A stretch of DNA of 64,000 nt, from positions 1 through 64,000 of the forward strand of contig CAJYXJ010000006.1 in assembly GCA_913778085.1 (NCBI GenBank), written 5' to 3'. The stretch comes from an uncultured Chryseobacterium sp. (GTDB lineage Bacteria; Bacteroidota; Bacteroidia; Flavobacteriales; Weeksellaceae). The notes beneath the pieces were generated by a model. It saw only the letters and a program-made list of their open reading frames with translations. It did not search any database and was not told the DNA's origin. The position numbers were made by a program, and so were the translations under genes. Shown in pieces: positions 1 to 64,000 of this stretch; position 1 is the stretch's first letter, and every line of letters begins with the position of its first letter.

Positions 1-164
1 ATTTTATCATCAGAAATCATAGCAGAAAATTTAGTTAAATATTTGAACTTCAATACCTTAAATATACTAATTTTTCTGCTTTTTTATAGCATAAATTTTA
101 TTTATTCTTATCCCGAACTCACGTTAATTAATATAAATTAAATATGGTCGAAGTCACGTTAAAT

Positions 165-199
165 TAAAAAAGCCTGTCCGTAAAAGACAGGCTTTTTTA
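165..199. terminator. Bidirectional rho-independent terminator
   Basis: An 8-bp stem (AGCCTGTC / GACAGGCT) with a 7-nt loop is flanked by A-runs on the left and T-runs on the right, so it can end transcription from either side. It would stop a + strand gene lying left of the window and back up the terminator of the RRM gene. Confidence 0.8.
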
Positions 200-238
200 T
201 TAATTAGCGACTTTCCCAAATCAATTACGGAAAGTCAT

Positions 239-262
239 AAAAAAACGGCTCTTAAAGAGCCG
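239..262 (-). terminator. Terminator of the RRM protein gene
   Basis: A near-perfect 8-bp palindrome (CGGCTCTT a AAGAGCCG) ends ten bases past the stop codon of the minus-strand gene, and the minus strand continues into a T-run. This is a textbook intrinsic terminator. Confidence 0.8.
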
Positions 263-271
263 CCATATCTT

Positions 272-688
272 TTACCAACGTTTTCCACCGCCGTTTCCGC
301 CACGGTCTCCACCGCCGTAGCCACCGCTACCGCCGCTTCTGCTTCCGCCACCGTAGCCACCGCCACCGCTTCTGTTTCCGCCACCGTAACCACCGCCACC
401 GGTTCTTCCACCTCCTGCGTTGTTACCGAAAGTTCTTCTTGGCTTTTCTTCTCTTGGTTTAGCTTCTGAAACATTAAGGGTTTTTCCGTTGAAATCCTTC
501 TGATTAAGAGCCTCAATAGCTTGCTGTCCTTCTGCGTCCTCCATTTCGACAAATCCGAAACCTCTTGAACGTCCGGTTTCTTTATCTGTAATGATTTTTA
601 CAGAAGAAACCTCTCCAAATTCTGAAAATAAATCCTGCAACTCATAATCTTTAGTTGCGTAGTTGATGTTTGAAACAAAAATGTTCAT
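272..688 (-). CDS. RRM-domain glycine-rich RNA-binding protein
   Basis: 138-residue RNA-binding protein of the single-RRM, Gly-rich type. Residues 1-80 form one RRM: RNP2 is IFVSNI at residues 3-8 and RNP1 is RGFGFVEM near residue 42. From about residue 90 the protein is a low-complexity tail of Gly-Gly-Gly-Tyr and Gly-Gly-Ser-Arg repeats, like eukaryotic-type GRPs and the cyanobacterial and Bacteroidota Rbp proteins. By family knowledge it binds single-stranded RNA in the cytoplasm and may act as an RNA chaperone or post-transcriptional regulator, often cold induced. It is monocistronic with its own terminator. No regulatory site was recognised upstream. Confidence 0.92.
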   Translation of the reverse strand: MNIFVSNINYATKDYELQDLFSEFGEVSSVKIITDKETGRSRGFGFVEMEDAEGQQAIEALNQKDFNGKTLNVSEAKPREEKPRRTFGNNAGGGRTGGGGYGGGNRSGGGGYGGGSRSGGSGGYGGGDRGGNGGGKRW

Positions 689-1090
689 CTTGATTAATAA
701 AATTAAATAAGTTAAAAATGATTTGGTTTATAAAGGAAAAACAACATAAAGAATGAACAAATATTGATTCCAGCTATAATACAGGTGCAAGATACAACTA
801 TTAATTTCATGACCAAGCTTTTTTTGAAATTATTTTGATAAAATTTTCAATTAAAATATTATTTCGTTAAAAAGTATTAATTTTTCATCAAATATTTATG
901 AATAATTATTAAAAACCGTGGTATCTGTAAAATTATAAATAAAAAGAAGGATTTTAATTTAATTCTTCATTATGATCAGCTTTTTTGGTATGTAATTAAA
1001 TACATCCCCACAAGAACTTATTTACACAAACCTTCTTAAAACGTCATTGAGAATCTTAATCACATTCTTTGCTTCAGTGAATCCTGATTT
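689..1090. other. AT-rich intergenic region between divergent genes
   Basis: About 400 bp between the divergent RRM and thioesterase genes. It should hold the promoter and leader of the RRM gene, but I see no clear -7 box for it. No coding potential or repeat was recognised. Confidence 0.5.
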
Positions 1091-1122
1091 TTTGACAGAA
1101 AGAAATTTTAAAGTTAAATTTG
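1091..1122 (+). promoter_or_regulatory. Bacteroidota-type promoter for the thioesterase/regulator operon
   Basis: TTTG at 1091-1094 (-33 element) and TAAATTTG at 1115-1122 (-7 box, consensus TAnnTTTG), separated by 20 bp. This matches the promoter pattern known for Flavobacterium and Bacteroides. Transcription would begin near 1128, giving a leader of about 13 nt before the ATG at 1141. Confidence 0.7.
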
Positions 1123-1140
1123 TACCACAAAATTTAAACG

Positions 1141-1542
1141 ATGAACTATCATACCAGAAAATGGGTAAAACCGGAAGACCTTAATCCCAATCAATCCCTT
1201 TTCGGGGGCAGATTGTTGCAATGGATTGATGAAGAAGCAGCCCTGTACGCCGTTATTCAGCTTGAAAATAAGAAAGTGGTAACCAAATTCATTTCTGAAA
1301 TCAACTTTGTAAGCTCGGCCAAACAAGGCGATATTATTGAAATCGGTATAGAAGTTTCGGCATTTGGATCTACATCCATCACTTTAAGATGTGAAGTGAG
1401 GAACAAAATGACACACCAGACTATCATTACCGTAGACAGAATCGTAATGGTAAATCTCGACGAAGACGGAAATCCCGCTCCTCACGGTAAAACAAAAGTG
1501 GAATTCGTAAAAGACCGGTTAAGTAATCAGAACCCGTTATGA
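1141..1542 (+). CDS. Hotdog-fold acyl-CoA thioesterase
   Basis: 133-residue single hotdog domain of the YciA / acyl-CoA thioester hydrolase type. The segment around residues 16-31 (NQSLFGGRLLQWIDEE) contains the typical N-x(4)-GG-x(5)-D pattern, with the Asp as the expected catalytic acid. By family knowledge it hydrolyses acyl-CoA thioesters in the cytoplasm; the chain-length preference cannot be read from the sequence. Its stop overlaps the start of the next gene by ATGA, so it is translationally coupled to the HMA-AraC regulator. That pairing does not by itself link it to copper. Confidence 0.9.
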   Translation: MNYHTRKWVKPEDLNPNQSLFGGRLLQWIDEEAALYAVIQLENKKVVTKFISEINFVSSAKQGDIIEIGIEVSAFGSTSITLRCEVRNKMTHQTIITVDRIVMVNLDEDGNPAPHGKTKVEFVKDRLSNQNPL

Positions 1543-2099
1543 AAATTTTCATCAAAAATATGGTTTGCGGCAGATGTATTTCAGCGGTGCAGGCCATTTT
1601 TAATGAAACGGGCGTTCCTCTCAAATCCGTTATTCTGGGAGAAGCAGAAACCGTATCCGAAATTCCTGAAAACCAACTGGAAATATTGGAACAGCAGCTG
1701 GAACGGATAGGTTTTGAAAGAATAAAAGATTCTGCACGGCAACAGGTTGAAAAAATCAAGAATTTAATTATTGCCGAAATAAGCGGGCTGGATGTTGCAG
1801 AAGATTTTCTGCTATCGGAGTTTTTAGCTTCGGCCTTCCATAAAGATTACAGTACACTCTCCAAAGCTTTTTCACAAAATGAAAATATCACGCTCGAGCA
1901 GTTTTTTATCCTTCAGAAAATCGAAAAGGTAAAAGAATTGCTTCTCTATAATGAATTTACTTTAACGGAAATTGCCGGAAAACTGGGCTACAAAAGCGTC
2001 CAGCATTTATCTTCCCAATTCCGGAACATTACAGGCTTTACCCCCACCGAATTTAAAAAATTAAAGGTACACAACCGCAAACCGCTGGATCAGGTTTGA
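1539..2099 (+). CDS. HMA-like/AraC-type fusion regulator
   Basis: 186-residue protein with two parts. Residues 1-65 resemble a heavy-metal-associated (HMA) domain: the start NMVCGRC places a CxxC pair at Cys10 and Cys13, the position of the metal-binding loop. Residues 75-180 are an AraC-type double helix-turn-helix; the second helix pair is in LTEIAGKLGYKS and the C-terminal hallmark GFTPTEFKK is present. Inference: a copper-responsive (or related soft metal) transcription regulator in which the HMA part senses the ion. It starts inside the thioesterase stop (ATGA) and lies about 290 bp upstream of a copper ATPase that it may control. The sugar-binding cupin half of classical AraC is absent. 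Confidence 0.85.
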   Translation: MKIFIKNMVCGRCISAVQAIFNETGVPLKSVILGEAETVSEIPENQLEILEQQLERIGFERIKDSARQQVEKIKNLIIAEISGLDVAEDFLLSEFLASAFHKDYSTLSKAFSQNENITLEQFFILQKIEKVKELLLYNEFTLTEIAGKLGYKSVQHLSSQFRNITGFTPTEFKKLKVHNRKPLDQV

Positions 2100-2389
2100 G
2101 TGTCTCAGAGTTGGAGAGTATGAATGTTGGAGGGTTTTAGAAATTAATAAACGAGAGAGCAATTTTTCTAAATCAAAAAATTAAGTTTACGGGAATATTA
2201 TCTCTTAAATCAGGAAAGATCATTGTTAACGGATCATAATCTATATTTCATTACTCTAATACCCTATCACTCTATCACCCTATTGCCCTAAAACTCAAAA
2301 AAAAACACCGAATTCTAAACATATTATCCTTAAATTTATAACAGGCTTCCGGCCGCTTGTCGGAAATTTGTAAAATAAATCGAAGGATC
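2100..2389. repeat. Spacer with iterated inverted words
   Basis: 290-bp gap before the copper ATPase. Just after the regulator stop there is GAGTTGGAGAGT then GTTGGAGGGTTTTAG. About 140 bp later the complementary style of words occurs (CCCTATCACTCTATCACCC, then CCCTAAAACTC). The two halves form a loose inverted repeat of iterated 7-8 bp words. The gap must also contain the ATPase promoter; no convincing -7 box was found. Confidence 0.4.
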
Positions 2390-5245
2390 ATGCAAAAGAA
2401 ATATACCATTACCGGAATGAGCTGTTCCGGCTGCCAGAAAAAGATCTCTGAAAAGCTGAACGCCATAAAAGGCATCAAAGCCGATATTAATCTGGAAACC
2501 CATACTGCCACCATCACTTCCGGCCACGAATTAGATATAAACATTTTAAATAAAGAACTTGAAGAAGCCGGAAATTACAGGCTTGAAGATCAGGATCATC
2601 ACCAAAAAGAATTTGTAAAACCCCAGGACCGCGTTTCCCCGTCCTCGGTATATTACTGTCCGATGGAATGTGAAGGCGATAAAGTGTATTTCCAGCAGGG
2701 AAAAAGATGCCCGGTCTGCAATATGTACCTGGTTCCTATCGAGGAAAAGCAGGCTAAAGACCCGAATTTTAAACCGGCTTATTCCAAAACCCACCTTCCC
2801 GAAAATTTTAAGGATCATATCGGAGAATATTACTGCCCGATGTTTTGCGAAGGGGACAAAGTATATCATGAAAAAGGCGACTGCCCGGTTTGCCACATGC
2901 ACCTGGAGGAAATAACGGAAGAATTGATAAACAGTTCCGGAATGCATAATCATCAGCATTCTCACCATCATCACCAACCTCATCAGGAGACACCAAAAGT
3001 CACCGATGAAATGGCGGGAAAATACTATTGCCCGATGTACTGTGAAGGAGACAAAGTCTATGACAGCAACGTCGGCTGTCCCGTTTGCGGAATGGATCTC
3101 GTCAAATACCCGGAAAAGAAAGCAGCAAAATATACCTGCCCGATGCATCCCGAAATTTTACAGGACGAACCCGGCGACTGCCCGATCTGCGGGATGGATC
3201 TGGTAAGAATGCCTGATAAAAATGAAAATGAAGAAGATGAAACCTACACTATTTTAAAAAAGAAATTCATCATTTCCCTGATTTTTACGGTTCCGGTTTT
3301 CGTTTTTTCCATGGGCGGAATGCTGATCGATTTCCCGTTTTCCCACCAGACCCTGGGCTTTATCGAACTGATCCTTTCGCTTCCCGTGATCTTCTATTCC
3401 GGATGGTTCCTTTTAAAAAGGGGCTGGATTTCCTTCAAAACCCGGAACTTAAATATGTTCAGCCTTATCGTACTTGGAGTTGCAGCGGCATTTATTTTCA
3501 GCATCATTGCTTTGATTTTTCCGGATATAATCCCCCATGAAATCCGTGGACACAACCACGAAATCCCTCTGTATTTTGAGGCGGTCTGTGTCATCTTGAC
3601 ATTGGTGATCTTAGGTCAGCTGATGGAAGCGGCGGCTCATAAAAAAACAGGAAATGCCATCCGGGAACTGATGAACCTTTCCCCTGATGAAGCCAACCTC
3701 ATTGTCGGCGGACTGGAGAAAAAAGTACTGCTTTCACAGGTAAAGGCCGGTGATCTTTTAAGGGTAAAACCCGGAGAAAAAATTCCGGTAGACGGAAAAA
3801 TCACGGAAGGAAATTCGATAGTCGATGAAAGCATGATTACGGGTGAGCCGGTTCCGGTTCAGAAAAATGTAAACGATCCGGTAACGTCCGGAACGATCAA
3901 CGGGAACCAGACTTTCGTGATGAAAGCAGAAAAAGTAGGTGATGAAACCCTGCTGTCCCAAATCATCAAAATGGTAAATGAAGCCAGTCGCAGCAAAGCG
4001 CCCATCCAGAAGCTAACGGATAAAGTTTCAAAAGTCTTTGTACCAACCGTAATCGGTATTGCTGTTCTTACTTTTATCTTATGGCAGCTTTTCGGTCCGG
4101 AAGGCCAGAAAACCTTATTTGCTTTCGTCAATGCTGTTGCAGTTTTAATTGTGGCCTGCCCTTGTGCGCTGGGTCTTGCTACGCCCATGTCTTTGATGGT
4201 GGGAATCGGGAAAGGCGCTAAAAACGGGATTTTAATTAAAAATGCCGAAGCATTGGAACAGATGAATAAGGTAAACGTCCTGATCACGGATAAAACAGGA
4301 ACATTAACGGAAGGAAAACCGTCAGTAGAACATATTGAAGCCTTAAATAATGATCAAAATCAGATTTTAAAACTCGCTTATTCTCTGAACCAGAATTCGG
4401 AACACCCTTTATCAGATGCCGTCATTCAAAAAGCAAAAGAACAAAATATTTCCTCAGAAAAAGTACAGGATTTTGAAAACATTTCAGGAAAAGGTGTGAA
4501 GGGAGAAAGCAATGGAAAAACGATCTATCTCGGAAACGAGAGTTTGCTGACCTCTCACCAGATCCTTATTCCGGAAAGCCTGAAAAAGAAAGCCATAGAG
4601 GTACAGTCGAAAGCCCATACGATTTCCTATGTGGCACAGGATCATGAAGTACTCGGATTTATCAGCTTTACCGATAAAATAAAGGAAAGTTCTAAAAAAG
4701 CGGTTCAGCAACTGATGGAAGAAGGTGTTGATGTGATCATGATGACCGGCGATAACGAACATACCGCCAAAGCCGTTGCCGATGAATTGGGAATTAAGCA
4801 TTTTAAAGCCAACTGTCTGCCGGAAGATAAATTAAATGAGGTGAAAAAACTACAGCAGCAGGGGAAAATAGTAGCCATGACCGGCGACGGAATCAACGAC
4901 TCTCCTGCCCTGGCGCAGGCCAACATCGGAATTGCGATGGGAACCGGGACGGACGCCGCTATCGAAAGTGCAGAAATCACTCTTCTGAAAGGCGATATTC
5001 TCGGGGTGGCAAAAGCCAAACTGCTGAGTGAGAAGCTGCTGAAAAACATCAGGGAAAACCTGTTCTTTGCGTTTATTTATAACGTGCTGGGTGTGCCTGT
5101 TGCGGCAGGATTATTGTATCCTTTTTTTGGAATTCTGCTGTCACCGATGATTGCAGCCGCGGCCATGAGCTTCAGTTCTTTATCCGTGATCCTGAATTCT
5201 TTACGATTAAACTCTGTTGATTTAAATATTAGATCTGTGAAATAA
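2390..5245 (+). CDS. copA: Copper-translocating P1B-type ATPase with four HMBD motifs
   Basis: 951-residue Cu+ export ATPase of the inner membrane. Order: HMA domain (GMSCSGC, Cys12 and Cys15); four zinc-ribbon-like heavy-metal-binding motifs at about 88-116, 147-174, 212-239 and 247-273; a His-rich stretch at 186-198; eight membrane segments; TGE of the actuator domain at 484-486; CPC in TM6 at 590-592; phosphorylated DKTGT (Asp634); HP at 672-673; GDGIND near 832; MSFSS in TM8 at 926-930. CPC plus the TM7 Tyr-Asn and TM8 M-x-x-S-S pattern fits the P1B-1 (Cu+) class. The first three HMBDs are a variant, CPMxCEGDKVY, while the fourth is the usual CPMHPE form. I chose the ATG at 2390; a TTG 33 bp upstream is also in frame. 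Confidence 0.93.
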
Positions 5246-5410
5246 ACTGTTAGATGCATAGTTTTGATACATAAGTCACATTAGAATTAGTTTCTTATCA
5301 TTGCTCATATTTAGAACACAGAAGAAAAAAATCGAAGATTTTTATGAATGCAGCCAAATAACCGTTCGTTTGTCGAAGGATTTCAATCTGCAGAAATATG
5401 TATGACAATC

Positions 5411-5440
5411 TGTGAAAATCCGTGAAAATCTGTGGGAAAT
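5411..5440. repeat. 10-bp tandem repeat
   Basis: Three consecutive near-copies of a 10-bp word (TGTGAAAATC, CGTGAAAATC, then TGTGGGAAAT). It lies in the gap between the ATPase and the DUF72 gene. Related words (AATCTGTGTGG) recur near 61.03 kb, suggesting a dispersed element type. Confidence 0.5.
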
Positions 5441-5470
5441 TCAAATCTAAACCGTTAAATATTAAAAATT

Positions 5471-6202
5471 ATGAAAAAGGAAAATCTTTATATTGGCTGT
5501 TCGGGTTTTTATAACAATGACTGGAAAGGTCCTCTGTATCCGGAAGATGCCAAGAGCAAAGACTTTCTTACATTGTATTCCCAAGTGTTCAACTGTGTGG
5601 AGATCAATTCCACTTTCTACAGGAAACCGACAGCCAAAACACTACAGAAATGGGCAGATGACACGCCGGAAGATTTCAGGTTCTTCATTAAAATACCAAA
5701 AACCATTTCCCACGAAAAAAGGCTGGAAAGCTGCAAGGAAGAAATTTCTGAATTCTGTGGGCATATTCAGAGTCATTTAAAGGAAAAGCTTTCAGGATTC
5801 CTGTATCAGTTTCCGCCGTCTTTTAAAAATACGCCGGAAAATATCGATTTGATTTTAAACAATCTGGATTTCAGTTATACCAATGTTATTGAATTCCGTC
5901 ATGAATCCTGGTGGCGGGATGAAATCTTTGCGTTGTTAAAAGAAAATCATGTCATTTTTTCAGGTGTCAGCTTTCCCGGAAATCTGCCGGAAGATGTCAT
6001 TACCGGACATGCTGACATTTTGTACTACCGACTCCACGGAAAACCTGTTCTTTATAAGTCGGAATACGGCGAAAATTTTATTAAAAATCTAGCTGAAAAA
6101 ATCCGGAATTTTCAACATAAATCGTTTATCTTTTTCAATAATACGTGGGGAACGGCTGCTATTAAAAATTCCCTGTATTTAAAAGAATTACTTGAAAAAT
6201 AA
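5471..6202 (+). CDS. DUF72 (YecE-like) family protein
   Basis: 243-residue full-length DUF72 protein with a TIM-barrel-like fold. Family marks visible are the N-terminal IGCSGF, the VEINSTFYRKP stretch near residue 44, the FRFFIKIPKTISH segment, IEFRHESWW, and the C-terminal YYRLHGKP and FFNNTWGTAA blocks. Its enzymatic role is not established; the family is widespread in bacteria and archaea. It stands alone between the copper ATPase and a deacetylase with gaps on both sides, so context gives no function. Confidence 0.9.
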   Translation: MKKENLYIGCSGFYNNDWKGPLYPEDAKSKDFLTLYSQVFNCVEINSTFYRKPTAKTLQKWADDTPEDFRFFIKIPKTISHEKRLESCKEEISEFCGHIQSHLKEKLSGFLYQFPPSFKNTPENIDLILNNLDFSYTNVIEFRHESWWRDEIFALLKENHVIFSGVSFPGNLPEDVITGHADILYYRLHGKPVLYKSEYGENFIKNLAEKIRNFQHKSFIFFNNTWGTAAIKNSLYLKELLEK

Positions 6203-6328
6203 CAGCCAAAAAATAAGTTGTTAAAATCCTATTAAAAAGTAATTTTTAGAGTGAAATCGGCATATTTTTTGTTAAGGAATATTTAGAAAAATTAACAATT
6301 TTTAACAACTAAAATTCCTTTAAACTTT

Positions 6329-7195
6329 ATGACAAAAACTTTTGCAGAAAGGTCTAGAAAAAAGACTTTTCTCGGGATGTTTGCATTGGTGAGTGCAACT
6401 TCAATTTTATTTAACAGCTGTAATCAAAAGAAAGACAAGAAAGAATCTGAAAAACTGATTCCCAAAGACCATCCCGTCGCAAAAATTGTCCCCAAACTTG
6501 ATGATGAAAAAATTCCCGCCGGTAAAAGGGTAATCTACCTTACCTTCGATGACGGCCCCAACCGCGGAACCGAAAACCTCCTTAAAATCTTACACAAGAG
6601 AAATGTTTGTGCCACTGCATTTTTAGTCGGCAAACACGTCTACGGAAGTAAAAAACAACAGCAGGATCTTGAACTCCTTAGGAAAGACCAGCTTGTCGAA
6701 CTGGCCAATCACAGCTTTACGCATGCCCACAACCGATACAACGATTTCTACAAAAATCCCGCAGCGGTAGTTCATGATTTCGATACGGCGAAAGATAGCT
6801 TACGGCTGTACGATAAGATCGCAAGGACTCCCGGAAGAAATATCTGGAGGCTGAACAACATTACAGTAACTGATCTTAAAAGCTCAAAGGAAGCGGCAGA
6901 CCAGCTAAAGCAGGCCGGCTACAAAGTGGTCGGCTGGGATCTGGAATGGAAACCGACCAATAAAATGGTCCTGAAAGGAAAACATGAGGAAATGCTGAAG
7001 AAAGTCGACAGCCTCTTCTTCAATGATCTTGAAAAAACATCCAGGCATCTTGTTTTCATGACCCATGATCAATATTTAACCGATGGAGATTCTATCAATG
7101 AGCTGGATCTTTTTATTGAAAAGCTTCAGAAAACCAACCGGTTTGTATTCAGGAAAATATCAGAATATCCGAAGATCAATGAGGTATTGAACTAA
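6329..7195 (+). CDS. Polysaccharide deacetylase-family lipoprotein
   Basis: 288 residues. The N-terminus has basic residues, a hydrophobic stretch and a lipobox (LFNSC, Cys31), so it is probably an envelope lipoprotein. The NodB/CE4 domain begins near residue 70: TFDDGPNRGT carries the metal and base Asp pair (motif 1), NHSFTHAH is the H-x(3)-H metal motif (motif 2), RTPGRN resembles motif 3, and MTHD near residue 241 resembles motif 5. By family, it is a metal-dependent de-N-acetylase or de-O-acetylase of a cell-surface polysaccharide; the substrate is unknown. It is monocistronic. Confidence 0.88.
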   Translation: MTKTFAERSRKKTFLGMFALVSATSILFNSCNQKKDKKESEKLIPKDHPVAKIVPKLDDEKIPAGKRVIYLTFDDGPNRGTENLLKILHKRNVCATAFLVGKHVYGSKKQQQDLELLRKDQLVELANHSFTHAHNRYNDFYKNPAAVVHDFDTAKDSLRLYDKIARTPGRNIWRLNNITVTDLKSSKEAADQLKQAGYKVVGWDLEWKPTNKMVLKGKHEEMLKKVDSLFFNDLEKTSRHLVFMTHDQYLTDGDSINELDLFIEKLQKTNRFVFRKISEYPKINEVLN

Positions 7196-7329
7196 ATGCT
7201 GTGTGGAAACTTTTTCAAGTAATTTAAATTTAACCACAAAAGCTTTTTTATTATTATAATCAGATAATAATAAATCACAAAAATAAAAATCGGAGATTTT
7301 TAAAAACTTTGACAAATATTCAAATAAGA

Positions 7330-7367
7330 AACTGCTGTCCGAAATGTCTGGACAGCGGTTTTTATTG
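7330..7367. terminator. Convergent-gene terminator hairpin
   Basis: CTGCTGTCC and GGACAGCGG form a 9-bp stem with one G-U pair, followed by a T-run on +. It sits between the convergent deacetylase (+) and multicopper oxidase (-) genes. Confidence 0.7.
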
Positions 7368-7384
7368 TTGATTGTTCTTAAACA

Positions 7385-7418
7385 AAACCTCATAGGTTTT
7401 TGGAAACCTATGAGGTTT
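7385..7418. repeat. Perfect 15-bp palindrome
   Basis: AAACCTCATAGGTTT at 7385-7399 and its exact reverse complement at 7404-7418, separated by a 4-nt loop. Each arm is itself partly palindromic (AAACCT..AGGTTT). It may act as a second terminator for the convergent genes, or be a dispersed palindromic repeat. Confidence 0.75.
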
Positions 7419-7462
7419 GATCGGTCGTCTTTTTAGAAAAGAGCCTGTTCATTAATTGTAAA

Positions 7463-10228
7463 TTAATACATCAAAGTAATACCGGCTCCCCAGCCCATTT
7501 CGTTATCATAATTTCCGGATACCGAAAGCCATTTCTGTACAATATAACGCAGCCCTGTTGAGAATTCTCCGTCGGAATTCAGACTGAAATTTCCTCTTAA
7601 TCTTCTGGAAATCGGAATATCCTCCCTCTGAAACTCCAGCAGGAATTTCCCGTTCTGATCTACGCTTGCATCAGCAATAATCAGCATCGGCAATACATAT
7701 TGTGCTCCCACGATGAATGCACCTTTTGTTTTTGAAGCTTTCTGCTGTCCGAACCATGTTTTACGGCCGTGAAAATCCATTCCCGTCACTTCAGCCATCT
7801 GCCGTTCCATGATTTCATGGTTGTTCTGGATCCTGAATCCAACGTAAGGAAGTGCCCACTGGAACTTTCCTAAAAACCTTCCAACTTTAAAATTTCCGTC
7901 GAAATGATTAAAATCCCAGTTGGAATGGAATTCATTCAGATTGGCCCATCGTGGTCCGAACATCGTCATGGTTTCCGCATGAAGCTTGTTGGAATTTACA
8001 TCCAGCATGGCCATGAAGCTGATCATCCGGTTGTCTTTCATAAAATTTTTCCAGGCCAGCCTTTTATCCGGCAACTGCGGATTCGGTCTGGAATTTTCAT
8101 AGCTGAACACCCTTCCCATTCCGGCCATCATGTGATACAGGATGTGGCAGTGGAAGAACCAGTCGCCGTCCTGGTTGGCTGCAAATTCGATCGTATCGGT
8201 TTCCATCGGCATAATATCCACCACATTTTTCAGGGGCGAATACTCTCCTTTTGCATTGATCAGCCGGAAATCATGACCGTGAAGATGCATCGGATGGCGC
8301 ATCATGGAATTGTTGTACATGGTGATTCTCAGGATTTCTCCCTTTTTTACCAGAATTTTATCGGTTTCCGTCACCGTTTTATTATCCAGTGTCCACAAAT
8401 AATGATTCATGTTTCCTTCGAGCGTAAATTTCAACTCGCGCACATTATCTGATGGAAGGATGGTTTTCTCAGAAGATTTCAGCATATTGTAGGATAATCT
8501 TTTGATGGATTTCTCCTCTCCCATGTTCATTCCCGAATGTTGGGAGTGATCTTCCGTTTCCTTCCCTTTTACGCCCATCATCTCGTTCATATGCTTCATC
8601 GTCATTTTACGCTGACTTTCGGAAAGTTCGGGATACATCACTTCATTCATATCCATCATCTGGTTGCTCATCGTCATATTCATCGGCTTCATGTTTCCGC
8701 TGATGCTCATCATACCGTTCATCATCTTCATTCCTTCAAAAAGCTTTAGCCGGGGTAAATCCGGAGCTTCCACTTTATCTCCTGATCCCAGCCAGAGCGA
8801 AGCATGACCGATCCGGTCTTCTGATGTAGCACGGAATTCAAAACTTTTATTCTCCGGAATGGTAACTTCAATGTCGTACGTTTCAGAAACCCCGACAATC
8901 AGCCTGTCAACTTCTACGGGAACGACTTCATTGCCATCATTGGCCACTACCTTTATTTTTCCGCCTCCGAAATTCAGCCAGAAATAAGTGGAAGATCCTC
9001 CGTTGGCTACCCTGAGCCGTACTTTATCTCCTGCTTCCAGATCAGCATATCCGGAACTGGGCTGCCCGTTGATAAGAAATCGGTCATAATACACATCGCT
9101 TACATCCATAGCCTCCATCCTCTTCCACTCGTTCAATAGTTTTGTACCGAAATTTCCTGATTTCAGGGCTTCCCCATAGCTCTGCACAGCGTTTTTCCTG
9201 ATGGCATACCAATCGGTGTTCGCCATATGAAGCCGTCTGGCGATCTGCTTTGGGTTTTCATTCGTCCATTCTCCCAGCAGTACAGGAATTTCCCGGGAAT
9301 AGTTTGTACCCGGATTTCCTTCTCTTTTGTTGAAAACCAGAATCCCGTTCATACCGATCTGCTCCTGCAGGCTTTCATGGGAATGATACCAGTAGGTTCC
9401 GTTCTGTGAAATCCTGAATTTGTACAGATGGGTTTCTCCCGGTTTTACCGGTTTTGTCGTAAGGTAAGGAACTCCGTCAAATTCGTTCGGTAGAATGACT
9501 CCGTGCCAATGAAATCCGGTATTTTCCTTCAGCATATTGTGAAGATAAATTTCCGCGGTATCCCCTTCGGTAAAATATAAGGTCGGAGCCTGCAACTTTC
9601 CGTTTACAGCAATTGCCCTGCGGTTTTTCCCTGTAAAATTGACGATCGTATCTTTTACATATAAATCATAACGAACTGTCCTGCCTCCAAAACTTACTTT
9701 TCCGGTTGCCGAATTCTTTTTTAAAGCAGACCCACTGGTTTCGGGTTTGGAATCATGTCCGGCTTGATGTTCGGCTTCGATTAAATCCATTCCGCATTCA
9801 GGACATTTTCCCGGTTTATCAGAGATCACTTCCGGGTGCATGGGACAGGTGTATTTTTTCTGGTGCTGAACATGAATCTGAGGCTCAGTCTGCGATACGA
9901 TTGATGTTTCTTTCCGGGTTTTATTTTTGGGATCAGCAGCCTTTTTGGCGAAGGTCTCTTTTTTCGCTGCCGGTTTTTTAACCGTTTTCTTTTTAACTTC
10001 CGTTGTTTTTGTTTCTGTACGCTGAGCCGCTTTGACTTCCGGTTTCACTACAGTTTTCGGCGTAACGGCAACTGTTTTTTTTACCAATGTCATTCCGCAT
10101 TTTGGGCAGTCTCCCAATTTTGAAGATACAATTTCGGAATGCATCGGACAGGTAAAATAGGTTTTTGAAGTCTGCGAAAAACTGAAAACAGAAAATACGA
10201 ACAACAGAAATAAGATGAATTTTTTCAT
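7463..10228 (-). CDS. Multicopper oxidase with two HMBDs and a barrel-like C-terminus
   Basis: 921 residues with a signal peptide (cleavage expected after about residue 19). HMBD 1 is at about 25-50 and HMBD 2 at about 125-151 (both CPMHxE...CPxCGM), joined by a Lys/Ala/Thr-rich linker. The oxidase core follows: copper ligands HWHG at 240-243 and YHSH at 281-284, then HPMHLHGHDF and HCHILYH in the C-terminal cupredoxin. A Met/His-rich insert of about 80 residues lies between the cupredoxin domains, as in CopA and CueO. About 150 residues after the core look like alternating beta strands and end in an aromatic residue, resembling the CopB outer-membrane type. Likely role: periplasmic Cu(I) oxidation and detoxification. 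Confidence 0.9.
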   Translation of the reverse strand: MKKFILFLLFVFSVFSFSQTSKTYFTCPMHSEIVSSKLGDCPKCGMTLVKKTVAVTPKTVVKPEVKAAQRTETKTTEVKKKTVKKPAAKKETFAKKAADPKNKTRKETSIVSQTEPQIHVQHQKKYTCPMHPEVISDKPGKCPECGMDLIEAEHQAGHDSKPETSGSALKKNSATGKVSFGGRTVRYDLYVKDTIVNFTGKNRRAIAVNGKLQAPTLYFTEGDTAEIYLHNMLKENTGFHWHGVILPNEFDGVPYLTTKPVKPGETHLYKFRISQNGTYWYHSHESLQEQIGMNGILVFNKREGNPGTNYSREIPVLLGEWTNENPKQIARRLHMANTDWYAIRKNAVQSYGEALKSGNFGTKLLNEWKRMEAMDVSDVYYDRFLINGQPSSGYADLEAGDKVRLRVANGGSSTYFWLNFGGGKIKVVANDGNEVVPVEVDRLIVGVSETYDIEVTIPENKSFEFRATSEDRIGHASLWLGSGDKVEAPDLPRLKLFEGMKMMNGMMSISGNMKPMNMTMSNQMMDMNEVMYPELSESQRKMTMKHMNEMMGVKGKETEDHSQHSGMNMGEEKSIKRLSYNMLKSSEKTILPSDNVRELKFTLEGNMNHYLWTLDNKTVTETDKILVKKGEILRITMYNNSMMRHPMHLHGHDFRLINAKGEYSPLKNVVDIMPMETDTIEFAANQDGDWFFHCHILYHMMAGMGRVFSYENSRPNPQLPDKRLAWKNFMKDNRMISFMAMLDVNSNKLHAETMTMFGPRWANLNEFHSNWDFNHFDGNFKVGRFLGKFQWALPYVGFRIQNNHEIMERQMAEVTGMDFHGRKTWFGQQKASKTKGAFIVGAQYVLPMLIIADASVDQNGKFLLEFQREDIPISRRLRGNFSLNSDGEFSTGLRYIVQKWLSVSGNYDNEMGWGAGITLMY

Positions 10229-10548
10229 AATATTCTGTAAATGTATTTAACTGCAAAAGCCGCATAAGATAATCATCCTTCATTAAGTTGATTAGCAGAT
10301 CATCCAAAGCAAAAAAAATTAACTTTTAATCTCTTGAGATTTCAATTACCTCGATGCTCTGATAAAGTTTTGCGATTTGCAGTTAAATAAGTTAAAAAAA
10401 TGGCTGTAAAGTCTGAGTGAATAAGACCAAAGATTTAAATCTTTTCCTGTTTAAAAGCATGTCATTTGGTAAAAGCTCTTACCGTTAATAGCAAAGCTTA
10501 TTTTCATTCAGACTCTACAACTTATTCATTTTAAATAAAATACAAGTC
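10229..10548. other. 320-bp spacer with imperfect inverted repeat
   Basis: Separates the oxidase from the DUF3347 gene, both on -. An imperfect inverted repeat (AGTCTGAGTGAATAAG at 10410-10425 against CTTATTTTCATTCAGACT at 10496-10513) spans about 100 bp. It could be an operator region or a long-range hairpin ahead of the oxidase. No -7 box was convincing. Confidence 0.4.
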
Positions 10549-11022
10549 TTATTTAATGGTAGACTTTACATTTCCGCAGGTAAGCATCGACTTTCCGTAA
10601 TAAGGATTGGCGATCTTTGATTCGTCGCTCAGCCAGCTTCCATCGGCCATTGGGCAATACTGAACATAAACCGGACTTTCGGAAAGCTTGTATTCTTTGG
10701 CCAGGGCAATCATGTTGTCTGAAAGATTCATGAAGGTCTCTCTTTGCGTAGTAATGCTTCTCGCCTCTGAAATGGCGGTAGCATCTTTTCTTAGGATATT
10801 GAGGTTTCCTTCCGAAACTTTTTTGTAGTCAACAGCTGATGCCGTTTTGATGAATTCGGATGCAGCTTTTGAAGTTTTATCGGCATCGTCCGAAGCCAGA
10901 GCAGATTTTATGGCAATATAATTCTGATACAGCTTGGAAATCTGCGCATCTTTTTTGGACTGTGCCGAAATAGAAAGGATTGAAAATAAAGAAAATATTG
11001 CAGTGATGATATACTTTTTCAT
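10549..11022 (-). CDS. DUF3347 periplasmic protein
   Basis: 157 residues with a signal peptide (cleavage around SAQ, residue 21). It is a helical DUF3347 domain. The C-terminal family signature is visible: QYCPMADGSWLSDE, then NPYYGKSMLTCGNV. The Cys, Met and His-poor CPMA and MLTCG motifs suggest copper binding; the same domain occurs fused to CusB-type efflux adaptors in Bacteroidota. It sits between an HYC_CC_PP gene and a multicopper oxidase, all on -, which supports a role as a periplasmic copper carrier. Metal binding itself is inferred. Confidence 0.88.
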   Translation of the reverse strand: MKKYIITAIFSLFSILSISAQSKKDAQISKLYQNYIAIKSALASDDADKTSKAASEFIKTASAVDYKKVSEGNLNILRKDATAISEARSITTQRETFMNLSDNMIALAKEYKLSESPVYVQYCPMADGSWLSDESKIANPYYGKSMLTCGNVKSTIK

Positions 11023-11125
11023 TGTTTAAATTTTAGGATTAATTTTTTTAATTAAATATTTTAGAAACCGCATGATGCGACAAACCGTGTCGTATTTAAT
11101 AATAACATTAAACGACTGACAGATT

Positions 11126-11503
11126 CTAAATCCTAAAATGACAATGGGTAATAAAAATGGGAACCGGCCGTATTTCAGGCGGTGCGTTGATTCGTATCTG
11201 AAGAAATTTGGTAGCGGAAAAAGAGGGGTCTGCAACTAAAAATTCGTGCCGTGAAACCTCATAAATCTGTTTTAATAAATCAATTTTAAGAAAATCCGAC
11301 TTTTGGGAATCGTCAACTTTTACAACTTTGATTTCGGTTTTACAGCAGTCTTTTTTTGTTTTTACACCGCATTTGCTGCATATATCTTCTGCATTACGGC
11401 TGACGGACGCCAATTCATTCATACAATAATGAACGCTGAACACCGCTCCGGACGAAAATCCGAAGTAGAAAACAGAGAACAATATGGCAAGAATTTTTTT
11501 CAT
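11126..11503 (-). CDS. HYC_CC_PP family small secreted protein
   Basis: 125 residues from the ATG at 11503; an in-frame extension upstream to 11593 lacks signal-peptide character and was not used. A signal peptide is followed at once by HYC (His25-Tyr-Cys27). Next come a CSKC pair and the double cysteine DCCKTE near residue 60, and a C-terminal APPEIRPVP segment. These are the three marks that name the family. The Cys/His content suggests metal handling; members are commonly found beside TonB-dependent receptors and copper genes, as here. Exact function is not known. Confidence 0.82.
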   Translation of the reverse strand: MKKILAILFSVFYFGFSSGAVFSVHYCMNELASVSRNAEDICSKCGVKTKKDCCKTEIKVVKVDDSQKSDFLKIDLLKQIYEVSRHEFLVADPSFSATKFLQIRINAPPEIRPVPIFITHCHFRI

Positions 11504-11576
11504 TGGAACAAAGTTAAAAATTATCCGCGGTATTTCTGTTATAAAATTTTGTACAGTTGTTATAAAATATGGCAAA

Positions 11577-11607
11577 TGAAAAACTCCCGGCATTCCGGGA
11601 GTTTTTC
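11577..11607 (-). terminator. Terminator of the TonB-dependent receptor gene
   Basis: AAACTCCCGG cattc CCGGGAGTTT forms a strong GC-rich stem with A/T tracts on both sides. It is placed about 50 bp past the receptor stop and could work in both directions. It suggests the HYC_CC_PP gene has its own promoter. Confidence 0.8.
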
Positions 11608-11655
11608 ATTTTATTTCATCAGGATACCAAAGCAGCCTATTGATTAAGTTGTTTG

Positions 11656-13902
11656 CTATTTAATTTTAAATTCAAGCTTTACATTAAAGAAACGTCCTGT
11701 TAAACGGACCGGAACCGGATACATCAGGTTTGTATTGGCATCTGTAATCCATTGGTTGGCTACCGTATTTCTGATATTAAAAGCATTGAACACCTGTACG
11801 CCTAAGGTAAGCTCATCAAAATTGCCCCAGAAACCATAAGCATTATTTTTTTCTTTAGGATCTATAAATACGTAGGAAAGACCCAGATCTACCCTTTTAT
11901 AGGAAGGCAGCGTTTTCTGATAAGAATATCCCGCGAAATAATCGATCTTCCGATTTTCATCCAGCACGATCGGAGATCCTGTAGGCAATCCCATCGCATA
12001 AACCAGAGTAAGATTTACGCGCATTTTTGGAAATTTCGGCATATAATCCTGGTAGAACATCGCAAAACGGAGCCGCTGATCGGTCGGTCTCGGAATATCG
12101 CCTCTTCCATCGATATTTTCATAAACGCGGGCGTAACTTGCCGACAGCCAAGAATCAACACCGGGAACAAATTCCCCGAATAACCGGGTATCGATTCCGT
12201 ATACATATCCGGAAGCGTTGTTCTTACCGGAATAACGGATCCTTACATTATCCATAAAGTACGGAATAAGGTCGTCCATTTTTTTGTAATACAATTCCGT
12301 GGTCAGCTTAAACGGCCGGTCATACATCTGGAACTCGTAGTCATTGGCCAGAATAGCCTGAATAGATCGTTGGGATTTTATATTCGGGTTGAAATTCCCG
12401 TCGAGATCTTTGATTTCTTTATAAAACGGTGCCTGGTAATAAATCCCTCCCGAAAGCCTGAAAAGCATATCGGTATCCCAATCCGGCTTAATCGCAAACT
12501 GTGCCCTCGGAGAGAAGATGGTTTCGTTGTTGAAACTCCAGTGTGCTACCCTAGCTCCCGCATTTAAAAAGACCTTATTGCTTCCCCAGAAAAACTTTTG
12601 TGAGTATTGTGCATAGGCAGACATTCTTGTAGGCTCTATATTGTTTTTGCCCGAAATGCTGTAATACAGCTGTAGATCCGGCGGGTTTCTCGGATCTAAG
12701 AGTGCCGAAATCGGTGTGCTGTAGCCTGCAGAATCCACCAGCTTCCATTCGTTGGTAAGGTCTTTAAGGTTTTCCTTTTCGTATTTGAATCCTACTTCAA
12801 TATCGGTGTTTACATTGGGTGAAAACCGGGCTCTGGCCTGGGTTCCGTATGTTTTTACAAAAAGGTCATTCCTGGCATGCTCGATCTGGCCACCGGTATC
12901 ATATGATGTAACAGGCGCTCCTGTAACCGGATCAAAGGTCTGTAGGACATAAGCCGAAGCAATAGAATAGTATTCCCGCTCCCGGTTCTGATAGGCAAAA
13001 GCATCCAGCGTAAACCTCCATTTGTCTGAAGGCTTGAAGTTCAGGGAGAACGTTCCCATCATATTTTTATACTTGTCATCCTCACGGCCGCCGTAATTAA
13101 CGGTAAGGTTGATGGGCTGCTGTAAGGAACCGAAGTCGATGCTTCTTTCTTTCGGGATCATTTCATAATCGTTCTTCGAATAATATCCGATAAACGACAT
13201 GGTAAGTTTCGGGTTGAAATGGTAGTTGAGATACGTCTGGAAATCCATGTATTTCGGATTGAAATCGGTATCTTCATTCAAAGTATTCAATACCAGATTG
13301 GTATTGCGGTATCTTCCTGAAAACAATGCGGTAAACTTTCGATTTCCGTCACCATCTTTTCCTGCAGCAAAGCCTGTCGTCAGCCGTCCGCCAATTAAAC
13401 TCCCTTCGCCGGCTACCTCGAATTTTTCCGGTTCGCGGTAATAGATGTTAAGAGCCGAAGACATTTTATCGCCGTATCTGGGTTCAAAACCTCCTGCCGA
13501 AAAGTTTACGGTGGAGACCATATCCGGATTGATAATACTTAAACCTTCCTGTTGGGAATTCCGGATCAGGAAAGGTCTGTAGATTTCAATATCGTTGATG
13601 TAGATCAGGTTTTCATCATAGTTTCCGCCACGAACCATATATTGTGAAGAAAGTTCCGTATTGGAGTTTACGGACGGTAAGGTTTTAAGGATTCCTTCGA
13701 TTCCCCCGGAGATACTGGCCACATTCTTCGCATCTTTCGCCGAAATTTTTACAGCGGTCATATCGTTGGTGCTTCCCGTCACTTTTTTCTGGAAAACGAC
13801 TTCTTCGATGCTTGCGGTTTTCATTGTATCCTTCTTCTTTCTTACCTGAGAGAATACTAACGCGGGAACCATAAGGCTCAATGGTAAAACTAGTTTTTTC
13901 AA
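11656..13902 (-). CDS. TonB-dependent outer-membrane receptor
   Basis: 748 residues. A signal peptide (about 1-18) is followed by a plug domain at about 50-190 containing VRGGNYDENLIYIND and FEPRYGDKMSS, typical of TonB plugs. The rest is a beta-barrel rich in Tyr and Asn ending in FFNVKLEFKIK. The carboxypeptidase-like N-terminal extension common in Bacteroidota receptors is missing, and no SusD partner is adjacent, so this is not a SusCD pair. It lies just upstream of HYC_CC_PP and DUF3347 genes. Inference: it takes up, or responds to, copper or a metal chelate; the substrate cannot be read from sequence. Confidence 0.9.
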   Translation of the reverse strand: MKKLVLPLSLMVPALVFSQVRKKKDTMKTASIEEVVFQKKVTGSTNDMTAVKISAKDAKNVASISGGIEGILKTLPSVNSNTELSSQYMVRGGNYDENLIYINDIEIYRPFLIRNSQQEGLSIINPDMVSTVNFSAGGFEPRYGDKMSSALNIYYREPEKFEVAGEGSLIGGRLTTGFAAGKDGDGNRKFTALFSGRYRNTNLVLNTLNEDTDFNPKYMDFQTYLNYHFNPKLTMSFIGYYSKNDYEMIPKERSIDFGSLQQPINLTVNYGGREDDKYKNMMGTFSLNFKPSDKWRFTLDAFAYQNREREYYSIASAYVLQTFDPVTGAPVTSYDTGGQIEHARNDLFVKTYGTQARARFSPNVNTDIEVGFKYEKENLKDLTNEWKLVDSAGYSTPISALLDPRNPPDLQLYYSISGKNNIEPTRMSAYAQYSQKFFWGSNKVFLNAGARVAHWSFNNETIFSPRAQFAIKPDWDTDMLFRLSGGIYYQAPFYKEIKDLDGNFNPNIKSQRSIQAILANDYEFQMYDRPFKLTTELYYKKMDDLIPYFMDNVRIRYSGKNNASGYVYGIDTRLFGEFVPGVDSWLSASYARVYENIDGRGDIPRPTDQRLRFAMFYQDYMPKFPKMRVNLTLVYAMGLPTGSPIVLDENRKIDYFAGYSYQKTLPSYKRVDLGLSYVFIDPKEKNNAYGFWGNFDELTLGVQVFNAFNIRNTVANQWITDANTNLMYPVPVRLTGRFFNVKLEFKIK

Positions 13903-14094
13903 AAGAAATGTTTTAAAATTTCAAACGTGAATATATAAATTTTATTTTAACTTATTTAAACTTTCTTTAACATTTACGCATGTTACTATCCTGCTGTATT
14001 TCCTGAATTTTCAAGATAATCAGCACATGAGAATTGCTGTTGGTTTAAATCAATGTTAAAAAAAACAAATTACCGCTTGGAAAAAATGAATAAA

Positions 14095-14904
14095 TTATAA
14101 AATGGATTCCCTTACTCTTGTTAATTTCTGTAAAAGATCTTCCAACAGATCAAGTCGCAACATATTGGCACCGTCGGATAAAGCAGTTTCAGGTGTTGGA
14201 TGGGTTTCGATGAAGATTCCGTCTGCTCCAACAGCGATTCCTGCTTTGGCTACGGTTTCGATAAGATCCGGTCTTCCTCCTGTTACCCCTGAACTCTGGT
14301 TCGGCTGCTGTAAAGAATGGGTAACGTCCAGAATCACGGGTGCATAATTCCTCATGGTCGGGATCCCTCTGTAATCCACAATCAGATCCGTATATCCGAA
14401 AGAATTCCCTCTTTCGATGATCGCTACTCTCGGATTACCGGAATCCGTAATCTTCTGAACGGCAAATTTCATCGATTCAGGAGATAGGAACTGCCCTTTT
14501 TTCAGGGAAACACATTTTCCGGTTTCGGCAGCGGCTACCAAAAGATCCGTCTGGCGAACCAGGAACGCCGGAATTTGAAGCACATCTACATATTGCGCAG
14601 CCAAAGCTGCATGTTCGTTTTCGTGAATATCTGTTGTTGTAGGAATATTAAAAGTCTCTCCTACTTTTTTAAGGATTTCGAGCGATTTTTCTTCACCGAT
14701 TGTCGTAAAAGAATCCACCCGGCTGCGGTTGGCTTTCTTGAAACTTCCTTTAAAAATATAGGGAATGTTGTATTTGTTAGTGAGCTCCACTACCTTCTCT
14801 GCAATTTTCAGAGCCATGTCTTCGCCTTCGATGATGCACGGGCCGGCAATCAGGAAAAAATTTTTTGAATCTTTGTGGTGAATGTTATCTAAATACTGAA
14901 TCAT
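14095..14904 (-). CDS. kdsA: 3-deoxy-8-phosphooctulonate synthase (KDO-8-P synthase)
   Basis: 269 residues, normal length for KdsA. The enzyme condenses phosphoenolpyruvate with arabinose-5-phosphate to KDO-8-phosphate, the first dedicated step of lipid A core KDO. Visible marks are AGPCIIEGEDMALKIAE near the N-terminus, FKGSFKKANRSR (substrate binding), DIHENEHAALAA, and VTGGRPDLIETVAKAG with the C-terminal ETHPTPETALSDGANML. The next KDO gene, kdsB, lies separately at about 36.3 kb on the same strand. Confidence 0.96.
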   Translation of the reverse strand: MIQYLDNIHHKDSKNFFLIAGPCIIEGEDMALKIAEKVVELTNKYNIPYIFKGSFKKANRSRVDSFTTIGEEKSLEILKKVGETFNIPTTTDIHENEHAALAAQYVDVLQIPAFLVRQTDLLVAAAETGKCVSLKKGQFLSPESMKFAVQKITDSGNPRVAIIERGNSFGYTDLIVDYRGIPTMRNYAPVILDVTHSLQQPNQSSGVTGGRPDLIETVAKAGIAVGADGIFIETHPTPETALSDGANMLRLDLLEDLLQKLTRVRESIL

Positions 14905-14994
14905 TTTATGGTAATTAAAAGTTCAGTAAAAATACTGAGAAAGTTCGTAAAAGCGAAATTTTAAACAACCATGTTTGTATTAAAACTATTTCCT

Positions 14995-15342
14995 TCAGGA
15001 ATATCGGAACATATCCTGTATCAGAGCCGTATAAAACACAGTAACAAAAAAGAAAAGGAGAAAAAAAACAAGCTGATAAATATAATATTTTCTGATGCGG
15101 AATATTTTAATGATCAGGCCATGAGCCAGGAACAGCAATAGAAAATATCCGGTGATAGACACAATACCTTCCACCATCATAAGGGTGTTGTCAGCATACA
15201 CAAGGGAAAAGACTGCAGAAAAAAGTAAAATTGCGCCCAGGCTTATAAAAAATCGTTTTCGCAGATTGCCATTTTCAGGATAAACAAAATAAAAGAAGTT
15301 GGACAGCACAAAGACCATCGCTAAAAGTTTTATAACATCCAT
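14995..15342 (-). CDS. Small four-span membrane protein of unknown function
   Basis: 115 residues with about four hydrophobic segments (residues 4-20, 29-47, 53-75 and 87-108). No family motif was recognised. Its ATG shares one base with the TGA of the upstream DUF1697 gene, so the two are translationally coupled. It is predicted to be an inner-membrane protein; function unknown. Confidence 0.72.
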   Translation of the reverse strand: MDVIKLLAMVFVLSNFFYFVYPENGNLRKRFFISLGAILLFSAVFSLVYADNTLMMVEGIVSITGYFLLLFLAHGLIIKIFRIRKYYIYQLVFFLLFFFVTVFYTALIQDMFRYS

Positions 15343-15866
15343 CAGAATTTCTTTAGGATTTTTTCAAAGGTATTTATATTACGGCTGGTGAACTGGTCCT
15401 TCAGATTTTTTCTCCCTAAAATTTTACCAAAACTTGACTCCAGCGTATTGCCTTTCGGAACCTGCCAGTAAAAAGTATGATCTACAATTTTGGCAGCTTC
15501 CCTATTGGCTTTTGAGGTATTTTCAAACTCCTGCATTAAGGTTTCTTCTATGCCACTGTTTCCCACGAAAATATAAGAATGCAGGTCTCCATCTTTTTCA
15601 AAAGGGTTATTGTCGAGGCAAGTCTGTACTTCCTCCTGTGATTTGACGAAAAGAAAGGCTTCATACGAGAAATGTCCGGACATCGCATCTTCAAGAATCT
15701 TTTTCAAGGCATCCGGCTTCTGGTCCGACGAAAAAACAATATTTCCTGAAGCAAGAACCGAAGATACTTCCTTCATTCCTGCATCTTCAAATACCCGGCA
15801 GACTTCAGCCATTTTCATATTGGTTCCTTTTACATTGACGCCGCGGAGAAAAGCACAGTATCTCAT
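15342..15866 (-). CDS. DUF1697 family protein
   Basis: 174 residues, full-length DUF1697. The N-terminal block RYCAFLRGVNVKGTNMKMAE and the ASGNIVFSS segment near residue 40 are the family hallmarks, together with FYWQVPKGNTLESSFGKI near the C-terminus. It is a cytoplasmic alpha/beta protein whose biochemical function is not established. It is coupled by a one-base overlap to the small membrane protein downstream. Confidence 0.88.
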   Translation of the reverse strand: MRYCAFLRGVNVKGTNMKMAEVCRVFEDAGMKEVSSVLASGNIVFSSDQKPDALKKILEDAMSGHFSYEAFLFVKSQEEVQTCLDNNPFEKDGDLHSYIFVGNSGIEETLMQEFENTSKANREAAKIVDHTFYWQVPKGNTLESSFGKILGRKNLKDQFTSRNINTFEKILKKF

Positions 15867-15925
15867 TATTATTAGTTTAAGGTTTAAGAAATTAAATGTT
15901 TTTAATTAATTAGATTTTCTCTGTA

Positions 15926-17413
15926 TCAATCGATTCTTTGGTACAGGTTATAATCCGTTCCGGAAGGTTTGAGCAGGTATATTTTTTCGAGAATTTTATT
16001 ATTGCTTTTCAGATGATCCTTCACCCTGAATTCTTTAATGAGCCTATAATGGGCTTTTATGTACTCCGAATTTTTTGAGGTAAACAGATCATCATAGGAA
16101 AGCAGGTATTTCGGCTTCCTGTTTTTTACGGTACTGATCCAGAAATTAGGTTTATCTTTTTTGATTTCTTCCTGCACTTTTTTGTCTACCAATCCTACTT
16201 CATCAATGGTTTTTAAGCCTGAAAAATACGGCACATAACCGGCAGGTTCCAGAAAGATCCACTGGTTTTTATCTTTTTCATAAGTGTTTAAAAATAACCC
16301 AATCGTCCTGCGGTAATTCCATTCTCCGTTCCCGGTTGCTATTGAATGGATGGTCTGGAAGGCAAGCATCGGAACAATATACACCACAATCAATAAAGAA
16401 AGCCAGAGGTTTCTTTTTTGTTTCTGTTCCAAAACAAAAATTACGACAGGAACAAACAGCAATACCTGCGGAACCCAATAATACCAGTCGAAAAGACTTT
16501 TCTGTGAAAGGAACACCAGCTGTTTCACCCATCCGTAAATAAAGATCATCCATAGAAAAACATTTCTTTTGTTCCGTTGCCTGATCAGGTAAATGAAACA
16601 CAACAGCTCAAAAATCAGGATAATAACCGTTAACGGATTGAAATCTCCCGGAAGCTTCAGCATTCCCCAGAAATTTCCGAAATTCAGCCTGAAATATTCA
16701 AGGTTTTGGGCAAGTGTGAAATCTTTGCTGTAAGCCAGTTTTTTTGCCACAATGGTATTGTTGACGACCTCCCCAAAATACAGCCAGTTAAACGCCACTG
16801 TCGCAGCAATGCCCGCTAGGCCACCCCATATATAAAACCATCTGATTTTTTTTGTCCAAAGCAGATCCACCAAAAATACAATACCCAGGAAAATGACGGT
16901 ATCAATTCTGGTAAACAGGATCAGGATAGGAAAAATAACCTGCGCCCATCTTTTACTTTTATGAAAGCCATAATATAAAAGAGTCATTTCCAGAAAGAAA
17001 AGGATGCCGTATTCCATCCCCAGAATGGAAATTTTAATGGCCGGCGGCAAGATGCCTATTAAAAAAATAAAAATCGCTTTATGCCAGATGTTCTTTAATA
17101 CGAGATGCGAAAGGAAGAGGCTCCCAATGGTAAAAAGTGCCGAATTAAAAACGAGCAGCGGAACAATAAAGTTTTCTTTTCCGAAAATGAGATTGAACAA
17201 ATAAGAAACAAAAACATAAAGATGCGTTGTGGACGCTGAGATTTTTACGGGGCCATTGAACCCGATCACGCCGTAATCCATAAGATTCTGGGCCACCCTC
17301 CAGGTAATAAAGGCATCTTCCTGAATGTAATTGGTTAATAAAAACAACAGTTTAAAAGCAACTGTAAAGATTACAGCATACAGTGGGATTTTGTTACTTT
17401 TTGTTTCTGACAT
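15926..17413 (-). CDS. Multi-span membrane protein, GT-C glycosyltransferase-like
   Basis: 495 residues with roughly ten to eleven hydrophobic segments up to residue 350, then a soluble C-terminal part of about 140 residues. An early acidic patch between membrane spans (YIQEDAFITWRVAQNL, residues 30-45) resembles the first-loop acidic motif of GT-C enzymes that use lipid-linked sugars. This suggests a polyprenyl-phosphate-sugar-dependent transferase of the envelope, but no family is certain. It is transcribed toward a DUF1697 gene, about 60 bp away. Confidence 0.65.
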   Translation of the reverse strand: MSETKSNKIPLYAVIFTVAFKLLFLLTNYIQEDAFITWRVAQNLMDYGVIGFNGPVKISASTTHLYVFVSYLFNLIFGKENFIVPLLVFNSALFTIGSLFLSHLVLKNIWHKAIFIFLIGILPPAIKISILGMEYGILFFLEMTLLYYGFHKSKRWAQVIFPILILFTRIDTVIFLGIVFLVDLLWTKKIRWFYIWGGLAGIAATVAFNWLYFGEVVNNTIVAKKLAYSKDFTLAQNLEYFRLNFGNFWGMLKLPGDFNPLTVIILIFELLCFIYLIRQRNKRNVFLWMIFIYGWVKQLVFLSQKSLFDWYYWVPQVLLFVPVVIFVLEQKQKRNLWLSLLIVVYIVPMLAFQTIHSIATGNGEWNYRRTIGLFLNTYEKDKNQWIFLEPAGYVPYFSGLKTIDEVGLVDKKVQEEIKKDKPNFWISTVKNRKPKYLLSYDDLFTSKNSEYIKAHYRLIKEFRVKDHLKSNNKILEKIYLLKPSGTDYNLYQRID

Positions 17414-17431
17414 TGTGCTTCGTTAATCACG

Positions 17432-17463
17432 CAAATATAATCTTAAAATTCATCAAATCCCAA
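17432..17463 (-). promoter_or_regulatory. Putative promoter for the GT-C-like gene
   Basis: On the minus strand the -7 box TATATTTG is at 17439-17432 and a TTG lies at 17463-17461, spacing 21 bp. It fits the TTG/TAnnTTTG pattern just ahead of the start codon at 17413. The spacing is at the long end, so this is a moderate call. Confidence 0.5.
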
Positions 17464-17465
17464 CA

Positions 17466-17498
17466 CAAAAAAAACGGAACCGAAGTTCCGTTTTTATT
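17466..17498 (-). terminator. Terminator of the DUF2723 gene
   Basis: AACGGAAC cgaa GTTCCGTT is an 8-bp stem with A-run left and T-run right. It lies about 30 bp beyond the DUF2723 stop and overlaps the promoter zone of the next gene. Confidence 0.8.
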
Positions 17499-17527
17499 AT
17501 TGACGCTAAGTTTACAAAATTTTAAAC

Positions 17528-20500
17528 CTATTGGGTTGCTTTGATGATCGAGTTGGTGATCTGGGTTTCCTTCTCTTTAGAATACGTGGAATCAAAAGGC
17601 TCCATTACATCGAATAAATACTGGTAGAACGGCGTGATCTTCTGTACCTGCTCTGATTCTTTCATCGCTTTTTCTTTGCCCATTTCTTTAAGGTTTTCAA
17701 TGAAGGTATTGAATTTCTTATCGATCGGCTCAATGGATTTTACCAGATAATCGTATGCTTTGTCTTTCTTACCGATCTTGGTATATCCGTCTGTAACGGC
17801 TGAAATAACTAAAGAATACTCCATCGGTTTAGTCCTGATCTGTCTTCTTAAATAGTTCTGATCGGCTCGGCTCAGGCTCATGTAATAATCATACTCGTCA
17901 AAGATTCCTTTCTTCAGTACTTCTGCCAGCTGTAATCCTTTTTTCTCTTGTCCGGAAACGATATAGCCGTATACCATAGAGCTTAAAGAACGCGGATCAT
18001 TGTATTTCTGAGCCGGGATCTCTCTGGAAGCCAAGTCCAGCAATTCGGATGCTTTTGCTTTTTCGCCCATGGTGGCCAGCGCAGCTGCAGCTCTGCTTGC
18101 AGAAGCCCTGTAGCTCATGATATTGGAGGTTGCCGTTTCATCGAAATGGCTGTTAAGATCCTTGAAATTCCCCCATCTGAAGTTTTTTACGACATTGTAT
18201 AAAGCGTTTGCGTCTACCCTTCCCATATCCCCATTCTGCGTCTGAGGTGTATGGATCGGAACCAGCCTGTAACTGAACCCGTCAAACTGAAGGTATTCAT
18301 CCAGGTAGAAAATATTTTCGCTGTCATAAATTCCTCCGGACGAGAAATTAATCGGCCTTTTCCAATCGAAGTTCGCCAGCACATCAAGCATAATCAGGTT
18401 ATTTTTGTACAAAGTATTTCCTTTGTAAGTAATCATAATTTGGTTTACCGCATCCGGAAGATCCGCAGCCTTAATGATTCCTGCCTTTACAGCATTTTCT
18501 TTATTTACCGGCAGGATAAATTTATTTACCGGTAAAATATTGTATTTCTCATATTTCTCCTCTCCGAAATACATCTTCAATAGTTCGTTCTTCGCCGGAG
18601 AAGAATATTTCAGGAAGCTGATGGCCTGCTTCATCGTCATGGAATCCTGCGTCAGGTATTTTCTGAATTCAGAAAATTCCGTTGGCGGTGCACCTTGTTC
18701 TTTCAGCATGGAGAACAACCCTTCCCAATCCGATTTCTTCATCATATAGATCTGGTCGTTTACACCGTCCCTGTAATCTTCGTGAGTCAGTACGCCGGGA
18801 ACCGGTGCTGCGTTATAGGTTCTTCTTTTGATCTGATCGATATTCCACGGAGTTGAAGCCAGGGTGAAGTTGACAACTTTTACATCGTCTCTGAACTGCT
18901 CGGTCTCCTGGATTGCCCAAACCGGATAGGTATCGTTGTCTCCGTATACAAACAGAATATCTTCTTTAGGTAAAGATTTCAGAACGGAATATCCATAATC
19001 ATAAGAAGTATACCGGTTGTGTCTGTTGTGAACATTATAGTTCTGGAAGCCCATCATAAAAGGAACACCCAAAAGAACGACACCCGCCACCAGATTGGCC
19101 GCATTCGATTTGATTTTAGATTGTAAGAACCAAAGGATCGCTCCTGCTCCCAACCCGATCCAGATGGCAAAAACATAAAACGAACCCACCATTGCATAAT
19201 CTCTTTCTCTCGGTTCAAAAGGTTTTACGCCGGTGTAGAAAATAATTCCGACACTCATCAATACAAAGATCGACAGCATTGCATAGAATCTCCCGAAGTC
19301 TCTGTTCAGCTGGAAAAAGAATCCGATCAGCCCTAAAATTAAAGGTAAAAAGAAAAATTTAACCGTACTTTCATTCTTGAACTTGGAAGGCATCTTGTCC
19401 TGGTTACCCCATAAAGCATTATCGATAAAAGGAATCCCGGAGATCCAGTTTCCTCTTGTGCTTTCCATGTTTCCTTCAAGGTCGTTCTGACGGCCAACAT
19501 AGTTCCACATTAAATAACGAACGAAATAATACCCGTTCTGGAACGTAATAAAATAATCGAGGTTCTGTGCCAAAGAAGGCTTCTGAACATTGATCAGGTT
19601 GTATGGTCTTACCTTAAGATAATCCGCAGCGGTAATCGATCCATCTTCGTATTTTTTTCTTAATTCATCAAAAATCTGCTTTGCTTCAGGGCTGTTAGCC
19701 ACGTCTTCATTGGCATAATTAAAGGTGAAATCAGGCGCTCCGTACATGGAAATGTAATTGGCCATCACATCTTTATCTTCATTGAACATTCTTGGCATGA
19801 AGCCTACATGCGCCTTATTGAAAACATAATTAAAACGGTCTCCTGTTTTGATGTATCTTCCGGTTTTATCATTTTTCTCATAGATTTCTCCGGTTTTCGT
19901 CGTTTTGAAGCTTCCATCTTCATTTTTGTCGATTCCGTTCGCGTCAAGGAAAGCGGTGTAGTTCTGCCCGTAAATTGTAGGCCAGTCCCCGTACTGTTCC
20001 CGGTTGTAATAATCCAGCATTCCGATCGCATTGTCCGGATCGTTAAGGTTCATTGGAGGATTGGCATTGGCCCTGATCGGGATTACCATCCAGCATGAAA
20101 AACCGATCATCATGAAAACTACCGATAAAGCAATGGTTTGGAATACATTTTTCTTCATCTTTCTGGCATAGGAAATCAGGAAATAACAGATTCCCACCAT
20201 TAAGATAAACGCTACGATCGTTCCTGAATGGAAAGGAAGCGAAAGCCCATTAACAAAGAAAATTTCAAGTTTCCCGAACATGGTCATAATGAAAGGGAAA
20301 ATCCCTTTAAAAACAACAGCAAGAATCAGCAGCGTAATTGCATTTGCCCAAATAAAATTCTTCCAGGTAAATCGGTAGCTTCTTGCATAATAGACGAGGC
20401 ATATCGCAGGAATTGCCAGCATACACATCATATGAACTCCGACAGAAAGACCGAGAATAAAGAAAATTAATATAATCCAACGCTCGTTTCCTTCTTTTTG

Positions 20501-21013
20501 GTACTCGTTTTCCCATTTGGTGATGAGCCAGACCAGAAGTGCAATGAACATCGATGCCATGGAATATACTTCCCCTTCTACCGCAGAGAACCAAAACGTA
20601 TCTGAAAATGTAAAGCATAAAGCCCCAACGATTCCTGCGAAAAGGATCGAGATTTCCTGATGTTTGGTAACTTCTTCAAAATCTTTATTGAGAAGCCTTC
20701 TTCCAAAATGCGTGATGGTCCAGAACAGAAACAAAATGGTAAATGCGCTGAACAGGGCAGACATCGCGTTGATCACGATCGAATAGTTTTCGCCTTTCCC
20801 TAAAGCAAAAATGGCTGCCACGGCACCCACAATCTGGAATAATGCCGCTCCGGGAGCATGCGTTACTTCGAGTTTTACTGCTGAGGAAATGTACTCGCCG
20901 CAATCCCAGAAACTGAAATTCGGTTCTATGGTGGACAAGTACGTGATGAATGCAATGGCGAAAACCACCCATCCGAGAACGGTGTTCCATTGCCTAAAAG
21001 TCCAATTTTTCAT
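17528..21013 (-). CDS. DUF2723 / glycosyltransferase family 117-type membrane protein
   Basis: 1161 residues. The first 350 residues carry about ten membrane segments with the DUF2723 core: the start FITYLSTIEPNFSFWDCGE (acidic loop FWDCGEYI near residue 33) and EVTHAPGAALFQ. A large soluble part follows, with further spans at about 560-660 and a C-terminal helical region that looks TPR-like (repeated pairs around 960-1120). NCBI groups such proteins as glycosyltransferase family 117. By analogy with GT-C mannosyltransferases it may transfer sugar to secreted proteins from a lipid carrier; this is inferred. It is monocistronic. Confidence 0.88.
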   Translation of the reverse strand: MKNWTFRQWNTVLGWVVFAIAFITYLSTIEPNFSFWDCGEYISSAVKLEVTHAPGAALFQIVGAVAAIFALGKGENYSIVINAMSALFSAFTILFLFWTITHFGRRLLNKDFEEVTKHQEISILFAGIVGALCFTFSDTFWFSAVEGEVYSMASMFIALLVWLITKWENEYQKEGNERWIILIFFILGLSVGVHMMCMLAIPAICLVYYARSYRFTWKNFIWANAITLLILAVVFKGIFPFIMTMFGKLEIFFVNGLSLPFHSGTIVAFILMVGICYFLISYARKMKKNVFQTIALSVVFMMIGFSCWMVIPIRANANPPMNLNDPDNAIGMLDYYNREQYGDWPTIYGQNYTAFLDANGIDKNEDGSFKTTKTGEIYEKNDKTGRYIKTGDRFNYVFNKAHVGFMPRMFNEDKDVMANYISMYGAPDFTFNYANEDVANSPEAKQIFDELRKKYEDGSITAADYLKVRPYNLINVQKPSLAQNLDYFITFQNGYYFVRYLMWNYVGRQNDLEGNMESTRGNWISGIPFIDNALWGNQDKMPSKFKNESTVKFFFLPLILGLIGFFFQLNRDFGRFYAMLSIFVLMSVGIIFYTGVKPFEPRERDYAMVGSFYVFAIWIGLGAGAILWFLQSKIKSNAANLVAGVVLLGVPFMMGFQNYNVHNRHNRYTSYDYGYSVLKSLPKEDILFVYGDNDTYPVWAIQETEQFRDDVKVVNFTLASTPWNIDQIKRRTYNAAPVPGVLTHEDYRDGVNDQIYMMKKSDWEGLFSMLKEQGAPPTEFSEFRKYLTQDSMTMKQAISFLKYSSPAKNELLKMYFGEEKYEKYNILPVNKFILPVNKENAVKAGIIKAADLPDAVNQIMITYKGNTLYKNNLIMLDVLANFDWKRPINFSSGGIYDSENIFYLDEYLQFDGFSYRLVPIHTPQTQNGDMGRVDANALYNVVKNFRWGNFKDLNSHFDETATSNIMSYRASASRAAAALATMGEKAKASELLDLASREIPAQKYNDPRSLSSMVYGYIVSGQEKKGLQLAEVLKKGIFDEYDYYMSLSRADQNYLRRQIRTKPMEYSLVISAVTDGYTKIGKKDKAYDYLVKSIEPIDKKFNTFIENLKEMGKEKAMKESEQVQKITPFYQYLFDVMEPFDSTYSKEKETQITNSIIKATQ

Positions 21014-21197
21014 ATTATTAAATCAATTACGCGAAAATAAGGCTTTTATATGATTTTAGAGGGTTTTTAACAAAATTTAAAGATTTTGGCTCACTTTTTG
21101 AAAAGTTTCATCATTGGATGATACAGACAAAATAAATTTGCGTATTTTTAGATTTCAGAAATCAAACAAAAGTTTAGAAATTGAATTTATTTTTTTG

Positions 21198-21205
21198 TAT
21201 TTTTG
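21198..21205 (+). promoter_or_regulatory. -7 box of the cysteine-synthase-like gene
   Basis: TATTTTTG matches TAnnTTTG 35 bp before the ATG. A well-spaced -33 TTG is not obvious (the nearest, at 21181, gives only 14 bp), so only the -7 element is called. Confidence 0.4.
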
Positions 21206-21239
21206 CCGACAGATTTTTATTGAAAAATAACGACAAATA

Positions 21240-22277
21240 ATGAGTAATGTTTACGATAATATACTTGGCCTAATAGGAAATACTCCTATGGTGAAGCTTA
21301 ACACTGTGACGAAAGATATTCCTGCAACCGTTTATGCCAAGTTAGAATCATATAATCCTGGACATTCCACTAAAGACAGAATCGCACTTCACATTATAGA
21401 AAACGCTGAAAGAAAAGGTTTATTAAAAGAAGATTCCATCGTTGTAGAAACTACTTCCGGAAATACAGGATTCTCTATTGCTATGGTCTGTATCATTAAA
21501 GGATACAAATGCATTCTGGCGGTAAGTGATAAAACAAAACCTGAAAAAATTGCTTATCTTAAAGCATTGGGAGCTACCGTCTATATCTGTCCGGCAAATG
21601 TTCCGGCAAACGATCCGAGATCCTATTATGAAGTAGCCAAAAGAATTGCTGCAGAAACTCCTAATTCGATTTACATCAACCAGTATTTTAACGAACTTAA
21701 TATTGATGCCCACTATCAGACCACAGGTCCTGAAATCTGGGAGCAGACACAGGGAAAAATCACCCACTTATTTGCCTGTACAGGAACCGGCGGTACCTTA
21801 TCTGGTTCAGCCAAATTTTTAAAAGAAAAAAATCCTTTTATCAAAATTATCGGAGTGGATGCAGATGGATCTATTCTTAAAAGCTATCATGAAACCGGCG
21901 AAATCCACAAAGAAAACGTTCATCCTTACCAGATTGAGGGAATGGGAAAAAATTTAATTCCTTCTGCCCTTCTGTTTGATAAAGTGGATGAGTTTGTGAG
22001 AGTGAATGATGAAATGTCAGCCTACAGAACCCGTGAAATTGCTTTGAAAGAAGCGATTATGGGAGGCTACACCACCGGGGCAGTTACCCAGGCTTTAATG
22101 CAGTACGCCCAGTCTCACGAGTTTTCTGAAAATGACTTAGTGGTTCTGATCTATCCTGATCATGGTTCAAGATACATTACCAAAGTGTACAGCGATAAAT
22201 GGATGGCAGAACAGGGGTTCATCAACAACTGTGTCCACAACTACGATGAAGTTTTCAAAACCGAATTCATCAAATAA
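21240..22277 (+). CDS. PLP-dependent cysteine-synthase-fold enzyme, probable cysteate synthase
   Basis: 345-residue fold-type II PLP enzyme. The PLP lysine is Lys45 in STKDR, the phosphate loop is TGTGGT at 181-186 and the substrate loop is TSGNTG at 72-77. Unlike O-acetylserine sulfhydrylases it has SDKTKPEK in place of the usual MSxEK after the loop, and GGYTTGAV in place of the usual SSGA/SAG C-terminal stretch. Next, 73 bp downstream, is an alpha-oxoamine synthase. Flavobacteria make capnine-type sulfonolipids from cysteate, by a PLP cysteate synthase then a cysteate acyltransferase, so cysteate synthesis is the favoured role. Ordinary cysteine synthase is the alternative. Confidence 0.8.
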   Translation: MSNVYDNILGLIGNTPMVKLNTVTKDIPATVYAKLESYNPGHSTKDRIALHIIENAERKGLLKEDSIVVETTSGNTGFSIAMVCIIKGYKCILAVSDKTKPEKIAYLKALGATVYICPANVPANDPRSYYEVAKRIAAETPNSIYINQYFNELNIDAHYQTTGPEIWEQTQGKITHLFACTGTGGTLSGSAKFLKEKNPFIKIIGVDADGSILKSYHETGEIHKENVHPYQIEGMGKNLIPSALLFDKVDEFVRVNDEMSAYRTREIALKEAIMGGYTTGAVTQALMQYAQSHEFSENDLVVLIYPDHGSRYITKVYSDKWMAEQGFINNCVHNYDEVFKTEFIK

Positions 22278-22301
22278 AGAGCGAATAAATTTATACAAAC
22301 C

Positions 22302-22332
22302 AAGCCTTTTTGTAACCACAAAAGGCTTTTTT
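22302..22332 (+). terminator. Attenuating or terminating hairpin
   Basis: AAGCCTTTT and AAAAGGCTT form a 9-bp stem followed by T-run, between the two PLP-enzyme genes. Because the next gene starts only about 20 bp later, it may be a partial terminator or a stabilising element rather than a full stop. Confidence 0.65.
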
Positions 22333-22350
22333 ACTTAAAATATTAATAAA

Positions 22351-23625
22351 ATGTTGGATATTTTTGACAGAATAAAAGAAAATCCAGGACCTCTTGGACA
22401 GTTTGCAGATTATGGCGAAGGCTATTTCATTTTCCCCAGATTAGAAGGACCGATCGGCCCGAGGATGCAGTTTCAGGGTAAAGAAGTTATTTTCTGGAGT
22501 GCAAATGATTATCTGGGAATGTGTAATCATCCCGAAGTGCTTGAAGCGGATGCAAAAGCAGCTGCGGAATTTGGAATGTTCTATCCGATGGGCGCAAGAG
22601 CCATGTCGGGTGAAACGGAACAACACCTGCAATTGGAAAGGGAACTGGCTGATTTTGTTCAGAAGGAATCTGCATATTTATTGAATTTCGGTTACCAGGG
22701 AATGGTTTCCACGATCGATGCTTTGGTAGGAAGAAACGATGTTATTGTTTATGACGTTGATTCTCATGCCTGCATCGTTGATGGAGTAAGACTTCACGCC
22801 GGAAAAAGATTCACGTACAGACACAACGATATCTCCAGCCTGGAAAAAAACCTAGAACGTGCCACTAAAGTTGCTGAAGAAACCGGAGGCGGAATTTTAG
22901 TTATCACGGAAGGAGTTTTCGGAATGAGAGGACAACAGGGAAAATTAAAAGAAATCTGTGGCCTGAAATCCAAATTCAAATTCAGATTGCTGGTTGACGA
23001 TGCCCACGGATTTGGTACCCTTGGAAAAACAGGAGCCGGCGCCGGTGAAGAACAGGGCTGCCAGGACCAGATCGATGTTTATTTCTCTACTTTCGCCAAG
23101 TCAATGGCCGGTTTCGGAGCATTTATCGCCGGAGATAAAGAAATCATCCGATACCTGAAATTCAATTTAAGATCCCAGATTTTCGCAAAATCACTGACGA
23201 TGCCTATGGTAATCGGAGGTCTGAAAAGACTGGAACTTTTGAGAACAAGACCGGAAATCAAAGCTAAACTTTGGGAAAATACGTATAAATTACAGAACGG
23301 ACTTAAAGAAAGAGGCTTCAACATCGGTGATACCAACACCTGTGTAACGCCTGTGATGATGCAGGGAACCCCTGTGGAAGCAACACTATTGGTGAAAGAT
23401 TTAAGAGAAAATTACAGGATCTTTACTTCAGTCGTGGTGTATCCGGTCATTCCAAAAGGAATGATTCTGTTAAGATTAATTCCTACCGCTTCTCACACTG
23501 ATGCGGAAATTACTGAGACCCTTGCTGCTTTTGAAGCTATTCATGATAAGTTGGTCAGCGGACATTACAAAGAACAGGAACAAAAATTATTGGAAGAGCA
23601 AGGCTTAAGCTTTAAAGCGATTTAA
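22351..23625 (+). CDS. Alpha-oxoamine synthase, probable cysteate/serine acyltransferase
   Basis: 424-residue PLP enzyme of the serine palmitoyltransferase/AONS/KBL family. Key sites: DDAHGFG at 216-222, Lys250 in STFAKSMAG (PLP Schiff base), and SHACIVDG at 138-145 (His above PLP). It joins an acyl thioester to an amino acid with loss of CO2. The slightly long N- and C-termini and FSANDYLG-like motif fit the lipid-forming members rather than biotin (BioF). With the preceding cysteine-synthase-like gene the favoured function is condensation of cysteate with a fatty acyl group to make 3-ketocapnine for sulfonolipids; serine palmitoyltransferase (sphingolipid) is the main alternative. Confidence 0.83.
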   Translation: MLDIFDRIKENPGPLGQFADYGEGYFIFPRLEGPIGPRMQFQGKEVIFWSANDYLGMCNHPEVLEADAKAAAEFGMFYPMGARAMSGETEQHLQLERELADFVQKESAYLLNFGYQGMVSTIDALVGRNDVIVYDVDSHACIVDGVRLHAGKRFTYRHNDISSLEKNLERATKVAEETGGGILVITEGVFGMRGQQGKLKEICGLKSKFKFRLLVDDAHGFGTLGKTGAGAGEEQGCQDQIDVYFSTFAKSMAGFGAFIAGDKEIIRYLKFNLRSQIFAKSLTMPMVIGGLKRLELLRTRPEIKAKLWENTYKLQNGLKERGFNIGDTNTCVTPVMMQGTPVEATLLVKDLRENYRIFTSVVVYPVIPKGMILLRLIPTASHTDAEITETLAAFEAIHDKLVSGHYKEQEQKLLEEQGLSFKAI

Positions 23626-23638
23626 AATAATATCATAA

Positions 23639-23668
23639 AAACCACTGGAATATTTCAGTGGTTTTTTA
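23639..23668 (+). terminator. Terminator after the oxoamine synthase
   Basis: ACCACTG and CAGTGGT form a 7-bp stem extended by A-T pairs, followed by a run of six T. It lies 15 bp after the stop codon. Confidence 0.85.
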
Positions 23669-23771
23669 TTGTATTTAAAAATAACCCTTATCAATTCCAG
23701 GAATGGGAAATTAAGACCCGCAGAAATTGCAAAAATTAAATTATTTGAAATAACTTTGCAAAAAATTTCTG

Positions 23772-25973
23772 TTGAAAGATCTGCTTCTTATCACCCCACC
23801 TTTTACACAACTTAATACTCCTTATCCCGCAACGGCTTACATCAAAGGTTTTCTGAATACCAAAAATATTTCGAGCCATCAGACAGATTTGGGAATTGAG
23901 GTTATTCTGGCTTTATTTTCAAAAGAAGGGCTTCGGAAAGTTTTTGATAAGGCTGTTGATCTTCCGAATTTTTCGGAAAATGCCCAACGGATATTTACTC
24001 TAAAAAATGAATATATCAAAACGATCGACCAAGTCATCCGTTTTCTTCAGGGAAAAACCCCGACGCTGGCCAGGCAGATCTGCTCCATGAATTTTCTTCC
24101 GGAAGCGTCCCGTTTCAACCAGCTGGATGATATGGAATTTGCGTTTGGAAATATGGGACTGCAGGATAAGGCTAAACATTTGGCCACCTTATACCTGGAA
24201 GACCTTTCCGACTACATTGTAGAAAACATAGATCCTGATTTTGGGTTCAGCCGGTACGCCGAACGGCTGGGTAAAAGTGCCAATTCGTTTGACGAACTCT
24301 ATGCTAAGATACTTGGCGATCTAACCTTCATCGATCATTTTACTTTACAACTTCTTCGGGAAAAACTGGAAACCGTGCAGCCCAAGCTGGTCTGTTTTTC
24401 AATACCTTTCCCAGGAAATCTGTACGCAGCTTTCCGTTGTGCCAAATTTATCAAAGAGAATTATCCGCACATCAAAACAGCCATGGGCGGCGGTTTTCCG
24501 AATACGGAATTACGGGAAATAAAAGATTCGAGGGTATTTAATTTTTTTGATTTCATTACCCTTGACGACGGAGAAGTTCCTCTTGAATTGTTGTGTGAAA
24601 ATATTTTCCAAGCCGGAAAAAATCGAAATGAAGTACTGCAATTTAAAAGAACTTTTTTGATGGAGGATGGTGCAGTGGTTTATAAAAACAATTCGGTAAG
24701 GCATGATTATAAGCAGGCAGATATCGGAACTCCCGATTATACCGATCTGAAACTGGACCAATATATTTCGGTGATCGAAATTGCCAATCCGATGCACAGC
24801 CTCTGGAGTGACGGAAGATGGAACAAGCTGACGATGGCGCATGGCTGCTATTGGGGAAAATGTACATTCTGTGATATTTCTTTGGACTATATCAAAATTT
24901 ACGAACCGATCTCTGCAAGAATTTTAGTCGACCGGATGGAGGAACTGATTGAATCCACAGGAGAAACGGGATTCCATTTTGTGGATGAAGCAGCACCGCC
25001 TGCCCTGATGCGGGAAGTGGCCCTTGAAATCCTGAGAAGAAATCTGGTAGTTACCTGGTGGACCAATATCCGTTTTGAAAAGAGCTTCACGAAAGATCTT
25101 TGTTTTCTTTTAAAGCTTTCGGGCTGCGTTGCCGTTTCCGGCGGACTGGAAGTCGCAAGTGACCGTTTGTTAAAATTAATTGATAAAGGAATTTCCGTAG
25201 AGCAGGTGGCTAAAGTCACCCGGAATTTTACAGAGGCCGGAATTATGATCCATGCCTATCTGATGTATGGTTATCCGACCCAGACAGTCCAGGAAACCGT
25301 AGATTCTCTGGAAATGGTCCGGCAGCTTTTTGAGATGGGAATTTTACAAAGTGCGTTCTGGCATCAGTTTGCCATGACCGCTCATTCACCGGTCGGACTG
25401 AATCCCGAAGCATTCGGCGTGACTCCGATGAAACAGGAAATCTTATTTGCCAACAACGATATTGATTTTACCGACAAGACCGGGATTGATCACGGCAAGT
25501 TCAGTTTCGGACTGAAGAAGTCTCTCTTTAATTATATGCATGGAATCAACTTCGAACTTCCGCTTCAGGAATGGTTTGATTTTAAAATTCCGAGAACGAC
25601 CATCCATCCGGATTATATTCACGACTGTCTTCTTGAAGAAGATGACTTTAAATTTAAAGGGAATTCAAAAGTCATTTTTTTAACACAAAACGTAATCGCT
25701 GAGAATCGCGTAAAAACAAAAAAGAAGTCCGTTTACCCGTACACGAAAATTACAGCGCACTTAAAAACCAATATTGTCAGCGTAGATCTGGACCAGGAAG
25801 AGGCGGAATGGCTGATGCATGCATTTAAAGAAAATGCCATTGAAAACCAGAAAAAGCCTACACTTCAGCAACTTAAAGATCATTTTGAAGAAAAGCTGGA
25901 AGATTTTGAATTATTCTGGTTCTCTAAGCCTATGCAGCAATTGAAGGAAAACGGGGTGATTTTGAGTCTGTAA
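23772..25973 (+). CDS. B12-binding-domain radical SAM protein
   Basis: 733 residues from a TTG start (no in-frame ATG fits the family start LLLITPP). Residues 1-270 resemble a cobalamin-binding Rossmann domain (ITPPFTQLNTPYP; MGGGFPNTELRE near 238). The radical SAM cluster motif is Cys359-x4-Cys364-x2-Cys367 (CYWGKCTFC), one residue longer than the standard CX3CX2C. GGLEVAS near 457 is the SAM-binding GGE-type strand and YLMYGYPTQT near 497 is typical. A 200-residue C-terminal region is family specific. Substrate unknown: such proteins do methylations or ring formation. It follows a terminator, so it is probably its own transcription unit. Confidence 0.85.
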   Translation: MKDLLLITPPFTQLNTPYPATAYIKGFLNTKNISSHQTDLGIEVILALFSKEGLRKVFDKAVDLPNFSENAQRIFTLKNEYIKTIDQVIRFLQGKTPTLARQICSMNFLPEASRFNQLDDMEFAFGNMGLQDKAKHLATLYLEDLSDYIVENIDPDFGFSRYAERLGKSANSFDELYAKILGDLTFIDHFTLQLLREKLETVQPKLVCFSIPFPGNLYAAFRCAKFIKENYPHIKTAMGGGFPNTELREIKDSRVFNFFDFITLDDGEVPLELLCENIFQAGKNRNEVLQFKRTFLMEDGAVVYKNNSVRHDYKQADIGTPDYTDLKLDQYISVIEIANPMHSLWSDGRWNKLTMAHGCYWGKCTFCDISLDYIKIYEPISARILVDRMEELIESTGETGFHFVDEAAPPALMREVALEILRRNLVVTWWTNIRFEKSFTKDLCFLLKLSGCVAVSGGLEVASDRLLKLIDKGISVEQVAKVTRNFTEAGIMIHAYLMYGYPTQTVQETVDSLEMVRQLFEMGILQSAFWHQFAMTAHSPVGLNPEAFGVTPMKQEILFANNDIDFTDKTGIDHGKFSFGLKKSLFNYMHGINFELPLQEWFDFKIPRTTIHPDYIHDCLLEEDDFKFKGNSKVIFLTQNVIAENRVKTKKKSVYPYTKITAHLKTNIVSVDLDQEEAEWLMHAFKENAIENQKKPTLQQLKDHFEEKLEDFELFWFSKPMQQLKENGVILSL

Positions 25974-26030
25974 GTTTTTGGTCTTTTTCTCCAGGAATTT
26001 TTTAAAAGCTTATAATCCGGCAATATTCAA

Positions 26031-26223
26031 GTCTAGATTCCTGCGGAAATTGAAGATTCGACGGAGTCAATGACAAAATCGGCATTTATTTATAATGCAA
26101 TACTTTTATTTTACACCCCTGTTTGTCATCCCGCAGGGATCCAAAACATAGTATTAGAGATTAGCATGAAAAGATTCACGTCTAGATTCCTGCGCCAATC
26201 GAAAATTCCATGGAGTCAATGAA
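26031..26223. repeat. Dispersed-type repeat copies in a long spacer
   Basis: Two direct copies of a degenerate unit begin with GTCTAGATTCCTGCG (26031 and 26180) and end with GGAGTCAATGA (to 26073 and 26223). Between them an inverted copy, TGTCATCCCGCAGGGATCC (about 26124-26142), reads as the reverse complement of the same theme. This looks like a REP-type intergenic element. Confidence 0.6.
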
Positions 26224-26616
26224 AAGCTTTGCGGTTACTGGCTTTATTTCTTTTTAAGCAACGATAAGCTTTATAACTTTATCGAAGGAGTTTTATTTGA
26301 TCCTCAAAACCAATTTGGTTATTTTTTAATCAGAAAGGGATTAATATCGTTTTAAGGTCCCGAATGAACGGCTTAGTACGGATGGGATAAAATCCTATCG
26401 GAAGCGTGAACCGTTTATTTGTTCTACCAAGATGAGTGGTATTCAAAATCCAGACTGAATAATTATTCTAATTTTAATTTTGAGGTGCATAATCGGCTGA
26501 ATATGATGTCAATACAGTCGAATTCACGTTAGACCAGGGTAATCAAAATTAATTAAATACACCTAGTTTTATTTTTATTTATTAATTTAGAGAGCAACAA
26601 ATTTTTACTAAAAACA
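26224..26616. other. Non-coding stretch with possible decayed coding fragments
   Basis: About 390 bp without an intact gene. Reading + there are two short open stretches: one at about 26257-26355 (starts SNDKLYNFIEGVLFD, ends at a stop) and one at about 26415-26530 (starts YLFYQDEWYSKSRLNNY). Both look protein-like but are broken. They may be remnants of a lost gene. Confidence is low. Confidence 0.35.
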
Positions 26617-27369
26617 ATGGAAAAAATAAAAGAATCCTTCAGTAAGGTTGCTGAAATTACCGGATTATTCTGGCTGATGAAAATTATTGCGACAACTCTG
26701 GGTGAAACATTGGGTGACTTTATTTCTATGACCCTCAATCTTGGATATGCAAAAGGTATTATTATTACTTTTCTTTTTTTTCTCCTGACTTTATCACTTC
26801 AATTAATATCTAAAAAATATATACCGGTTTTATATTGGCTGGTAATCATTGGAACAACCACTTTGGGTACCGAGATATCGGATTTCATAGACCGGAGCTT
26901 ACATTTAGGGTATGCAGGAGGAAGTATATTATTGATTTTCTGTTTGGGAATTACTCTTTATTTATGGTTCATCAAATTTAAAAACCTAGAATATTATCCA
27001 ATTATCAAACGAAAGAAAGAAATCTATTTTTGGCTTGCCGTTTTATTTTCTAACAGTTTGGGAACAGCGTTTGGTGATTTTCTAAATGACAATTTAGGAT
27101 TGAGTTATCTAATTGGTGCTCTAATCTGTGGCTGTATTATTATAGCCGTAATACTTCTTCACTATTATACCAAAATTAATCACATAATTTTATTTTGGAT
27201 TGCCTTTATTTTTACCAGACCATTTGGTGCTACTTTCGGAGATTTCCTTACTAAGCCATTATCGAAAGGAGGATTAGATCTTGGCACATTAAATTCATCA
27301 CTTATCTCAGTTTTAATTATGGCTGTTCTAATTTTGATTTCTCATAAAAAACTAAAATCAAACATCTAG
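26617..27369 (+). CDS. COG4705 family membrane protein with fourfold repeat
   Basis: 250 residues, eight predicted membrane segments in four repeats of about 60 residues. Each repeat has the same signature near its first helix: TLGETLGDFISMTLNLGYA (26), TLGTEISDFIDRSLHLGYA (about 85), SLGTAFGDFLNDNLGLSYL (about 147) and PFGATFGDFLTKPLSKGG (about 207). The invariant G-x(5)-DF placement marks this as COG4705, a predicted inner-membrane family of unknown function. It stands alone with AT-rich spacers. Confidence 0.85.
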   Translation: MEKIKESFSKVAEITGLFWLMKIIATTLGETLGDFISMTLNLGYAKGIIITFLFFLLTLSLQLISKKYIPVLYWLVIIGTTTLGTEISDFIDRSLHLGYAGGSILLIFCLGITLYLWFIKFKNLEYYPIIKRKKEIYFWLAVLFSNSLGTAFGDFLNDNLGLSYLIGALICGCIIIAVILLHYYTKINHIILFWIAFIFTRPFGATFGDFLTKPLSKGGLDLGTLNSSLISVLIMAVLILISHKKLKSNI

Positions 27370-27393
27370 ATTCCAATTGAAATTAATTTAAAT

Positions 27394-28215
27394 CTATTTC
27401 TGAACGCCATCCTTTGTCACCTCTCCTACGATCACTTTTTCCTGATTTTTAATAAAGTTCGGATCCATGATGGCCATTCTTTCGGCAATGGCTTTATAGG
27501 TAGGGAATTTCAGGATCGATGCGCGGCCGGACATTTCCCGGTACAGCGTAAAAGTTTTTCCGCCTGCCGATTTCAGCTGCTTGGTGGTGGTAATATATTT
27601 TCCGATGTATTTGCTGTTGGCATCATAAATTTCAATATCGACAAACGTTTTATCGGTAATGGTATCATCTGCCCCAAAGCTTACCGGAAGATTGGTAAAG
27701 TAGCCCACCGGTTTCCCGTTGCTCAAAATTTCCCCGACGTTATTTACGGTGATATTTAACCTGTCAATCTTGCTCCTTGTAGTATAGGCATCCTTAGTTT
27801 TGGCGTCGAGCTTTCTTTTTGGCGAACTTTTAAATAGTTCATCCAGATTTTTAATGTTGATGCCGCGTTCATCAATGATTTTCAGGCTTTTGACTGAAGT
27901 ATATGCGGCCGACTTTTCTTCACCTGAAAATGCGGACGGCGAAGTGTAATCCATTTCCAGTGTCTTATCCTGGTTATAGACCCTTCTGAGCTTTATGTAG
28001 CTGTCGCGGACCGAATCCACAATGCTCTTATCCTCGAATTCCATTGTATAAATCGGTGTCTCCTTAAGATCCATAAAGGTATAAACGTTTCCTTTATTTG
28101 AGACCTTTGCCACGGGAATCCCTTCAAGATGTACAATTCCTCTTTTTATTTTAACAGTCTGCGCCTGAAAAAAAATACCGAAAACTGTAAATAAAATGAT
28201 TAAACTTCTTAACAT
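27394..28215 (-). CDS. Secreted protein of unknown function
   Basis: 273 residues with a signal peptide (cleavage around FQAQ, residue 19). The mature part is mostly beta and polar with a Thr/Lys-rich stretch and no motif that I recognise. Start chosen at the ATG with a good signal peptide. It ends 24 bp from the convergent COG4705 gene. It may be periplasmic or surface exposed; function unknown. Confidence 0.75.
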   Translation of the reverse strand: MLRSLIILFTVFGIFFQAQTVKIKRGIVHLEGIPVAKVSNKGNVYTFMDLKETPIYTMEFEDKSIVDSVRDSYIKLRRVYNQDKTLEMDYTSPSAFSGEEKSAAYTSVKSLKIIDERGINIKNLDELFKSSPKRKLDAKTKDAYTTRSKIDRLNITVNNVGEILSNGKPVGYFTNLPVSFGADDTITDKTFVDIEIYDANSKYIGKYITTTKQLKSAGGKTFTLYREMSGRASILKFPTYKAIAERMAIMDPNFIKNQEKVIVGEVTKDGVQK

Positions 28216-28235
28216 AAAACCGGATTCTTACCACA

Positions 28236-28265
28236 TAAAAAAAAGTGTAACAAAGTTACACTTTC
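28236..28265 (-). terminator. Terminator of atpDC
   Basis: AAGTGTAAC aaa GTTACACTT is a 9-bp stem, and the minus strand continues into eight T residues. It lies 30 bp past the atpC stop and upstream of the following gene. Confidence 0.85.
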
Positions 28266-28293
28266 TTGAAAATATATTTAGCTTTTCATTTAA

Positions 28294-28575
28294 TTATTCA
28301 CAAAGGATAATTCCTTTATTATGATTAAATTCTACAACACCGCTTTTGATAGGATAAGAAAAAACCGAATCTTTCTCATTTTCTCTGGTAAAATATTTTG
28401 CGTAGGCTTCATCAATTGATTTGGCATACAAATTCACTTTACCACCAATTAAAGAAGATACAATTCCTGCGTGGTTCTGCATGATGTGGAATTCACCATT
28501 TTTCCCAGGCAGCAATACAGAGTCTACTTCTCCTTCAAAAACTACGTATTCTGGTGTTAAAATTTTTATATTCAT
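28294..28575 (-). CDS. atpC: F1Fo ATP synthase epsilon subunit, short form
   Basis: 93 residues: only the N-terminal beta-sandwich domain of epsilon, without the C-terminal two-helix inhibitory domain. The start MNIKILTPEYVVFEGEVDSVLLPGKNGE and the MQNHAGIVSSL segment are characteristic. It sits after atpD with a 55-bp gap that holds a short inverted repeat. The missing helical domain is usual for Bacteroidota and means the subunit cannot give epsilon-type inhibition. Confidence 0.93.
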   Translation of the reverse strand: MNIKILTPEYVVFEGEVDSVLLPGKNGEFHIMQNHAGIVSSLIGGKVNLYAKSIDEAYAKYFTRENEKDSVFSYPIKSGVVEFNHNKGIILCE

Positions 28576-28594
28576 TTTAATTGCTTTTGGCTTT

Positions 28595-28621
28595 TGGCTA
28601 ATAGCGGTCGGCTATCAGCAA
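28595..28621. repeat. Inverted repeat in the atpD-atpC gap
   Basis: TGGCTAATAGC at 28595-28605 and GCTATCAGCAA at 28611-28621 pair as an imperfect 11-bp stem with a 5-nt loop. It is one of several palindromes that fill gaps between adjacent genes in this window. Confidence 0.5.
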
Positions 28622-28630
28622 TGAGCATTA

Positions 28631-30189
<1,559 letters not shown>

Positions 30190-30223
30190 TTGGTAAAAAA
30201 CAGATTTTTGTCATACTTTTCAA

Positions 30224-30310
30224 GCAATGTAACAATATAGCAATTTACCGATATAACAATAAATACTATTAAAATTATTGATACACTGTTATATTGATAG
30301 ATTGTTACAT
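30224..30310. repeat. TAACAAT-type imperfect palindrome between atpD and ribF
   Basis: Iterated words such as TGTAACAATATAG, CGATATAACAAT, TGTTATATTG and ATAGATTGTTACATT run through the atpD-ribF divergent gap. The outer words ATGTAACAAT and ATTGTTACAT are inverted. It overlaps the ribF promoter. Confidence 0.5.
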
Positions 30311-30324
30311 TATATCTATATTTG
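30294..30324 (+). promoter_or_regulatory. Promoter of ribF
   Basis: TTG at 30294-30296 and TATATTTG at 30317-30324, spacing 20 bp. The transcript would start about 14 nt before the TTG start codon at 30344. Confidence 0.65.
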
Positions 30325-30343
30325 CAGTCAAAATTTTTCCGGT

Positions 30344-31264
30344 TTGAAAGTTTTCAGGAATTTTAACGAATATACTTCTCAAAAGCCCCTGGCATTGTCT
30401 CTGGGCATGTTCGACGGGGTTCATCTCGGCCATAAAAGCATTATTGATGAGCTGATAAAGGTAGGTGGAGAAAATCATCTGGAAACCGCAGTACTCACGT
30501 TCTGGCCGCATCCCAGGTTTGTTTTTAACCCGTCTGAAAACCTGAAACTGCTGAATACCCTTGAGGAAAAAACGTTTTTAATGGAAAAATACAGCATTGA
30601 AAACTTATTTCTTAAAGAATTTGATGAAGAATTCAGGAATTTGACCGGTGAAGAATTTGTACGGCAGATCCTGGTTGAAAAGCTGCACGTAAAATACCTG
30701 ATTATAGGCTACGACCATTCTTTCGGGAAAAACAAAAGTGGGAATTTCGAATTGTTGCAAAAACTTTCAGAAGAACTTGATTTTGAAGTAGAACAGATGG
30801 AAGCGATCAACATCCATGAAAATAACATCAGCTCGACTAAAATCCGGAAAGCCCTGCTGGACGGAAATATCCGGGAAGCCAACGAAATGCTGGGATACTC
30901 CTACTCCGTTTCCGGAACGGTAGTGCATGGAAAGAAAATCGGCCGGACCATTGGTTATCCAACAGCCAACATTGAAACCGACTCTATTAAACTATTACCG
31001 AAAAAAGGAGCTTATATTGTAGAAGTTTTTGTTAAAGATCAGCAATATAAAGGAATGCTGAGCATCGGCACAAATCCTACCGTTAACGGAGAAAAATTAA
31101 CCGTAGAAGTATACATCCTCGATTTTGACGACGACATTTACGACGAAAAAATCACCGTGAAATTCCGGGATTTCCTTCATGATGAAATTAAATTTGAAGG
31201 TTTGGAAAAGCTGATTGAAAGATTAGATGAGGATAAAAGACTGACGGAGGAATTCCAGTTTTAA
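30344..31264 (+). CDS. ribF: Bifunctional riboflavin kinase / FAD synthetase
   Basis: 306 residues. The N-terminal FAD synthetase part has LGMFDGVHLGHKS near residue 20 (nucleotidyltransferase HxGH) and SSTKIRKAL near 165. The C-terminal riboflavin kinase part has GRTIGYPTANIE near 205 and TVNGEKLTVE. It makes FMN then FAD in the cytoplasm. I place the start at the TTG at 30344 (KVFRNFNEYT) because the family begins there and the promoter lies just upstream; a longer open reading to 30278 runs through the promoter. Confidence 0.95.
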   Translation: MKVFRNFNEYTSQKPLALSLGMFDGVHLGHKSIIDELIKVGGENHLETAVLTFWPHPRFVFNPSENLKLLNTLEEKTFLMEKYSIENLFLKEFDEEFRNLTGEEFVRQILVEKLHVKYLIIGYDHSFGKNKSGNFELLQKLSEELDFEVEQMEAINIHENNISSTKIRKALLDGNIREANEMLGYSYSVSGTVVHGKKIGRTIGYPTANIETDSIKLLPKKGAYIVEVFVKDQQYKGMLSIGTNPTVNGEKLTVEVYILDFDDDIYDEKITVKFRDFLHDEIKFEGLEKLIERLDEDKRLTEEFQF

Positions 31265-31265
31265 A

Positions 31266-31296
31266 ATAAAAAACCGTATAAAGCCATACGGTTTCT
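31266..31296. terminator. Convergent terminator after ribF
   Basis: AACCGTAT aaagcc ATACGGTT forms an 8-bp stem; the minus strand shows the stronger T-run. It serves ribF (+) and the GLPGLI gene (-). Confidence 0.75.
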
Positions 31297-31336
31297 TGTG
31301 ACGGATCAATCCTGCGATTTTAAGCTATTTGATATT

Positions 31337-32152
31337 TCAATCTTCTAATTCAATAGGATTATGTCCTTTTTTTTCTGTACTAACTGCTTTTTGTCTTTCT
31401 TTTTGATTTTGGGAAAATACGGTACCCATACTTTCCAATTGATATCTGGCATTTTCTCTAAAATTTGTTCTTGCCTGAGATAACTCTTTTTTAGTAACAT
31501 TCTTAGAGTTCTTATAGTACCTTTCACTTACGGTTACTACCTTACCTTTTAATTCAGAACTTGAGGTCGATTTTACCAACTCAAAATCGTAATCTCCCGT
31601 TTTATCTGTAATTTTTATAATTAATCCGGGAAGGCCACTGAATTTATAGGGACCAAAAGGAAAAGGAATCTCAGTTGCATACCAGGCGGTCCAGTCTCTT
31701 CCTTTATAATGTACCTCTGCTTTTTTGCAAGTAATAGAATTAATTACTTTTTTTTCATCAACAAGTTTCCAGTTATTAATAATAGGACTATCATAAGATA
31801 ACAAAGTCATTCCTACCGACTCATAAAATTGTGAATGATCAATTGTTTGGATAATCAAAAAATTAGATTTTGAAACTGGGATATCGCTCAAATCAATAAC
31901 GTCCTTATTCTTATTGTATTTTGCCATGAAAAGAGAGTCAAATTTCAATGCATTTTCACTGATAAAAAAAGCACGGTTATTGCCTATTTGTAATGAATAG
32001 AGTTCCTGATTTACATAGTCCTGATTGAGAGTATTAGGCTTGTACTTAAGTAAATAGGTAAATTCTCCTATTAATGAATCCTTATTGACAGTCTGAGAAA
32101 ATACAAAAGAGAAAATAAATAAGAATACAATGTTTAAAAATTGGTTTTTCAT
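31337..32152 (-). CDS. GLPGLI family secreted protein
   Basis: 271 residues from the ATG at 32152 (an ATG 9 bp upstream is also possible). A signal peptide ends near FVFSQT. The mature protein shows the family pattern: CKKAEVHYKGRDWTAWYATEIP near residue 150, followed by the name-giving FSGLPGLIIKI near residue 180. The family is confined to Bacteroidota and its function is unknown; members are often next to TonB receptors or peptidases, which is not so here. Low-GC composition compared with neighbours. Confidence 0.9.
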   Translation of the reverse strand: MKNQFLNIVFLFIFSFVFSQTVNKDSLIGEFTYLLKYKPNTLNQDYVNQELYSLQIGNNRAFFISENALKFDSLFMAKYNKNKDVIDLSDIPVSKSNFLIIQTIDHSQFYESVGMTLLSYDSPIINNWKLVDEKKVINSITCKKAEVHYKGRDWTAWYATEIPFPFGPYKFSGLPGLIIKITDKTGDYDFELVKSTSSSELKGKVVTVSERYYKNSKNVTKKELSQARTNFRENARYQLESMGTVFSQNQKERQKAVSTEKKGHNPIELED

Positions 32153-32368
32153 AAAATTCATACTTCATTTAAAAAAAAACCGTCCAAAAAACTTTATTTC
32201 CATCCGTAATTACTGGAGTTTTAATAAATAAACAAAAAACGTAGACGTATGTTTATTTAGTTTTACCAAATTTAAAAGATGTCAAAATAATTTTTTGAAC
32301 GGTTAATATTATCAATTTAGATTAATATGATTAATCCAGGTAAGCTACTTCATTCAGTTATAAAATAA

Positions 32369-32689
32369 CTAAGGAGTATATGGGCTATCATACATACAAT
32401 AATTGTTTTGAATCTGCTGTCCCCAGTTAATCCATTGATCTGCTGTCCAATCCTGACAGGTATAAGCTGATGTACAAGTTACAACCACTGTCGCACATTG
32501 TACTCTTTTTGTTGCTTTATTTTTTAAAGTTGTTTTATTCTTATCTTTTGAAACAACTTCCTTTTTTTCTTTTGAAAATGATTCTTTCTTATTTTCTGAC
32601 TTTCCATCACTTTCATATTTTGCAGAAATTGTATTTGCACTTACAGCTCCCGCGATCAAAATTCCCGTTAATAAAATCATTTTTTTCAT
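32369..32689 (-). CDS. Small secreted Cys-containing protein
   Basis: 106 residues. A signal peptide (cleavage around SANTISA, residue 23) is followed by a strongly charged Lys/Ser/Glu linker (residues 25-65). The C-terminal part has four cysteines: VQCATVVVTCTSAYTC and NNYC. This resembles a family of short secreted proteins seen in Chryseobacterium, with no established function. Disulfides in the periplasm or outside are likely. It stands alone between AT-rich spacers. Confidence 0.7.
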   Translation of the reverse strand: MKKMILLTGILIAGAVSANTISAKYESDGKSENKKESFSKEKKEVVSKDKNKTTLKNKATKRVQCATVVVTCTSAYTCQDWTADQWINWGQQIQNNYCMYDSPYTP

Positions 32690-32891
32690 TGTAATAAATT
32701 TTTATTGTTATTAAAATTTTGTTTAAACTCTTGCGCAATTGTTTCAACATTTCAAAGAAATAAAAAAAAAAGAAAAAAGCAATATCAATTATCAACATTT
32801 ATTGAAATATTTGTTATGTTAAATACAAATACAAATCATTGTAAATCAAATATTTAAACACATAAATATATCTCATTAAAATGATTTAACA

Positions 32892-33242
32892 CTATTTTAA
32901 CAACTCTATTTTTATTTTTTTCGTCAGTGATTTAAAAATCAAATCATAGGAATGATCAATCATCTGAAATATCAAATCTCTTTTTAAGCCGTCAAGAGAT
33001 ACAGAATTCCAATGGGTCTTGTTCATGTGATAGGCTCCGGTAATCTGCGGATATTGCTCACGAAGCTCGGTGCTCCATTCCGGATCCGTTTTCACGCTGA
33101 TTTGTAGCGGTTGTCTTTCCAGTGACATCAGCAGAAACATTTTTGTTCCCACCTTCATTACCAGTGTTTCATTATCGAAAGGAAAGCTTTCGGTTATTCC
33201 TTTTTTGGCAAGGCAATAGTCTAAGATTTCGTTGGCATCCAT
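32892..33242 (-). CDS. MmcQ/YjbR family protein
   Basis: 116-residue single-domain protein of the MmcQ/YjbR (DUF419) family, a DNA-binding-like CyaY fold. Visible marks are ILDYCLAKKGITESFPFD near the start, LVMKVGTKMFLLMSLE, and MNKTHWNSVSLDG in the centre (HWNSV is the typical W). The role is not known; it is cytoplasmic and monocistronic. Confidence 0.9.
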   Translation of the reverse strand: MDANEILDYCLAKKGITESFPFDNETLVMKVGTKMFLLMSLERQPLQISVKTDPEWSTELREQYPQITGAYHMNKTHWNSVSLDGLKRDLIFQMIDHSYDLIFKSLTKKIKIELLK

Positions 33243-33347
33243 ATTTATAGTATGAGGTAAATGATTTGTGAGAGATAATATTTTTTACTTCATGTCAAAT
33301 TTAGTAAATTTAAGAAAGAAATATCATCCCTTTAAATTTCAATTATT

Positions 33348-34004
33348 ATGAAAGCTTTAGTTATCGGCGCTACGGGTGCCACAGGAAAAGATTTGGTCAA
33401 TCAGCTGCTTCAGGATCAGGATTTTGATGAGATTAAAGTTTTTGTAAGAAAACCGGTTGATATTCAAAATGATAGAGTAAAAGTTTATGTGGTGGATTTT
33501 GAAAAACCTGAGCAATGGAAAGATGAGGTGAAAGGCGATGTTGCCTTTTCCTGTCTTGGTACGACTTTAAAGGCAGCCGGCAGTAAAGAGGCTCAACGGA
33601 AAGTCGATTTCAATTACCAGTATGAATTTGCAAAAGCGGCCAAAGAAAATAGCGTGGAGGATTACATCCTGGTTTCTTCATACGGCGCCAATCCAAAATC
33701 CAAAATTTTTTATTCCCGGATGAAAGGCGAGCTGGAAGAAGCAGTGAAACAGCTGCATTTCAATAAAATTACCATCTTTAAACCGGGTATGCTGGAAAGA
33801 AAGGATTCAGATCGTGCCGGAGAAGTGCTGGGAAGCAGAATCATTAAGTTTGCCAACCGGCTAGGATTGCTGGAAAGCCAGAAACCTTTACCGACCAACG
33901 TTCTTGCCAAAGCCATGATTAATTCTTCTAAAATAAAAAGCAACGGCTATTCGAGCATCAAGCTAGGGAATATTTTCTGTTTTGCGGAAAAGAGCAATGA
34001 TTAA
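33348..34004 (+). CDS. NAD(P)-binding Rossmann-fold protein (atypical SDR)
   Basis: 218 residues. The N-terminal glycine motif GATGATGKDLV (residues 8-18) is the NAD(P)-binding GxxGxxG form. The order of strands and the FSCLGTTLKAAGS and YILVSSYGANPKS segments match the NmrA/HTATIP2-like atypical short-chain dehydrogenase group. A catalytic YxxxK appears as YSRMKGELE near 125. The substrate is not known. It is monocistronic and faces a TPR gene. Confidence 0.88.
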   Translation: MKALVIGATGATGKDLVNQLLQDQDFDEIKVFVRKPVDIQNDRVKVYVVDFEKPEQWKDEVKGDVAFSCLGTTLKAAGSKEAQRKVDFNYQYEFAKAAKENSVEDYILVSSYGANPKSKIFYSRMKGELEEAVKQLHFNKITIFKPGMLERKDSDRAGEVLGSRIIKFANRLGLLESQKPLPTNVLAKAMINSSKIKSNGYSSIKLGNIFCFAEKSND

Positions 34005-34084
34005 TAATCAATGGTGAATTGTGAACAGGATAAGATTATCAATTAAACGTTGCTCTTTAATGAACAGCGTTTAAACAGATAAAT

Positions 34085-34879
34085 TTAACTGAATTCGGAA
34101 TTCAGCTTTTTTCTGATTTCATCGGCAATTACCTTATCCTTTATTTTATCGTAGGTATTCCGTGCTTTTTTAATAAGCTTTTCGTCATTTTTATTTTTTC
34201 CTACTTTGATTAATGCCAGTGCATACAGGGAAAGAAAGCCATCATCTTTTTTATAAGCGGAATAAGCATCCTCCAGATAAGGTAAAGCAGTTTCATAGTT
34301 TTCCTTCAGGGTGTATAACATTCCGTACATGTAAATGACGTCATCTTTTACTTTGCCGGAAACTTTATACAGATCTTCTGCCCGCTTCAAGTTTTTTAAT
34401 CCTTCTTCATAATCTCCAATAACAACAGATGTATTTCCGATCCCGTAATATCCTTCAGGATTTTCCGGAAAGTATTTCACCATTTCAACATATTTTTTCC
34501 GGGCTTCTTCCACTTTCCCGAATCTCATAAACTGTATCGCCAGGTTTTGTTTGAAGATCGGTGCTTTATTCTGAGCCAGGCTATCAGCCAGGTAGTAGGC
34601 AGCCAAAGCTTCTTTATGCATATCCTGTAATCTTAAAAAATATCCTGCCATAAAATAGGCATCGCAGTATTTCGGATCTTCACTGGCTACTTTCAGCAAT
34701 AAATTAGTTATTCCACCATAATATTTCGGATAATTCAATGCGAGGAATGCTGTTTCAAAACTTTTTTTCGAACTGGCATTCTGCGGTGTACAATAATTTG
34801 TTTTTCCTAAGAAATAAGAATCCTGCGAAAATGCCTTGTTGGCGAGGAATAAAATAAGAATGATTACTAGTTTTTTCAT
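34085..34879 (-). CDS. Secreted TPR protein
   Basis: 264 residues with a signal peptide (1-19). Several degenerate tetratricopeptide repeats lie between about 60 and 250 (for example AYFMAGYFLRLQDMHKEALAAYYLAD and GYYGIGNTSVVIGDYEEGLKNLKRAE type helical pairs). TPRs mediate protein contact; the protein is probably periplasmic or envelope associated. Partner not evident. Confidence 0.82.
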   Translation of the reverse strand: MKKLVIILILFLANKAFSQDSYFLGKTNYCTPQNASSKKSFETAFLALNYPKYYGGITNLLLKVASEDPKYCDAYFMAGYFLRLQDMHKEALAAYYLADSLAQNKAPIFKQNLAIQFMRFGKVEEARKKYVEMVKYFPENPEGYYGIGNTSVVIGDYEEGLKNLKRAEDLYKVSGKVKDDVIYMYGMLYTLKENYETALPYLEDAYSAYKKDDGFLSLYALALIKVGKNKNDEKLIKKARNTYDKIKDKVIADEIRKKLNSEFS

Positions 34880-34888
34880 GGTTTCAAA

Positions 34889-34917
34889 ATTAAAAAAGTG
34901 GATAAAAAATCCACTTT
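34889..34917 (-). terminator. Terminator after the glutathione peroxidase gene
   Basis: AAAGTGGA and TCCACTTT form an 8-bp stem; the minus strand continues TTTTTTAATT. It lies about 20 bp past the peroxidase stop and just upstream of the TPR gene. Confidence 0.75.
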
Positions 34918-34937
34918 ATAACAATATTCTTTATTAT

Positions 34938-35516
34938 TTATTTCAGATACTTCGTAATCGCTTCATCCGTAGGTTTGGTGGTGCTTACGAAAGAATCGAT
35001 CAGCTTCCCGTTCTCGTCAATTAAAAACTTGGTGAAGTTCCAAAGGATGGTGGTATTTTTTACGCCATTCAGTTCTTTTTCAGTTAAGTATTTAAAAATC
35101 GGAGCCGTATCGCTGCCTTTCACGGAAACTTTGGCTGCCATTGGGAAAGTCACCCCATAGTTTTTCTGGCAGAAAGCCCCGATTTCTTTGTTTGATCCGG
35201 GTTCCTGTCCTCCAAAGTTGTTTGCAGGGAAACCTACTACAACCAATTTATCTTTGTATTCTTCCGAAACTTTCTCAAGATCGGCATACTGAGGCGTAAA
35301 TCCGCATTCCGAGGCGGTATTTACGATAAGGATTTTTTTTCCTTTGAAATCGGCAAAATTGATCTGCTTTCCTTCTTCGAGGGCGTCAACTTTAAAATCG
35401 TATATTGATTTTCCCATAAGTTCATTGGTTTTGGCTTTGGATGCATCGCTTTTCTTCTGGGCACAGCTGTTGAAAAAAGCAACCACCGAAAGAAACATTA
35501 AAAACAATTTTTTCAT
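34938..35516 (-). CDS. Thioredoxin-type glutathione peroxidase lipoprotein
   Basis: 192 residues with a lipobox (FFNSC) near residue 17, so probably anchored in the envelope. The peroxidase centre is intact: peroxidatic Cys in NTASECGFTPQY, the Gln in GGQEPG and Trp-Asn in WNFTKF. A second Cys in GAFCQKNYGVTFP sits at the place of the resolving Cys of thioredoxin-dependent peroxidases, so reduction by thioredoxin is likely rather than glutathione. It is a 23-bp-spaced neighbour of the lipoprotein-sorting-like gene upstream. Confidence 0.92.
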   Translation of the reverse strand: MKKLFLMFLSVVAFFNSCAQKKSDASKAKTNELMGKSIYDFKVDALEEGKQINFADFKGKKILIVNTASECGFTPQYADLEKVSEEYKDKLVVVGFPANNFGGQEPGSNKEIGAFCQKNYGVTFPMAAKVSVKGSDTAPIFKYLTEKELNGVKNTTILWNFTKFLIDENGKLIDSFVSTTKPTDEAITKYLK

Positions 35517-35539
35517 AATTTAAATTTAATTCTTTTTGA

Positions 35540-36202
35540 TTAAAATTTGAAGGTATTGGCCGGAAATACTTTATTAATGTCGATCCTGTTGATCAGCATC
35601 ACGTAATCGCCGTCTTTTTTCGTACTGGAAGACTCAATCCTGAATGGCATTGACAGGTTTCCGATTTTTTTATAATCAGAATACACCAGCGTTTCATCTT
35701 TTTTTACTTCTTTCAGCAGCATATAGCTTCTGGTATCAAAATAATAGATGTTTTTATTGACATTTTTCGTCAGTTCCACTTTATGGCAGTAAATATTTCC
35801 TATTTTTTCCTTTCCCAGATATTTTGCCTCAAAACCTTTGTTCTCCCAATCGATAAAATCATTATCAAAGCTTTCCGGAACATACTCTGCGTATTCCTGA
35901 ACTTTATTAGTCGCATAATTCATCGCATAGCCTTTGGATCCGTCGTAGCCTTCAATGGCCGTATCTTTTCCGCCGATGGTAATCACGGTTTTGGTAAGAT
36001 TCGGGCGTTGCTGATAGATTTTTATCGGGTATTCATCCTTTACTCCCAGAATTACTTTTCCCTGAAGCAATACGGAATTCAGCAGTTTCCAATTGGTGAG
36101 TCCTCCGGAAAGTTCGATATTTTTATCAATAATTTCCTTTGCCGTCTGAGCCAAACATAATTGGGAGCATACCAGAATAAATGCTAACAATAATTTCTTC
36201 AT
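35540..36202 (-). CDS. Outer-membrane lipoprotein-sorting-like protein
   Basis: 220 residues with a signal peptide (cleavage around LAQ, residue 19). The mature part is a LolA/LolB-like half-barrel of about ten strands, including GYDGSKGYAMNYATNK and YYFDTRSYMLLKE and ending MLINRIDINKVFPANTFKF. NCBI-type annotation would be outer membrane lipoprotein-sorting protein or DUF4292-like. It may carry hydrophobic cargo through the periplasm. No ligand is evident. Confidence 0.75.
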   Translation of the reverse strand: MKKLLLAFILVCSQLCLAQTAKEIIDKNIELSGGLTNWKLLNSVLLQGKVILGVKDEYPIKIYQQRPNLTKTVITIGGKDTAIEGYDGSKGYAMNYATNKVQEYAEYVPESFDNDFIDWENKGFEAKYLGKEKIGNIYCHKVELTKNVNKNIYYFDTRSYMLLKEVKKDETLVYSDYKKIGNLSMPFRIESSSTKKDGDYVMLINRIDINKVFPANTFKF

Positions 36203-36292
36203 TAATACTTTTTATAAATTCAAATATAAGGCTTTTTTAATTTGAAAATCTGAAAGTGTAACAATTTGAAATATTACACGAACATCAAATTT

Positions 36293-37015
36293 TTAAATTA
36301 ATTTTCTCGCTTTTTCAAGATCTTCCGGGGTATCGATTCCAACGCCGACGAAATTGGTTTCTATCATCTTGATTTTCATGCCGTATTCCAGGTAACGGAT
36401 GCATTCGATCTTTTCGGAAATTTCCAGAGGCTTCATTTCCAGTTTTGAAAACTGGATCAGCGCATGTTTCCTGAAAGCATAAACACCAATATGCTTAAAG
36501 TAATCGACATCGTAGGAAATTTCCCGGTGAAAAGGGATAACGGAACGGCTGAAATATAATGCGAAACCGCTGTTGTCGGTGATCACTTTTACATTATTCG
36601 GGTTTTCGATCTCTTCCTTTTCGTGAAGTTTTATTTTTAGGGAAGCCAATGAAATTTCCTGGTTTTCGTCGTGGCGGAAAACTTCAATAAGCTGTTGCAA
36701 AGGTTCTAATTTTAAAAACGGTTCGTCTCCCTGAACATTGATGACAATGTCACAATCAATATTCTGTACGGCTTCTGCAATACGGTCGCTTCCTGTTTCA
36801 TGCTGCCCGGTCATCACCGCTTTTCCTCCGTTTTTTATAATTTCATCAAAAATAATTTCTGAATCGGTCGCCACAAAAACTTCATCAAACAAACCGGTTT
36901 CCACTACATTCTGATAGGTTGTCGTAATAACGGTCTTCTCTCCCAACAACTGCATCAGCTTAGCCGGAAAACGGCTGGCTTCGTAACGTGCGGGTATCAC
37001 TGCGATGATTTTCAT
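36293..37015 (-). CDS. kdsB: 3-deoxy-manno-octulosonate cytidylyltransferase
   Basis: 240 residues, full length. It activates KDO with CTP to CMP-KDO for lipid A core assembly. The nucleotidyl motif [15 protein letters not shown] opens the protein, followed by [31 protein letters not shown] and IGVYAFRK, all typical. It is on the same strand as kdsA at 14.1 kb but separated from it. It follows the aminotransferase gene across an 80-bp gap with a palindromic element. Confidence 0.96.
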
Positions 37016-37080
37016 ATTTCAATGTAACAATTTAAAAATATAACAGTGTAACAATTGGTAAACTGCTACACTGCTAAATT
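37016..37080. repeat. TAACAAT/CAGTGTA-type imperfect palindrome
   Basis: In the 80-bp aminotransferase-kdsB gap: iterated words TGTAACAATTTA, TATAACAGTGTAACAATT and, inverted, CTGCTACACTGCTAAATT. The central words CAGTGTA and TACACTG form part of the stem. The same word set occurs at 30.2 kb and near 36.26 kb. Confidence 0.55.
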
Positions 37081-37095
37081 AGTATATTATAAATC

Positions 37096-38349
37096 TTATT
37101 TTAAAGCGTTTAAAGCATTTTCCAGCTTCGGCATCATGGCTGAAATTTCTTCAGTGGCCAATCCTCCTACAGAAGCTCTGAACCAAGGTTCGGATTTTTC
37201 TTCTCCGAATGCAGAGAAAGGAACCAAAGCAACGCCTGCTTCATTGATCAGATAGAATACCAAATCGGAAGAGTTTTCGATCACCATTCCGTCCGGCTTA
37301 GCTTTGCCGATATAATCCAATTTAATAGTCAGGTAAAGTGCTCCCATCGGCTCGATACTGTCAACAGAAAGACCTCTTCCTTTCAAATCTTGGATTCCTC
37401 CGTGAAGAACTTTCAGGCTGTTTTCCAGTTTTCCTTTGAAATCCTCAACGAAAGCATTTACCTCTTCCGGGTTTTCGTAATATTTTGCTGTTGCTTCCTG
37501 TTCAGGTTTTGGTGCCCAGGCTCCAACGTGTGTCAACAGCGCTTTCATTTTATCAAGAATATGAGCCGGACCGAATCCCCAGCCTACACGAACTCCCGTT
37601 GCGGCAAGGCACTTGGAAATACCGTCGATATACACTGTATATTCTTTCATTTCAGGGAACAGGGAAACCGGATCTACGTGCTCCGCCCCAAAAGTAAGGT
37701 TGGAATAGATCTGATCGTACATCAGGTACAACGGTTTTTCGTCTTCGCTTCTCTTTTTGTTTTCTTCCAGAATCAGTTCACAGATTTCAGAAAGCTGCTC
37801 TCTGGTAAACATTGTTCCCGTAGGATTCAGTGGCGAACAAAGCGCTACCAGAACCGCTCCTGATAAATGCGGTCTCAGGTCGTCAGCTGTAGGAAGAAAA
37901 TTATTTTCAGGGGTTGTTTTTACCTCGATCGCATCAGCAGACGTAAGGTATGCATAGTGGTTGTTGTTCCAAGACGGGATCGGATATACTACTTTATCCC
38001 CTTCATCAACGATGGTTTTGTATACGGCATAGATCAAAGGTCTCGAACCGGCCGTGATCAGGATGTCATTCGGAGAATAATCCAGGTTCCATCTTGTTTT
38101 TAAATCTTTGGAAACTTCTTTTCTTAAAGATAAAAGTCCGTTCGCAGGCGGATAATTTGTCAGATTATTCTGATAAGCTTTCTGAATTTCCTCCTTCAGC
38201 TGAGCAGGAATAGGATAAATATTAGAATTTAAATCCCCAATCGTAAGATTGGCAATCTCCGCTCCTTTTGCTTTTAAATCATTTACTTCATTACCAATTT
38301 TTACGATTTCAGAACCTATCAGGTTCGCCGCTAATTTTGAAACTTTCAC
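37096..38349 (-). CDS. PLP-dependent aminotransferase (class I/II)
   Basis: 417 residues from a GTG start at 38349 (sequence begins KVSKLAANLIGSEIVKIG); a longer reading to 38427 passes through a palindrome and is unlikely. It is a fold-type I aspartate-aminotransferase-like enzyme: NLTIGDL near 40, PIPSWNNNHYAYL, CSPLNPTGTMFT (Asn-Pro), YDQIYSN (Asp), and the PLP lysine in GISKCLAATGVRVGWGF. Substrate not certain; aspartate or related amino acids are likely. It may share a transcript with the upstream phospho-sugar mutase. Confidence 0.88.
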   Translation of the reverse strand: MKVSKLAANLIGSEIVKIGNEVNDLKAKGAEIANLTIGDLNSNIYPIPAQLKEEIQKAYQNNLTNYPPANGLLSLRKEVSKDLKTRWNLDYSPNDILITAGSRPLIYAVYKTIVDEGDKVVYPIPSWNNNHYAYLTSADAIEVKTTPENNFLPTADDLRPHLSGAVLVALCSPLNPTGTMFTREQLSEICELILEENKKRSEDEKPLYLMYDQIYSNLTFGAEHVDPVSLFPEMKEYTVYIDGISKCLAATGVRVGWGFGPAHILDKMKALLTHVGAWAPKPEQEATAKYYENPEEVNAFVEDFKGKLENSLKVLHGGIQDLKGRGLSVDSIEPMGALYLTIKLDYIGKAKPDGMVIENSSDLVFYLINEAGVALVPFSAFGEEKSEPWFRASVGGLATEEISAMMPKLENALNALK

Positions 38350-38379
38350 TTTTACTTTTATTTTAATATTATTAATGTA

Positions 38380-38430
38380 ACGATGTAGTAGTTTGGCAAT
38401 CATTGGTATATTGCCAAACCAATACATCGT
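38380..38430. repeat. Long palindrome ahead of the aminotransferase gene
   Basis: ACGATGTA + 3 nt + GTTTGGCAAT (38380-38400) pairs with ATTGCCAAAC + 3 nt + TACATCGT (38410-38430), 19 of 21 positions, across a 9-nt loop. It fills the gap between the mutase stop and the aminotransferase start. It has no T-run and so is not an ordinary terminator. Confidence 0.75.
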
Positions 38431-38438
38431 TGATTTAT

Positions 38439-40154
38439 TTATGCTAACTGCAGGTCATTTCTTACCTGGTTGATTTTCTCTTCCAATGATTTCTGCTTGT
38501 CTCTGAAATCTGATGCAGAAGTAACAGCATCTTTCACCGAAATATAGAACTTGATTTTAGGCTCCGTTCCCGAAGGTCTTACACAGACTTTCGTTCCGTC
38601 CTGCGTGTAATAAATCAGCACATTCGATTTTGGAATGTCATTCATTACCTGTTTTTCATTTTTGGAAACGATAAAATTCGTCTGCTCCTTGAAATCCTTT
38701 ACTTCTTCTACCGGGGAACCTGCCAACTGCTTCGGCGGGTTTTCGCGGAAATTTTTCATCATATTCTGGATTTCTTCCGCCCCGTCTCTTCCTTTTCTTA
38801 CCAGATTAACCAGCCCTTCATAATACATGCCTGTTTCCTGGTAAATTTCGATCAGGTATTCGTACATGGTTCTTCCGTTGGCTTTGCACCATGCCGCGAT
38901 CTCACAGGCAAGAACGATACTTCCGCAAGAATCTTTATCGCGAACGAAGTCCCCGGTCATGAATCCGAAGCTTTCTTCTCCTCCGCAGATGAACTTTTCT
39001 TTTCCTTCCACATCACGGATCATTTTTCCGATCCATTTAAATCCTGTCAATCCCACTTTGCACTGAACACCGAATTTCTGGGCAATATCAAAGAAAATAT
39101 CGGACGTTACAATCGTGGAACCGATAAACTCTTTTCCGGTAATCCTGTCCTGCTTTCTCCATTCGTTCAGGATATAATACGTCAGGATCGTGTTGGTCTG
39201 GTTTCCGTTTAACAATTCGATTTCACCGTCCAGGTTTCTTACGGCAATTCCCAATCGGTCTCCATCCGGGTCCGTTCCGATAACGATATCGGCATTGGTG
39301 ATTTTGGCAAGATCCATCGCCATTTCAAGGGCTGCCGGTTCCTCAGGGTTTGGAGAATCAACGGTCGGGAAATTTCCGCTTGGGATCATCTGCTCCTTTA
39401 CCAGGTCAATTTTTTTGAAACCTGCTTTTTCCAACGCTTTAGGAACGGTGGTGTAGGTTGTCCCGTGGATGGAAGTAAAAACAATATTTAAATTTTCCTT
39501 TCCGACATTCTGATAGGTGGAATTTTCGATACAAGCGTCGATATACACGTCATCCTGCTCCTCTCCGATCCACTCGATCAGGTCATCATTTCCGTTGAAT
39601 TTTATTTTGTCGAACTGTACGGAAAGTACTTCGGCAATAATCGCTTCGTCATGCGGCGGAACGATCTGCGCGCCGTCATTCCAGTATACTTTATATCCGT
39701 TGTACTCCGGCGGATTGTGGGAGGCGGTCAATACGATTCCTCCATGACAGTTTCTGTTTCTTACCGTGAAAGACAATTCCGGAGTCGGACGGTGGTCTTT
39801 GAAAAGCAATACTTTAATTCCATTGGCTGTCAGTACATCGGCTACCAGTTTTCCGAATTCCCTTGAGTTGTTTCTTACGTCATATGCAATGGCCACTTTA
39901 ATTTCTTCCCCTTGAAACTGCTTTAACATGTAGTTCGCAAGTCCCTGTGTGGCCTGCCCTAACGTGTATTTATTTAAACGGTTGGTTCCTACGCCCATGA
40001 TTCCTCTCATTCCTCCGGTTCCGAATTCCAGCGGCCGGTAAAAAGAGTCTTCCAGATCCGGCGAATTGCCGTCAATTAATAATTGTACCGCACTTCTTGT
40101 TTCTTCATCAAATGATTCGTGCAACCAGAGTTTTGCTTTTTCTAATGTTGTCAT
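38439..40154 (-). CDS. Phospho-sugar mutase (phosphoglucomutase-type)
   Basis: 571 residues of the alpha-D-phosphohexomutase superfamily. The active-site phosphoserine loop is TASHNPPEYNGYKVYW near residue 145, the metal-binding loop is DPDGDRLG near 295, the sugar-binding loop is GGEESFGFMTGDF near 393 and the phosphate-binding loop is RPSGTEPKIKFY near 525. It interconverts hexose-1- and -6-phosphates (glucose or mannose). It is cytoplasmic and probably leads a transcript with the aminotransferase and kdsB genes. Confidence 0.93.
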   Translation of the reverse strand: MTTLEKAKLWLHESFDEETRSAVQLLIDGNSPDLEDSFYRPLEFGTGGMRGIMGVGTNRLNKYTLGQATQGLANYMLKQFQGEEIKVAIAYDVRNNSREFGKLVADVLTANGIKVLLFKDHRPTPELSFTVRNRNCHGGIVLTASHNPPEYNGYKVYWNDGAQIVPPHDEAIIAEVLSVQFDKIKFNGNDDLIEWIGEEQDDVYIDACIENSTYQNVGKENLNIVFTSIHGTTYTTVPKALEKAGFKKIDLVKEQMIPSGNFPTVDSPNPEEPAALEMAMDLAKITNADIVIGTDPDGDRLGIAVRNLDGEIELLNGNQTNTILTYYILNEWRKQDRITGKEFIGSTIVTSDIFFDIAQKFGVQCKVGLTGFKWIGKMIRDVEGKEKFICGGEESFGFMTGDFVRDKDSCGSIVLACEIAAWCKANGRTMYEYLIEIYQETGMYYEGLVNLVRKGRDGAEEIQNMMKNFRENPPKQLAGSPVEEVKDFKEQTNFIVSKNEKQVMNDIPKSNVLIYYTQDGTKVCVRPSGTEPKIKFYISVKDAVTSASDFRDKQKSLEEKINQVRNDLQLA

Positions 40155-40245
40155 ATTTGTATTTTGTACAGTTTATTTGCAGGATGATGGGTGGTTGGTG
40201 AAGGTTAAAGTTTTCCAACACTGTTCAAGCCTTATTTGTTTTTAT

Positions 40246-40857
40246 TTAATTTAAAAGTTCAATTTTTAAATCCGGCAATCTTTTTTTTAACTCAATGATT
40301 TTTAACTGAAGGTCATTCTGATCAAAAATAGAATCGCCAAAAATTTCCCCGTTGATCTCAAAACTGATGGTTGTAAAATCTTCGGATGAATCAGTTTCTG
40401 TAATTTCTCTAAAAACAGTCTTTCCATATTCAAAAATAAAATGCCCGGATTTTTTATTACAGACGGTTTTTAATTCGCAACGATCAGAAACAGCATTAAT
40501 AACTGTCATTCCGACACGGCAAAATTCATCGCCGACCTCAAGATGTTTTTTTTCGTTGCTGCATGCTCCGATTTTTGTCATAATGCATTCGGCTTTAGTG
40601 AGATCGTAAGATTCTTCCAGAGACATTCCGGCATCATATTTTATATACAATGAATTGAACTGAGCATTAATAACTATTTCGCCACATTTATTATCAAAAT
40701 ATTCATCGACTGCATGACAAAGAGCTCCAGACACGAGAGAATTCAAATTGTTCTCCTTAAAACAATCTTCAAAATACATTTTAGGACGAAGCCTTACATG
40801 ATCCATCGGATCAATTGCATATAATGGATATTCGGCGTATAATTTTTTCTCTTCCAA
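40246..40857 (-). CDS. Stand-alone GyrB-like GHKL ATPase domain, degenerate
   Basis: 203 residues from a TTG start. The whole length aligns by eye with the N-terminal ATPase domain of GyrB/ParE: VRLRPKMYF (21-29, for VRKRPGMYI), GALCHAVDE (44-52, for EVVDNAIDEA), YDAGMS (74-79, for DDGRGI), AECIMTKIGA (89-98) and CRVGMTVINAVS (113-124, for GVGVSVVNAL). The transducer and TOPRIM domains are absent. The catalytic Glu and Mg-binding Asn of motif N1 appear to be Gly and His, and the GxHGxG lid is altered, so ATP hydrolysis is doubtful. It ends a six-gene array, 8 nt after the GIN lipoprotein. Function unknown. Confidence 0.72.
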   Translation of the reverse strand: MEEKKLYAEYPLYAIDPMDHVRLRPKMYFEDCFKENNLNSLVSGALCHAVDEYFDNKCGEIVINAQFNSLYIKYDAGMSLEESYDLTKAECIMTKIGACSNEKKHLEVGDEFCRVGMTVINAVSDRCELKTVCNKKSGHFIFEYGKTVFREITETDSSEDFTTISFEINGEIFGDSIFDQNDLQLKIIELKKRLPDLKIELLN

Positions 40858-40865
40858 TTTCTGAT

Positions 40866-41567
40866 TTACTCTAATTTTTTATTCTCCACCCTGGTATCTT
40901 TATCTATTTTAAACGCCCGGATCGGATCATTATAATAGATAAATTTTGCGGTATTCTGAACATGTCCTTTCAGGGAATCTTTTACGTTTACTTCTGCATA
41001 ATTTCCGTTTTTGGAATCGATCTTCAGGTTTTCGATTTTCCAGTAAGGGGCGATCAGGCTTGCCGTGTCGGCGATTTTGATCACCGCGTCTTTGGTCTGT
41101 CCGAGAAAGTTGGCTCTGCTGCGGTTCAGCATTTCCACTTCTGCCCTTCTTGTATTTACCGAACCCATAAAAGTAGCGAAATTCTTTAAATTAAGCCTAA
41201 AATTATCGGTCTTAATTTCACTGGAAATGTTCATCTCTACTGAGTCGGAAATGGCCACTTTTTCCAGATTGTATTTCGAGTAAATCGTGACATTATAAAA
41301 ATCCACGCTTTTTGTTCCACGTTTTTCTTTGATGGTTAACGTTTTATCATCCACTTCAACATCCAAATTATCCGCAACATTTGGATAGGTTTCTATTTCC
41401 ACGAAGTTCTTATTCCCTCTTGCATAAAACACCCGGAATTTCCCTTCCAGATCGAGGTTTACAAATTCCGGCACATCCACATCTTTCCGCTCGATATTTC
41501 CTTTTTGAGAAACTTTTCCGCAGGAAACCAGAGCAACTAAAAATAATATATAAAATATTTTTTTCAT
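40866..41567 (-). CDS. Head GIN domain (DUF2807) lipoprotein
   Basis: 233 residues with a lipobox LVSCG near residue 17. The rest is a repetitive right-handed beta-type GIN/DUF2807 domain: VPEFVNLDLEGKFRVFYARG near the start, VEIETYPNVADNLDVEVDDKTLTIK, and later ladder-like Asn/Ser/Ala strands. It is a Bacteroidota envelope lipoprotein family of unknown function. It starts 5 nt after the stop of the PD-(D/E)XK-like gene and ends 8 nt before the GyrB-like gene. Confidence 0.85.
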   Translation of the reverse strand: MKKIFYILFLVALVSCGKVSQKGNIERKDVDVPEFVNLDLEGKFRVFYARGNKNFVEIETYPNVADNLDVEVDDKTLTIKEKRGTKSVDFYNVTIYSKYNLEKVAISDSVEMNISSEIKTDNFRLNLKNFATFMGSVNTRRAEVEMLNRSRANFLGQTKDAVIKIADTASLIAPYWKIENLKIDSKNGNYAEVNVKDSLKGHVQNTAKFIYYNDPIRAFKIDKDTRVENKKLE

Positions 41568-41572
41568 ATCGA

Positions 41573-42085
41573 CTAAACTATAACAATATTGGTTTGCATA
41601 TCGATTCTAAAACCATGTTCTTGCTGAAAAGATTTTTTAAATTCATTATCAATTACAACAAATTTTCCTTTCTTTCTGTTATTACAACCAAATACTTTTT
41701 TATGGACAAACAATTTCAGTTGTTCAGGATGAAATTCTTTTAAAAAATTAATTGTACTTACAAGCTGACCAAGCATCTCACCACTATTCAAACTTTTTTT
41801 ATCTTTTAATTCTACCAAATATAAATGTTTATCAGTAGTCAACATTCCTTCACATCTTCCTCTTCCTTTAAATTCATGATCCTGAATAACACATTTATCA
41901 ATAGCTATAAACATAATATCATAACCTTCCCCATTATTTCCTCGATCATTTATAACTTCTGCCTGCCAGATCTCTTTATTGTTTTCAATTATATATACAG
42001 GAGTTCCGTCTTCATTGTCATATAATCCGAAATTCTTTTTATTCTTTGGAACCTGTATAAACTTTTCTTCAAAAAAATTTATCAT
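41573..42085 (-). CDS. PD-(D/E)XK nuclease-like protein paired with an ATPase
   Basis: 170 residues with no close relative that I recognise. The central block reads CEGMLTTDKHLYLVELKDK (residues 78-96): Glu79 or Asp85, then Glu92-x-Lys94 after a hydrophobic strand, followed by Gln107 in a helix. This is the layout of the PD-(D/E)XK nuclease fold. Its ATG overlaps the ATPase stop by 4 nt (ATGA), so the two proteins are made together. Inference: a nuclease or nucleic-acid-binding effector run by the ATPase, as in two-gene anti-phage systems; not matched to a named system. AT-rich. Confidence 0.6.
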   Translation of the reverse strand: MINFFEEKFIQVPKNKKNFGLYDNEDGTPVYIIENNKEIWQAEVINDRGNNGEGYDIMFIAIDKCVIQDHEFKGRGRCEGMLTTDKHLYLVELKDKKSLNSGEMLGQLVSTINFLKEFHPEQLKLFVHKKVFGCNNRKKGKFVVIDNEFKKSFQQEHGFRIDMQTNIVIV

Positions 42086-43314
42086 AATTGTTCTTCCAAT
42101 TCTAACAATTTATCAAAAATTTCATTACTTTTTTTCAATCCTTTATTCAAAAAATTATCATCTGATGGAATTCCTTCAAAATTAGGGAGCAATCTCAAAG
42201 TCCCATCCTCTTCATTCATTTCATAAATTGAGATTTGATCGGGATTAATTAGCAGATCAACAGTTAATAGATTATCTAAATCATTTAAAACCTGTTTGTT
42301 TTCATTTTTCTTAGCTTTGTTAAAAAGATTATAGGCTTCAATCATAATTCCTAGAAAACTTATTAAATACGGACTATGAGATGTAATGATAAGCTTATTA
42401 CCCGGAATCTTATTATTAATAGATATAAGACTTTTAATAATTTCAAGTTGAGAGGAAGGAAATAAATTCTGTTCAGGTTCTTCAACAATATTAAAAAAAA
42501 CTTCTTTATTAAATTTCGCAGATAGTGCGGATATTGCTAATCTTTTTTGCTCATCAGTAAGGTTTTTATCTTTAGATATTGCCTCCACATTTTGACGAAA
42601 TCTATACTGCTGATCGTTATTCATACGATTTGATTCCCCAGATCTGAATTTTACACTCTGACTCAAATAATTTGAAACCATAAAAAGTGGAACCGATGAT
42701 TGAAATCCACTAGAAGATTCTGAAAGAAGTATTTTGTAATCTTTTCCAATTAGATTTACAACATCTAAATATTCATCATAGCTTACTAAAAGATTATTAA
42801 TTGGAAAATTGAGCGCATTATTGATAGTCTTTTTAGCATGATCAAACTCTGTCAGGAATTCGTTCAAAGCATCTGAAGCAAGCTTAAGTTCCTTGGCTGT
42901 TCTGACATAAGAAATAAAATTTCTTTCGGCTGGAACATACATAATTTGTGGAAGCTGGTAGCTAGTGTTTAATCTAAAAACAATTTTTAAAATATCTTTT
43001 TCAAATTTAAAATGATAAGCTTCACCAATATAGTCAATAACCGTTTCCTCATGCGCAGAAATATAATTTTCTAATCTATGATAAGTTAAAAAATCTTTTC
43101 TGAATCTATATTTTTTTTCCAACCATTCCTCATTAAAGTCACCTCTGGTCAGAGCCTTTTCAATCCACATAAATGTAGAAATTAATTTAGCTATTGTACT
43201 TTTACCGGATCCTTGATCACCTATAAAAATTGTATTCTTAGAAATTTTAATCCATCCCTCATTTTCAAGCAATCCTTCTTTTATAGGCCCAAAATTTTTA
43301 ATTCTGATCTTCAT
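42082..43314 (-). CDS. AAA (ABC/SMC-type, AAA_15/21-like) ATPase
   Basis: 410 residues. Walker A is GDQGSGKST at 32-40, an ABC-like signature is SESSSGFQS near 198-206, Walker B is FFNIVEEPE at 273-281 (Glu278, Glu279), and the H-loop is TSHSP near 311-315. The start KIRIKNFGPI and the YVPAERNF segment at 126-133 are typical of RecF/OLD-like ATPases of abortive infection and repair. It lacks a fused TOPRIM or HNH domain, so the nuclease function must come from its 4-nt-overlapping partner. It begins 12 nt after the GT2 stop. Likely a defence-type or DNA-end sensing ATPase. Confidence 0.85.
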   Translation of the reverse strand: MKIRIKNFGPIKEGLLENEGWIKISKNTIFIGDQGSGKSTIAKLISTFMWIEKALTRGDFNEEWLEKKYRFRKDFLTYHRLENYISAHEETVIDYIGEAYHFKFEKDILKIVFRLNTSYQLPQIMYVPAERNFISYVRTAKELKLASDALNEFLTEFDHAKKTINNALNFPINNLLVSYDEYLDVVNLIGKDYKILLSESSSGFQSSVPLFMVSNYLSQSVKFRSGESNRMNNDQQYRFRQNVEAISKDKNLTDEQKRLAISALSAKFNKEVFFNIVEEPEQNLFPSSQLEIIKSLISINNKIPGNKLIITSHSPYLISFLGIMIEAYNLFNKAKKNENKQVLNDLDNLLTVDLLINPDQISIYEMNEEDGTLRLLPNFEGIPSDDNFLNKGLKKSNEIFDKLLELEEQL

Positions 43315-43326
43315 AGCTAAATATTA

Positions 43327-44277
43327 TTAAATTACTTCATCAATATTGTAATTCTTGTGCTCCCGGTTGGTTCTGATAATCATTTCTCCTAAAAATCCGG
43401 CTACGAAAAGCAGGGTTCCCATAATCATCATCGTTAAAGCAATGAAAAACCATGGGTTGTTGGTAATCAGATGTCCGTATATTCCCCTAGCGACATCAAT
43501 AAGCTTGGAAAGGCCCAGCCAGAGTGCCGAAAGAAAACCGACAATAAACATCAGGGTTCCTACGGCTCCGAAAAAGTGCATCGGCCTTCCTCCGAAACGG
43601 CTGACAAACCAAAGGGTAACCAGATCCAGAAAGCCCCGGATGAATCTTTCGGTACCAAACTTTGAAGTTCCGTAAGGCCGTGCCTGGTGCTGAACCTCTT
43701 TTTCCGTAATTCTTCTGAAACCCGCATTGGCAGCCAAAACCGGAATGTACCGGTGCATATCACCATAGACATCAATCGATTTTACCACCTGTCTTTTATA
43801 AGCTTTCAATCCGCAGTTGAAATCGTGCAGGTAAACACCTGAAACCTTTCTTGCCGCTGCATTGAATAGCTTGGAAGGTACGTTTTTCGTCATCACATTA
43901 TCGAAACGTTTCTTTTTCCAGCCGGAAACAATGTCATAATTCTCATTGATAACCATAGCATACAATTCCGGGATTTCTTCCGGAAAATCCTGCAAATCAG
44001 CATCCATCGTGATGATAACATCGCCGTTCGTGCGTTCAAAAGCGGCGTGAAGCGCCTGGGATTTCCCGTAATTCTTGGAAAATTTAATTCCGTGAATCTG
44101 AGGGTGCTGAACTTTCAGGTTCTCAATGATACTCCACGATAAATCCGTACTCCCGTCATCGACAAACCATACTTCATAAGACAAGCCGTTTAACCGGCAC
44201 ACGTTATCAATCCTGGAAAAAAGTTCCTCTAAAGAAGCCTCTTCGTTCAGTAACGGAATAACTATAGATAAATTCAT
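43327..44277 (-). CDS. Glycosyltransferase family 2, polyprenyl-phosphate type
   Basis: 316 residues. GT2 core: LSIVIPLLNEEASLEELF, the DXD equivalent DADLQDFPEE near residue 94, and KAYKRQVVKSIDVYGDMHRYIP near 160. Two C-terminal membrane segments (about 232-255 and 275-297) anchor it, as in the GtrB/ArnC/DPM1-type enzymes that load a sugar onto polyprenyl phosphate. It follows DUF4199 by 17 nt and is followed 12 nt later by the ATPase gene, so all may be cotranscribed. Confidence 0.93.
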   Translation of the reverse strand: MNLSIVIPLLNEEASLEELFSRIDNVCRLNGLSYEVWFVDDGSTDLSWSIIENLKVQHPQIHGIKFSKNYGKSQALHAAFERTNGDVIITMDADLQDFPEEIPELYAMVINENYDIVSGWKKKRFDNVMTKNVPSKLFNAAARKVSGVYLHDFNCGLKAYKRQVVKSIDVYGDMHRYIPVLAANAGFRRITEKEVQHQARPYGTSKFGTERFIRGFLDLVTLWFVSRFGGRPMHFFGAVGTLMFIVGFLSALWLGLSKLIDVARGIYGHLITNNPWFFIALTMMIMGTLLFVAGFLGEMIIRTNREHKNYNIDEVI

Positions 44278-44294
44278 TTAATTTTTAATAAAAA

Positions 44295-44894
44295 TTATTC
44301 TTGATTATGCTCTTCCTGATAGATCGTTTTTGTTCTGAAAAACGCTCCGAAAAACAATGACAAAACTACGTAAAATATAAGTATTGCTGCAAAATATCCT
44401 GAAAAATGACTTGCCGTAAGCATATCTTTTCCTTTTACGGCATCCGGAGCAAAACTCGGAAGCCTTTCTCTGTACTTCTGATCCAGTTCATTGATATCTT
44501 TTTGATGCTTCAAAATCTTTCTGGCAGACTGGTATTCTTTATCCATTTCCGCTTTCTGGCGGGTTACATACTGATAATTAAGCAGCTTTTTGGCATCGGT
44601 GTCTGCAAAATTCAGGAATAAATAAACGCTGAAAATGGACAGGGCTCCCCCGATAAACATCGGGACAAATGCCCTTTTGAAAGCATCTTTAAAACTTACC
44701 ACCCGGTGGCTGCTCCAATAGGATTTTACCGACCAGAATGCAGTTCCGGCATAAATAATCGGCAAAACGAAAGCATTGGCTTTCAGCGAAATATCAAAAT
44801 AATTAACTCCTGAGAAGAAGTAATACACCACGAAAAAAACGATCATCGTAGCGCCAAACAGTAAAATTCCTAATGTGGAAGTGCTTTTCGTCAT
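44295..44894 (-). CDS. DUF4199 membrane protein
   Basis: 199 residues from the ATG at 44894 (start TKSTSTLGILLFGA); the longer reading to 44945 adds a non-family tail. Four hydrophobic segments (about 9-27, 36-53, 72-92 and 161-185) fit the DUF4199 family of Bacteroidota. It is an inner-membrane protein of unknown function that is usually found next to a GT2 gene, as here. It heads the six-gene array. Confidence 0.88.
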   Translation of the reverse strand: MTKSTSTLGILLFGATMIVFFVVYYFFSGVNYFDISLKANAFVLPIIYAGTAFWSVKSYWSSHRVVSFKDAFKRAFVPMFIGGALSIFSVYLFLNFADTDAKKLLNYQYVTRQKAEMDKEYQSARKILKHQKDINELDQKYRERLPSFAPDAVKGKDMLTASHFSGYFAAILIFYVVLSLFFGAFFRTKTIYQEEHNQE

Positions 44895-44991
44895 ATCTAA
44901 ATTTTTAGAAAATTTTTGAAAAATTATCAGGCTGAATTTCAGCAAACTACCGTCAACAGCCTGTTTTTTCAGTTAATTTTCTTTAATAATG

Positions 44992-45022
44992 TTTTGAGTT
45001 TTGTAAAATATTCCTACCTTTG
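44992..45022 (+). promoter_or_regulatory. Promoter of the SRP RNA gene
   Basis: TTTTG at 44992-44996 and TACCTTTG at 45015-45022 (TAnnTTTG), spacing 18 bp. The expected start at about 45027 coincides with the first paired base of the RNA. Confidence 0.75.
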
Positions 45023-45026
45023 CCAC

Positions 45027-45125
45027 GGCAAGTCCTAAACAACCAGCTCCTGAGAATCCTCCAGGGTGGGAACGCAGCAAAGGTAATTGGTCGTAGCGGT
45101 GTGATTTAGGTAGCTTGCCATTTTT
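45027..45125 (+). ncRNA. ffs: Signal recognition particle RNA (small bacterial type)
   Basis: A single long hairpin of about 93 nt. The ends GGCAAG (45027) and CTTGCC (to 45119) pair, then CCTAAA with TTTAGG, and so on inwards. The loop region carries the SRP Alu-free domain IV form: CTCCTGAGAATCC on one side and GGGTGGGAACGCAGC on the other, i.e. the conserved GGAA tetraloop-type and A-rich asymmetric bulge that bind Ffh. A run of nine T directly follows (terminator). The promoter fits exactly upstream. It targets nascent membrane and secreted proteins with Ffh and FtsY. Confidence 0.9.
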
Positions 45126-45222
45126 TTTTGGTTTTAAGTGAAGAGAGGTAATTTGAGAATTATCTTTTTTTGTTTTTAAATCTTTCAGCATTTCCATTTT
45201 CAAATTACCCTTCAACATTTAT

Positions 45223-45909
45223 TTAAAATTCGAACTCCTCACCCAATTTCGGTAAAACCAGTTCTACGTTTTTGTCTGCAAAATGCTTCACTGCACTTTC
45301 ATGGTTAATCTCAATCGCAGGGAACGTATCAAAATGGCATCCGATTACTTTCGGTGTCTTTAATAATTCCGTGGCTGCAAATGCCGCTTCTTCCGGACCC
45401 ATCGTGTAGTGGCTTCCCACTGGAAGGATCGAAAGGTCCAAATTGCCGTATAATCTCGGGAATAGCTCCATATCCGCCATTACACCGGTATCTCCTGCCA
45501 TATACAGGTTTCTGCCTTCAGGAAGCCTGAAAATATATCCTACGGGAACACCGCCGTAGCTTCCGTCCGGGAAAGAGCTCGTATGGTGAGCCGGAACCAT
45601 GGAAATTTTGAGATCTTCGATTTTTGCCGAACCCCCTAAATTCACATCGTCCTTATTTTTTGCATTCTTGAAATACCCGCAGATTTCCGGAACGGCAATA
45701 ATGGTTGCCTCAGGATGGTGCTGCAGGACTTCTTCCACATCGGCAATATGGTCTCCGTGCGCATGCGTTAATAAAATATAATCGATTTTCTGTGCCGCAA
45801 TATCAAATCCGGATTCGGCTTTTTGGTATTTGTAAAAAGGATCGGATAAGATCGTTTTGTCTTTGTAGATGAACAAAAAACAGTTTTGTCCCAGGTATTG
45901 TATTTTCAT
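45223..45909 (-). CDS. Metallo-beta-lactamase-fold metal-dependent hydrolase
   Basis: 228 residues of the UPF0173/YycJ-like metal-dependent hydrolase family. The zinc motif LLTHAHGDHIADV (HxHxDH) is near residue 48, VPAHHTSS near 110 gives the third metal His, and AGDTGVM near 138 gives the bridging Asp. It lies in a minus-strand series menB-menA-small protein-this gene with short gaps (19-24 nt), so it may belong to a menaquinone-related transcript; whether it acts in that pathway is unknown. Confidence 0.92.
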   Translation of the reverse strand: MKIQYLGQNCFLFIYKDKTILSDPFYKYQKAESGFDIAAQKIDYILLTHAHGDHIADVEEVLQHHPEATIIAVPEICGYFKNAKNKDDVNLGGSAKIEDLKISMVPAHHTSSFPDGSYGGVPVGYIFRLPEGRNLYMAGDTGVMADMELFPRLYGNLDLSILPVGSHYTMGPEEAAFAATELLKTPKVIGCHFDTFPAIEINHESAVKHFADKNVELVLPKLGEEFEF

Positions 45910-45928
45910 TTTTAATTGATTTTAAAGT

Positions 45929-46237
45929 TTATGGAGTTATAACTTGTTCGACTTTTACCGGCATCCCGCTGTTGTAATAGTAAATCAAGTACAAACAAAA
46001 TGCGATGGTCAGGCACTGAAAGACAAGAATAAAAATATTTGAGTTCATCTTTTGTCTTATTATCAGGCAAGAAATAACCAGGTCAACCGTTAGAATTAGT
46101 GCTAAAACAACAGGCGTTACTGCAATTTCTGATAACAAAAGCCCTCCTAACAACAGCTCTTTTATTAAGATGAAGAAAAATCCCGCAAATGCCATTACTG
46201 ATAAGTAAGAAGCAATTTTATCGATTTTATTTCTCAT
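45929..46237 (-). CDS. Small three-span membrane protein
   Basis: 102 residues with about three hydrophobic segments (12-30, 36-56 and 68-90). No family motif was recognised. It is packed between menA (24-nt gap) and the hydrolase (19-nt gap) and so is likely cotranscribed with menA. Function unknown. Confidence 0.75.
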   Translation of the reverse strand: MRNKIDKIASYLSVMAFAGFFFILIKELLLGGLLLSEIAVTPVVLALILTVDLVISCLIIRQKMNSNIFILVFQCLTIAFCLYLIYYYNSGMPVKVEQVITP

Positions 46238-46261
46238 CCTGCAGCGTGAGTATTTTGTATT

Positions 46262-47191
46262 TTAATGAAACAGATTAAGTCCGGCAGCCGTAAGAACAGC
46301 GATCATCAGAGTCATTACACCCACCTGCTTCAGAAACGGATCAAGTTCTCTTGGGTTCTTTACGGTCATAATGTTTCTTCTGATCCGCATTAAAGGGAGC
46401 ATCAGGATCATCACAATAAACACGTAGTAATTCTGCGTCTGAAAAAATCCGTTTACTCCTAAGAACATCAGAATGAAAATCAGAGGAAGATTAAGCAGCA
46501 CCATTTCGTAAATCATAGCTTTTTTAAAGCCGATCCTAAGGGCAAAGCTGTTTTTTCCGGATAACTTATCGCTTTCGATATCCCGCATGTTATTGAGATT
46601 CAGTACCGCCATGCTCATCATGCCAATGGCTGCTCCCGGCAGCAACATATCCCAGCTGAACGATTTCGTGAACAGGAAATAACTTCCGCAAACGGAAACC
46701 AGTCCGAAGAAGACGAATACGAAAATATCCCCCAATCCCATGTAACCATAAGGCTTTTTTCCTACCGTATAACCGATCGCCGCTAAAATACAGGCAATCC
46801 CTAAACCGATGAAAATATAAAATTCATTCATATAATCCGGTACAAATGCGAGATATAAGAGCGCAACGGTCGCTACGAAAGACAATACGGAAAATAAGAT
46901 TACCGCATTTTTCATTTGTTTGGCAGTAATCCGTCCGGAAGCTACGGCTCTTGCCTCTGCTTCGGTTGCTCTTTTGGTATCCGTCCCTTTGATTCCGTCA
47001 CCGTAATCATTGGCATAGTTGGAAAGTACCTGATAAAGTAAAGTTACGACCAGGGCGAGAGCGAAGATCTTCCAATCCCAGGTTCCTCCCTCATTATAAA
47101 GTCTCCACCGGGCAATAAAAGATCCCATGATAATTCCGCTTAAGGAAAGCGGCAATGTTCTAAGCCTTGCGGCTTTTATCCAATCTGTCAT
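46262..47191 (-). CDS. menA: 1,4-dihydroxy-2-naphthoate polyprenyltransferase
   Basis: 309 residues with about nine membrane segments of the UbiA superfamily. The first Asp-rich motif NDYGDGIKGTD lies near residue 65 and the second DIESDKLSGKNS near 195. It attaches the polyprenyl chain to 1,4-dihydroxy-2-naphthoate to give demethylmenaquinone, at the inner membrane. It follows menB across a gap filled with a palindrome. Confidence 0.94.
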   Translation of the reverse strand: MTDWIKAARLRTLPLSLSGIIMGSFIARWRLYNEGGTWDWKIFALALVVTLLYQVLSNYANDYGDGIKGTDTKRATEAEARAVASGRITAKQMKNAVILFSVLSFVATVALLYLAFVPDYMNEFYIFIGLGIACILAAIGYTVGKKPYGYMGLGDIFVFVFFGLVSVCGSYFLFTKSFSWDMLLPGAAIGMMSMAVLNLNNMRDIESDKLSGKNSFALRIGFKKAMIYEMVLLNLPLIFILMFLGVNGFFQTQNYYVFIVMILMLPLMRIRRNIMTVKNPRELDPFLKQVGVMTLMIAVLTAAGLNLFH

Positions 47192-47199
47192 AGTTTATG

Positions 47200-47256
47200 A
47201 GTAATGGGCAATGAGTAATCGGTAATAAAATTGCTCATTACCGATTGCTCATTACT
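47200..47256. repeat. GAGTAATG-type imperfect palindrome in the menB-menA gap
   Basis: AGTAATGGGCAATGAGTAAT (47200-) is matched by an inverted second half (to 47256), 21 of 27 positions, with a 3-nt loop. Each half is itself a series of GAGTAATG/GGTAATGAGCAAT-like words. It lies a few bases ahead of the menA start codon. Confidence 0.7.
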
Positions 47257-47263
47257 TATATTT

Positions 47264-48100
47264 TTACGATATCCATTGATCTTCCCCGAAGTTCGGCTTT
47301 CTTTTTTCCAGGAATGCATTTCTTCCTTCTTTGGCTTCTTCCGTCATGTAAGCAAGACGTGTAGCTTCCCCTGCAAAAACCTGCTGGCCCACCATTCCGT
47401 CGTCGGTAAGGTTCATAGCGAATTTCAGCATCCTGATCGAAGTCGGGGATTTGGCAAGGATTTCCTGGGCCCAATCATAAGCGGTATCTTCCAGTTCGGC
47501 ATGCGGAACCACTTTATTCACCATTCCCATTTCAAAAGCTTCCTGAGCGGAGTAATTCCGGCCTAAAAAGAAAATCTCACGGGCTTTTTTCTGTCCGACC
47601 ATTTTCGCCAGATAAGCTGAACCGTACCCCCCGTCGAAACTGGTTACATCAGCATCCGTCTGCTTGAAGATGGCATGCTCTTCACTGGCTAATGTTAAAT
47701 CGCAAACCACATGAAGCGAATGTCCTCCGCCTACGGCCCATCCCGGTACTACCGCGATCACAACTTTCGGCATAAAACGGATCAGACGCTGAACTTCAAG
47801 AATATTCAGACGGTGTCTTCCGTCCTCTCCTACGTATCCCTGATGCCCTCTGGCTTTCTGGTCTCCCCCGCTGCAGAATGCCCAACCTCCATCCTTAGGG
47901 CTTGGCCCTTCTCCTGAAAGAAGCACTACGCCAATGGAAGGATCTTCATAGGCATCGTAAAAAGCATCATATAATTCGGAAGTTGTCTTGGGTCTGAACG
48001 CATTACGGATTTCCGGTCTGTTGAAAGCGATTCTCGCTACGCCGTTACATTTTTTATATGTAATATCCTCGTATTCTTTGGCGGTTTTCCACTCGATCAT
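47264..48100 (-). CDS. menB: 1,4-dihydroxy-2-naphthoyl-CoA synthase
   Basis: 278 residues from the ATG at 48100 (start IEWKTAKEYEDITYKK); an ATG 21 nt upstream is less likely. Crotonase family: NRPEIRNAFRPKT near residue 29, SGGDQKARGH near 82 (substrate and bicarbonate-site region), VVPGWAVGGGHSLH near 125 (oxyanion hole) and DADVTSFDGGYGSA near 155 (catalytic Asp). It closes the ring of o-succinylbenzoyl-CoA in menaquinone synthesis. menA follows at 73 bp. Confidence 0.95.
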   Translation of the reverse strand: MIEWKTAKEYEDITYKKCNGVARIAFNRPEIRNAFRPKTTSELYDAFYDAYEDPSIGVVLLSGEGPSPKDGGWAFCSGGDQKARGHQGYVGEDGRHRLNILEVQRLIRFMPKVVIAVVPGWAVGGGHSLHVVCDLTLASEEHAIFKQTDADVTSFDGGYGSAYLAKMVGQKKAREIFFLGRNYSAQEAFEMGMVNKVVPHAELEDTAYDWAQEILAKSPTSIRMLKFAMNLTDDGMVGQQVFAGEATRLAYMTEEAKEGRNAFLEKRKPNFGEDQWIS

Positions 48101-48645
48101 TTTTGTAATAATTTTCCCCAAAGATACGGAATTGGAAAGAATTTTAATATTGAATTCCGCGGATTCATCCGGAAAATTTCCGGTTTTTTTGATGTTAATA
48201 TATTAATTGAACAGATTAATGACCGAGCAGATTAGGCTTCAGATAATTGCTGAAAAAATTATCCATAGGTCAAGATTAGCTTTGCAGAAGATCTGCTTCA
48301 ATCCTTCTGCAATTTAATACGAAGCTCGCAAAGATTTTTTTGAATGCTATCGGTTTTAAGTTTCACCAAACCGTTTGCTTATAGAAGACCGCAGAGTGAT
48401 ATGAATTTTGACAAAGATTTGTAATCTGTAAGACACAATTTATTGTGTAAAACTTTGAATACGGAGAATGCGAAGATTTTTATTACTGGCTATTTTGGAG
48501 TCTTATCAATCTGCTTTAAAGGACTCAGTATAAAACTTTTCCAAAGATCAATTACTATAGAATTTTATGAAATATCAGGTTCTTAAATTGATCAAAGCTT
48601 ACATCCAAATTTTTCTGAGTAAACCTTAAATCTTCTTGAACCTAA
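48101..48645. other. Long intergenic region with short repeat words
   Basis: About 545 bp between divergent-like spacing of menB (start) and the TPR gene (stop). No coding evidence. Words such as GCAAAGATTTTTTTGAATGC (about 48328) and GCGAAGATTTTTAT (about 48473) resemble ATCGAAGATTTTTATGAATG at 5330, which suggests a dispersed degenerate element. The menB promoter must lie here but was not resolved. Confidence 0.4.
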
Positions 48646-48646
48646 A

Positions 48647-48677
48647 TAAAAAACCGGAACATTGCTGCTCCGGTTCT
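48647..48677 (-). terminator. Terminator of the TPR gene
   Basis: AACCGGA and TCCGGTT are a 7-bp stem around a 10-nt loop; the minus strand continues into a T-run. It begins about 30 bp past the TPR stop. Confidence 0.75.
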
Positions 48678-48704
48678 TAAGATATACTTTTAGGTATTCC
48701 AAAA

Positions 48705-49742
48705 TTATTTAGCTGGCTGCTTTGCCTGAAGTTCAGCTTCTTTAGCTTTCATTTCATTGAATTTAGCCGTATTCCTTGTGGTGTTATACATATCCTTCAA
48801 AGTCTGAACGGCATTGATGTCATTCGGCATTGCCTGATACCATTTTTCAGCATAAGGAATTGCTTTGTTGAATCTTTCCTTTCTGGCCTCAATTAATTTG
48901 GTAGCATCGTCCGGTTTTGTTTTTCTTAAAGCATTGATTTCGGTTACGGCTTTTTCATCATCACCGATAGCGGTGTATACGAGGTTTTGGTAAGCATTTG
49001 CAAAATCAGGCTTCAGATCGATTGCTTTCTGGAAAGAAGTCATTGCTTCACTTGATGTTGCCGGATTTTTTGACTGAAGCACGCCTAAGTTATACCAATT
49101 GGTAGCATCATTAGGATTTTTAGCCAACTGTTCTTTCAGATTCTGCATGAATTTGTCCGTATTACCTGATGCGTAAAGCGCGCTTCCCTGATATTCTTTC
49201 AGCTTAGCACTATTCGGGAATTTTGCCAATCCTTTTTCGATAAGAGCCAAAGCTTCGTCATTCTTTTTAGCATTGATTAATAGGGTTGACAATGTTTCAT
49301 ACAAATCCTGCTCAACACTTGGAGACTGCTCGGTTTTAAAATCCGAATAATCTTTCGAAGAGGTTTTCTTCAACAGTTCCCAGGTATTTTTATCATAGCT
49401 TGATACCTGTCCAGTCTTATTATCTTTTGCGGTATACGTGGTTTCAACACCGGTATATCCGGAATTGATCAGGTCTGTATATATTTTTGTAGCCTGAGGA
49501 ATATCGTTCGCCAAAGCGTAATTCAATCCTGAGTAATACATATATACTTTATTATCCTGTCCGCTTGTTTTAAGGAGGTTATAAACATCCATAAATTTAG
49601 GAGCTGCCACTGCGTAATTTTTCGCATTGTATGCATCCATTGCAGCTTTATTGGCTTCCTGCAGCTTAGCGTTAACATCATCTTTCTGTCCGAAAACAAA
49701 GGCAGATGCTACGAAAGCCATACCTAAAATCAGCTTTTTCAT
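48705..49742 (-). CDS. Secreted TPR protein
   Basis: 345 residues from the ATG at 49742 (a GTG 6 nt upstream was not used). Signal peptide ends near FVFGQ (residue 19). At least five TPR units follow, most clearly NDATNWYNLGVLQSKNPATS, DFANAYQNLVYTAIGDDEKA and the early YAVAAPKFMDVYNLL. It is probably periplasmic and mediates protein contacts. It lies 30 bp downstream of gyrA on the same strand, so partial read-through from gyrA is possible. Confidence 0.85.
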   Translation of the reverse strand: MKKLILGMAFVASAFVFGQKDDVNAKLQEANKAAMDAYNAKNYAVAAPKFMDVYNLLKTSGQDNKVYMYYSGLNYALANDIPQATKIYTDLINSGYTGVETTYTAKDNKTGQVSSYDKNTWELLKKTSSKDYSDFKTEQSPSVEQDLYETLSTLLINAKKNDEALALIEKGLAKFPNSAKLKEYQGSALYASGNTDKFMQNLKEQLAKNPNDATNWYNLGVLQSKNPATSSEAMTSFQKAIDLKPDFANAYQNLVYTAIGDDEKAVTEINALRKTKPDDATKLIEARKERFNKAIPYAEKWYQAMPNDINAVQTLKDMYNTTRNTAKFNEMKAKEAELQAKQPAK

Positions 49743-49778
49743 AATCACTATTTTAAATTAATTGATATTCGTTTTACG

Positions 49779-52391
49779 TTATTCTTCTTCAGAATCAGGG
49801 CTTTCTGTTTCCGCATTAGTGTCCTGCTGATTTTCCTGTACACCGGCATTTTCATCAGGGAAAAGTTCTGCAACTACCACTGCCCCTTCTTCATTCGTAT
49901 CTTCAGCTCCTTCTTCACCAGTTATTTCCTCTTCTACATCCTTATCCATTTCTACTTTTGCAATCGCTGCAATTTCGTCATTTTTCTTAAGATTGATCAG
50001 TCGTACGCCCTGTGTATTTCTACCCATTACCCTCATTTCATCCATATTCATACGGATGGCAACACCGGATTTATTAATGATCATCAGTCCGTCTTCATCG
50101 GTTACATTCTGGATCGCGATAAGGCTTCCGGTTTTTTCGGTTATATTTAGGGTGATTACTCCTTTTCCGCCTCTGTTAGTAATCCGGTAGTCTTCAACGG
50201 CTGTTCTTTTTCCGTATCCTTTTTCGGATACGACCAGAACCGTTTCTTTCTCCACATCATTTACCACGATCATTCCGATCGCTTCATCATCATCTTCCAT
50301 GGCAATACCCCGAACCCCGATAGATCCTCTGCCCACTTCCCTTACTTTTTCTTCCGGGAAACGAATACATTTACCGTTTTTGGTAGCGATCATGATCTGT
50401 GAACTTCCGTTGGTAAGGTAAGCACCCAACAACTGGTCATTGTCCCGGATTTCGATGGCATTCACCCCATTTACCCGTGGTCTAGAATACGCTTCGAGAG
50501 ACGTTTTCTTAATGGTTCCGTTTTTGGTGACCATTACGACGCTCATCTGGTTCACATACTCGGAGTCCTTCAGGTTGTTCGTTCTGATGTATGCTTTGAT
50601 TTTATCGTCCGGTTCAATATTGATTAAGTTTTGCACAGCTCTTCCTTTTGCCGTTTTGGAGCCTTCAGGAATTTCAAATACCCTCAGCCAGTAACATCTT
50701 CCCTTTTCGGTAAAGAACAGCATGTACTGGTGGTTGGTGGCCGATACGATGTACTCCAGGAAATCGGCGTCTCTCGTTGTAGCCGCTTTGTTCCCTACCC
50801 CGCCCCTGCTCTGGATCTTATATTCGGAAAGCGAAGTTCTCTTGATATATCCGGCATGGGAAATCGTAAGTACCACCGATTCGTTCGGGATGATATCTTC
50901 AATAGACATTTCACCGCCTGAATAATCGATCTCCGTTCTCCTTTCATCTCCGTATTTTTCTTTTACCTCAATTAATTCATCTTTGATGATCTGGAATCTT
51001 CTCGGCTCATTTGCAAGAATATCTTCCAAATCAGCGATCTCTTTCATAATCGCATCGTATTCATCACGGATCTTATCAAGCTCCATTCCGGTAAGACGGG
51101 CCAGACGAAGATCAAGAATAGCCTGCGCCTGAAGTTCTGAAAGTTCAAACGCTTCGATCAGTCCTTCTTTTGCGGCCTGCGGATTGGAAGAGTGGCGGAT
51201 GATGGAAATTGCCCTATCCAGAGCATCCTGGGATCCGATTACTTTCATGAATCCTTCCAGAATATGGGCCCTCTCTTTCGCTTTTCTAAGTTCAAACTTC
51301 GTTCTTCTGACAATCACTTCATGCCTGTGCTCCACAAAGTGATGGATGATATCTTTCAGGTTCAGCTGCTCCGGTCTTCCGTGAACCAAAGCAATGTTGT
51401 TTACACTGAAAGAAGTCTGAAGTGATGTATATTTATATAGTAAGTTCAGGACTACATTAGGAATGGCATCATTTTTCAGTTCATATACGATACGCAGACC
51501 ACGACGGTCAGATTCATCCCTGATTTCATAAATTCCCGGGATTTTTTCCTCTTTTACCAGATCAGCCGTCCGGGCGATCATTTCCGCCTTATTAACCTGA
51601 TAAGGAACTTCATTAACGATAATGGCATTGCGGTTTCCGATTTCTTCAAAAGCCACTTTAGCCCGCAGTACGACCCTTCCTCTTCCGGTATGGAAAGCAT
51701 CCCTTACGCCGTCGTAACCGTAAATGATTCCGCCGGTAGGGAAATCCGGAGCGATGATATGCTGCATCAGCTCATCGATGGTGATTTCTTTGTTGTCGAT
51801 ATAAGCGCAGATGGCATCCACCGATTCAGAAAGGTTGTGCGGTGCCATGTTTGTCGCCATCCCTACGGCGATCCCGGAAGTCCCATTCACCAAAAGGTTT
51901 GGAATTTTAGAAGGCAAAACTGTTGGCTCCTGTAAACTGTCGTCGAAGTTATTCTGAAAATCTACTGTTTCTTTGTCGAGATCGGAAAGCACCTCATCGG
52001 AGATCTTTTTCAGCCTTGCTTCGGTGTAACGCATCGCAGCAGGCGGGTCGCCGTCCATAGAACCGAAGTTACCCTGCCCGTCTACCTGAGGGTAACGAAG
52101 GCTCCAGTCCTGGGCCATCCTTACCATCGCATCATATACAGAGGAATCTCCGTGCGGGTGATACTTACCCAAAACGTCTCCAACAATTCTCGCAGATTTT
52201 AAATATTTTCTATTCGAAAAAACCCCTAATCCATACATACCGTAAAGCACTCTTCTATGAACGGGTTTTAAGCCGTCTCTTACATCAGGTAACGCTCTTG
52301 ATACGATAACCGACATCGAATAATCGATATAAGACGACTTCATTTCATCAACAATGTTGATAGGAATCAGTCTTTCTCCTTCTTTTTGCAT
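49779..52391 (-). CDS. gyrA: DNA gyrase subunit A
   Basis: 870 residues from the ATG at 52391. Breakage-reunion subunit: the catalytic Tyr is Tyr122 in [10 protein letters not shown], and the quinolone-determining region reads [12 protein letters not shown] with Ser83 and Asp87, i.e. the susceptible-type residues at both positions. The C-terminal beta-pinwheel has GyrA-box-type QSRGGVG and NRGGKG. The last 50 residues are strongly acidic (Glu/Asp-rich), longer than in E. coli. GyrB is not in the window apart from the degenerate GyrB-like domain at 40.2 kb. Confidence 0.97.
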
Positions 52392-52539
52392 AAACAAATT
52401 TATTATAATGATATTCAGACCTTTAAATATACGTCCGAAAATTATTTATTCCCCTTTTTTAATAACGGGCTAATTTACGAAAAATTTGCCGATTTTTGCG
52501 GTAAAATTTACTCAAAGAATCTTAAAAATTCATAAAAAT

Positions 52540-52854
52540 ATGAGCGTATTAAGTATAACTTTTCACTGTACGAAAAACCGTCTGGAAGAATGGGAAAATT
52601 ATATGGATGAGACCCTGGTTTTAATGACGGAAAACCTGATGGATGTGAATCAGTATATGCTTTCGGAAGTCCATAGCGACTATATTGAAGAAGGCAAAAA
52701 TTATAATCTTCTCCTCATTTTTGATTCTGACGATCTTCGTGAGGATTTCATCAAAAGTGAAATGGAAAATATAGCGGAAAGAGTTGCTTCCAGGTTTGGA
52801 GCGGAAGTGATGATTTTTAATACTTTCCTCAATCCGAAGAAGATGAAATTATAA
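52540..52854 (+). CDS. DUF4286 family protein
   Basis: 104 residues from the ATG at 52540 (start SVLSITFHCTKNRL). A small ferredoxin-like/ABM-like fold as in DUF4286, with ENYMDETLVLMTENLMDVNQYMLSEV and the C-terminal FGAEVMIFNTFLNPKKMK. Function unknown; it is conserved in Flavobacteriia, often beside gyrA as here. Divergent from gyrA, so the 150-bp gap holds both promoters. Confidence 0.85.
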   Translation: MSVLSITFHCTKNRLEEWENYMDETLVLMTENLMDVNQYMLSEVHSDYIEEGKNYNLLLIFDSDDLREDFIKSEMENIAERVASRFGAEVMIFNTFLNPKKMKL

Positions 52855-52905
52855 GTACCGAAGCTAAGACCAGTTTTAAAAACAAGATTGTTCAGCTGCT
52901 AAAAA

Positions 52906-52937
52906 TAATCCCCGAAGAATTTTTTCTCCGGGGATTT
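52906..52937. terminator. Convergent terminator
   Basis: AATCCCCG and CGGGGATT form an 8-bp stem with a 13-nt loop, followed by T-run. It ends DUF4286 (+) and the small lipoprotein gene (-). Confidence 0.8.
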
Positions 52938-52944
52938 TCATCGG

Positions 52945-53133
52945 TTATGATCTTCTTATCATCGGTTTTCTTTCAAACATCAAGTCCGCTTTAATGCCAT
53001 CAACGTTTTTTTCCATCATACCACGAGGTCTTTTGGGTGGCTCCGGCGGCCTGGGAGGTCTTGGCGGCGGATGGCAGGCACTGGTTGCATACGCCAGAAC
53101 AAAGGCTCCGAAAATTTTAAGTAAAGATTTCAT
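52945..53133 (-). CDS. Small Pro/Arg-rich lipoprotein
   Basis: 62 residues. A short signal sequence with a lipobox (TSAC) near residue 19, then PPPRPPRPPEPPKRPRG. The C-terminus is charged with several Met residues. No known family. It is supported by the lipobox and terminator rather than by homology, so it is a tentative gene. It pairs with another small basic secreted protein just upstream. Confidence 0.6.
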   Translation of the reverse strand: MKSLLKIFGAFVLAYATSACHPPPRPPRPPEPPKRPRGMMEKNVDGIKADLMFERKPMIRRS

Positions 53134-53206
53134 ATGATTTTATTTTTGGTTTGGTGTAGATCAATCAATGCCAATGCCAATGTTATTTCTCACTGTAAAT
53201 TCAGGA

Positions 53207-53237
53207 AAATAAAAAGCACTGAACCACTGTCAGTGCT
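53207..53237 (-). terminator. Terminator of the His/Arg/Tyr-rich protein gene
   Basis: AGCACTGA and TCAGTGCT give an 8-bp stem and the minus strand continues into T-run. It lies 10 bp beyond the stop codon of the upstream gene. Confidence 0.75.
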
Positions 53238-53247
53238 GATAATGTCC

Positions 53248-53532
53248 CTATCGGTGTCTTACGACCACCACAGGCCTGCTGTAATATACCCGGTGAGGCC
53301 TCGAGTAATACCGGTGTCTTACGGGCCTGTAATAAGGTCTTTTATAATAATGTCCGGGCGGCCTGCGATATTTTACCTTCTTGTAATGCGGCCTGTGCGG
53401 TCTGTGATAATGGTGTTTTTTAGGTCCGTGGCCATGCCCGGGTCCATGACCCCACTGAAGCGGGGCTGCCTGGTAATAGGCAAGGGAAAAAACAAAAACG
53501 AGTAATCCTAAAATTCTAGTCAGCACCTTCAT
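53248..53532 (-). CDS. Small secreted His/Arg/Tyr-rich protein
   Basis: 94 residues. A signal peptide (1-22) is followed by a low-complexity basic tail rich in His, Arg, Tyr, Pro and Gly (HGPGHGHGPKKHHYH, RPHRPHYKK, VVVVRHR end). Members of this kind occur in Chryseobacterium without assigned function. His clusters could bind metal or nucleic acid. The coding call is supported by the signal peptide and terminator. Confidence 0.65.
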   Translation of the reverse strand: MKVLTRILGLLVFVFSLAYYQAAPLQWGHGPGHGHGPKKHHYHRPHRPHYKKVKYRRPPGHYYKRPYYRPVRHRYYSRPHRVYYSRPVVVVRHR

Positions 53533-53643
53533 AATATATTATTTTCAAATTACATGAAAAATTGCAGCAATAGCAATGCCAGTAAACCATTATGTATAAA
53601 TACTTCTTATTTTTTAAGAAACTTTATTATTTTTTCTGAATTT

Positions 53644-54138
53644 TCAGAATACCGTTTCGCTTCTTCTTTCTAGCAGGATCATGTCTTTCCACCTGCCATT
53701 AAGCTTTCCTATATTTTTCCGTGTTCCTACAATGCGGAACCCATTTTTCTGAAGAGCCTGCAACGCCAGTTTATTTTCCGGAAAAATACTGATCTGTAGC
53801 GTCCAGAAACCATGATCCTCGCTGTCCAGAATCATTTTCTTGAGCAGGACGGAACCTAATCCCCTATTCTGATACTCTTTATCAAAATAAATGCTTACTT
53901 CTGCCACTCCTCTGTAGCTTTCCCTTTTGCTTACGGATTTCAGGGCGCACCAGCCTACAACCCTATTGTCTTCATTTTCCAGCACCCATCTGCAGTCATT
54001 CAGGTAATCCATACCCCAGGCTTCATCCGAAGGTACTGCTGTTTCAAAAGTAGCCATTCCGCCATCGATGCCCTGGCGGAAAATTTCCAGGACCCGGTCT
54101 TCATCTTTGGGAAGCATTTCTCTTAATTCATAATTCAT
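53644..54138 (-). CDS. GNAT family N-acetyltransferase
   Basis: 164 residues of the phosphinothricin-acetyltransferase-like (Pat/YncA) group. The GNAT A motif is seen at YFDKEYQNRGLGSVLLKKMI near residue 95 (Gln/Arg-x-x-Gly-x-Gly), and LQALQKNGFRIVGTRKN near 130 is the C-terminal motif B. It transfers an acetyl group from acetyl-CoA to an amine; the substrate cannot be read. Monocistronic. Confidence 0.9.
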   Translation of the reverse strand: MNYELREMLPKDEDRVLEIFRQGIDGGMATFETAVPSDEAWGMDYLNDCRWVLENEDNRVVGWCALKSVSKRESYRGVAEVSIYFDKEYQNRGLGSVLLKKMILDSEDHGFWTLQISIFPENKLALQALQKNGFRIVGTRKNIGKLNGRWKDMILLERRSETVF

Positions 54139-54538
54139 GGCTTAATGGTATTTAAGTTAACTTTTTTGAATTTCTGTCTCGGACAGACAGATTTTATACT
54201 GCCGAAACGTAACGCCGAGAAGGAGCTATGACAATATCTGACCATAGGATCCCCAGCTGTTTTTACTATTCTCAAATGTATACATTTTTATAATTTCAAA
54301 AAGATTTATTTTACGATCTCATACTGTGCAGAATTTTACTTACTTTTGGCAGAAAGAATATCTTTCTGTTCAGCAGGATGATCATTCCGGAACTGGTAAT
54401 TATATTAATTTTAAAGATAAGCATAGATTGATTTTTGATCTATTTATTTTTAAGATCCACGAAGATGTAAGCTTGGCGAAGATTTATAATTCAGCAGCTG
54501 TTTAATTGTGAAACAATTTTAAAATCCAAATATATACC
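54139..54538. other. Intergenic region, no feature recognised
   Basis: About 400 bp between the GNAT gene (-) and the lipoprotein gene (+). I see no coding potential; the promoter of the lipoprotein is not resolved. Short words GGCGAAGATTTATAA near 54475 resemble the dispersed GATTTTT motif. Confidence 0.35.
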
Positions 54539-55105
54539 ATGAAGAAATTATTTATTTACCTAAGTCTCTTTATTTTCCTTTTCAGCTGTAAGAAAAAAGA
54601 TTCAGGGTTGCAGGCGCAAAGCCCTAATGCTGAAATAACGAAAGTGCTTGAAAAATTTTACCAGCAATACGGTAAATCGAGTGAAACGCTCTATGATCAG
54701 CCGATCGCTCAGGACCTGTTCACGCCCCAGATCCGAAAAGAAATCGAAGAAATTGTAAGCGCGTCCAAACAGGATATCGAGCGCATTAAGAAAAGCGCGC
54801 ACCCAGACGATAAGCCAATGCTTCTTGAAGGATCGGTGTTTACCAGCCTGTATGAAGCATACACTTCATACCGTATAAGATCGATCAGTACCAGAGATAT
54901 GAAGCCTAAAGTAAAAACGGCCGATGCAATCGTTACATTTGAAAATACAGCTGTTTCCCCGAAGATTGAATGGACCGAAAACGTACACCTCATCAATCCT
55001 TCCGGTTCGGGCTGGGAAATCGATAATATTACGTTTGATAAAATTGCACAGGTGAAAGATCTGAAGACAAGATTGAATGACCTTCGCGCTGAATTTAAAA
55101 AATAA
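54539..55105 (+). CDS. Lipoprotein with NTF2/DUF3828-like domain
   Basis: 188 residues. A signal peptide with a lipobox (LFSC) near residue 17. The mature part has the pattern of DUF3828-type NTF2-like proteins: VLEKFYQQYGKSSETLYD near the start, then LYEAYTSYRIRSIS and, at the end, VHLINPSGSGWEIDNITFDK. Such proteins are envelope lipoproteins of unknown function. Ends with its own terminator. Confidence 0.78.
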   Translation: MKKLFIYLSLFIFLFSCKKKDSGLQAQSPNAEITKVLEKFYQQYGKSSETLYDQPIAQDLFTPQIRKEIEEIVSASKQDIERIKKSAHPDDKPMLLEGSVFTSLYEAYTSYRIRSISTRDMKPKVKTADAIVTFENTAVSPKIEWTENVHLINPSGSGWEIDNITFDKIAQVKDLKTRLNDLRAEFKK

Positions 55106-55108
55106 AAT

Positions 55109-55140
55109 CAAAGGTTGTCCATCGGCAACCTTTAATTTTA
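55109..55140 (+). terminator. Terminator of the DUF3828-like gene
   Basis: AAAGGTTG tccatcgg CAACCTTT is an 8-bp stem with T-rich tail, 4 bp after the stop. Confidence 0.8.
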
Positions 55141-55329
55141 CGGACGTGCAATCAGAACTTCAATCTAAACCGTATTCTTGAGACTTTAACAGTACTTTTT
55201 GGCTGTCCGCTGTAAACTTACTATAGATCTACCTTGCTTAGTTTCTTCAGATTTTCATATGGTTCTGATTTGGTGATTTTGAAGAAAACGAATTACAGCA
55301 TCGATTTCAATTAAATTATCAGCATTTAT

Positions 55330-55364
55330 TTAAAAAAAGAAAGCCATACAAAATCTGCATGGCC
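55330..55364 (-). terminator. Terminator of the TonB-C-like secreted protein
   Basis: GCCAT and ATGGC form a short stem of 5 bp with an 11-nt loop; the minus strand continues TTTTTTTAAATAAA. Weak stem but good T-run. Confidence 0.5.
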
Positions 55365-55390
55365 ATATATAAAAATTTTATGAATGTTTT

Positions 55391-55795
55391 TTATCTGTTG
55401 TTAATTTCTACCGTTACAGGCATTACATAGGTGTAAGCCACCAGATTATCATTAAGTTTGTTGCGATCTACTTTATAATCAAGTTCACTTAATACCGTTT
55501 CGATTTCCTTACTTACGCTTTCGCAGTCACCACTGGAGTGAACATTTATAATTTTTCCTTTTTTAGAAATATCAAACTTAACGATTGAATTTACCATCCC
55601 TTGCTTATAATCGGTATTCGTAAAATCAAAATTATCCATTAAACGGGTCCTTATGTCATTGAACGTATCACTTTTGGTAAGCTGAACTTCCTGAATGGTA
55701 TTATTGGTAGAAGTCTGTGCTTTAACCATATTTACCACAGTCATCATCCCGAAAACAAAAAAAGAAGCAATGCATATCTGAATTTTATTTTTCAT
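55391..55795 (-). CDS. Small secreted protein, TonB-C-like
   Basis: 134 residues with a signal peptide (cleavage near VKAQ, residue 27). The mature part SIVKFDISKKGKIINVHSSGDCESVSKEIETVLSEL resembles the TonB C-terminal strand-helix arrangement (V-x-F-x(2)-x-x-G-x-I), here without a PxP linker or TM anchor. The role is not known. Confidence 0.7.
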   Translation of the reverse strand: MKNKIQICIASFFVFGMMTVVNMVKAQTSTNNTIQEVQLTKSDTFNDIRTRLMDNFDFTNTDYKQGMVNSIVKFDISKKGKIINVHSSGDCESVSKEIETVLSELDYKVDRNKLNDNLVAYTYVMPVTVEINNR

Positions 55796-55998
55796 AACTC
55801 TCTGGTTTTAAATGTTGTCTTAAACTTTTTTACTAACTCTTTACCAAAGATATACAAAATAATTCATATTAATTTCACATTCAGTTAACATTGAGTTAAC
55901 ATTGGAATTTAAATATCTGATTTTCAGTATTATATTTTTTTGAAATAAGTGAAAATTTAATATTGGGAAGTTAAAAATTTTAATAAATAGCCGAAAAA

Positions 55999-56814
55999 TT
56001 AAAGACATGATATACCCAAGAGATCCATTTCCGAGCTCCAAAGTAAATGAACTTTGTTTTTAGGGTCTATCTCAAAAACATTTCTATCAGGAAACTGATA
56101 CTCGGAATTCGAATTTTTTATATACCATTTAAAATCATCATAATAGGAAAAATATAAATTTCCATAATTAGCAAAGATGACCGGTTTATATTTTTCTGAA
56201 CCATGTACCAGATGCGTTCTGTCCTTTGAAATCATTTTTTTGAATAACCTGTTAATTGTAGAATAATCTTTGCCATATATTAAAGGAATCTTTTCTCGTG
56301 AGGCTAACAGAGGGTTACCTGTTATATTTTTATTTACATCTAAAATGTAAGCAACATAATCATTATCGCATTCGCCGGATTTAAAAACAACTTTTTTTAC
56401 CTTGCACTTCTGAAATGATTTTGTTCCATATATATAAAAGTTTTCACTAATCTTATTTTTAAAAATATCTTCAAATCTTTTGTTGTATATCAATTTTTCT
56501 ACAAAAAGAGTATCATAGTATTTATAATCTTTCATATCTTTTCCATAAATCCACGGAGTCGAATCTTTTATAATAAATTCTCCGTATTCACGAGAAAAGG
56601 GCAGATCCTCATTATCAAACTGAACAGGAATACAGATCGCAAAATCTTTATCTGTAATCTGATAAACTCCGAAAATAGAGTCTTTATTGAAATTATAAGG
56701 TTTTTCTGACGATACATCCTTATGTTCCTTATAAGATCGAATAGAATATTCCTTTTCTTTCTTACAGGAAAGCAACAAAGAAAATATTCCCAAAATAAGT
56801 ATATATTTTTTCAT
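55999..56814 (-). CDS. Lipoprotein of unknown function
   Basis: 271 residues from the ATG at 56814. A signal peptide with a lipobox (LLSCK) near residue 16 and then a basic linker. The mature protein is Tyr- and Asp-rich and beta-leaning, with no motif recognised. AT-rich and flanked by spacers, so it may be an accessory gene. Confidence 0.75.
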   Translation of the reverse strand: MKKYILILGIFSLLLSCKKEKEYSIRSYKEHKDVSSEKPYNFNKDSIFGVYQITDKDFAICIPVQFDNEDLPFSREYGEFIIKDSTPWIYGKDMKDYKYYDTLFVEKLIYNKRFEDIFKNKISENFYIYGTKSFQKCKVKKVVFKSGECDNDYVAYILDVNKNITGNPLLASREKIPLIYGKDYSTINRLFKKMISKDRTHLVHGSEKYKPVIFANYGNLYFSYYDDFKWYIKNSNSEYQFPDRNVFEIDPKNKVHLLWSSEMDLLGISCL

Positions 56815-57104
56815 AGAAACTTTCAATTATTGTAAATAATATCTATTCCTTAGATATCTGAAACATGATGCATCAAATATAGAAAAACAGAAAAAATAAA
56901 TGACCCACCAAAAAGAAATTTGAAATACCTTAAAACCAAAAGAATCTTCCGTCTTTGTTTGCGAATAAGTAAAATCATTAAGTTTTGAATTTAAATGATA
57001 AATGATAAGAAAAAATATTCTTTAACTAGCAGCAATAAATTCAAAAGCAGAAGAAAAATAAAATTGAAAATAATGAGTTTTTTCATTGTATCCTTTTAAT
57101 ATTA
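56815..57104. other. AT-rich spacer
   Basis: About 290 bp upstream of the lipoprotein gene with no coding potential; a 67-codon open reading across 57022-57225 overlaps the following gene's end in another frame and is not supported. Confidence 0.4.
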
Positions 57105-57141
57105 AAAAATAAAAAAAGGAATCTGCATTCACAAATTCCTT
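57105..57141 (-). terminator. Terminator downstream of the two-span membrane protein
   Basis: AAGGAAT and ATTCCTT form a 7-bp stem; the minus strand continues into a long T/A-run. It lies about 20 bp past the stop at 57161. Confidence 0.7.
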
Positions 57142-57160
57142 ATTATGATCAATATGATAT

Positions 57161-57760
57161 TTAAAATTCCTCAATAATTCTTTTATTCTCCAGTTCATCA
57201 ATAATAAATTTAGCATCACTTTCACTGATGTATTTCATCTCATACAGCCGGTGAATCCTGCTGATCTGGATATGAACCGGAATCAAATTATCTATCCTGT
57301 AATATTCTTTTAAGAAAAATTGCTTTTTATTTTCTTTTATATCTGAGATAAAAGCGTCAACTTCTCCCATTTCTTTTTTAGCATAGGAAAAGATTAAGGG
57401 TTTGGATGCTGCAAGACTTTTAGCATTTTCTCGTCTGAATTCATTATTGCATAATCCCGTCACAATAAGAGAAGGTAACATTGCGATAATGAAAACGACC
57501 ATTCCTATGGTCTTGGAAAATTGATAACTTTCATTTATAAAAATGGTAAATAATATCGAATTAATAAGCATTGAAATAACGATTCCTATCAATACCGGAT
57601 CCTTCTTTTTTCTGAATACCGTTTCATCAAACTGAATATCAGTAAAATAAATTTTGTACTCATTTATTTCTTTCGCAAAATTATTCTTTACAAATAATCC
57701 GTCCTCCTGAATTTCAAAATATTTTAAATTCCGCCCATCTTTTTGCGTTAATGCTTTCAT
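57161..57760 (-). CDS. Two-span membrane protein of unknown function
   Basis: 199 residues with two hydrophobic segments (about 59-79 and 89-108). The C-terminal cytoplasmic part is helical and charged, ending in ESDAKFIIDELENKRIIEEF. No family recognised. It begins 9 nt after the uvrA stop and is probably in the same transcript, though no functional link is evident. Confidence 0.75.
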   Translation of the reverse strand: MKALTQKDGRNLKYFEIQEDGLFVKNNFAKEINEYKIYFTDIQFDETVFRKKKDPVLIGIVISMLINSILFTIFINESYQFSKTIGMVVFIIAMLPSLIVTGLCNNEFRRENAKSLAASKPLIFSYAKKEMGEVDAFISDIKENKKQFFLKEYYRIDNLIPVHIQISRIHRLYEMKYISESDAKFIIDELENKRIIEEF

Positions 57761-57769
57761 CTGAAAATA

Positions 57770-60601
57770 TTACTCTAATTCTCTCTTCAAAAACTTCCCT
57801 GTCAAACTTTTCTTCGATTTTACGATTTCCTCTGGAGTTCCCTGGGCAACGATCTGTCCGCCATGTTTTCCGCCTTCCGGACCAACGTCGATAATATGGT
57901 CTGCCAGTTTGATTACATCCATATTATGCTCGATGATGATGAAAGAGTTTCCAAGTTCCACCAGTTGGTTAATCGCATCCATCAGGATTTTTACGTCTTC
58001 AAAGTGTAGCCCGGTAGTTGGCTCATCCAGGATGTATAAAGTATTTCCGGTTTGTCTTTTGGCCAGTTCGGTCGCCAGTTTGATCCGCTGCGCTTCCCCT
58101 CCGCTTAATGTCGTGGACTGCTGACCTAACGTGATATAACCTAATCCAACATCCTGCAGGGTTTTTACTTTGGTGAAGATCTTCGGAATAGGCTGGAAAA
58201 ATTCTACAGCTTCATCAATCGTCATATCCAAAACATCGGAGATCGATTTTCCTTTATATCGGACTTCCAGAGTTTCACGGTTAAAGCGTTTTCCGTTACA
58301 GGTTTCGCAGTGAACATACACATCCGGCAGGAAGTTCATCTCAATAACTTTCAAACCGCCGCCCTGACAGGTTTCACACCTTCCGCCTTTTACATTGAAG
58401 GAGAATCTTCCCGGCTTGTAACCCCGGATCTTAGATTCCGGCAGTTCTGCAAAAAGGTTCCTGATGTCCGTAAACATCCCGGTATAAGTAGCCGGATTGG
58501 AACGCGGGGTTCTTCCGATCGGAGTCTGGTCGACATCCACAATCTTATCTATATGTTCAAGACCCTCAATTTTTTTATATGGTAAAGGTTCCTGGACCGC
58601 TCTGTAAAAATGTTTATTCAGAATCGGATATAATGTTCCGTTGATCAGGGAAGATTTTCCGCTTCCGGAGATCCCGGACACCACGACCAATTTACCTAGA
58701 GGAATATCCAGTGTTACGTTTTTAAGGTTGTTTCCCGTCGCCCCTTTCAGAATAATATGCTTTCCGCTGCCTTTGCGTCTTTCCGCAGGAATTTCAATCT
58801 TCCTCTTTCCATTGATGTATTGGGCCGTTATCGTATCGGCTTTTACCAGATCTTTCGGTTTCCCCTGCCATAAAATCTCCCCTCCGAACTTCCCGGCTCT
58901 CGGACCAACATCCAGCACCTCATCGGCTTCCAGGATCATATCTTTATCGTGCTCTACGACCAAAACGGAGTTTCCGATATCCCGAAGGTTTTTTAAAGAA
59001 TTGATCAATCTCTCGTTGTCTCTCTGGTGAAGCCCGATACTTGGTTCATCCAGAATGTACAGGACATTCACCAGCTGTGAACCGATCTGCGTGGCCAGAC
59101 GGATCCTTTGGGATTCGCCTCCTGAAAGCGTTCTTGAACTCCTGCTCAGGCTCAAGTAATCCAGACCGACATCCAGCAGAAACTGAAGCCTGGTTTCGAT
59201 TTCTTTTAAGATTTCGTGAGCGATGATGGCATTTTTTTCCGAGAATTTATCTTTAACATCGGCCAGCCAGTCTTTCAGGTCGATCAGGCTTAGAGCATTC
59301 ACCTCGGCAATATTTTTACCGTCGATCTTAAAGCTTAAGCTTGATGGCTGGAGACGAGTTCCTTTACATTCCGGACAGGTTTCTTCTGTTGTAAAATGTC
59401 TTTCCAGCAGGATCGCTTCGTAGGATTCCCTTTCTTCGATAATTTCTTCCATAAAAGAAATCAGGCCATCGAAGCTGATCTTGATTTTTTTGGTGATCCC
59501 CGCGTATTTCAGGTCTTTATTGAATTCCTTGTGACAACCGTTGTACATATAATCCAATGCTTCCTCCGGAATATCCTTCATCGGCGTGGCCATAGTCAAC
59601 CCAAAAATCTCAAGAATATTTTTGATCTGCGCCAGAATCCATTTATTGGATTTCAGATCTTCCAATGGCAATAAGCCTCCCTGGTTGATTGAAAGTTTCG
59701 GATTGTCTACAAAATAATCGGTATTAATCTTTTTGATCGTTCCCAGTCCTTTACAGCTGGGACAGCTTCCTTTCGGAGAGTTGAAGGAAAACGTATTCGG
59801 TTCGGGTAAAGCTAACGAATGACCGGTTTCGGCATCCATTAGGTTTTTAGAAAAATATTCGATTTCCGTACTCCCCAGCTTTTGAATCCCAATCAGGCCT
59901 TCTCCCATTTCCATGGCGGTGCGTAACGATTTTTCCATTCTGGCTTCAGAAGCAGACTCACCGATGATCCACCGATCGATCACGATATCGATATCATGGG
60001 TTTTGTAACGGTCCAGTTTCAAATCGTATTCAATATCCTGCAGCTCACCGTCAATTCTTGCCTGTCCGTATCCTTTTTTGGCCATCTGCACAAAAAGTTC
60101 GTGGTAATGCCCTTTTCTGGCTCTTACCACCGGTGCCATCAGCATGATTTTATCGCTTTTATAATTTTGCTTAATGGTTTCCAGGATCTGATCTTCCGTA
60201 TAGCTTACAAGTTTTTTTCCGGTTGTCTGCGAATACGCATCAGAAACCCTCGCAAAAAGAAGACGGAGGAAATCGTAAAGTTCGGTTACGGTTCCTACGG
60301 TTGAACGCGGGTTTTTGTTCGTGGTTTTCTGCTCAATAGCAATCACCGGAGACAATCCCTCGATCTTATCAACATCTGGACGTTCGAGCCCTCCCAGAAA
60401 CTGTCTTGCATAGGCAGAAAAGGTTTCAATGTAACGGCGCTGGCCTTCCGCAAAAATCGTGTCGAAAGCCAGAGACGATTTCCCACTTCCCGAAAGTCCG
60501 GTAATAACGACCAATTCATTGCGCGGGATTTTAACGTTGATGTTTTTAAGGTTGTGTTCACGGGCTCCGTAAACTTCAATATATTCTGTTGATTTACTCA
60601 T
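57770..60601 (-). CDS. uvrA: Excinuclease ABC subunit A
   Basis: 943 residues from the ATG at 60601 ([19 protein letters not shown]); an in-frame upstream extension is not family-like. Two ABC ATPase units: Walker [15 protein letters not shown] near residue 31 and [13 protein letters not shown] near 640; signature [12 protein letters not shown] and [12 protein letters not shown]. Zinc-binding [11 protein letters not shown] near 410 and CETCQGGG ... CETCNGKRF near 740 complete the UvrA pattern. It finds DNA lesions and loads UvrB in nucleotide excision repair. Cytoplasmic. Confidence 0.97.
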
Positions 60602-60987
60602 AATTTGGAGTGATTTTACCAGAAAATCACGATGTGCAAAATTACGGAATTTTATGGAATTTATGATGTTAAAAAGTGTTAGGAATTTATACGTATCTAT
60701 ACGAATTTCATTCCTGCTCTTATTTTCTCTACCGGCATCTGCTTCATGCTGAAAATTCATTTGCACAACCGATTAACGGGCAGAATAATTCTTCTCCAAC
60801 TTTATGCCATAAACAGATTTTAAGCCCTTAAGAAGAATTCAGGGCTGATAGCCTCGAAAAAGGAAACCGGAATTTTCTTTCTGTAAACATTGAGAAATAT
60901 TCAAAGATTAAGATTTCTACATGCTTAAGGCAAAACTCGGCTTAATTTCTCTAAATCCTTTATACCTTTTCATGGTTCAGATTATAC
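60602..60987. other. Upstream region of uvrA
   Basis: About 385 bp between uvrA and tssF, both on -. A -7-like box (TAATTTTG on the minus strand, 60644-60637) lies 36 bp before the uvrA ATG, but no well spaced -33 TTG is visible. No coding potential. Confidence 0.4.
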
Positions 60988-61024
60988 ATTACGCAGATTT
61001 ACATACATAATAAATCTGCGTAAT
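60988..61024. repeat. Perfect 14-bp palindrome
   Basis: ATTACGCAGATTTA at 60988-61001 and its exact complement at 61011-61024 around a 9-nt loop. It lies 40 bp past the tssF stop, with no T-run on the minus strand, so it is not an ordinary terminator. A degenerate third copy of the arm word (AATCTGTGTGG) follows at about 61031. Confidence 0.75.
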
Positions 61025-61063
61025 CGGCCAAATCTGTGTGGATATATTGAAGGATAAAATAGA

Positions 61064-62941
61064 TTAATTAAAATCCAGATCTTCATTGGTAACTTTAATG
61101 CGGTATTCAATCCCGTCAATGGCTTTGGAAATAATCTGGTTCCGGAGAACGTTCGCCATATTTTCCCAGTATGATCTTCCGTAGAAAGAATAATTCTGCG
61201 GGACAATCTCCACCTCAACGGTTCTTATGAACCCTTCTTTCGGCTTGTTGCTGATCATGGTGCCGCGGGTGACCCTAACCTCTTTAAGTTCGTCTTTCAA
61301 GACCATCCTGCAGTAATTTTTCACATCTTCCAGGGAAATGATCTTGTCTCTCGTAGTCAGGGCATATTTATAGGCCTGAATACTGTCTGTTCCTTTTTGC
61401 TCTTCCGCGCCACCGATGCTTTCGGTAAGCAATATCAGTGTCTGGGATTTCAGCTGATTGGAAAGTTCCGTTCCCGGACGCAGGTGGTTGGCCAGAGTGG
61501 CATGGGTAATCCAGAATGCAGCATAGGTGTGATCCGTTTTATCCACAGGCTCCATAATCACATAATTCAGTTCCTGTTTTACATTCCTCTTGGCATTGTT
61601 AACCTTTTGCACCATTGATTTCATCTTGTCAGACATTTCGCTGAGAACGCCTTTTACATTATCCCTATTCAGCAGTGAAAATGCGGCAATTTCATCCCTC
61701 GTCAGTTCAAGCACATTGGCGATCATATCCACGGCGTTACGGTTGGTGAATCTTTCCATCCCTCCTTTTCTTACGGTGTAGAGTCCTTTTCTGAGATCAT
61801 CATTCGGAGTAAAAGGAATTTCGGTGTACCGACGTCCTTCGCCGTCCTGAACTTCGTCCACATATAGGAAATGTTCGCCTTCATCCGTAATCAGCGGAAT
61901 ATTGTTTCCCATAATGTCCAGGCTGTATTCCGTTTTTTTCCAGCCGCGGTTATAGATTGGAAAAGCATTCAGTACAAAAGAGAAATTATCTAAGATTTCA
62001 GCAGAAAACTGAGGCGGAAACTCCAAGGTGAGCCACAGATATTTCTTTCCATCGATGTATTTTATGATTTCATCTTTATAATCAACAAAGTCAAGGTTAT
62101 CAGGCAGTTTTCCCGGCTCCGAAAAAAATGACGCGGAAATCCCGGAAATCTCAATAAATTTATGGTGATAAATACTTTTTACATCTTCGATGATTTTATT
62201 CTGAATAGACTGTTCGCGGAACATCTGTTCATATCCGTCTGGCTGGGTATTCTTATAATAAGTAAGCCCTTCTTTAACAAACAACGGGTTTCCATTCGCC
62301 GAAACTGTAATATAAGGCAGAAGTTTATACGTAAAATCCAGGTGCTCGAAAGCCGGATTGGAACAATATAAACTTATATTTTTAGGAAATGTCTCCTGGG
62401 TATATTTTGAAACATCGATGCCTATGGTAACCTTTCTGTAATCTTCCGGCCTACCCTGAAATCTGGCAATCGGAATTTTATTGAGCCTATCGTCGATTCC
62501 ATAGCAGGTATTCCCGACAAACATGATCGAAGTCTGTGCTTTATTGATGCGCACGTTACCAATGGGAGTAAAAGGAATATTGATCTGTTTATCGGATTCC
62601 GATTTTACCGTAGACGTCATCTGCTTTTTGAAAAAAAACTCGGTGTGCTCCAGCAGCATCTCCGAGGATTCATACGGCTGTGTAAAAGCAATGGCATGAG
62701 ACGGGATCGGATGGGTGTAAATGGATGGCGTTAGCAGCTTGGCCAGCTTCTCCAGGATTCTGGCATTAACGGTTTGTATCTCGTTATTCGCTTTAAAAAC
62801 TTCAGTGCTGAAAGCGTCGATCAGTAATTTCACAAACGGGTCCAGCGATTGCGGGCTTTTCAGTCCCCACACTTTGGTAGCGTTCTGAAGCATTCTCGCC
62901 TTAACTGATTCTTTGGAATAGATATTCTGGTCTAAATTCAT
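61064..62941 (-). CDS. tssF: Type VI secretion baseplate protein TssF (subtype iii)
   Basis: 625 residues of the TssF/VasA family as found in Bacteroidota (T6SS subtype iii). The N-terminus carries SPQSLDPFVKLLIDAFSTEVFK and the ITHPIPSHAIA-like region, typical of TssF. It forms the baseplate wedge with TssG, TssK and TssE, in the cytoplasm at the inner face of the membrane. TssE is 24 nt upstream on the same strand. TssG is not present downstream; uvrA follows after 460 bp, so other T6SS genes must lie elsewhere or be absent. Confidence 0.85.
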   Translation of the reverse strand: MNLDQNIYSKESVKARMLQNATKVWGLKSPQSLDPFVKLLIDAFSTEVFKANNEIQTVNARILEKLAKLLTPSIYTHPIPSHAIAFTQPYESSEMLLEHTEFFFKKQMTSTVKSESDKQINIPFTPIGNVRINKAQTSIMFVGNTCYGIDDRLNKIPIARFQGRPEDYRKVTIGIDVSKYTQETFPKNISLYCSNPAFEHLDFTYKLLPYITVSANGNPLFVKEGLTYYKNTQPDGYEQMFREQSIQNKIIEDVKSIYHHKFIEISGISASFFSEPGKLPDNLDFVDYKDEIIKYIDGKKYLWLTLEFPPQFSAEILDNFSFVLNAFPIYNRGWKKTEYSLDIMGNNIPLITDEGEHFLYVDEVQDGEGRRYTEIPFTPNDDLRKGLYTVRKGGMERFTNRNAVDMIANVLELTRDEIAAFSLLNRDNVKGVLSEMSDKMKSMVQKVNNAKRNVKQELNYVIMEPVDKTDHTYAAFWITHATLANHLRPGTELSNQLKSQTLILLTESIGGAEEQKGTDSIQAYKYALTTRDKIISLEDVKNYCRMVLKDELKEVRVTRGTMISNKPKEGFIRTVEVEIVPQNYSFYGRSYWENMANVLRNQIISKAIDGIEYRIKVTNEDLDFN

Positions 62942-62965
62942 AAATGGTGATTGTGGTGTAAAGAA

Positions 62966-63406
62966 TTAATCAATCGACATCGGGCTCAGGAAAAGCTCTG
63001 TGGAAAAGCTGAAACGCTCCCCGGAATGTTCCATTTTGGCATTAATGGCGATCTTTACTTTCTTTTTGATTTCCGTGTGTTCTTTGGTATCGTAGCTGTG
63101 CTCTACAATCTGGATGTGGGCGTCAATCTGCGGCTGGACGATGCGGGATTCATATTCCTGAATCTGCCTTTTTAAGCTTTTAATAAAAACAGCTTCCCAG
63201 ACTGCGCTGGTAATCCCGTTATCGAATTCAAGATTCCAGACATCATTTCCATAATTTTCATCATATCTGTTTTCGCCTTTTTTGGTGGTGATCAGCAGCA
63301 TGATGTTGTGGGCAATACTTTCACCCATATCGCAGGTGTCGATGCTTCCCCCTTCCGTCATGAGTGCTGCCGGAGTAAAAGGCATTCTGTAATTTGGTGT
63401 GTCCAT
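62966..63406 (-). CDS. tssE: Type VI secretion gp25-like protein TssE
   Basis: 146 residues from the ATG at 63406 (DTPNYRMPFTPAA). GPW/gp25 domain: MGESIAHNIMLLITTKKGENRYDENYG is the core, with the Glu-Asn-Arg-Tyr/Asp-x-x-Tyr-Gly block conserved in T4 gp25 and TssE. It is a small wedge component linking sheath and baseplate. It leads the pair tssE-tssF; a 590-bp repeat-bearing spacer separates it from the window end. Confidence 0.88.
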   Translation of the reverse strand: MDTPNYRMPFTPAALMTEGGSIDTCDMGESIAHNIMLLITTKKGENRYDENYGNDVWNLEFDNGITSAVWEAVFIKSLKRQIQEYESRIVQPQIDAHIQIVEHSYDTKEHTEIKKKVKIAINAKMEHSGERFSFSTELFLSPMSID

Positions 63407-64000
63407 GATAATCAACTTCTTTTTTCTTTATCATTCAGTTTACCTGAAAAAGAAATACCAATTTAATCATTTTTTGTGAGAACAGAAACGGTGGCAGGGA
63501 AAATTTACAGGTGGGTGACGAATTTAGTTGAGCCGGTGAATGGTCAATTTTATTGCTGGAAAAAATTGATGATCGAAGCAGGTTGATTGTTCCTCATATA
63601 ATCTTGTTAATGGTTAATTATAAATTTTTAATTTGTAATCCTGAACTCTTGAGCGAAGCGGATTGACCATTCACAATTCACAATTCAACGCTAAAGACCA
63701 CACCGTCAAAAATTCTTTTTGAATTTTCGCCACCCCTCCAAGGGAGTGGAAGTTTTCGGTTAAGTGTTTTTAATCTAAGTTTTTGATGGTGGTTAGGTGA
63801 TGGTTGAGATGCGCAAGGATACGAAGATGATAAAAAAGCATTGGTTTAAGTTGTAGGGAATTTGACGATTTTAAATTTTAATTTCGCCAATCTTAATCCT
63901 GTAAATTTTATTAGATAATTAGATAAATGGTGGATTTGCTTATAAATTAACAAGCGAAGCGGATTGACCATCGACTTGTGAAGCAAAATTCACCATTCAC
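63407..64000. repeat. Long repeat-bearing spacer upstream of tssE
   Basis: No gene is supported here. A 19-bp direct repeat, AGCGAAGCGGATTGACCAT, occurs at 63652-63670 and 63953-63971. Each is followed by variants of the words TTCACAATTCAC and TTCACCATTCAC. A short hairpin AAAATTC ttttt GAATTTT lies near 63710, next to CCACCCCTCCAAGGGAGTGG. These are intergenic dispersed-element types of this group. Confidence 0.6.

Follow-up and report, generated by a model that had tools for sequence, protein, structure and literature searches.

Does an overlapping gene pair in an uncultured Chryseobacterium sp. encode a defence system against phages, and does it resemble any system already described? The pair lies in the window, by which we mean the whole 64,000-nucleotide stretch of DNA analysed here, and involves the following features:

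42082..43314, minus strand: ABC/OLD-type ATPase gene, PDC-M29A-type (410 aa)
41573..42085, minus strand: small partner gene, PDC-M29B-type, encoding a probable PD-(D/E)XK nuclease (170 aa)
42082..42085, minus strand: 4-nt overlap of the ATPase stop with the start of the small gene
41810..41812, minus strand: codon of Glu92 of the small protein, where the ExK motif starts (position computed from the ORF start)
43327..44277, minus strand: glycosyltransferase family 2 gene (Pfam), the upstream flank, 12 nt from the ATPase start and outside the system
40866..41567, minus strand: DUF2807 lipoprotein gene (Pfam), the downstream flank, 5 nt past the small gene and outside the system

An ORF check returned the frames, strand, lengths and 4-nt overlap as they had been described in the initial annotation, and the glycosyltransferase, ATPase, small and DUF2807 genes share one common strand (minus). 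Both genes had been called AT-rich, and they are: the GC content of the pair is 28.4%, while segments of the same size average 39.0% (0.284 versus 0.390, sd 0.039). Of such segments 2.2% reach the same AT-richness, including two further stretches (31200-33000 and 55200-57800) that by eye hold small secreted, lipoprotein-like or hypothetical genes. A pattern scan of 40800-44400, which does not decide transcription, gave 23 sigma-70-like sites on both strands versus 14.1 (sd 4.0) in shuffles, and one 9-of-12 match ends at 43323, just ahead of the ATPase. Terminator-like patterns were not in excess over the same interval (2 versus 2.3 in shuffles), and the RNA fold at the junction of the two genes was nothing special (z -0.01). 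Further along, at 40246-40857, a 203-aa gene is 82.8% identical to its counterpart in a near-identical locus (L025), whereas the seven adjacent genes used for comparison reach 95-98%. We take its product, by eye, to resemble a short GyrB-like ATPase part, a reading that has no Pfam support.

The larger protein had been read as a RecF/OLD-like ATPase with four motifs, and all of these hallmarks of an OLD/RecF-class ABC ATPase were located: Walker A (GDQGSGKST, residues 32-40), the ABC signature (SSSGFQS, 200-206), Walker B (EEPE, 278-281) and the H-loop (TSHSP, 311-315). Residues G37, K38, S39, S201, S202, G203, E278, E279, E281, H313, S314 and P315 are invariant across 27 aligned ATPases. Two Pfam families match past their curated cut-offs (AAA_15, 3.5e-12; AAA_21, 3.6e-8), and the 27-ATPase profile reaches the solved chains of an OLD nuclease (6p74), PtuA and AriA.

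The small protein carries a (D/E)...ExK...Q motif (C78-E79, E92-L-K94), that is, a PD-(D/E)XK-type catalytic motif with a later Gln, and so do the aligned partners: C78, D or E79, E92 and K94 are each kept in 29/29 and Q107 in 27/29. In a profile comparison, hhalign joined 23 close small proteins to six divergent ones (97.9%, E 2.1e-12). Because these residues are conserved across 27 ATPases and 29 partners, we judge from the alignments that the motifs of both proteins are conserved and not due to chance. The small protein has no above-cut-off match in Pfam or NCBIfam, and at the sequence level Pfam gave neither a Toprim nor an HNH match at E <= 1; the PADLOC model Cas4_II matches at E 1.8e-4. 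An AlphaFold model from a 6-sequence alignment has, at low confidence (pLDDT 51.5), a strand-strand-helix-strand-helix-strand core, with a best Foldseek match at E 0.02; among its weak matches are Mus81, XPF and Hef, all repair nucleases. A 4-sequence alignment led to a pLDDT of 42.1 and to Foldseek rows that were mostly Ras-like and not significant (best E 0.11). Comparing profiles against sets of Cas4 and Shedu proteins was uninformative, as these two known nuclease families missed each other too. As for the nuclease that the initial annotation proposed, the ExK motif stood, and the PD-(D/E)XK fold is a weakly supported prediction from a low-confidence model.

Both proteins belong to a family that is already on record. 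The pair is PDC-M29, catalogued as a candidate defence family in PADLOC-DB 2.0.0 (models PDLC04562, PDLC04563 and PDLC04564): the ATPase aligns over residues 2-409 of 410 to positions 3-409 of 410 of the PDC-M29A profile (E 4.4e-165, 547.9 bits), and the small protein matches two PDC-M29B models (E 1.2e-45 and 1e-42). With both matches near full-length and the genes adjacent across their 4-nt overlap, we found no difference from this family. PDC entries are unpublished candidates, according to a portion of PMC11811056, and neither the name PDC-M29 nor five sister names were found in the literature searched. That literature, covered mostly without full texts, yielded no functional test of such an ATPase-nuclease pair. 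The accessible part of a 2026 BREX survey, citing earlier reports, does describe OLD-ABC ATPases that also pair with HNH, PD-(D/E)XK and PIN nucleases, and proposes such pairs as back-up effectors (PMC12839542). As worded there, its OLD-ABC plus PD-(D/E)XK REase pairs have the same architecture as ours. The claim that the pair fits no described system was therefore abandoned, since its proteins match PDC-M29 and its kind appears in print, at least in that part of the survey; as a defence system it stands as a candidate.

For the ATPase, the AriA profile ranks second overall and first among those with an established system name (6.4e-15), ahead of PtuA (7.5e-10) and GajA (4.2e-8). Like PARIS (AriA + AriB), the pair combines an ABC/OLD ATPase with a small separate effector. 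The PARIS effector is a Toprim protein, whereas the small protein here has an ExK motif and no Toprim by Pfam, and the ATPase is far from AriA (53.8 bits versus 547.9 for PDC-M29A). Gabija (GajA + GajB), which has a fused Toprim part and a GajB helicase gene, shares the OLD-type ATPase core, but the 410-aa ATPase lacks a Toprim match and Pfam revealed no GajB-like helicase in the scanned flanks (DUF2807, the 203-aa protein and the glycosyltransferase). Septu (PtuA + PtuB) likewise joins an OLD-like ATPase to a nuclease partner; PtuB is an HNH protein, unlike the small protein of the window. The HNH nuclease domain is reported for the retron PtuB, in the part of PMC12409363 available to us.

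The two genes are rarely separated. A phylum set of 395 genomes was searched with both profiles, giving 23 ATPase matches in 21 genomes and 19 partner matches in 18 genomes. Far from homologous ATPases always lacking the small partner, it lies directly downstream in 21 of the 23 ATPase loci, window included, which bears out the two-gene unit originally claimed. One of these 21 partnered ATPases (G024) has a stop inside its frame. An ATPase fragment stands beside a partner fragment in genome G197, and contig 8 of G284 (L139) has a full-length ATPase with no partner of its own, about 2.4 kb downstream of a second, divergent ATPase-partner pair (L139, 9168-14572). By eye, this lone M29-type ATPase is near a methyltransferase-like gene; a NotI-like enzyme read by eye from another nearby gene was dropped, as it had no Pfam match at 0.1. 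The offset between the two genes is -4 in 18 of 24 listed pairs, the others being -11, -10, -10, +1, +2 and +4. Within the genus, 11/174 genomes carry the ATPase at E <= 1e-60, five of them as distant forms (207-218 bits). All 11 also have the partner; the partner profile detects only 5, and those it misses are divergent proteins that by eye keep Cys-Glu and ExK. Distances of the ATPase and of the partner correlate at 0.875 over 22 pairs, where the maximum of 5000 permutations is 0.396 and shared descent is part of the signal. Compared with three relatives, dN/dS is 0.07-0.25 for both genes, a rough figure for two of the three (dS above 1). This is a real, conserved gene pair under purifying selection, and its partnership is strong.

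We surveyed the site of the pair in 60 genus genomes, of which 59 matched, and fetched 30 loci, including the window. The glycosyltransferase-DUF2807 junction (41568-43326 in the window) forms a small site whose content varies across the genus: it has no insert in 4/30 loci, with 1 nt between stop codon and start; 17/30 hold 414-1154 nt of other sequence (by eye, zinc-ribbon membrane, lipocalin-like and small membrane proteins); 3/30, the window among them, carry the ATPase-partner pair; and in 6/30 the glycosyltransferase was not reached. In the source genome the pair thus placed has housekeeping genes on either side of a variable site and is not in a defence island. L136, from a sister genus, and L026 carry the pair at the same junction as well. 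Relative to the window, congener L027 is 94% identical in the glycosyltransferase and 56% in the ATPase; for the sister genus these values are 88% and 69%. In another relative (L164, genome G427) the ATPase is 69.7% and the small protein 88.8% identical, a mosaic that suggests recombination inside the pair. Since ATPase and partner identities do not track flank identities, the comparison favours exchange at a common site over a single recent acquisition. The acquisition put forward in the initial annotation is only partly borne out: because the sister genus has the pair at the same junction, with about 70% identity, a recent date is not established for the insertion, or for exchange there.

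Neighbours elsewhere were compared using 20 fetched ATPase regions plus L026, L027 and L049. Of these 23 loci, 19 were used and L125, L137, L139 and L140 were excluded. Around the 19 loci 141 neighbours were chosen and 109 scanned, alongside 109 of 119 control genes taken from elsewhere in some of the genomes that hold these loci. PADLOC families matched at 1e-15 numbered 303 for neighbours and 43 for controls, counts of families and not of independent genes; control genes too had defence-type matches, among those listed HEC-01 and a type III methyltransferase. We prefer a per-locus scan of 10 chosen neighbours, 3 of them without a match, because the family counts are not independent genes, are itemised for the first 25 families on each side, too few to establish that the controls lack type I R genes, and face controls with defence-type matches of their own. 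A type I R subunit is encoded within four ORFs of the pair in 5/19 loci (E 1e-205 to 1e-130). Four of these five belong to a single genus in the phylum set, which makes at least two lineages. By eye, a specificity gene is on the opposite side in three of these five, and 3/109 scanned neighbours match Specificity_I. A type III R gene accompanies the pair on a Persicobacter plasmid. At L133 (G212) the pair is enclosed by a type I R gene, a Macro-domain gene (E 3.2e-19) and what by eye is a type I S gene. The association with defence islands anticipated for homologous pairs is seen in part, as type I R genes in these 5/19 loci, and is absent from the source genome.

Viral searches with the close proteins gave no relative, nor did one with a divergent partner, and two later viral searches re-found a single contig. 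An alignment of the ATPase led to two divergent phage pairs (IMG/VR contigs L052 and L053); by eye these are amid apparent phage structural genes, like accessory cargo. Microcystis phage Mic1 encodes a full-length ATPase homologue (L047:3995-5233), 41.5% identical over 98%, that matches PDC-M29A at E 1.8e-187 and has EEIE instead of EEPE. Its 92,627 bases gave no partner profile match at E <= 1, a search without a positive control that proves little.

What would such a pair do? What is observed comprises the gene pair and its motifs, the correlated inheritance of the two genes, their family, and relatives found beside restriction genes, in phages and on plasmids. From the PARIS example, the pairings in PMC12839542 and the candidate status of PDC entries, the pair was filed as PDC-M29 and a sensor-effector unit is expected. 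In PARIS, which offers the closest worked example, an AriA hexamer sequesters AriB until a phage trigger leads to its release and tRNA is cut, as related in part of PMC12409363. The pair is most likely built in a PARIS-like way, with a sensor ATPase that holds a PD-(D/E)XK effector. In the steps that we infer, the OLD/AriA-like ABC sensor ATPase would multimerise and hold the small protein, a predicted metal-dependent nuclease of PD-(D/E)XK fold. On infection a trigger, probably some product of the phage or damage done to a restriction system in the same cell, would switch the state of the ATPase, and the nuclease would be freed or activated. It would then cut nucleic acid, most likely DNA, and halt the infection, probably killing the cell in the process. 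We consider it probable, with considerable room for doubt, that both genes work as a single functional unit of this candidate family, a sensor ATPase and a nuclease stopping phage infection.

A narrower role would make the pair only a back-up, firing when phage anti-restriction proteins disarm restriction, as PARIS does with Ocr, and not a free-standing defence. The type I R, type III R and specificity genes near relatives are consistent with this, as are the PARIS logic and the back-up proposal in the seen part of PMC12839542, where PARIS-type modules are also said to be recruited by BREX. Immediate neighbours in the window and in same-site congeners are, however, not restriction genes, and the type I cases come largely from one genus; we hold this role to be possible but on the unlikely side. 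Catalytic loss offers a different division of labour, with the small protein a degenerate nuclease-like fold acting as sensor or adaptor and the ATPase as effector. Inactive restriction-endonuclease-like domains beside NTPases do serve as sensors, according to the same portion of PMC12839542, but the putative catalytic (D/E)79, E92 and K94 are kept in all 29 partners, divergent ones too, which makes this highly unlikely in our view.

Two readings give the pair no part in defence. Were the small protein a toxin held by the ATPase, the pair could be kept by addiction, which would suit two overlapping genes, their patchy occurrence in the genus, the carriage of relatives on plasmids and phages, and the finding that 0/19 partner matches are away from an ATPase match, as an addiction toxin would require. 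The recurring restriction neighbours, the large and highly conserved ATPase and the one full-length ATPase without a partner argue against it, and we rate such a toxin-antitoxin module as improbable. The RecF/OLD ABC class of the ATPase and the weak Mus81, XPF and Hef fold matches would also fit a Rad50/RecF-type repair or recombination pair with a junction-cutting partner. Its rarity in one genus (11/174) is unlike a repair core gene, relatives are on plasmids and in phages, and congeners have other cargo at the same site, so a repair role seems very improbable.

With this analysis, a catalogue entry for which we found no mechanism becomes a specific pair with named putative catalytic residues and a likely sensor-effector split, and its recurring restriction-gene neighbours predict a trigger. 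More speculatively, and rather doubtfully, PDC-M29 may be a further effector branch of PARIS logic, in which a restriction-linked OLD-ABC sensor releases a DNA-cutting PD-(D/E)XK protein when phages disarm restriction, and the lone sensor of at least one cyanophage, Mic1, is possibly a decoy that blocks the host pair. If the sensor-nuclease reading is true, Toprim, HNH and PD-(D/E)XK effectors can each be coupled to a sensor of the AriA type.
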